Assembly: GCA_005191415.1 (NCBI GenBank)
Contig: SUPS01000010.1
Coordinates: 1-33,060 of the forward strand
DNA: 33,060 nucleotides
From: Candidatus Helarchaeota ASGARD archaeon Hel_GB_A
Lineage (GTDB): Archaea > Asgardarchaeota > Lokiarchaeia > Helarchaeales > HEL-GB-A
Direction: 5' to 3'
Below the pieces are notes generated by a model, which was not told the DNA's origin, searched no databases, and saw only the letters and a list, made by a program, of their open reading frames with translations. The position numbers were made by a program, and so were the translations under genes. Below, in pieces: positions 1-33,060 of this stretch; positions within the stretch are counted from its first letter, which is position 1, and every line of letters starts with the position of its first letter.

Positions 1-146
1 ACATGATATAACTTAATAAATAAACAAATAATACAACTTTACATTAAAAATGAATAAATATTATAACCATACATTTATACGATCTCAGATTCTAATTAAA
101 GAATAATAGAAAAAACAGATTAATTGAGAATAAATCAGGGATTTGC

Positions 147-1409
147 ATGTTAGATGATTATAAATATGACATTGATTATTGTGTTCGTTGTTCACTTTGC
201 AAGTGGGTCAATCCATGGGATTTAAAGAGTGCTAGATTCGCAAAAATTTGCCCAAGTAATGCATATTATCTCTTTGATGCTTATTCAGCTCAAGGGCGCA
301 TGGATATTGCTAAAGGAATACTTGATGAAGCTCGCAGAACTCTGTTAATTAAGTCTCCAAAGCTTCTGGAAGCAATATATGCTTGTACAACGTGTGGCGC
401 CTGTGATATTATGTGTAAACGTTCGCAAGATTTAGAAATATTAGAAACGCTCTTGGAGCTTAGAAAGCATATTGTAAAGCATGAAATCGGACCTTTACCT
501 AAACATATAGAGTTTTCAGAAAGTATTCTCAAAAATCATAATCCGTACCAAGAACCTCATGAGAACCGGCTTGCTTGGTTGGATAAAAGCAAGGAAATGT
601 CTTCTAAAGCGAAAATAATCTATTTTATAGGATGCACAACTTCATATCGAATGATAGAAATTGCAAAGTCTACAATAGATATTCTAGAAAAGGCAGAAGT
701 CGATTATACAATCTTAGGAAAAAATGAATGGTGCTGTGGAAGTCCACTTCTCCGTACAGGTCAAGAAACATTAGCACAAGAACTCATCGAACATAATATT
801 AAGGTAATTGAAGAAGCTGGAGCAGAATTAGTTATTACATCTTGTGCAGGATGCTATAGCACTCTAAAAGTTGAATATCCTAAATTTGCAAAATTCAATT
901 TTCAAATAAAACATTCTATTGAATTTATTGAAGACCTAATTTCTTCAGAGAAACTTGAACCTTTCTCAAATAAATTGAATATGAAAGTTACGTATCATGA
1001 CCCATGCCATTTAGGACGTCTTTCTGAACCATATATACCTTGGAAGGGTTCGAGAGTGGCATTTGGTAAGTTTGATCCTCCCAAAGAATTACGAAGAGGG
1101 ACTTTTGGAATGTATCAACCGCCACGAAACATAATATCTGCAATTCCAGGTCTAGAGTTGAATGAGATGGAACGAATCAAAGAATATTCATGGTGTTGTG
1201 GAGCGGGGGGTGGAGTAAGAGCCGCCTTTCCTGAGTTTTCTCTTTGGGCAGCTAAGGAACGAGTAGAAGAAGCAGAATTGACGGGGGCGGATGCGATTGT
1301 TACTTGTTGTCCATTTTGTAAGCGAAATTTAAAAGATAGTATAGAGACAGAAGGAAAGAAAATACAAATTTATGACCTTATTGAGTTAGTCGCCAAATCG
1401 TTAAAGTAA
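147..1409 (+). CDS. Fe-S oxidoreductase with two CCG domains (HdrD/GlpC/LldE-like)
   Basis: N-terminal cysteine clusters CVRCSLC...ICP and CTTCGACDIMCK; CCG-type motifs DPCHLGR and WCCGAGGG. Confidence 0.88.
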   Translation: MLDDYKYDIDYCVRCSLCKWVNPWDLKSARFAKICPSNAYYLFDAYSAQGRMDIAKGILDEARRTLLIKSPKLLEAIYACTTCGACDIMCKRSQDLEILETLLELRKHIVKHEIGPLPKHIEFSESILKNHNPYQEPHENRLAWLDKSKEMSSKAKIIYFIGCTTSYRMIEIAKSTIDILEKAEVDYTILGKNEWCCGSPLLRTGQETLAQELIEHNIKVIEEAGAELVITSCAGCYSTLKVEYPKFAKFNFQIKHSIEFIEDLISSEKLEPFSNKLNMKVTYHDPCHLGRLSEPYIPWKGSRVAFGKFDPPKELRRGTFGMYQPPRNIISAIPGLELNEMERIKEYSWCCGAGGGVRAAFPEFSLWAAKERVEEAELTGADAIVTCCPFCKRNLKDSIETEGKKIQIYDLIELVAKSLK

Positions 1410-1448
1410 ATAATAAATAGAGAAAAAATGGAAGGAATGAGAATTTAA

Positions 1449-1841
1449 ATGAAATTCTTAAGCAATGAATGGGTTAGTCAATATATAGAATCGCTGAATC
1501 AAGATGAGAATTTCAAAAGGATCACTAGAAAATGGGAAGATAATATCCTATTTTTCTTCCAAGAGAAGGATTCGATGGAATCTAAAGGGATTTTATTGAC
1601 AATTCATCACGGAGTATGTAAAGAAGGCAAAATTGTCTCAGATGTAGAGGAGGTGCCGATGACTATAATCGGTTCGATGGCAAATTGGAAAATACTTTTT
1701 CAAGGTAAAATCTCTTTTTTCAATCTTATAATTGAACAGAAATTAAGAATGAAAGGGGATGTTGATAAAATAATGAGAAATTTACCTGCCATTAATGCAA
1801 TGGTAAATAAAATTATTGAAATAACGGAAGTAGAGGAGTAA
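1449..1841 (+). CDS. SCP2-like (sterol carrier/lipid-binding) domain protein
   Basis: 130 aa ORF with SCP2-like pattern ('MTIIGSMANWKILFQGKISFFNLIIEQKLRMKGDVDKIMRNLPAINAMV'); co-directional with flanking redox genes. Confidence 0.5.
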   Translation: MKFLSNEWVSQYIESLNQDENFKRITRKWEDNILFFFQEKDSMESKGILLTIHHGVCKEGKIVSDVEEVPMTIIGSMANWKILFQGKISFFNLIIEQKLRMKGDVDKIMRNLPAINAMVNKIIEITEVEE

Positions 1842-1854
1842 AATGGTGAATTAA

Positions 1855-3357
1855 ATGAAGAATATAAAAAATGAATTTGAGAAAAACGATATAATTGAAA
1901 AAAATCTTAAGCAAAAGTTACAGAAAATTGTTGGTAATGAAAATATAATAGATGATCCTAATAAGATAGAAGAGATTCTTGTAGATTATAGTTTTTTTCC
2001 GAAACGTTATCCACAATATATAGTTTTTCCTCAAAATCTCCATGAAATTCAGAAAATAATTCAATTAGCGAATAAATATAACATCCCCATCATTCCACGA
2101 AGTTCGGAAATAAGTTTCTATGGTGAAAGTCTTCACAGACAAGGGGGAATTATGCTTAATTTGAAAAGAATGAATAAAATTTTGGATATTAATGAGCGAA
2201 ATAGATCTATTCGTATCCAAGCAGGCGTTAATTGGGGTATGATAATTGATATTCTCAAAGAACACGGACTTAGACTAAACATGCCATTATTCCCACATCC
2301 AAAGAAATCAGTTCTTACAAGTTACTTAGAAAGATATCCTTTAGTAATTGCGACATATGAATATAGTGAGCCTTTAGGGGCTTTAGAAGTTGTGATGGGA
2401 AATGGTGCAATTTTTCGCACAGGATCTGCAGTTGGACCTGGGGAACCTGATGAGGCTCCAGAAACAGTTGCATTTGTTGATCCGACAGGCCCAGGCTCTT
2501 CTGATTTTTATCGGATAATCCAAGGGGCTCAAGGCACTATTTGTGCAGTCACGTGGGGAACTATCAAAGTCGAAGCCATACCTTCACTTCAAAGTTTATA
2601 CTTCATTTCGAGCGAAAGCCTTGAGATACTGGTTGATTTTATTTATAAAATTCAACGACGGATGATTGGCTATGAATGTTTCGTATTGAATAATATAGAT
2701 TTAGCCATCATTCTTTCTCAGCACTTATCTCAAGAATTTAAAAAGATAATGAGAGAACTTGCCCCTTGGAATTTGATTTTCGTTATTGGAGGGTTAAAGC
2801 GTTACCCAGAGGAAAAAATTGCATACGAAGAAGAGATACTTTTTGAGCTGGCAAAGCAAGTTAAATTATCTCCTCAAAAGGAATTACCTGGGATTATTAA
2901 TGCTAACCAAGAGATCTTAAAGATAATTGGAGAGGCTTGGAAGAAAGAACCTTATTGGAAATTTTTCTTAAAAGGTGCTTGCTGTGATATATTTTTCTTA
3001 ACTACCATGAATAAGGTGCCCGAGTTTGATAGAGAGGTAAGAAAGAAAACACAGCAATTTAATTATCCAGATGATTTATTAGGCAGCTATATGCAACCAA
3101 TTGAATATGGACGTGCATGTCATTTAGAATACAATTTCTTTTATGATTCGAAAAATAATCAGGAATTACAACATATTCAATCACTTTATCGAGAAGTAAG
3201 TGAGGTAATATATGATTTAGGAGGATTTTTTTCACGCCCATATGGTCTTTGGAAAGAGATGATCTTCTCACGCCATAAAATATATGCAGATACTCTTAAA
3301 AAGACGAAATTAATTTTTGACCCTCAAAATATAATGCATCCTGGGCATTTTTTTTAG
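1855..3357 (+). CDS. FAD-binding oxidase, VAO/GlcD-type
   Basis: PCMH-type FAD domain: 'YIVFPQNLHEIQKIIQLANKYNIPIIPRSS', 'GGIMLNLKRMNKILDINERNRSIRIQAGVNWGMIIDIL'; C-terminal 'KLIFDPQNIMHPGHFF' typical of FAD-linked oxidase C-termini. Confidence 0.85.
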   Translation: MKNIKNEFEKNDIIEKNLKQKLQKIVGNENIIDDPNKIEEILVDYSFFPKRYPQYIVFPQNLHEIQKIIQLANKYNIPIIPRSSEISFYGESLHRQGGIMLNLKRMNKILDINERNRSIRIQAGVNWGMIIDILKEHGLRLNMPLFPHPKKSVLTSYLERYPLVIATYEYSEPLGALEVVMGNGAIFRTGSAVGPGEPDEAPETVAFVDPTGPGSSDFYRIIQGAQGTICAVTWGTIKVEAIPSLQSLYFISSESLEILVDFIYKIQRRMIGYECFVLNNIDLAIILSQHLSQEFKKIMRELAPWNLIFVIGGLKRYPEEKIAYEEEILFELAKQVKLSPQKELPGIINANQEILKIIGEAWKKEPYWKFFLKGACCDIFFLTTMNKVPEFDREVRKKTQQFNYPDDLLGSYMQPIEYGRACHLEYNFFYDSKNNQELQHIQSLYREVSEVIYDLGGFFSRPYGLWKEMIFSRHKIYADTLKKTKLIFDPQNIMHPGHFF

Positions 3358-3428
3358 AATAGAACTTGTGGTGTTATGCTAAAAATAAATTATAAAAAAT
3401 TTTTGGACCAGATTGGAGGAATAGATAT

Positions 3429-4976
3429 ATGGTTTTGTCAAATATAGTTATCGCTGCACTAAAAAATGTAGTAGGGGAGAAATGGTTCTCTAATGATCCA
3501 GTTATCTTACAAGCTTATTCCAGAACCCGTACAGGACTTCCAATTGAGGGATTTCCTGAAGCTGTTCTTTTGCCAAAATCAACAGAAGAAGTTCAAGATA
3601 TTTTCCGTCTCGCAAATCGGTATTCATTCCGAGTAATTCCTGTAGGGTCGTTTTATTTTATGACTTGTGTTCCGATGAAACCTGATTATGTCTTAATCGA
3701 CCCGAAACGGATGGATAAACTCTGGATTGACGAGAAAAATATGTATGCAGTAGTTGAACCATACGTGACATTTGCACAGCTTCAGACGGAAGCAATGAAA
3801 AGAGGACTTTCATGCTACATTTCAGGCGCAGGATCTCAAATATCAGTGCTTGCCAATATGGTTTTTCAGGGGGCAGGGTTGCATGGATATCGATACGGGC
3901 TTGCGAACAGATGCATGCTTGCATTGGAGTGGGTACTCCCAACAGGAGAACTATTACAAATTGGATCAATTACGAATCCTAAGGCAGGATACTTTTGGGG
4001 CGAAGGGCCTGGACCTGATTTACGTGGACTTGTCAAGGGAATTTGGGGATATGCAGGAGGACTGGGCATGTGTACTAAAGTAGCGTTAAAACTTTTTCCT
4101 TGGGCAGGACCTAAAACCCTCCCTATCACGGGTATATCTCCTGAGAAACTTTGCAAACTCCCTTCTGAGCAGTTCAAGTTTTATATTGTTAAATTTCCTA
4201 CCTTACAAAAGGTCATTGATGTCATTTATGAATTAGGGCATGCAGAAATTGGTGGGAAATGCACCTGTTGGGCTTCGGCATGGTATGTATTTCTCCTTTC
4301 CCTGTCTAAGGAACAATTATTTGATTTCGATGAACAGCGTATCTTTAAAGATTCCCTGAAGAGAACTTTAGTTTTTATGATTGAAGGTCATAAATCCAAA
4401 AAGCAGGTAGCTTATGAAGAGAAAGTATTTAAAGAAATAATTGAAGAATATGGGGGAGTATTCCTCCCTGAAGAGATAAATAAGTGGTTTGCTGAGCGAT
4501 TGTCAGCCGAACTGATAAGATCAAATTTAATAACCCGTTTATGGCGAGTATCTGGTATGTTTCACCCTTTAAAATTAGGAATGGATACGCTCGACCACGC
4601 CGTAGAAATCCATCAAAGCACTTTAAAAATGGTAACAAAATATGTCGCAAAGCATTCCAAATCAATCTACAATGATGAAGGAGAAGGAATGTGGGTAAAT
4701 CCATATGATCTTGCACATGAAGGACATGCTGAAAGTGCTTTAGCCCCAGCAGATGTAAAAGGGCAACAGCGCGCTCAAACAATTGGACTTCAAATTTTTA
4801 TGGATGATCTTCAAAATAAAAGACGTTCTATCTTGGGTATTTTAGAACCAGTTATTCGAATTTTCGGTCCAACAGCCTGTAATTTCCATAAATATATTTA
4901 TGCTATTAAGAAGACCTTTGATCCAAATAATATCTCCAATCCTCCTTATCCCATTGACCTAGAAAATGAAGTTTAA
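3429..4976 (+). CDS. FAD-binding oxidase, VAO/GlcD-type (second copy)
   Basis: 'AVLLPKSTEEVQDIFRLANRYSFRVIPVGS', 'YAVVEPYVTFAQLQTEAMKRGL', C-term 'KKTFDPNNISNPPYPI'. Confidence 0.85.
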   Translation: MVLSNIVIAALKNVVGEKWFSNDPVILQAYSRTRTGLPIEGFPEAVLLPKSTEEVQDIFRLANRYSFRVIPVGSFYFMTCVPMKPDYVLIDPKRMDKLWIDEKNMYAVVEPYVTFAQLQTEAMKRGLSCYISGAGSQISVLANMVFQGAGLHGYRYGLANRCMLALEWVLPTGELLQIGSITNPKAGYFWGEGPGPDLRGLVKGIWGYAGGLGMCTKVALKLFPWAGPKTLPITGISPEKLCKLPSEQFKFYIVKFPTLQKVIDVIYELGHAEIGGKCTCWASAWYVFLLSLSKEQLFDFDEQRIFKDSLKRTLVFMIEGHKSKKQVAYEEKVFKEIIEEYGGVFLPEEINKWFAERLSAELIRSNLITRLWRVSGMFHPLKLGMDTLDHAVEIHQSTLKMVTKYVAKHSKSIYNDEGEGMWVNPYDLAHEGHAESALAPADVKGQQRAQTIGLQIFMDDLQNKRRSILGILEPVIRIFGPTACNFHKYIYAIKKTFDPNNISNPPYPIDLENEV

Positions 4977-5039
4977 ATCTGAAAATTTCAACAAAAATGC
5001 ATGCAAGAATTATAGGTATAAAATTAAAAATGATAAGTC

Positions 5040-6464
5040 GTGAAGGGAACCAAGATGAGTGATTATGATGTGATTGTGATCGGTGGTGGAATCGGAGGGA
5101 CAGGAGTAGGTGCATTATTAGCATATAGAGGATTAAAAGTTCTCTTATTGGAGAAGAATTCGTTTATTGGAGGACGATGTAGTTCGTATAAAAAAGATGG
5201 ATTTACGGTTTCGAGTTATATTCATGCATTTTCCTCTAGTGATAAAGGAGCTCTGGGTGAAATTCTCCGAAAAATAAAAATGCCAGATGAAATAGACTGG
5301 GTACAACAGAGTAGCGCTCTGCTAAATTTTAAAGGGATTGAATTCAACCTACCGATCTCCTCTGATATTAATAAAGTCTTAGAAATTGCTAAAAGAATGC
5401 CTATCCCCCAAAATGAATTGGAAAAATTGCTGAAGCTTAATATGGATATGCTTTCACTAAGCTCAAAAAAGGTTCATGCGTTGGATGAACTCGATTTAAA
5501 ATCATGGCTCTCACAACATACCGATAATAGCTTTGTGCACGCAATGACAGCATTTCTTTCAGCTGCTTCTTTTGTGATTCCTTATTATGAAGCATCCACA
5601 GGCGAGTATATTCGCATTCTTCAGAACATGGTCGCCGCAGGGCAAGGCGGTTATCCACGCGGAGATTGTATAACGATCCCTCAGGCATATTGTAAAGGAA
5701 TAGAGAAATATGGAGGGGCTATTAAATTAAATACGGAAGTTAAAAGAATTATAATTGAAAATGATAGAGTATCGGGCGTTGAATTGCTTGATGGTAAAAA
5801 AATTAATTCAAAAATAGTTATAAGTAATGTAAATATTAAAAATACTGTTTTTGATCTTGTGGGGCAGGAATTCTTTGAAAATAAATATACGAAATATTTA
5901 AAAGATTTAAAATATTCTTGGAGCGCTATTGTTTTGAAAATTGCCCTCAAAAAGAAGGTAACTGAGCATACAGCATTTATATATTTCCCTACAGATAATC
6001 CTGTTGAATATTTTCAGCAATTAGAGAGAAGGAAAATCCCCGATGAGTTCTTTCTCTGGGTTGTTGTCCCTTCAAATATCGACCCTAACCTTGCACCTCA
6101 TGGAAAACAACTAATTTGTTGTGGTACTCCACTCCCATACTCGAAACATGAAGATTGGAGCCCATGGGTGGAACAATGCTACACGACTCTAATAAATCTC
6201 ATGCCGGAGATACCAAAACATCAACTTTGGCAAGATATCGTAACGCCTTCTGATATCGAACGAGTGCTCGGGGAAGAAGGGGCTGTTATTGGGATTGCAC
6301 AGACAATAGACCAGGTAGGAAAAAATAGGCCTTCTATTAAATCGCCTTTGCCAGGATTATATTTTGTCGGGGCGGAAGCAGGTGGTTGGGGCATAGGTAC
6401 TGAATTAGCTGCCCAAAGTGCTTTAGAATGTGCAAAAATTGTCTTAAAAGATCTTAAGACTTAA
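5040..6464 (+). CDS. FAD-dependent phytoene desaturase/amine oxidase-like oxidoreductase (CrtI-like)
   Basis: N-terminal dinucleotide-binding 'DVIVIGGGIGGTGVGALLAYRGLKVLLLEKNSFIGGRCSSY'; C-term 'GLYFVGAEAGGWGIGTELAAQSALECA'. ATG at 5055 (MSDYDV) is the more likely start. Confidence 0.85.
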   Translation: MKGTKMSDYDVIVIGGGIGGTGVGALLAYRGLKVLLLEKNSFIGGRCSSYKKDGFTVSSYIHAFSSSDKGALGEILRKIKMPDEIDWVQQSSALLNFKGIEFNLPISSDINKVLEIAKRMPIPQNELEKLLKLNMDMLSLSSKKVHALDELDLKSWLSQHTDNSFVHAMTAFLSAASFVIPYYEASTGEYIRILQNMVAAGQGGYPRGDCITIPQAYCKGIEKYGGAIKLNTEVKRIIIENDRVSGVELLDGKKINSKIVISNVNIKNTVFDLVGQEFFENKYTKYLKDLKYSWSAIVLKIALKKKVTEHTAFIYFPTDNPVEYFQQLERRKIPDEFFLWVVVPSNIDPNLAPHGKQLICCGTPLPYSKHEDWSPWVEQCYTTLINLMPEIPKHQLWQDIVTPSDIERVLGEEGAVIGIAQTIDQVGKNRPSIKSPLPGLYFVGAEAGGWGIGTELAAQSALECAKIVLKDLKT

Positions 6465-6481
6465 AATTAACTTTTTTCTAA

Positions 6482-7261
6482 TTAAATTGGTATTTTTGGT
6501 TGATATACTAGACGATCATGTTGATCTGATAAAATTTTTTCATTCTGATAGAAAATTGTGTTTCCTTTTCTAATAAGTTTGACTGGCATGACGTTATTTT
6601 GGAGATAAAAGGTGTAATGCTGACATTCTCTATGACAAGGGAAGATTCCAATGCGATCCCAGTCTTCAGGTTGATCACAGTTTGCGGTTAAACATAATCT
6701 TGTAGTAGTGATATGTCCGTAGGGAAAATATAGAGATTTATGGAAATCTGGGAAATTTAAATTGATTCCTTGCAATGGATTATCTAGATCAATTCGTTCA
6801 ATGCCATTATTCTTCAAGAATTCGCGATACCAAGGAATATTCAAGTTTGTGGTTCTAAAATAGTTCCAAGTGTTGGAAGATATTTTTTCTCTCAGATAAA
6901 TTATACGTGGATCTCGTTTAATTTTTGTGAGTAAACGACCCAGAACAGGTTTCAATTGAGGAAATTGATGCTTGATCACATTAAAAACGCCCCAATCATT
7001 GAATATTACCTCACTACTTCCAATTTTGTCAGAAATATAAGAAAATAAAGGAATTAATTTCTGCAGTCCCTTGTCTGTAACGTAGGGTGTCACTAAGCTG
7101 AATGAAATAGAATGGTTTTCTACGAATTTCAATACGAGTTCAAGTTCTTTTTGGTGGGGAATTAAATTTTGACAGAATTCAGTCCCGAAATATATTCTAG
7201 AATAAGATTCGGTAAAGTATTCCAAATCCTGTAAGTTTGTTATATAAAGAGTGTGTTCCAT
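6482..7261 (-). CDS. U32-family partner protein, UbiV-like
   Basis: 'SLVTPYVTDKGLQKLIPLF', 'EVIFNDWGVFNVI' and clustered cysteines 'RLCLTANCDQ...FPCHREC'; directly abuts the U32 gene upstream (TGA then ATG). Confidence 0.6.
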   Translation of the reverse strand: MEHTLYITNLQDLEYFTESYSRIYFGTEFCQNLIPHQKELELVLKFVENHSISFSLVTPYVTDKGLQKLIPLFSYISDKIGSSEVIFNDWGVFNVIKHQFPQLKPVLGRLLTKIKRDPRIIYLREKISSNTWNYFRTTNLNIPWYREFLKNNGIERIDLDNPLQGINLNFPDFHKSLYFPYGHITTTRLCLTANCDQPEDWDRIGIFPCHRECQHYTFYLQNNVMPVKLIRKGNTIFYQNEKILSDQHDRLVYQPKIPI

Positions 7262-8251
7262 TCACATCACTTCCGGAAAATAGCACATACTATAGCGACA
7301 TGGGCGCTCATAAGTGAGGTAGTATGAGATTCGTGCAACTTGAATGAATTTTTCACGATTCGGCTTTTTGTCCAGGAACTTAAGGAGATTATTGAGAAAA
7401 GTAGTATCTTTTACTTTTTTCCATCCTGGATTGGCGCGCCCCACAATTTTAACGCTGGTAATTCCAATCTTTTTTAAGTCATAAAGTGCGCAAATTCCAC
7501 AAGGTCGGTCATCAATATGGGTGTGGGTCCAAATATGTTGACGTTTTTGAGAACTAATCAATTTAAAAGATGATTTTGAATCTTTAGACCCTCTTTTCGG
7601 AGAATCGGTTGTAATCTCAAATGGCATCATGCAAGCATTCCCAAACTTGCGTGTATTATTTTCAATTGTTAGAAAGCCATGATGAAAAGTACAAAGCCCA
7701 TCGATATTTGGACATTTTGAACCAAAAATAAAGACTTCTGTTTCTATTGTCGTGTGTTTTACGATTGCTTCGATTTCTTCTAATGTAAGATGTCTTTCAA
7801 GGATAACACGCTTAGCACCGAGGGATTGAAAAAATTTCGCACTTTCAGAATTGAGAGTATTTCCGCCAGTACTAATGTGATATTGAAGTTGAGGATAATA
7901 TTTCTGAGCATATAATAATAATGCTAAGTCGGATATGAAGATGGCATCGATATTAAGTTTGGCGAGTTTTTTAAGATAGCGTTTAATGAGTTCATATTGT
8001 TCGAGTATGAAGTAATGGGCATTGAAGGTAAAATAAATTTTTGTATCGAGATTATGAGCGATTTGGATGGCAGATTTTAATTCTTCAAAATTTTTAAAAT
8101 GTGCAGCTTGAGCTTGTCTTCGGCTGATCGAAATGGCGGGATATCGTTGTTGCCAATCTGCGGGAAGGACGCCACAATAGAGTTCATCAGCTCCTGCTTC
8201 AATGATGGCTTCAATCTCGTCCAAGCGGCTAACCGGAGCGAGAAGTTTCAT
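7262..8251 (-). CDS. Peptidase U32 family protein, UbiU-like
   Basis: 'MKLLAPVSRLDEIEAIIEAGADELYCGV' N-terminus; 'ERHLTLEEIEAI', 'EVFIFGSKCPNIDGLCTFHHG', 'CGICALYDLKKIGITSVKIVGR'. Confidence 0.85.
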   Translation of the reverse strand: MKLLAPVSRLDEIEAIIEAGADELYCGVLPADWQQRYPAISISRRQAQAAHFKNFEELKSAIQIAHNLDTKIYFTFNAHYFILEQYELIKRYLKKLAKLNIDAIFISDLALLLYAQKYYPQLQYHISTGGNTLNSESAKFFQSLGAKRVILERHLTLEEIEAIVKHTTIETEVFIFGSKCPNIDGLCTFHHGFLTIENNTRKFGNACMMPFEITTDSPKRGSKDSKSSFKLISSQKRQHIWTHTHIDDRPCGICALYDLKKIGITSVKIVGRANPGWKKVKDTTFLNNLLKFLDKKPNREKFIQVARISYYLTYERPCRYSMCYFPEVM

Positions 8252-8281
8252 TTCAAAAGATCGCTATTCCTCAAAATGTCA

Positions 8282-9373
8282 TTAATATTCGGTGAAACTT
8301 TTGACGGTTTTCATATCTAATTGCTTTATTAATTCAAGGATAAGCTGAACCGCAGCATCAAAATCGCTTAAGGCGAATAAGCTACATAGGGAATGGATAT
8401 GCCGAGTGGGAACTCCTAATACAATAGATGGGCAACCTTTTCGGGATAAATGGATTGGACCGCCATCAGTTCCTCCAGTAGCAGTTAAAGAAAGTTGGTA
8501 GGGAATTTTATTTTGTTCAGCAATAGATATTACAAATTCTTTTAGTGCAGGGTTAGGTATCATAGAGCGGTCATAGGTATATATTGCAACACCTTTACCC
8601 ATTTTTGATGGAGCGGGTCCAGCTTTAGCACCAGGTACATCGCCTGCAATGGAAGTCTCGCAAATAATAGCAATATCAGGATCTGAAACATGAGACATAG
8701 TTCTTGCACCTCGCGCACCAACTTCTTCTTGTGTAGTTGCAGCGCCAATTACGGTGTTAGGATGGTTTATTTTTTCTTCCTTTAATCGTTTACATGCTAA
8801 TGCTGCAACAAATGTACCTACACGATCATCAAATGCTTTACCCATTGCAACTGTTTTATTATTTAATAATGTAAAAGGACTAATAGGGGCTATAGGGTCG
8901 CCTAATTTTATTCCGAGTTGCTCCAATTCTTCTTTTGTTTTACATCCAATATCGATAAACATTTCATTCATAGGAATGATTTTTTTCCGATCTTCTGGTG
9001 GAATTAAATGAGGAGGTTTGGCTGCGATTACACCTATAAAATCACCTTTATTTGACCGAATTAGAACTCGTTGTCCCAGAATAGTTTGGTCAAGCCAGCC
9101 TCCTAAATTCACGAATTGAATATATGCTTCAGTAAAACCTGTTACAATAAACCCAATCTCATCAATATGTCCTGGAATGGCAATTCGCGGGTGATCTGCT
9201 GTGCCTTTAATAGTATATAAAAGAGAACCTAATTTATCAGTTTCAATTTCATCTGCAAAGGATTGAATAAAACCCTTCAAGAGTGTAAGGGGTTCTCGCT
9301 CGAATCCAGAGGGACCGAACGCTTCAGTAAAACGCCTAAAAAACTCTAATTCATTTTCATTCATAAGTACCAA
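8282..9373 (-). CDS. M42 family metallopeptidase (glutamyl aminopeptidase/endoglucanase M)
   Basis: 'FGPSGFE', 'GHIDEIGFIV', 'KAFDDRVGTFVAALA', 'TTQEEVGARGARTMSH', 'GGTDGGPIHLSRKGCPSIVLGVPTRHIHS'. Confidence 0.93.
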   Translation of the reverse strand: MVLMNENELEFFRRFTEAFGPSGFEREPLTLLKGFIQSFADEIETDKLGSLLYTIKGTADHPRIAIPGHIDEIGFIVTGFTEAYIQFVNLGGWLDQTILGQRVLIRSNKGDFIGVIAAKPPHLIPPEDRKKIIPMNEMFIDIGCKTKEELEQLGIKLGDPIAPISPFTLLNNKTVAMGKAFDDRVGTFVAALACKRLKEEKINHPNTVIGAATTQEEVGARGARTMSHVSDPDIAIICETSIAGDVPGAKAGPAPSKMGKGVAIYTYDRSMIPNPALKEFVISIAEQNKIPYQLSLTATGGTDGGPIHLSRKGCPSIVLGVPTRHIHSLCSLFALSDFDAAVQLILELIKQLDMKTVKSFTEY

Positions 9374-9510
9374 TTTTCGTCAGGCTTAAAAAAATTTTAT
9401 ATGTAATTTGAATTATTTTGTATATTAGGATAAAGTAGGTTACGATAAGAAAGAATTTTTAAAACAAGATTATTTAAAGAGAGAATTTTACTTCTGAGTG
9501 GTGAAAACAA

Positions 9511-10116
9511 ATGAGTCAAGCTCCAAAATTTGTCTTCGAGTGTTTAGGGGAAAATTGTCCTGATCGAAAATGCTGCAATCGGTCTCCAGTACAGGTCTAT
9601 TTTGAAGATATCCGACGATGGGTTACAGACCAGACCATTAATGTGGTTTTTCCTCATCTCGAATTAACGGCAGAAAGTGGTTATCCCATGATAATTCTGA
9701 AAAAATATCCGAATGAGACGCTTTGTGCCCTATTTAATAAAGAAACTAAGAAGTGCAACATTTATTTTAGCAAACCTATTTCATGCGCTACTTTTCCGCT
9801 GGGATTCAATGGAAATGCCTTTTATGTAATAAGTAAAGAATGCCCGGGCTTAGGAAAAGGAAAAATGACGAAAGAATACCTTAAAGAAATGCGTAATCAA
9901 GCAAAGTTGGACTTCAATTGTCGAACACGCACTAGTTCCGCATTACCCCTTCTACAAATGTTAATTCTTCAGTTCTTCCAAAAACAATCGCAAGCCGCTA
10001 TGGAGAGCTTGAGTGAAGAAGATAGAAAAAAGATAGAAGAAATTCTCTCAAAAGGAGGCAATAAATCAGAGAAAAAAGAAGATATTGCATCTGCAAATGA
10101 AGATTCAGGTAAATGA
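9511..10116 (+). CDS. YkgJ family cysteine cluster protein
   Basis: 'CLGENCPDRKCCN' N-terminal cluster and 'ISCATFPLGF...KECPG'. Confidence 0.75.
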   Translation: MSQAPKFVFECLGENCPDRKCCNRSPVQVYFEDIRRWVTDQTINVVFPHLELTAESGYPMIILKKYPNETLCALFNKETKKCNIYFSKPISCATFPLGFNGNAFYVISKECPGLGKGKMTKEYLKEMRNQAKLDFNCRTRTSSALPLLQMLILQFFQKQSQAAMESLSEEDRKKIEEILSKGGNKSEKKEDIASANEDSGK

Positions 10117-10749
10117 TTGTTTATGAGACAAGATATTTATTTCCTTTCTGAAAGGCTAAAATTAGAAGGGGTTCTATACGCGCCAGAAAAAGAGGGAAAA
10201 TTTCCAGCAGCTATTGTACTACATCCCCATCCTCAGTTTGGAGGAAGCATGCATAATAACGTTGTTGATGCAGTTTGCGAGGAATTAGAAAAATCTATGG
10301 TTGCGCTTAAGTTCAATTGCCGTGGAGTTGGGCGTTCAGAAGGGTACTCGACTGGTGGGAAAGAAGAAGGGAAAGATGTGGAAGCAGCCATCGAATTTTT
10401 AAAGATCCAAGATCTAGTGGATGAAAAACGACTTGCCTTTATTGGATATTCTTGGGGAACCTATGCAGGATTGCCTGTAACTTATAAAAATCCAGATATT
10501 AAGGTAATAGTAGGAATTAGCTGTCCCGTGGGGCTTTGGAATTATAATTATATGCAAGAATGCGACAAACCAAAATTAATGATTGTTGGAACCAGAGATC
10601 AATTTGCACCTCTAGAGCGATTTAAAAATCTATTTGAAAAACTCTCTGACCCTAAGGAATTATACCTTTTAGAAACAGATCATTTCTACATTGGAGCTGA
10701 AAACAAACTCGCAAGTAAGGTTCTCGAATTTTTAGGTAAATATTTGTGA
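10117..10749 (+). CDS. alpha/beta hydrolase
   Basis: 'AAIVLHPHPQFGGSMHNNVV', 'FNCRGVGRSEG', nucleophile elbow 'GYSWGTYAG', C-terminal 'TDHFYIG'. ORF start is TTG; ATG at 10123 is an alternative. Confidence 0.85.
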   Translation: MFMRQDIYFLSERLKLEGVLYAPEKEGKFPAAIVLHPHPQFGGSMHNNVVDAVCEELEKSMVALKFNCRGVGRSEGYSTGGKEEGKDVEAAIEFLKIQDLVDEKRLAFIGYSWGTYAGLPVTYKNPDIKVIVGISCPVGLWNYNYMQECDKPKLMIVGTRDQFAPLERFKNLFEKLSDPKELYLLETDHFYIGAENKLASKVLEFLGKYL

Positions 10750-10802
10750 AAAGACTGAAATATTCAGTGAAAAGACTGAAATATTCAGTGAAAAGACTGA
10801 AT
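10746..10802. repeat. Tandem repeat, 21-bp unit gtgaaaagactgaaatattca, about 2.7 copies
   Basis: Two exact units (10746-10766, 10767-10787) plus a partial third (gtgaaaagactgaa); begins in the stop codon region of the upstream gene. Confidence 0.95.
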
Positions 10803-10885
10803 TGGAAAATATTATAATTACTTGACTCTTAAAAAATAACGTATCATTTAAGAGATATTCGAAGAACTCGAGGTCGGATATTAAG

Positions 10886-11827
10886 ATGAAAGGAGTCTTG
10901 TTATGTAAATTCGATGAGGAAAGAGGATATATTCCTGTAAAAGTTTATCCGCCTCGAGTTCGGAAACGCTCGAATATGGGATTATTTAAAGAGATAGCAA
11001 GAAATGCAATTGGATTTGGAACTCAAGTGGAATATCAGCAATTCACATTGGCAGATAATTCTTCAGAAATTCATTGTTTGGCGAAGCGATTTTCAATTCC
11101 GATAGAAGGTGCGCGGGGGGGGTCAGAACTCTATGCTTTAGTAATATTTTCAGGAGATAGTGAAGAATTTCCTAAAAAATTATTAGGAGAATCTACACAA
11201 AAGCTCATTGCTAATTGGGAAGCTCGTACGGAAATAATCAAATCGCTTTATGAAGCATTTAATCCGACAATAAGTTCTTCGATTTCTCCAAGTATCTCTG
11301 TAGATACAAGTAGCATAAGTCGTCCGCTTTTGCCACAAGAATTATTTACTGAGAAAACGGGCTTTTTTGCAGAGGGTCATACGCTCACACGAAATTTATT
11401 GATGCTTCTTTCAGTCATAGCAATGTTTTGGGTAATTTATTTAAATTATAATATTTTTTCATTTAGTTTTATGGTGACAGTTGGGATTTTTGTATTTACA
11501 ATTGTTGCAAAAAAAGATAAATCTCTAAAAATTATTAATGGCTTTATGTTCTTTTTTATTATCCTACTTTTCATTAAATTATTCTTTGAATTAATTGGGG
11601 AATCTAGTACAATTGCAATTTTGGGAACATTCCCTGATTTTACACGACCAGATCTAGCGATTCTAAGTTTTTTTGGTGGAATTTTAATATGTTTAGGGCT
11701 CGATAGAGGGCATGCAGTCGACAAGGCTAGTTTTATCATCGGAATATGCGGAATTGTATTTTTCATTCTCTTTTTCCTAACACCGTTTTTTGAGATTATA
11801 TTTGCTTTCTTCGAGGGCTTAGCATGA
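10886..11827 (+). CDS. Hypothetical membrane protein: N-terminal soluble domain, Ser-rich linker, multiple TM helices
   Basis: Soluble first ~130 aa, linker 'SSSISPSISVDTSSISRP', then several hydrophobic segments; 4-bp overlap (ATGA) with the next gene. Confidence 0.7.
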   Translation: MKGVLLCKFDEERGYIPVKVYPPRVRKRSNMGLFKEIARNAIGFGTQVEYQQFTLADNSSEIHCLAKRFSIPIEGARGGSELYALVIFSGDSEEFPKKLLGESTQKLIANWEARTEIIKSLYEAFNPTISSSISPSISVDTSSISRPLLPQELFTEKTGFFAEGHTLTRNLLMLLSVIAMFWVIYLNYNIFSFSFMVTVGIFVFTIVAKKDKSLKIINGFMFFFIILLFIKLFFELIGESSTIAILGTFPDFTRPDLAILSFFGGILICLGLDRGHAVDKASFIIGICGIVFFILFFLTPFFEIIFAFFEGLA

Positions 11828-12579
11828 AACTTATTCTTTTAGGCACAGGTACCACCTTACCCCAAAAGAATAGGAACGCAGCAGGATTATTAATCCATAT
11901 CCTTGATGAATACCTATTATTTGATTGTGGAAATGGAATTTTAAGGCAAATTGAGCAGATAAATGTTGATTTTACCCAAATTAGAGATATTTTCATTAGT
12001 CATCTCCATGCAGATCATGTAAATGATTTGCCGGTTCTCCTAAAAGCGAATATAATGAGAAAAATTTCACATCAAATTCGGATTTATGGACCTTCCACAA
12101 TTATGAAGAGTCTAGAGGGATGGTTTAAGGAAGTTTATCCTTACCTTGATAAGGTTTTAGAAATAATGAAAGTAGAAGAAATAAAAACCGAGTGGATAGA
12201 AAGGGAAAATTGGAAAATCCAAGCTTTTCCTGTTCAGCATGGAATAGAAGCGTATGGATTTAAATTAATAGCAGAGGGAAAAACAATAGTTTATTCAGGA
12301 GATACTGGATATTGTGAGGAACTCATTCAAATGGCTCAAAATGCCGATCTCTTGATTCATGAATGTTCATATCCCACCGAATATGGACATGGGAAAGGTC
12401 ACACAACCCCGTTAGAAGTGGGACAAATCGCCCAAGATGCTAACGTGAAACAGGTTATATTAACACATTTTTATCCAGTATGCAATGGACGTGAAAATGA
12501 GATGCTAGAAGATGTGAAGAAAAGGTATAATGGAGAAGTAATTTTTGGAAAAGATTTGCAAGTATTTAACTTAGAATGA
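11824..12579 (+). CDS. MBL-fold metallohydrolase, RNase Z-like
   Basis: 'LILLGTGTTLPQKNRNAAG', 'LFDCGNGILRQ', 'ISHLHADHVND', 'VYSGDTGYCEEL', 'LTHFYP'. Confidence 0.85.
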   Translation: MKLILLGTGTTLPQKNRNAAGLLIHILDEYLLFDCGNGILRQIEQINVDFTQIRDIFISHLHADHVNDLPVLLKANIMRKISHQIRIYGPSTIMKSLEGWFKEVYPYLDKVLEIMKVEEIKTEWIERENWKIQAFPVQHGIEAYGFKLIAEGKTIVYSGDTGYCEELIQMAQNADLLIHECSYPTEYGHGKGHTTPLEVGQIAQDANVKQVILTHFYPVCNGRENEMLEDVKKRYNGEVIFGKDLQVFNLE

Positions 12580-12601
12580 AAAAATTGATTAAATGAATTA
12601 C

Positions 12602-13369
12602 TTATCCAATATATGACTGGGGTTTTTGCTGTTCTTCTCGTTTTTTCTGCATAATGTCAAGAAATTGAGATGTCATTGTTTCAATTTCTTCAATGCGACG
12701 ATCGAGGAGCGTATCTTTGATGTCGAGTTTAAAGAGGGCATTAAGAACGCGAGTTAATTCTTTACTTGCCGCTGGATCAATCTGTAGAAGAGGCATTGTA
12801 TCGGCAAGGATACACACACCAGGAATATCATAATGGATGGAGGCCCAAGCGGGAATAATGCCATTGGCGCCACTAATATAGCCACCTTTTAGGATAACAG
12901 TTGTTTGAGTAGGGGAATCAAGGAAGAAATTAATCCATTCTTGTTGTGTTGAAGAAACATAGACCTTTCTTTTATCACCTATAGATTCAGGAACAAAAGC
13001 ACCCATGCTTACAATAAGATATGCATTAAATTTTTTACATAATTTGCAAATATAATCAGAAAGGGCGTAAATCCCCAATGAAGTGGTGGGTTGATAATCA
13101 CCAGTCATTATAATTAAGTCATGTTCTTGTGTTTCAGGGAGCTTTTTCGTGTATATAACAATTTTTGGCATACTGATCTGTGCTTGGTTGATGACAACAT
13201 GCGGCGGAAAATCATGATAGTAAATTTCGGCATATAAATCACATTCAAGGCTATTTATCGTTGTTAAAACTGCAAGTTTTCCGACTAGTGCGATACCAGG
13301 CATGCCAACTAAAACGAGCGGATTTCGCAGATCATTAGGGAATTCTTTAAGTTCTTTAAGTTTTATCAT
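12602..13369 (-). CDS. PAC2 family protein (proteasome assembly chaperone-like)
   Basis: 'PLVLVGMPGIALVGKLAVLTTI', 'DLIIMTGDYQPTT', 'GGYISGANGIIPAWA', 'PGVCILADTM'. Confidence 0.88.
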   Translation of the reverse strand: MIKLKELKEFPNDLRNPLVLVGMPGIALVGKLAVLTTINSLECDLYAEIYYHDFPPHVVINQAQISMPKIVIYTKKLPETQEHDLIIMTGDYQPTTSLGIYALSDYICKLCKKFNAYLIVSMGAFVPESIGDKRKVYVSSTQQEWINFFLDSPTQTTVILKGGYISGANGIIPAWASIHYDIPGVCILADTMPLLQIDPAASKELTRVLNALFKLDIKDTLLDRRIEEIETMTSQFLDIMQKKREEQQKPQSYIG

Positions 13370-13564
13370 TCATCTCGTCTCATATTTTTATCGAATCTCA
13401 TCTAAAATGGATTTTAAATATCAGACTACGACTGATATTCTTTTAGGTCTTATTGAATCCATCAATTTTCTATCGATTCTTATTTTAAAAACATGAAAAG
13501 TGATATTTAAACATTTGCAAATAGATAGAAGAATAATTGATGAAAACTGCGGAATGATTAGAAA

Positions 13565-14551
13565 TTAAAGGAAAGGTTCCATGGATTTTATATATTCATC
13601 AGTAATAGATGTGACAATTTGACACTTTTTTACACATTCGAGGCACGCTTTTGGATCATAAAGGGCCGTTGTGCAGTATTTCTCACCCCCATCGGGTAAC
13701 AACACTACAATTACTCCAGAATCAAGTCCTTTGGCTTTTTCGACAGCGACATGCATAGCAGCTCCAGAGCTGATGCCGCTAAAGATACCTTCAAGCAAAG
13801 TTAGACGGCGAGCCATTTCCATGGCATCCTCATCCTTCACCTTTATTTTTTCATCAATTCGGGAGGGATCATAGATTTGGGGAACATATTGCACATCAAG
13901 GTTTTTCAGTCCTTGAATTTTTGAATGTGGATACGGTTCAACGGCAATCACTTTAATTTTTGGATTGAATTCTTTCAATCTTTTAGAAACACCCATTAAA
14001 GTTCCAGATGTTCCAATACCTGCCACGAACATGGTAATTTTTCCATTTGTATCTTCAATAATTTCCTTTCCAGTTGTTTCATAATGTGCAAGGACGTTGT
14101 ATTTATTTGCAAATTGATTAGGACGAAAATATTTGTCAGGGTTCGCTTTTATCAATTCATTACACATATCTTCTGCTCCATCCATCCCTCGATCTCCTTT
14201 GGTTAGAATAATTTTTGCACCGTAGGCTAAAAGCATTCGTCGTCGTTCCATACTCATGGTTTCGGGCATAACAATTTCTAAAGGATATCCTTTTTGAGCA
14301 CAAACCAGTGCAAGACCAATTCCAGTATTTCCGGAACTGGGTTCTATGACAGTTTTTCCTTTCGTGAGTAAACCCTCTTTCTCAGCCTGTTCAATCATGT
14401 AAAAAGCAATGCGATCTTTGACTGATCCTCCTGGATTGAATTTTTCTAACTTTGCATAGATCGTGACGTTCTTATTCGGATTAAGCCTGTTAATATGAAC
14501 CAACGGAGTGTGCCCAATCAATTCCAAGATAGAATTATACGGTTTTCCCAT
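13565..14551 (-). CDS. cysK: Cysteine synthase (PLP-dependent O-acetyl/phosphoserine sulfhydrylase)
   Basis: 'LIGHTPLVHINRLNP', 'FNPGGSVKDRIAFYMIEQAE', 'EPSSGNTGIGLALVCAQKGY', 'VAGIGTSGTLMGVSKRLKE', 'GISSGAA'; C-terminal Cys-rich tail. Confidence 0.93.
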   Translation of the reverse strand: MGKPYNSILELIGHTPLVHINRLNPNKNVTIYAKLEKFNPGGSVKDRIAFYMIEQAEKEGLLTKGKTVIEPSSGNTGIGLALVCAQKGYPLEIVMPETMSMERRRMLLAYGAKIILTKGDRGMDGAEDMCNELIKANPDKYFRPNQFANKYNVLAHYETTGKEIIEDTNGKITMFVAGIGTSGTLMGVSKRLKEFNPKIKVIAVEPYPHSKIQGLKNLDVQYVPQIYDPSRIDEKIKVKDEDAMEMARRLTLLEGIFSGISSGAAMHVAVEKAKGLDSGVIVVLLPDGGEKYCTTALYDPKACLECVKKCQIVTSITDEYIKSMEPFL

Positions 14552-14613
14552 GCAAAGGCGTCCTTTATTTTCTATTATATCGTAAAAAAACGTTATATAT
14601 AATTTTTCGCCCC

Positions 14614-15597
14614 TTAATAAGGCGATTCTAAGATAGGAGGGAGGATTTCCTTTTTGAATTTATCTGTTTGGTTTGTCCATTTAATAAATTCCTCGGGGGG
14701 AGGATATTGAGCATAGAGATCTTTCCGTACCGCTTCTAATAAGGTAACTGGCTTTTTAGAATATTCTGCAGCACTTCCAATCCAGTGATTTGAGGATTTT
14801 GCTTCAGAATAAACTGGTTCTAACCATTCTTTCCAATCAGGAGCTCGTAAAAGATGATGGTCAATGATTAAAATGGGAACATTCTTGGCTAATTTGGTTA
14901 AATTACTACGAGCAATTTCCAGTATGGTTTCAGAAACACGGTACCCTTTTAAATAGAGGGGAGGACCTCCTACATAAAGAATGGTAGGCGTTAATGATAG
15001 GAGATAAGTTAATGTTTCTGGGACAATTGGTCCTTGCACCGTTGCAAAGACAAAAATTTCGTCTTCATATTGGATTTTACACGCAATTACAAATCCTTGT
15101 TTAGATTCACGTTCTCCATGAGATAATGGTTTAGAAATAAAAATAGTTGTATTCCCAAACTCAAACCGTTTTCCATCGGCGTAGATTATTTCCTTTGCTT
15201 TTTTCTTTGCAAATCTGTTAAAAAAATATCCGCGCTGTCGTTGAGAGGCATTTATATTTTCACGAAAATCTTTAGCTAAGATAATTTTATCCGTATAAAG
15301 AAGTTCTGCTAACTCGCGATTAGAAAGAATAAAATGATAATCAGTAAAAAAAGGTTTTAAATGATCATAATGGTAATGAGAAATTGTGAGAACCTCGGCT
15401 TTCTCACAGGTTTTAATAAGTCTTTGATTTGCATTATAGAGTGCTTTGTACTCTAAAGGATGAGGATCTAGTCGCATTCGTTGTCCTAAAGAACATCCTG
15501 GATCAATGATAATGGAAAGGTCCGCAGTTTTCACAAAAGTGCACATTGACCGCACTCCGAAGCTCTCTGCGGCTATAGGTTCAATTTGTAGTTGCAT
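14614..15597 (-). CDS. MBL-fold hydrolase, UPF0282-like
   Basis: 'IIIDPGCSLGQRMRLDPHPLEYKAL', 'LTISHYHYDHLKPF', 'ILIIDHHLLRAPDW'. Confidence 0.8.
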   Translation of the reverse strand: MQLQIEPIAAESFGVRSMCTFVKTADLSIIIDPGCSLGQRMRLDPHPLEYKALYNANQRLIKTCEKAEVLTISHYHYDHLKPFFTDYHFILSNRELAELLYTDKIILAKDFRENINASQRQRGYFFNRFAKKKAKEIIYADGKRFEFGNTTIFISKPLSHGERESKQGFVIACKIQYEDEIFVFATVQGPIVPETLTYLLSLTPTILYVGGPPLYLKGYRVSETILEIARSNLTKLAKNVPILIIDHHLLRAPDWKEWLEPVYSEAKSSNHWIGSAAEYSKKPVTLLEAVRKDLYAQYPPPEEFIKWTNQTDKFKKEILPPILESPY

Positions 15598-15661
15598 CTA
15601 CAATCACCCATACCATAATAAAAAAAGATTATGAAAGAATACTAAATGGGAGAATATGGAA

Positions 15662-16630
15662 TTACTGCAGTTTTAGAACTGTCAGCAAATCTGGAGTAAT
15701 TTTATTAATTTCCTGCTCATATTTATCAATAGAAACCCGATTTATGGGAGTAATTATGAAAATTGAAACATATTTATGAATATCTTTCAAGAGTAAATAT
15801 TCTTCATCAAATTTAAAGACAGTCGTGTTCAGATGTTTAGATTTTAAAAATCCATTTTTCCGAAATTCTTGGATTAATTGTTCTGCGATATTAAGGGGAT
15901 AAATAAGAGTTTTAATGCTGAGATATTGGAGAAAATCACTGGCTTCTTTAGTTATTAATTTAGCTTCGAGTTCAGGACTCATTGAAGATGTGATTTCAAG
16001 TCCATCGTCTTTATTGATAAGCATTGTCAATTTAGCATTTAGTTTTTTATTCACTTTATCGATTATTCTTTGAAGGTTTTTCATCCGCTCGGTTTCTGTC
16101 TTCTCGATCAGGTTATTTAAAATCCTGCAGAGGATTTTTCTAGCAGTTTTGGTTTTTACCGAGGATGTGTAATAAGTGACGCCTTGGATTGCATTACCTT
16201 CCGAGAAAAATTTTTTCAACTCATCCTTAGAAATTCTTGGTTTTAGGTCATATTTATGGGCGAGAACGTAAATTTTCACTTTTTTAGGAGAGAATTTTCG
16301 AAGTGAATTATAGGCTTGCTTAAACCAGAAGCGTGATTCGCCGAGTTTTTCTTTATCTGCCACATCCACGACCCAAATAAAGACTCGTGTATTTGAAAAA
16401 ATGGCGCGTTCCATCCTTTCAGAAAAATACCCTTCTAAAAATTGTTTTTGCCCTCCACAATCAAAGACGGATATCTCGATTAATCGTCTATAGCGATACT
16501 CATCGGTTTTTATGCCTTCCGTAGGTGGAAGACTTACTAATTCCTCAAATTCCTTACCTTCTAGTACATGGCGGATTAATGTTGTCTTTCCCGCCCCATT
16601 CAAGCCCATTAAAAGAATTTTTAATACCAT
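15662..16630 (-). CDS. Rag/Gtr-like small GTPase with C-terminal roadblock/longin-like extension
   Basis: G1 'LLMGLNGAGKTTLIRHV', G3 'FDCGGQKQFLEGYFSERMERAIFSNTRVFIWVVDV' and G4-like 'VLAHKYDL' resemble RagA/Gtr1 ('DCGGQ', 'HKMD'); ~140 aa extension containing 'LNAKLTMLINKDDGLEITSSM'. Confidence 0.85.
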   Translation of the reverse strand: MVLKILLMGLNGAGKTTLIRHVLEGKEFEELVSLPPTEGIKTDEYRYRRLIEISVFDCGGQKQFLEGYFSERMERAIFSNTRVFIWVVDVADKEKLGESRFWFKQAYNSLRKFSPKKVKIYVLAHKYDLKPRISKDELKKFFSEGNAIQGVTYYTSSVKTKTARKILCRILNNLIEKTETERMKNLQRIIDKVNKKLNAKLTMLINKDDGLEITSSMSPELEAKLITKEASDFLQYLSIKTLIYPLNIAEQLIQEFRKNGFLKSKHLNTTVFKFDEEYLLLKDIHKYVSIFIITPINRVSIDKYEQEINKITPDLLTVLKLQ

Positions 16631-16756
16631 TGTACTACCTCGACAATATTTAGAACCAATTTCTTTTAAAATTTAAGGAAGATAGATAAAATTACTAAAT
16701 AAATTAACCAAACTTGCTCTGGTTTAATAAAATTTTCACTTGCCTTATGTGATGCT

Positions 16757-17377
16757 ATGACGTTGGAATCGTTCTTCACGAAACTAAATCAGAATCTTGA
16801 GCGAGCTAGAGAAAATCTACGCACGCAATTATCGAAAAAAGTAAATTATTTAGTGGAGCATTTGGAAGAATACACGAGTACAGAAATTCGCGGGGAATTA
16901 GATAGGTTAGTTGATGATTTTCTGAACCAATTCACTTCTATTTATCAAGAATTTATTTCTTATATTGAAGATGAGATTCCAAATATTCCAAAACCTCAAA
17001 AAAAGACAAAACCAAAATCGAAAAAGAACAAAAAAGACACAAAAAAGAACGAGTTTGTCCGTCCTACTTATGTACACAGGGCTTTTAATGAAGCAGGACT
17101 ACGTGTCGCCAAAGAGGCGAGACCTCTTCTAATGGAATTATTAAATAAAAAGATAGAAGAAGACATAGAAAAAATTAAAAGGCAGTTACCTACTTTTCAA
17201 AAAGGAGAGAAAAAAGGTGAGAGGAAAAGAATCACTATTAAGCCAGAGGATCTCGCATCAGAAAATCTTCTAAAAGAACTTTCAGCAAAATTTGAAAAGG
17301 AGTTAGATACAATTCCATTAGACGTAAATGGCGGAGAGTTTAAATTATCAATCCTATTAAGGTACTTAAATCATTAA
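16757..17377 (+). CDS. Helical/coiled-coil protein with Lys-rich linker and histone-fold-like C-terminal region
   Basis: Charged helical N-term (aa 1-75), basic linker 'KPQKKTKPKSKKNKKDTKK', then 'YVHRAFNEAGLRVAKEARPLLMELLNKKIEEDIEKIKRQL...KRITIKPEDL', which matches the archaeal histone pattern. Confidence 0.6.
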   Translation: MTLESFFTKLNQNLERARENLRTQLSKKVNYLVEHLEEYTSTEIRGELDRLVDDFLNQFTSIYQEFISYIEDEIPNIPKPQKKTKPKSKKNKKDTKKNEFVRPTYVHRAFNEAGLRVAKEARPLLMELLNKKIEEDIEKIKRQLPTFQKGEKKGERKRITIKPEDLASENLLKELSAKFEKELDTIPLDVNGGEFKLSILLRYLNH

Positions 17378-17408
17378 AAAAGAAAATATAATTAATATTA
17401 AAAACAAG

Positions 17409-17726
17409 TTATTCTTCGTCTTCTTCTTCGGGTTCTGGTTCTAATTTGACAGTTTCTGTGTGCACAATTTTCTTTGTTAGTGGGCTAATGACAAGGACAA
17501 GCTTCTCTTTCTCTAGCTCTTCGAGTTCAACAATCCATAGATTTTTCGGAGGTTCTTTTCCACTCGGGGCAACTGACGCCTTCGGGTGCTTTTTGATCCA
17601 CGCTTCAGTAGCTTTTGGCTTCATCTTCTCGACATTCCAGACACAATTCGGGTATTTCTTCTCAAACTTTTCAGCTTCATCCGAAGCTGCCGCTATTTCG
17701 ACCGCATCATCTTCTTTAAATGGCAT
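17409..17726 (-). CDS. Hypothetical protein with acidic C-terminal tail
   Basis: 105 aa ORF ending EPEPEEEDEE; convergent with the preceding gene; overlapping + ORF 17446-17760 has low-complexity Ser/Phe composition and is less plausible. Confidence 0.55.
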   Translation of the reverse strand: MPFKEDDAVEIAAASDEAEKFEKKYPNCVWNVEKMKPKATEAWIKKHPKASVAPSGKEPPKNLWIVELEELEKEKLVLVISPLTKKIVHTETVKLEPEPEEEDEE

Positions 17727-17869
17727 GTTTTTACCTCATCTTAGTCTTTTAGAATTTTGATTTCTAACCACTCAATAGTAAGGTTTAATTTTCAGATCTT
17801 GAGTTGTACCTTAAAATTTTTTCTTGGTATTTATATATAAATGGATAGCGGCAAAATTGGGGCTATCTT

Positions 17870-18877
17870 TCATACAAGATTCTGTTCTAATGTAGCTATT
17901 TCATCTTCGGTGAATTTCGCGTGGGAATATAATCGATGTGGGTGAAAAGGAGACCTTATATCAGCTATTGATTCGCCAACTATTGAAATAAGGTCTAGAC
18001 GAAATTCCCCCAATCCTCTTAAACCTGCTTGGTAAAGATATTGAAAATGTGATAAATCCATGCCAGCGATATAGGAGGCAACCGAATCAACAGCTATAAA
18101 ATCAGTACCTGCAATAATCATTCCTAAATTTTTCCTAGTACCATGCGAGCCTGGACCATCTCCTTCCATTGCTTCGATTCCGTCAATAATTGCAAGGTTG
18201 GGTAGGAGGGTGCTAGCCAACCGAATCAAATTTATAGCCAATGCGACTTTTGAAGGACCTGTATTTTGGTGATCGGTTAATTTATCAGGTTTTTTATTAC
18301 CAAATCCATGCATATAGCCGCATACACGGGTAGTTTCATTATCGATGATTTCTTTTGTCGCCGCGTCGCGTGCAGCAGTCAGAGTACCCATAAGATTCTT
18401 TAAAGACAATGTTAAGCCAAGCACATCATGCGTTTTGAATTTTGGAATACTAACAAGATAAGGGGTCTCAATCGCTGTTTTTGCGATTCCCAACTCCAAT
18501 TTTCGTGAATTTCCAGGATTATAAATAGGAAACCATTTCCCTGGAATATCTTTTGAGAAATCTATAGGTTGCCATCGATCTTGGTAGGGAAGGTATCCAT
18601 TATTGTTCATAGATTCGAAAGTGTCTGGTGGATTACCTCCTGTTGTTCCTTCACCAAGTTTAATCGTTATGATATCCTTTTGTTCCCTTAAAAAATCGGC
18701 GACTGCGGCGCAGACCCTCGGATCGGTTACAGCAAGAGGAAATTTTTTGGTTAAAAGCAAATTAGGTTTCAGCAGTACTTCTGATTGGGAGACTAAAATG
18801 TCATCCGCGATAAGATTCAACGCTTCCAAAGTAGTTTCATAGGGATCATTGCCTTTGACAACCGCCACTCGTGTCAT
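17870..18877 (-). CDS. DUF362 domain-containing protein
   Basis: 'VLLKPNLLLT', 'AVTDPRVCAAVADFL', 'PKFKTHDVLGLTLSLKNLMGTL', 'IDGIEAMEGDGP', 'AVDSVAS'. Confidence 0.85.
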   Translation of the reverse strand: MTRVAVVKGNDPYETTLEALNLIADDILVSQSEVLLKPNLLLTKKFPLAVTDPRVCAAVADFLREQKDIITIKLGEGTTGGNPPDTFESMNNNGYLPYQDRWQPIDFSKDIPGKWFPIYNPGNSRKLELGIAKTAIETPYLVSIPKFKTHDVLGLTLSLKNLMGTLTAARDAATKEIIDNETTRVCGYMHGFGNKKPDKLTDHQNTGPSKVALAINLIRLASTLLPNLAIIDGIEAMEGDGPGSHGTRKNLGMIIAGTDFIAVDSVASYIAGMDLSHFQYLYQAGLRGLGEFRLDLISIVGESIADIRSPFHPHRLYSHAKFTEDEIATLEQNLV

Positions 18878-18975
18878 ATAATTACCAATTGAAAAATGAA
18901 TTAGGAAAATTATTTCTAATCCGTACAGTATCTCAGGTTTTTTAAAGACTTCCTACATGTGATGTATGTAAAGAA

Positions 18976-19428
18976 TTATTGTAAAAGGGGATTGGGGAAT
19001 GTAGCTTGGATGCTTTTTTTAGCTAAAAATGTAAAAATGATGATGTTTAATCCTAAGAAGAGGGAAATTATAACCAAATTAAATGAAGAGCTATATGCAA
19101 TAATGTATGGTAAAATGGTACTCAAGAAAAAATTAATTATATTGTAGGTGTGTGTTTTTGTTTTAGCCCATAAATCCTTCACATCATCAATTGGTAGGTT
19201 ATATCGTATTTTCATCATTTGATAGAATGAATTGAGTATAAAACCTAAAGACAACATGCAAATCATTATCATTATTAAAAAGAGAAATATTAATAGCACA
19301 ACAAAATCCTTAACATATCCTTCAATTGAGATAGAAAATATACTAATGTAAGTTATCGTAGACCAGCTAAGATTATATAAAATAAAGATTTTATTGTATT
19401 TCTTAAATTTTTTATTCACTTCTTCCAT
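18976..19428 (-). CDS. Hypothetical integral membrane protein
   Basis: 150 aa, about four hydrophobic segments. Confidence 0.5.
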   Translation of the reverse strand: MEEVNKKFKKYNKIFILYNLSWSTITYISIFSISIEGYVKDFVVLLIFLFLIMIMICMLSLGFILNSFYQMMKIRYNLPIDDVKDLWAKTKTHTYNIINFFLSTILPYIIAYSSSFNLVIISLFLGLNIIIFTFLAKKSIQATFPNPLLQ

Positions 19429-19479
19429 ATTATTAACCCATATACTGGAGACCTAATCCTATGGCATCATTTCATAAAG

Positions 19480-21156
19480 TTACATTAAAATTCCAAAGAA
19501 ATTCATAATCCCCTCGTAAGGGGAAAGTGTCACAATTATGAAGCTGAGTATTATTGCATGAAATAGAGCAGTTGGTATGGGGGAACTGGTGAGTTTTTCC
19601 ATATAAATACCGAAATAGTTAAAGAAGAGAAAAATTGGGATAATTAAAATTAGAATCATGGTAGCAAAATAGTTGTTTATCAGAATACAGGGTATAATAA
19701 TTATTACTACGAACCAAGAGTCAATAAGAAGCGTATTAATGAATGATATGGTAAGGTATTTGATGGTTGGGTTCGCGGTAAATTTCTCTTCTAAATAAGG
19801 AGTTGAAAATTTTTGAATAAAAATTGAGAAGAACCAAAAAACAAAGAAAGATAGAAAACAAATCAAGATAAGATATGGAATTCGTTGAATAGAGGGAATC
19901 ATTCCCAAATAATTCAATCCAATCGTGAAATAGTAACACACAAAGAAAAGGGCACTGAGAATACCTGCATACACCCAAATTTTAGGTTTTTGGAAAAGAG
20001 TTTCTTTTAGGATCCTTTTAATAGAACCATTCCACCTTTTAGCTAGCCGCCAACAGAAAACAAGGAGACTGATTCCAAGGCAACCTACGAGAGCCGAGAG
20101 GGCGGTCGTTACAGGTAACGGAATAAGGAGTAATGCAGGAATAAAAATCAGCATGGTTGGTAGAAGAAGGAACGTTAGAAGGTAATATTTTCCAATGAAA
20201 GAAATAAGCGATTGCGCCCTCATCGCATCCTGATTAAATATATCAGCTGATGTACCCTCTGTATTTTTCTTCAAATCTAGCTTATCAGCGAGGATTTTAG
20301 CAATAGTAAAGACCAGGCCTACCATTCCGATGAATCCAGCCCATGCAAAGAAGTTGCGTAGGTAAAATGCATTGGGGGTAGTTGGCAATGGTTTCCCGAA
20401 ACTTAAAGTAATCCAATCTACAGAAATTCTAACTACTTCTTCACTCCATGGTGTAGTAAGGTGTTCCACCCATGGAACAACATATAACATCCGCGCAGTC
20501 CCATTTTCTATATTGCCATAGAGTGTATTAAGTTCTACATCATCCACACTTGGAACCTCCGTGAGATTGACCATAGCAATTTTTGCATCATTTAGAGAGA
20601 TTGCTTCCTCTAATTTCCCAATTACCATGAGGACATTGCGCGGAGTTGTTGTATTAGAGATATCACCAGAAGCTAAGGTACCAACACCTACCCACGCTTT
20701 GATATTGGTCTTATTGACTGCGTAAGGATACGTTGCAAAACCACCCATTGAATAACCTAATAGTGCCAGTGCAGACATATTAGCTAATGGCTGTAAGGTA
20801 GGAATTTTTGCAATAACCGCCTCTAAATCTGCAGTTAAATTCGATAAATACCCTGTACTTTGGCCATGTCCAGACCAATCCAAACTAGCTACAATAAAAC
20901 CACGATGTGCAAGCTCAATTGCGAAATTAGTCATCATTTCCTTGTTTACAATAATTCCGTGTCCCATGACTACAACAGGCGTGGGTTGGCTTAGCTCTTT
21001 TGGCTGGTATAAATTGAATGAAATCTTCTGGTCTGAGTAAGCTTCATATGTGGAGCGTACGACATCGGAAGGATAAAAATTTAAAACAAATATGCTTGTA
21101 ATAGTTAATGCGAAAAAAATACTGAGTAGTAGATATTGGGCTTTCTTTGAGATCAT
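19480..21156 (-). CDS. Membrane-bound alpha/beta hydrolase with C-terminal multi-TM region
   Basis: N-terminal TM; 'PTPVVVMGHGIIVNKEMMTNFAIELAHRGFIVASLDWSGHGQSTG'; elbow 'LLGYSMGGFA'; then several TM helices. Confidence 0.8.
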   Translation of the reverse strand: MISKKAQYLLLSIFFALTITSIFVLNFYPSDVVRSTYEAYSDQKISFNLYQPKELSQPTPVVVMGHGIIVNKEMMTNFAIELAHRGFIVASLDWSGHGQSTGYLSNLTADLEAVIAKIPTLQPLANMSALALLGYSMGGFATYPYAVNKTNIKAWVGVGTLASGDISNTTTPRNVLMVIGKLEEAISLNDAKIAMVNLTEVPSVDDVELNTLYGNIENGTARMLYVVPWVEHLTTPWSEEVVRISVDWITLSFGKPLPTTPNAFYLRNFFAWAGFIGMVGLVFTIAKILADKLDLKKNTEGTSADIFNQDAMRAQSLISFIGKYYLLTFLLLPTMLIFIPALLLIPLPVTTALSALVGCLGISLLVFCWRLAKRWNGSIKRILKETLFQKPKIWVYAGILSALFFVCYYFTIGLNYLGMIPSIQRIPYLILICFLSFFVFWFFSIFIQKFSTPYLEEKFTANPTIKYLTISFINTLLIDSWFVVIIIIPCILINNYFATMILILIIPIFLFFNYFGIYMEKLTSSPIPTALFHAIILSFIIVTLSPYEGIMNFFGILM

Positions 21157-21204
21157 TGTTAAGCCGATTTATGTAGTGTATTCATATTTAAAACTTTTTC
21201 AAAG

Positions 21205-21244
21205 GCTACCTTGCGAATCTTTATGCTACCTCGCAAAATTTTAT
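21205..21244. repeat. 20-bp imperfect tandem direct repeat upstream of the 19480-21156 gene
   Basis: gctaccttgcgaatctttat / gctacctcgcaaaattttat, 16 of 20 positions identical. Confidence 0.7.
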
Positions 21245-21964
21245 GCGGAACAATGCGCCAAGGCTAAGAGGCACGAGCATTAAACCAGCGACTTCAAAAA
21301 AAGCCGTATGACAAACGAGTAGTATGGTAATGAGCCATGGACTTATGGCATCAGTAATTTGATATCCCCTAAATCCACACAAGAGGGCGATTATTATGTA
21401 CAAAAATCCCCAAACCACTAAATACATAAAATAATGAAGGATATAATTCCAATTTCTAAGGCGGTACCAAAGGATAAAAAAACATAAGGCGGTTATACCA
21501 ATAGAAAAGAATACAGAAGCGAGAAAAAGAGGGCGTTCACTTATAATCGGCTGGATAATCCAAGATATACCTAAATTAGAGAAAATTACATTCAAAAGTG
21601 GAAATGAACCAAGTGAAACTGATACGATTATTAAATAAATTAAAGAAAATGAATATCTTTCATTAATAACGCGTTTAGCAAATACATAAGCCATTGTTGT
21701 GGTAGCGTTAATCTCAAAGAGTCCCATTATGATGGATAAAAAAGGACTATAACCGAGTCCTTCGATATAGAGATTCCTTTGGCCTGTTAATCCCATTGTC
21801 AATTCAAAACCAATCCCCACAATAAGCCCAAGTAGAAAAATTTGGACTAATTTTCGATCTGTTCTCTTTAAATAAACATAAATCGCAACTACGCCGAAAA
21901 GAATCACTCCAATAAGATAATAAAGATAGCTAATGGTTCTAAGAACTATAATTTCCATAATCAC
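21221..21964 (-). CDS. Hypothetical multi-pass membrane protein
   Basis: 247 aa, multiple hydrophobic segments. Confidence 0.6.
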   Translation of the reverse strand: MIMEIIVLRTISYLYYLIGVILFGVVAIYVYLKRTDRKLVQIFLLGLIVGIGFELTMGLTGQRNLYIEGLGYSPFLSIIMGLFEINATTTMAYVFAKRVINERYSFSLIYLIIVSVSLGSFPLLNVIFSNLGISWIIQPIISERPLFLASVFFSIGITALCFFILWYRLRNWNYILHYFMYLVVWGFLYIIIALLCGFRGYQITDAISPWLITILLVCHTAFFEVAGLMLVPLSLGALFRIKFCEVA

Positions 21965-21986
21965 CTCACCATACCAAAAACGGGTC

Positions 21987-22499
21987 TCATAGGTTTTCTA
22001 TAATAGCTATAAGTTTATTATATAATTCGATACTACATCTCCAACCGGCGCTAATCATCTCTTGAATTGCTTGTTTAGCCCGATCTTTCGTTATTATTTT
22101 TTCATTTACAGCTTGTATTAAGAGATACGGTGTTCCTGTATGAGAAATTACATATATTTTGGCGACTTTTCTTGCAATATCATCATCAAGAATTGCTATA
22201 CCATTGTAATCTTTAGTTACTGTTAGAACCTCTGCATCAGTAATATGAAGTCCCCTAGTTTTTAAAAGCATTATTAAAAATTGTTGATTTTTAGGAGATA
22301 TCACTGTAAATATGTTATTTTCAAATAACTTTTCTAAAATGAAAGCATCTGGGACACCTTTATCCTTTCCTTTATCCACAACTTCTTTTTTGACTAGTGG
22401 TGTGGTATATTTTTCTCCTTCTAAGGTTTCAAGAATTTTACTTAATCCAATTTTGGTTATATAAATCAAAGGTGTTGAGTTAAATATCAAAGGTTTCAT
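21987..22499 (-). CDS. PIN-like toxin (DUF3368-type)
   Basis: 'PLIFNSTPLIYITKIGLSKILE', 'LHITDAEVLTVTKDYNGIAILDDDIARKVAK', 'HTGTPYLLIQAVNEKIIT'; directly downstream of a UPF0175-like gene. Confidence 0.82.
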   Translation of the reverse strand: MKPLIFNSTPLIYITKIGLSKILETLEGEKYTTPLVKKEVVDKGKDKGVPDAFILEKLFENNIFTVISPKNQQFLIMLLKTRGLHITDAEVLTVTKDYNGIAILDDDIARKVAKIYVISHTGTPYLLIQAVNEKIITKDRAKQAIQEMISAGWRCSIELYNKLIAIIENL

Positions 22500-22518
22500 T
22501 CAAATGTAGTCCTAAAAC

Positions 22519-22833
22519 CTATAATAATTCGTCGATCATATCATCGGAGTCATATTTTATCCACTCAATCTTGTATTGTTTCACCAAATCAACAAATTCC
22601 CAAAGTGGGAGTCCTGCAATTTCCGCAGCTTTATTAAATGTAACTTTTCCCTCCCTTAATAATTCTAGCGCCGTCTTTTTTTTCCATTCTAGAAGTCCTA
22701 TTTCTAGGAGAGTTCTTACAACAGTAGCTTTATCAGTTTTCTCATATTCCATAATTTTAAGAATTTCTTTTTCAACTTTTTCTGATATTCTAACAGCTAA
22801 AGGTCTTAAAGACATTACAAACACCGTATACAA
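22519..22833 (-). CDS. UPF0175-family antitoxin
   Basis: 'RISEKVEKEILKIMEYEKTDKATVVRTLLEIGLLEWKKKTALELLREGKVTFNKAAEIAGLPLWEFVDLVKQYKI'; likely start is ATG at 22815 (MSLRPL). Confidence 0.82.
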   Translation of the reverse strand: MYTVFVMSLRPLAVRISEKVEKEILKIMEYEKTDKATVVRTLLEIGLLEWKKKTALELLREGKVTFNKAAEIAGLPLWEFVDLVKQYKIEWIKYDSDDMIDELL

Positions 22834-22851
22834 ATAATATCATTTGCATAC
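22826..22851. promoter_or_regulatory. Palindromic operator candidate upstream of the UPF0175/PIN pair
   Basis: gtatacaaat-aatatc-atttgcatac: 10-bp arms, one mismatch, 6-bp spacer. Confidence 0.6.
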
Positions 22852-22948
22852 ATAAAGTTAATGGAAATTCTTTTGAGAATTTCCTAAATGAAATTGATTG
22901 AAAAAATTAAATAAGGAATTTTTTTAATCAATTTCTTAACTTTGATCG

Positions 22949-24328
22949 ATGGATTTGATGGGTTTGAAAATTGTCTTGACGGTCGGATGTTTCGACTTAT
23001 TTCATGAGGGACATAAGAATCTATTTCGATATATGGCGAATTATGGAGATGAAATAATTGTAGGATTGCACGATCAATCGAGTACACTGGTTAATAAAGG
23101 AATCCATCTACTTGATCCTCTTGCAGTTCGACGTAAACATGTTTTGAGTCAACCAAAGGTTAAGCGGACATTCGTAATAAGACAACCCGATCCGAGTGAT
23201 GATTTAAGAAGAATTATAAAAGAATTACGAGCTAAGGGGCATAAACTTATCTATATACGAGGAAATGATTGGGTGGATTTTCCCGGTCGTGATCTCCTCG
23301 AACAGGAGGGGATTCCTATTTTATTAATGAATTATACAGAGGGGATCTCAAGTACTCAATTACGGAACCAAGTTCTTGAACTGGTTCAAAAGGTTTATGA
23401 GGCACTTATTGATGATACCATCTCAGATGAGGAGATTATTCCGCTTTTAGAAGAGGCACTCTTTATGCCTTCTGATGCGGTCATGCGAGAGGTCTATAAA
23501 AAACTTTACGATGGAAAATATCACCGAGTGTTTGGTGAGCGATTTCTTCGGCTTTCTAGGATAATTGGGAAAATGTGGGATCGCCCAGAAAGTAAAAAAC
23601 TGATTCCGCGTTTTATTGAAAGAATGGATGTAAATATTGCTGAATTAGAGAAGAAACCTTCAGAATTTCCTTCATTAAATGCGTTCTTTGCTAGATCAAT
23701 TGATCTTAGCAAACGTCCCTTTGAAAAGGGTGGTCCGAATCCTTTGAATATATATTCACCATCTGATGGACTTGTTCTTGTATATAGTAATGTAAAACAG
23801 GCGAAAGATCGTTTTATTAAGGGGAAAAATTTCTCACTTTCAAGATTGCTTGATAATAATGACGAATTTAGTTCCATTGTTAAAGATGGAGCAATGGTTA
23901 TCATTCGGCTTCAACCAAAAGATGTGCATCGGATGTTTGCGCCACTTTCAGGCGTAGTGGGAGTGTTTCAATGGGCAGGGACCCGGTTGCATACTGTGAA
24001 ATCGACAATTGTAGCGCGCCCTGATGTAGATGTCTTTACGGAGAATATTAGAGTCATAATACCCTTCCACGATACTCCAGTGGGGTCATTTTTGCTCATC
24101 GCCATTGGAGCGCCACTTATCGGATCGATTGTATTACATCCGAAGCCTGGTGAGAAAGTAGAACTCGGTCAAGAAATTGGCTATTTCCAATATGGGGGCT
24201 CAACAATTGTTTTGTTATTTCCACCAAAGCCACCCATCGAGTGGAGATTTCCTATTGATAAAGATTATGAGGCAGAAGCGCCCATCTGGATTCATCAAAC
24301 TTTAGGACGAATTATAAAACAGAATTAA
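22949..24328 (+). CDS. Fusion: N-terminal cytidylyltransferase-like domain + phosphatidylserine decarboxylase-like domain
   Basis: NTase: 'VGCFDLFHEGHKNLF' (HxGH) and 'GISSTQLR'; PSD: 'PSLNAFFARSID', 'YSPSDGLVLV', 'FSLSRLL', 'VIIRLQPKDVHRMFAPLSGVV', C-terminal 'YGGSTIVLLF' (pyruvoyl-forming GST-type site). Confidence 0.88.
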   Translation: MDLMGLKIVLTVGCFDLFHEGHKNLFRYMANYGDEIIVGLHDQSSTLVNKGIHLLDPLAVRRKHVLSQPKVKRTFVIRQPDPSDDLRRIIKELRAKGHKLIYIRGNDWVDFPGRDLLEQEGIPILLMNYTEGISSTQLRNQVLELVQKVYEALIDDTISDEEIIPLLEEALFMPSDAVMREVYKKLYDGKYHRVFGERFLRLSRIIGKMWDRPESKKLIPRFIERMDVNIAELEKKPSEFPSLNAFFARSIDLSKRPFEKGGPNPLNIYSPSDGLVLVYSNVKQAKDRFIKGKNFSLSRLLDNNDEFSSIVKDGAMVIIRLQPKDVHRMFAPLSGVVGVFQWAGTRLHTVKSTIVARPDVDVFTENIRVIIPFHDTPVGSFLLIAIGAPLIGSIVLHPKPGEKVELGQEIGYFQYGGSTIVLLFPPKPPIEWRFPIDKDYEAEAPIWIHQTLGRIIKQN

Positions 24329-24364
24329 AATAATCACAACTAAAATCTATTCAAGGCTTTACAT

Positions 24365-25132
24365 ATGAATAATAATTTTTCGAGTAGCTCGGCAACGAAT
24401 GAAGGAAGAACCCTAAAAAGCAATTTTCGCTATATTCTACCAACCATAGTGACTTTGATGAATGCCATTGGCGGTCTCTTGGCGATTTATGCAGTATTCA
24501 ACGGTTATTATATGGAGGGAGTACTTTGGATTTTCTTTGGTTTTTTTGCCGACACTTTTGATGGTCCCATTGCACGTCATCTCAATGCAACAAGCAAGTT
24601 CGGAGCAGAGCTAGATAGCTTATGCGATGTGATAACCTTCGGAATTGCGCCTTTCGTGGTACTCTTTGCAATGAATAGAATTTCCATTTTCATTAGTTTC
24701 ATATATATTCTTTGCGCACTTCTTCGTCTTGCCCGCTTTGGGTCCGTTCAGAGCCCACCAAGACGGCATTTAGGGTTAGCCAGTCCGATGGCGGCGATTT
24801 GGGTTGTATCTTCTATTGGCTTAAGTCCATTCTTCTCTCCACAAATTGCAGATATCATTCTGAGTATCATTGTTTTTACGGCATCAATTCTAATGATTTC
24901 TACACGCCATTATCACAAGATTCTTGCCGCGGCGAGCTTCAAACTTAGAATTATAGAATGGGTATTGTGGCTTTCAACTGGCGTGATTCTAATATTCTGG
25001 TGGCTCTTTGCTTATGATGACGTATTTATTTTCATCATTTGGCTCATTAGCATGGGTTATGCCCTATTTTTGGGAGCACCGTTTCTTAAATGGGATGATC
25101 GTGGTGCGAAGGCTTTTTTTCAAAAAGGATGA
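24365..25132 (+). CDS. pssA: CDP-alcohol phosphatidyltransferase, phosphatidyl/archaetidylserine synthase-like
   Basis: Exact CDP-OH-P signature DGPIARHLNATSKFGAELDSLCD (DGx2ARx8Gx3Dx3D) followed by 'VITFGIAPFVV'; multi-TM. Confidence 0.9.
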   Translation: MNNNFSSSSATNEGRTLKSNFRYILPTIVTLMNAIGGLLAIYAVFNGYYMEGVLWIFFGFFADTFDGPIARHLNATSKFGAELDSLCDVITFGIAPFVVLFAMNRISIFISFIYILCALLRLARFGSVQSPPRRHLGLASPMAAIWVVSSIGLSPFFSPQIADIILSIIVFTASILMISTRHYHKILAAASFKLRIIEWVLWLSTGVILIFWWLFAYDDVFIFIIWLISMGYALFLGAPFLKWDDRGAKAFFQKG

Positions 25133-25155
25133 TTAAGATCTATTGGTATTTGGAT

Positions 25156-25941
25156 TTATTTGTACTTTTCAATGAAGCCTTTTAGCGGTGTGAAATATTC
25201 TTGGGTGAATTGAAAGATATTATTATGTCCAGCACCTTCGATAGAGATTAATCGTTTATCGATCTCATCGGGGAGTGCATCAAAGAGAATTTTGGCATGT
25301 TTATACGGTACAATCCAGTCGTTTGTTCCATGAATTATTAGAACTGGTTTTTTGATTTTAGCCGCTTTTGTATCGTTCGACCACTGCTGCAGAGATTCAG
25401 GGAGAATTTGTGGAATTCTTATTTGGAAAAGGTCTGTAAGAATTTGTTGTATGCTTCCAATTCCACTTTCGAAAATAATTCCACGTACTCTTGGAGGGTT
25501 ATTTGAACCTATTTCTGCTGCGCAAGTACTTCCTAAGGATCTTCCTAAAATGAAGAGAGAATCATGAAGTTCCTGTTCATCCATCCATTTTGTAAAATGG
25601 TTATAGATAGGAAGTGCATCTTCAAATAAGCAACTGAATCGTGGGCGCCCAGTACTGAATCCATATCCGCGGTAATCTACTACGGCTAAATTTACGCCAC
25701 ATTTAAAAAACAAAGGCAAAAAATATTGGTAATCGGCTGCAATTTCTCCATTTCCATGGAAGAGCAGAATTGTTGGAAAGTTTTTGTCATTTAGATAGAA
25801 AAAACCACCTATCAGAATTTCATCATTTATTTGAAATTTTAGAATTTTAACATTTGGACCAATATTTTTAGGGATTGGATGTTTTCGCGGATAAAAAATG
25901 ATATTTGAGATATTAGGATCATCTAAAAACATTTTATGCAC
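25156..25941 (-). CDS. alpha/beta hydrolase (ABHD-like)
   Basis: 'PTILLFHGNGEIAADYQYF', 'VVDYRGYGFSTGRP', 'ILGRSLGSTCAAEIG', 'LIIHGTNDWIVPY', 'GAGHNNIF'. Confidence 0.9.
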   Translation of the reverse strand: MHKMFLDDPNISNIIFYPRKHPIPKNIGPNVKILKFQINDEILIGGFFYLNDKNFPTILLFHGNGEIAADYQYFLPLFFKCGVNLAVVDYRGYGFSTGRPRFSCLFEDALPIYNHFTKWMDEQELHDSLFILGRSLGSTCAAEIGSNNPPRVRGIIFESGIGSIQQILTDLFQIRIPQILPESLQQWSNDTKAAKIKKPVLIIHGTNDWIVPYKHAKILFDALPDEIDKRLISIEGAGHNNIFQFTQEYFTPLKGFIEKYK

Positions 25942-25956
25942 CTTATAAAAGTAAAT

Positions 25957-27603
25957 TTATTTGGTTTTATGTAAAATTATGGCAGTTACGGAGTGAGCGG
26001 GAAAGGTATATGTAAATTGAGTTGAAGCTTCAGTAAATTCCTTTTTTTGGATGCGAACTTCATCTTTTTTATCAAAGAAGTTATAAGCAGAATGATGGGG
26101 GCCGTTTAACTCGAATATTTGGGCAGTGGAATCTGGGTCGAAATTGGAAATTGAAATGGTCGTGGGAAGATCGTGAGCATGGTGACGATTGATTCCGATG
26201 ATGACGAGTTTATCTTTTGCTTCATTTATAGTGACGGAACAGCCGAGATAGGGAATTTCAGTTTCTGTAATGTTGCCATATTTTGGATTGAGATGCGTGT
26301 CACAAGTTACAGAATAAGAAACTAGAAAGCGTTCGGCATAAGTAGAGAAGAGTTGAAAGGCTAGGTAAATTGGATTATGATAAACATCAGTATCGCTTGT
26401 CACGATCATTGGAATTACATTAACAAGTTGGGCTTGCGTTGCTAATTTTACTGTATTTGCATGTCGATGGAGCATTTCAAAGACACTTGCGGCGAAAAGT
26501 CCATCTCGTAAGGTATAATAACCTTCATAATGTTGTCGGATATTCCACATCGCATTCCATTCATCAAAGGATATGGGAATTTGTTTATGTTTCATAACAT
26601 CGGCAATGGAAGTTTCAACCCATTGAATACGACGTTCCATTTCGAAAGCACCCGCAATGATATTATAAAAATGCTTCATGCTATTTGAGAGAGTGGCTGC
26701 CACTTTCCCTGGGATGTATACGTGATGTGATAAATAATCAATTTCATCTCCTGCGATTTTCAGCACAGTTTTATTCCATTCTGGGTAGTCAAAATCAGCA
26801 CCTACGGCGACTAATTTAATAGAAGGGTCGACTGCACGCATAGCTTTTGCGAATTCTAAAAATCGATACGCATATTGTTCCGCATTCATATGACCTGGTT
26901 CCCAATGTCCATAAATTTCATTACCAATTCCCCAAATCTTTACATTATACGGCTCTGGATGACCATTTTGAGCCCTGAGTGCGCCATATTCTGTGGAAGT
27001 ATCACCATTCATGTATTCAACCCATTGTGCGGCTTCCTCAGGGGTTCCTGTACCAAAATTGATATTGATAAATGGCTGTGCACCTACTTCTCGGAGAAAT
27101 AACATATATTCATCTGATCCAAAGTGATTATCATGCTCTGGACCTATTTTTGGACCATACCAGTGCCAATGATCATTTTTTTCTTTTTTACGGGATTCAC
27201 GGGGTCCAATCCCATTTTTGAAATGATATACATCGCTAAAACAGCCTCCAGGCCAGCGAATAATTGTAACTTTCAGATTTCGGACTTCTTGAAGGACATC
27301 CTCTCGTAATCCCCCATGAATCAAGGGGACGTTTTGATTATATTCGTCCCAAATCCCCCCATATATGCATCTCCCTACTACCTCAATAAACGACCCATAG
27401 ATGAGGGGGTCAATTTCAGCTTCAATTTTTGCGGCATTAATAGTGATTTTAGAGGGCGAGGGAATAGGTCCCGTAGGTTCTTTAAGATCTGGGATTTCTT
27501 TATTCACTTTAAATAAACCAAGGGGTTCCATAAGCAGACGATACATTAAAATTCCAAAATCAAGAAATTTTGTGAATTTTTGCCAATTAACCACAACAAA
27601 CAC
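25957..27603 (-). CDS. GH51 alpha-L-arabinofuranosidase-like
   Basis: 'IIRWPGGCFSDVYHFKNGIGPRESR', 'VKIWGIGNEIYG' (acid/base), 'ISFDEWNAMW' (nucleophile). Confidence 0.9.
   Translation of the reverse strand: MFVVVNWQKFTKFLDFGILMYRLLMEPLGLFKVNKEIPDLKEPTGPIPSPSKITINAAKIEAEIDPLIYGSFIEVVGRCIYGGIWDEYNQNVPLIHGGLREDVLQEVRNLKVTIIRWPGGCFSDVYHFKNGIGPRESRKKEKNDHWHWYGPKIGPEHDNHFGSDEYMLFLREVGAQPFININFGTGTPEEAAQWVEYMNGDTSTEYGALRAQNGHPEPYNVKIWGIGNEIYGHWEPGHMNAEQYAYRFLEFAKAMRAVDPSIKLVAVGADFDYPEWNKTVLKIAGDEIDYLSHHVYIPGKVAATLSNSMKHFYNIIAGAFEMERRIQWVETSIADVMKHKQIPISFDEWNAMWNIRQHYEGYYTLRDGLFAASVFEMLHRHANTVKLATQAQLVNVIPMIVTSDTDVYHNPIYLAFQLFSTYAERFLVSYSVTCDTHLNPKYGNITETEIPYLGCSVTINEAKDKLVIIGINRHHAHDLPTTISISNFDPDSTAQIFELNGPHHSAYNFFDKKDEVRIQKKEFTEASTQFTYTFPAHSVTAIILHKTK
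26138..26265 (-). repeat. Near-identical block shared with 27887-28014 in the neighbouring paralogue
   Basis: 128 bp with about 3 mismatches; both encode ETEIPYLGCSVTINEAKDKLVIIGINRHHAHDLPTTISISNF. Confidence 0.9.
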
Positions 27604-27705
27604 CTGTTAAATTTTTAAGATTCTTAATTAGAAGGTTCGATATGCTACGCATTTAATCTATAAATTGTTTCTTATGGAAGGATAAAAAAATATCTAAAAA
27701 GGCTA

Positions 27706-29349
27706 TCAAGGCTTCTTTTGAAGAAAGAGGACAGAAACGGAGTGAGCAGGAAAGGTAAAAGTAAATTCATTTGAAACAGAAATGGCAGGTTTTTCTTGAA
27801 TTTTAACTTCTTCTTTCTTAGTAAAGGAGTTATAAGCAGAATGAAAAGGTCCATTTAGTTCTAAAACTTGTGCTATCGGTTTTGGTTCGAAATTAGAAAT
27901 TGAAATGGTCGTGGGAAGATCATGAGCATGGTGACGATTGATTCCGATGATGACGAGTTTATCTTTTGCTTCATTTATGGTGACGGAACAGCCGAGATAG
28001 GGAATTTCAGTTTCAGCAATATTGCCAAATGGTGGATTTTCCCATGTATCACAAACTACAGAGGTCGAAACAACATGAGGCTTGCAATAATTGGAAAAAA
28101 TTTGAAATGCAAAGTAAATGGGATTATGGTATATGTCATGTTCATTAGTAACGATCAACGGTAATACATTGACAAGCTGGGCATAATTTGCAATTTTTAC
28201 CATATTTGTATGGCGATGAAGAACTTCAAATACACTTGCCGCGAATAATCCATCACGTAAAGTATAATAACCTTCGTATAATTGTCGAAAATTCCACCAA
28301 GGCCCCCATTCATCTAATGCAATGGCAATCCGTGCATTTTCGCCCATAACTGCTTTAATGGAATTTTCAACCCATTCAAGACGACGTTCCAGTTCAAATG
28401 CACCAGCGATAATGTTATAGAAATTTTGTGCAGTATTTGATAAAGTCGTGAGAAATTTTCCAGGAATGTACACATGAAATGAGAGGTAATCGATATATTC
28501 CCCTGTAATTGTGAGTATAGTTCGGTTCCAATCAGGAAATGTAAAATCGGTTCCACAAGCAACGAGTTTTATGCTAGAATCAATGGCGCGCATTGCTTTT
28601 GCAAATTCAATATAGCGATTTGCGTATTCTTCGGCGGTACTGCAATAACCAATCTCATGGGGACCATAAATTTCATTACCAATTCCCCAAATCTTTACAT
28701 TATACGGTTCTGGGTGACCATTTTGAGCACGGAGTGCGCCATATTTTGTGGAACTATCGCCATTCATGTATTCAACCCATTGAGCCGCCTCTTCAGGAGT
28801 ACCAGAGCCAAAATTGACATTAATATACGGTTCAACGCCACCTAACTCCTTGAGAAAGAGCATAAATTCATCGGAACCAAAATGATTATCATGTTTCGGT
28901 CCAACTTTAGGCCCCCACCAATGCCAAGCGCGATTTCGTCGCTTTATCCGTTTTGGACCAATTCCATCTTTCCAGGAATACCCATCTGAAAAACAACCTC
29001 CAGGCCATCGAATAATTGTAACCTTTAGATTTCGGACTTCTTGGAGGACATCCTGTCGTAAGCCTCCATGGATTAAGGGGACGTTTGGATTATATTCGTC
29101 CCAAATCCCCCCATAAATACATTTCCCTAAAACCTCAATAAAAGAACCATAAATAAAGGGATCGATCTCTCCAATGATTTTCCCGGCATCAATAGTGATT
29201 TTTGCGGGGGCAAGAGGAGGACCAGATGGTTCCTGGCGGAGTGGCACCTCTTTATTTACTTTAAATAATCCTAAAGGTTCCATAAGTAGCCGAAAACTGA
29301 AAACACCTATAGGAAATAGCAATTTCCAAAATTTCAACATCCTTGACAT
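27706..29349 (-). CDS. GH51 alpha-L-arabinofuranosidase-like (tandem paralogue)
   Basis: 'IIRWPGGCFSDGYSWKDGIGP', 'VKIWGIGNEIYG', 'IALDEWGPWW'; paralogous to 25957-27603. Confidence 0.9.
   Translation of the reverse strand: MSRMLKFWKLLFPIGVFSFRLLMEPLGLFKVNKEVPLRQEPSGPPLAPAKITIDAGKIIGEIDPFIYGSFIEVLGKCIYGGIWDEYNPNVPLIHGGLRQDVLQEVRNLKVTIIRWPGGCFSDGYSWKDGIGPKRIKRRNRAWHWWGPKVGPKHDNHFGSDEFMLFLKELGGVEPYINVNFGSGTPEEAAQWVEYMNGDSSTKYGALRAQNGHPEPYNVKIWGIGNEIYGPHEIGYCSTAEEYANRYIEFAKAMRAIDSSIKLVACGTDFTFPDWNRTILTITGEYIDYLSFHVYIPGKFLTTLSNTAQNFYNIIAGAFELERRLEWVENSIKAVMGENARIAIALDEWGPWWNFRQLYEGYYTLRDGLFAASVFEVLHRHTNMVKIANYAQLVNVLPLIVTNEHDIYHNPIYFAFQIFSNYCKPHVVSTSVVCDTWENPPFGNIAETEIPYLGCSVTINEAKDKLVIIGINRHHAHDLPTTISISNFEPKPIAQVLELNGPFHSAYNSFTKKEEVKIQEKPAISVSNEFTFTFPAHSVSVLFLQKKP
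27887..28014 (-). repeat. Near-identical block shared with 26138-26265
   Basis: See partner copy; constant offset of 1749 bp. Confidence 0.9.
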
Positions 29350-29401
29350 AGTAATCCTCTAAAAGAATTAATTTAGAGAAAAAAAGAGGTTTAAGAGAAA
29401 A

Positions 29402-29869
29402 TTATTCACTTCGTTGAGAAAGTAATTCGGTGAGTATTTCTTCAACTGTTCTGATCTTTGGTACATCATAGAGTACTGCTTCAAATTGTTGTCCCGTTTC
29501 TGTATATATTAAAATATCCCCTGTATTGAGGATTCGATCAATAATCGTCCTTTCGACTTGAAAATTTTCGATTTTATCGATCATCACACTTTTCTCATTG
29601 ATATTAAAAATTCCAATTCTAATAATAACTCGTTTTTCCGTAATCCGGTAAAAGATCCTCTTCCACCGATAGAACTGGATTAAGAGGGGGACTGCAAGGA
29701 TTGCATAGGCAATTAGGCTGACTATGGCTAAAATGTATATCCAAATGGCGAAAAATAATACAATCGTAAAAAAAATGTAACAAAGCACTATCCAATACAT
29801 ATATTTCCAAATAAACGGATGAGATTCCCAAAGGCTCCGTTCTTGCTCTTCCATTTGTGTTCCACTCAA
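29402..29869 (-). CDS. PH-domain (bPH2/YdbS-like) membrane protein
   Basis: Two TM helices then 'RIFYRITEKRVIIRIGIFNINEKSVMIDKIENFQVERTIIDRILNTGDILIYT'. Confidence 0.85.
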   Translation of the reverse strand: MSGTQMEEQERSLWESHPFIWKYMYWIVLCYIFFTIVLFFAIWIYILAIVSLIAYAILAVPLLIQFYRWKRIFYRITEKRVIIRIGIFNINEKSVMIDKIENFQVERTIIDRILNTGDILIYTETGQQFEAVLYDVPKIRTVEEILTELLSQRSE

Positions 29870-30259
29870 AAGTTTCTAACAAATTAGTTTTTTTTGGTTA
29901 ATAAATAAGTTTTTCCATCAATTTAATCAAATTACCATTTAATTATTCATTAAATAAATTAACGCATGAGAAAAAAAAGGAAAAATTGGAGTATTCATTT
30001 AAGTAAATCGTTATTAATACCGAAAATGAGATAATTTGCTGGATTAATATTGAAAATTTTGAATTAAATTATCTCGATAACATAAAGAAATACAATCTCC
30101 TTTTCGTGTAATTTTTTTTCGACAATAAGAAAAAAATATAAAATGACTTTCACCTTACGTAAAATCGTATCAAAAATAAGAAAAACGTCGGTTTTATTTT
30201 TAAAGTGTTACAGAATGAAATTATGAATGAAATTAATTGAAACGTAGGAGACGAATAAA

Positions 30260-31009
30260 ATGGGCAAATTAGATGGAAAGACCGCCTTAATAACGTATGC
30301 TGGTGGCGGAATTGGAAAAGCCACAGCGGAGTTACTTGAAAAAGAAGGCGCTAAAGTTTTTGTACAAGATGATGATGAAGCGAAACTGGAAAATATTCCC
30401 GGTGAAAAAATCGTAGCGGATTTACGAAAGAAAGAAGACGCAGACAAAATGATTCAGACCGTACTCGAAAAGAGCGGCAATAAAATTGATATCATAGTTA
30501 ATAATCAAGACTTTCCAGGAGCAAAGAAGAAAATTACTGACCTAACCACGGAAGAATTCAAAGAAGTTCTGGATTTAAACCTTAAGACAATCTGGCATAC
30601 GCTCGCTGCAGTGTATCCCACCGTGAAAGCGCAACAAAGTATTAAAGTTATTAATATTGGGAGCCTTGCCGGAGCTGCAGGTGCGCCAAAACTTGTAGCA
30701 TACTCATCCGCCAAAGCGGGACTTTATGGTCTAACTAAAACCATGGCAAAAGAATGGTCCCGATTCCCTAACGTCCGGGTCAATGCAGTAAATCCAGGGT
30801 TAGTAAAATATAAAGGCGAATATGCATCCCAAGGCGCTGGTAAAGCCGCAGCTAAAGCATTGAGCCTCAATAACCCTTTTGCGAGTGCATCCAGTACTCC
30901 TCAAGACATTGCAAAAATTGTCCTATTTTTAGCATCTGATGAATCGAGTGCGATTAATGCTGAAATAATAAATGCATCAGGAGGAATTTATACAATTTCA
31001 GGAGAGTGA
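30260..31009 (+). CDS. SDR family protein with non-canonical cofactor motifs
   Basis: 'KTALITYAGGGIGKATAELLEKEGAKVFV', 'IDIIVNNQDF', 'NIGSLAGAAGAPKLVAYSSAKAGLYGLTKTMAKEW'; purine-rich ribosome-binding-like 'taggag' upstream. Confidence 0.88.
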   Translation: MGKLDGKTALITYAGGGIGKATAELLEKEGAKVFVQDDDEAKLENIPGEKIVADLRKKEDADKMIQTVLEKSGNKIDIIVNNQDFPGAKKKITDLTTEEFKEVLDLNLKTIWHTLAAVYPTVKAQQSIKVINIGSLAGAAGAPKLVAYSSAKAGLYGLTKTMAKEWSRFPNVRVNAVNPGLVKYKGEYASQGAGKAAAKALSLNNPFASASSTPQDIAKIVLFLASDESSAINAEIINASGGIYTISGE

Positions 31010-31012
31010 GAG

Positions 31013-31852
31013 ATGATGGTAGATATATTAAAGGGAGAATCGGCTATAATTACAGGTTCAGCTCAGGGAATTGGACGAGCTATTGCTCTAAGGTTTGCAG
31101 AAGAAGGAGCAAACGTCTTGATTATGGATCTTGATGAAGAAAAGGCAAAAGAAACAGCGAAAGATTGTGAAAGTAAGAATCCTAACATAAAAACGGTGGT
31201 TATTGCAGGTAGAGAGACAGGAGATATTACTAAGTTCGAGAATTGTGAGAAGGCAGCAAATGAAGCTAAGAAAGTATTCGGTGGAGTAACGATTCTTGTA
31301 AATAACGCAGGACTTACGCTTGACAAACCTGCTCATACACTGAGTGAGGCTTGGTGGAACATTGTCATGGATGTTGTCCTTACAGGTTCATTCAACATGA
31401 TCAAAGCGGTAGCCCCGATTATGCAAGAACAGAAATATGGATGCATTTGGAATGTTTCTAGTGTTGCAGGTATCGGTGGAAATGCAGCTCAAATAAATTA
31501 TTCTTCAGCAAAATCCGGGTTGGTCGGGTTAACTAAGGCAGCGGCACGAGAATTGGCACCTGATAACATCTCAGTGAATGTAGTCGGGTTTGGAGCAGTT
31601 TGGACACGCCTTATCCAACCTCATGAGGAAATTGAAATATTAGGACAGAAAATGGCAGATATGAAAGCGGTACGTGGACAAGATCCTCAGCAAGTTATGA
31701 AAATGTACAAAGCGGGCATACCAATGTGCAAACATCGTGATACACCTCTTCTGCCTGATGATGTCGCTGATTTCTTTGTGGCAGTTTGTAGCCGTAATGC
31801 CCATTATTTAACCGGGCAGTGGATGATTTACAGCGGCGGTATGATGCTTTAA
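31013..31852 (+). CDS. SDR family oxidoreductase (FabG-like)
   Basis: 'AIITGSAQGIGRAIALRFAEEGANVLIMDLD', 'ILVNNAGLT', 'NVSSVAGIGGNAAQINYSSAKSGLVGLTKAAARELA'. Confidence 0.92.
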   Translation: MMVDILKGESAIITGSAQGIGRAIALRFAEEGANVLIMDLDEEKAKETAKDCESKNPNIKTVVIAGRETGDITKFENCEKAANEAKKVFGGVTILVNNAGLTLDKPAHTLSEAWWNIVMDVVLTGSFNMIKAVAPIMQEQKYGCIWNVSSVAGIGGNAAQINYSSAKSGLVGLTKAAARELAPDNISVNVVGFGAVWTRLIQPHEEIEILGQKMADMKAVRGQDPQQVMKMYKAGIPMCKHRDTPLLPDDVADFFVAVCSRNAHYLTGQWMIYSGGMML

Positions 31853-31935
31853 AACCTCTTTTTAAACTCTCTTTTTTTTTAATTCAACTTAATTTCTTTA
31901 ACTTTTATCCTTTTTTCAAAGTGGAGCCATTATAC

Positions 31936-32607
31936 TTATGAAATTAAAATAACCCGATTTAAGAAATCATTCTTAACGATGAAGTCCCATATTGGTTTCA
32001 CAGCTCCAATGAGAAAAATGATATGCGCATCACTACCAATTGATATTTGAAGTTTAGAAGTGGAATCCAAGAGATCTGCAAGTTTCTGGAAAATTAAATC
32101 TTGTTCTTTAGGTGGAATAAGTAATTTGTCACCATTTAACTCTATGAAGATACCGTAGTTATCAAGCTGGTCGATATTCTGTTCGATATCCATAATTGTG
32201 GGGTGAGCGAGCCCGATAGGAAATGAAAATTGATCTTTTAATTTTATGGCTTCTTCAATAGGATCAAAAGTTTTTTGCAGTGGTGTTTGGGCAGGGAAAG
32301 TTTCGATTAAGAGGAAATCAAGCTCGTTAAATTCAGGAGGATATTTTGAAAAAGAGGAGAAATCACATAGTTCCAACCCTATAAACACTTGGATTGATTC
32401 ATGTGGAGGTAAATTTCTGATTTCATCAATATAATCTCGCAAAGGACGTGGTTTCGAGACATCTCGTAAGTACATAAATCGCCCCGAAATATCACAGTGG
32501 TCAGTTATCGCTATTGCTGATAATTTGCGCCGTTCGGCGACATTTAGAATTTCGCGCGGCGTTTGATCTCCATCTGAAAAATAAGAGTGAATATGGAAGT
32601 CTATCAT
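31936..32607 (-). CDS. PHP domain phosphoesterase
   Basis: 'MIDFHIHSYFSDGDQTPREILNVAERRKLSAIAITDHCD'; 'IGLAHPT'; 'SIGSDAH'. Confidence 0.9.
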   Translation of the reverse strand: MIDFHIHSYFSDGDQTPREILNVAERRKLSAIAITDHCDISGRFMYLRDVSKPRPLRDYIDEIRNLPPHESIQVFIGLELCDFSSFSKYPPEFNELDFLLIETFPAQTPLQKTFDPIEEAIKLKDQFSFPIGLAHPTIMDIEQNIDQLDNYGIFIELNGDKLLIPPKEQDLIFQKLADLLDSTSKLQISIGSDAHIIFLIGAVKPIWDFIVKNDFLNRVILIS

Positions 32608-32820
32608 TGCTTACAACTACAAGAATTAAGTTATAAATATACCTTAGCTCGTAGAAATCAATAATATTTTTAAAAGTGATATAAAAAATGAAGAATTTAT
32701 TCTATTTAATAGATAGATATTATATAATATTTCAAGTCAAGGTTTTAACTAACTCCATAGGTTGAGTTAATCGCTAAAAGAATCAAAGCATTATCTAAAG
32801 ATCCATAATTATGGAATAAA

Positions 32821-32830
32821 GTTTATATAC
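32821..32830 (+). promoter_or_regulatory. Archaeal TATA-box-like element upstream of the truncated right-edge ORF
   Basis: 'aaagtttatatac' about 55 bp before the first in-frame codon of the edge ORF. Confidence 0.35.
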
Positions 32831-32880
32831 TTTTATTTTGGAAGATATCCTTACACGATTGTCTTTAAATTAGTTAATAA

Positions 32881-33060
32881 GTGTTTAAGGAGAATTTCAA
32901 AGATTTTTGGGGGAAGAATGTCAGTGGAATGGACATATGTGATACTTTAAGCGATGGTGCCGATTCTGATACTTTAAGCAATGGTGCCGAAATATACACA
33001 CATACCACTGATCCTACAAAAAATGATACTGACGCAGATGGCATGGATGATGGATGGGAA
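32881..33060 (+). CDS. Partial CDS, Ca-binding (thrombospondin type 3-like) Asp-rich repeat protein, truncated by window edge
   Basis: Open frame from 32881 (GTG; ATG at 32929) to the edge: 'DTLSDGADSDTLSNGAEIYTHTTDPTKNDTDADGMDDGWE'. Confidence 0.6.
   Translation, partial: MFKENFKDFWGKNVSGMDICDTLSDGADSDTLSNGAEIYTHTTDPTKNDTDADGMDDGWE

Follow-up and report, generated by a model that had tools for sequence, protein, structure and literature searches.

Loop-2-extended proteins with a probable histone fold in Asgard archaea: a family and a long member with a predicted N-terminal helical domain

Asgard archaea are relatives of the ancestor of complex cells, and their chromatin informs the origin of eukaryotic chromatin. 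The archaeal histones most relevant here are the alpha3 histones, which the main text of Schwab et al. 2024 (PMC11390915), a study that used InterPro and AlphaFold, describes as having an alpha3 helix of only 3-4 residues, an alpha2 helix shorter by 4-5 residues and a conserved RxTxxxxD motif. A helical extension that bridges DNA has a precedent, in the same account, in HMfC, which carries its helix at the C-terminus; that survey's main text reports no coiled-coil (CC) histone of this type from Asgard archaea, and none of its main-text categories has a loop-2 insertion or an N-terminal helical hairpin. A 2024 review (PMC10919886) states that conserved terminal helices, whether N- or C-terminal, are absent from Asgard histones. 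A 2026 survey of archaeal histones (PMC13260811) searched with PF00808 and PF00125 only.

The gene described here lies in a window (the whole stretch of DNA analysed, 33,060 nucleotides) from Candidatus Helarchaeota archaeon Hel_GB_A. It encodes a fused, long member of a highly divergent, mostly small and single-domain family with a likely histone fold.

The gene, its long-type orthologues and the domain family

An earlier reading of the window, made from the letters alone (the sequence-only reading), had described an atypical histone with a Lys-rich linker and a basic insertion ahead of a KRITIKPED motif. The ORF exists and reads exactly as quoted there, and both the linker and the basic stretch are present. 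The features of the locus are as follows (AF2 denotes predicted structure):

16757..17377, + strand: whole gene (ORF), 206 aa, ATG start, encoding the putative 'long-type' loop-2-extended histone-fold protein
16723..16732, + strand: possible archaeal TATA box, tttaataaaa, 24 bp 5' of the ATG (by eye)
16757..16984, + strand: acidic N-terminal domain, aa 1-76, with helices at 3-34 and 41-73 (AF2, hydrophobic periodicity)
16985..17053, + strand: Lys/Pro-rich linker, aa 77-99, net charge +9 (composition, low pLDDT)
17054..17266, + strand: histone-like domain, aa 100-170 (hhalign, AF2, Foldseek)
17063..17092, + strand: predicted alpha1, aa 103-112 (AF2 domain model)
17111..17185, + strand: predicted alpha2, aa 119-143, 25 residues, 4-5 below nucleosomal length (AF2 domain model)
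17186..17242, + strand: loop 2, basic and lengthened, aa 144-162; its consensus across the family is LPxxSKGxxKGELKRxTI, with P and G invariant
17228..17251, + strand: RxTxxxxD motif, R158-T160-D165, invariant in 21/21 aligned members
17243..17254, + strand: predicted truncated alpha3, aa 163-166, 4 residues (AF2 domain model)
17291..17374, + strand: conserved C-terminal tail, aa 179-206, FEKELDTIPLD..FKLSILLR, long type only (orthologue alignment)
15662-16630, - strand: Gtr1/RagA-type GTPase (Pfam PF04670, 3.6e-25), divergent from the histone-like gene across a 126 bp gap
17409-17726, - strand: protein of 105 aa that Pfam does not match, ending in an acidic tail; its gene and the histone-like gene converge

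The N-terminal domain has a net charge of -7 (pI 4.5) and the histone-like domain one of +5 (pI 9.8). The two N-terminal helices are predicted by AF2 with a pLDDT of about 70-84 and are amphipathic in the alignment profile, with a hydrophobic period of 3.75-3.8 (shuffle P 0.004 and 0.008). Because of this repeat, the predicted structure is better described as an amphipathic helical hairpin than as a classical coiled coil. The helical N-terminus of the sequence-only reading is retained; its coiled-coil label fits less well.

That reading had proposed searching Asgard genomes for orthologues of the same architecture, and there are three (G043, G159 and G161). They are 49-51% identical to the window protein and retain the start Met, N-terminal domain, linker, histone domain and C-terminal tail. 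Between the close pair G043/G159, dN/dS is 0.08 for the histone-like domain, 0.19 for the N-terminal domain and 0.57 for the linker, which is the fastest-evolving segment. Given the shared architecture and the low ratios for the two domains, the ORF is a real conserved protein. By these ratios the long type consists of two domains under constraint and, between them, a linker free to vary, and its four members (the window protein and the three orthologues) are under purifying selection.

Among 224 Asgard genomes, clear matches to the N-terminal domain are confined to these four proteins; further matches are marginal and mostly lie within long frames. A profile-profile comparison of this domain using hhalign gave no match. 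The long-type gene of the window shares no conserved neighbour with its counterparts in the other genomes, and the viral contigs scanned contain no relatives. AF2 models the full-length protein poorly (pLDDT 58, pTM 0.29), and a Foldseek search with this model returned nothing usable.

The histone-like domain is more widespread. Its profile matches 21/228 Asgard genomes, of which 20 belong to the window's class (20/83 genomes of that class) and one, a marginal match, lies outside. A typical member is a single-domain protein of 72-78 aa, so that what had been read as a single odd gene is real but is actually the fused form within a broader family. Invariant or near-invariant positions, completed with majority residues, give the consensus LPxxSKGxxKGELKRxTIxxxD. 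The window's own genome carries at least three family members together with four nucleosomal histones (PF00808). One of the former (G000:C275) belongs, with proteins of G002 and G003, to a second subtype with a Lys-rich C-terminal tail; loci of this subtype are L050 (1354-1731), L018 and L041. A tandem two-domain member, clipped by the contig start, is found at L047 1-540 (G142:C44) and is a candidate single-chain histone pseudo-dimer. Every homologue of this tandem protein aligned to its first domain.

Fold and class assignment

Database models recognise the domain poorly. Pfam, including PF00808, gives no match to the window protein, and none of the 21 family members passes any Pfam curated cut-off. 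PF00808 matches one of the 21 (E 0.84), and PF00125 none among the matches listed. For this reason the PF00808/PF00125-based survey (PMC13260811) would probably have missed the family; the dataset behind PMC11390915 may hold some members. The Pfam family matching most members is itself a histone fold, CENP-X (5/21, best 4.5e-4); CENP-S matches 2/21, and all of these are below cut-off. The NCBIfam archaeal histone model matches four members, also weakly and below cut-off.

Profile-profile comparison gives much stronger matches. In hhalign the family scored 35.2 against Asgard nucleosomal histones (P 3.5e-6) and 33.2 against alpha3 histones (P 6.5e-6). The best of 150 column shuffles per target (300 in total) reached 17.9, at most about half of the real scores, and reversed targets gave 8-14. 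The resemblance of residues ~101-170 to archaeal histones, previously noted by eye, is therefore above chance. In these alignments RxTxxxxD is in register and the loop-2 residues appear as an extra segment. Against PDB sequences, the top match of the domain profile was HLp, a DNA-binding histone of Leptospira perolatii (9qt0). The next matches were mostly histone folds (HmvA, archaeal histone A, 1f1e, HMfB, HBb, CENP-X and NF-YB), all of them, like the first, weak. Urate oxidase, AlkD and designed proteins also appeared among the weak sequence matches and were rejected for inconsistent register.

An AF2 model of the single-chain domain, run with family sequences only (21 rows), has an alpha1-alpha2-short-alpha3 layout, with helices of 10, 25 and 4 residues. 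The pLDDT is 81 overall and >90 from alpha1 into alpha2. In Foldseek, the TM scores of this model reached 0.60 to H3 and, target-normalised, 0.58 to HLp; histone folds form the majority among the matches listed, NF-Y chains leading them, and no match had E<0.001. Two GatC chains rank first and were rejected for poor superposition (rmsd about 14 A). Since the profile matches, the predicted layout and the Foldseek enrichment combine, a histone fold is likely for the domain.

The predicted 4-residue alpha3 and 25-residue alpha2 are the reason for placing the family closest to the alpha3-truncated histones and not to the HMf type. The features of the alpha3 class found here are the histone helix order and homology (hhalign, AF2), the predicted lengths of alpha3 and alpha2, and RxTxxxxD in all 21 aligned members. 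Assignment to the HMf type was rejected (predicted alpha3 of 4 residues against about 10, and no PF00808 match above the curated cut-off), as was assignment to the CC bridging histones (the helical domain is N-terminal rather than C-terminal to the fold) and to the Rab GTPase histones (no Pfam GTPase match in the window protein). The family alignments lack the Arg and the Asn (R41 and N45 of D4GZE0) that face-to-face (FtF) histones conserve where alpha2 ends and use for their dimer-dimer interface; the corresponding region reads LPxxSKGxxKGELKR. In a tree, the family branch (98/98) and the nucleosomal branch (100/100) are separated by the FtF histones, but this tree is based on 79 columns and serves as a guide only, and the loop-2 insertion may itself help to unite the family.

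Distribution and locus relative to FtF histones

The alpha3-histone profile matches 175/224 Asgard genomes, although some of the weak matches are nucleosomal histones. Among the 20 genera of the window's class, the family occurs in 11 and FtF histones in 12, with an overlap of 3 (P 0.0013); this count takes clear FtF matches only, the overlap is the minimum possible and the P value ignores phylogeny. The genus distributions of the two are almost mutually exclusive.

The two also share a locus. In seven FtF genomes (G005, G009, G013, G015, G020, G051 and G055), the FtF gene is preceded, at a distance of 3.6-6.3 kb, by a Sir2 gene of the same strand that is, in each genome, the closest match to the Sir2 of G016. 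An orthologous radical-SAM gene lies between Sir2 and the FtF gene in the four genomes examined in detail. In G016 and G026 (one genus), a short family member is found about 2.9 kb from Sir2, again with radical-SAM between. The order Sir2 - radical SAM - histone, the strand and the side are common to the FtF genomes and to these two. In G014, from another family-bearing genus, the Sir2/radical-SAM block persists but includes no histone gene; its family member is encoded elsewhere. The simplest reading is that family members diverged from, or replaced, FtF histones. Profile comparison, predicted fold, tree, synteny and distribution together support the description of the window protein as an atypical histone.

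The linkage of Sir2, radical SAM and an alpha3 histone (L103, L114, L126, L128, L099, L127) places a deacylase, a possible histone modifier, nearby. In the window's own genome, too, a nucleosomal histone gene and a Sir2 paralogue are about 5 kb apart (G000:C232:8340-8519 and 13457-14200). In G055, an FtF-like domain (G055:C10:404326-404508) is part of a 260-aa frame, a size that fits a Rab GTPase histone.

Possible function and comparison with known histones

We consider the window protein to be a fused loop-2-extended alpha3 histone which would form a DNA-binding dimer, with N-terminal helices that oligomerise or recruit a partner (probability about 0.6). In detail, the C-terminal domain would form a histone-fold dimer contacting DNA through alpha1, the L1 arginine (R116) and the RxTxxxxD L2 loop, and the basic loop-2 insertion would extend these contacts. 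Contacts between the L1 arginine and DNA are known from HMfB. The acidic N-terminal hairpin, on its flexible basic linker, would self-associate or dock a partner, and the DNA-bound dimer would thereby act as a bridge between two DNA segments or as a tether. Dimerisation, DNA binding and bridging or tethering are all inferred; the last, through the N-terminal helices, is plausible.

A histone-fold transcription or repair factor, pairing with another subunit (as do NF-YB/YC, TAFs and CENP-S/X) and using its N-terminal domain to recruit machinery at particular sites, is an unlikely alternative which nevertheless has several points in its favour: the CENP-X and CENP-S matches, the lead of NF-Y chains among the Foldseek histone matches and the presence of other histones in the genome for pairing. 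Every one of the Pfam matches is below the curated cut-off, however, the RxTxxxxD loop is intact in the long type, and short members are found at the FtF locus and in place of FtF histones, suggesting a general histone role. Less likely again is a histone-fold scaffold with little DNA binding (compare the Sos histone domain and the Loki Rab-GTPase histones), which would serve in contacts with proteins or membranes, the adjacent Rag-type GTPase being one possible partner. This would suit the acidic N-terminal domain, the divergently transcribed GTPase 126 bp away and the Rab-GTPase histones described from Lokiarchaeota in the main text of PMC11390915, but the orthologues in G043, G159 and G161 do not have the GTPase nearby, and the histone-like domain is basic with conserved DNA-loop residues.

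We think it very improbable that the domain has no histone fold and is some other three-helix basic protein of convergent resemblance. Although no database model exceeds its cut-off and the Foldseek E-values are weak, with GatC first, the shuffle-controlled hhalign scores, helix lengths, motif register, Foldseek histone enrichment and FtF synteny agree with one another.

A broader proposal, which we hold tentatively and at rather less than even odds, is that the loop-2-extended alpha3 histones are an undescribed Asgard family, unmatched by PF00808, that replaced FtF in many genera, and that the fused member, with its N-terminal oligomerisation or recruitment domain, is a DNA-bridging or tethering chromatin protein of topology opposite to the CC histones. 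If this is confirmed, the histone repertoire of the class has been undercounted, several lineages have exchanged their FtF histones for other ones, and there is a histone whose N-terminal helical domain is conserved.

With FtF and other alpha3-truncated histones (HTkC 9F2C, HLp 9QT0, HBb 8FVX/8CMP; PMC11390915; segments of HBb, HTkC and HLp taken from PDB alignments) the family has in common a short alpha1, a 25-residue alpha2, a 4-residue alpha3, RxTxxxxD, the alpha1 motif (F/Y)(V/I)(K/R)xSKV and the Sir2/radical-SAM locus. It differs in about 11 extra basic loop-2 residues, the L1 arginine and the lack of the FtF R...N, and the long type adds the N-terminal helical domain and the C-terminal tail. 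HMfA/HMfB (PF00808) have the same fold order, L1 arginine and RxTxxxxD register, whereas the family is without their 10-residue alpha3, has an extended loop 2 and is not matched by PF00808. The Rab GTPase and ZZ histones, in the main-text description of PMC11390915, are alpha3 histones with an N-terminal domain; that of the window protein is an acidic helical hairpin, neither a Rab GTPase nor a zinc finger. Finally, the CC histones (HMfC) and MJ1647 of Methanococcales, as presented in the same main text, combine the fold with a helical extension that potentially tetramerises and bridges DNA, but their helix is C-terminal, whereas the helical domain of the window protein is N-terminal.
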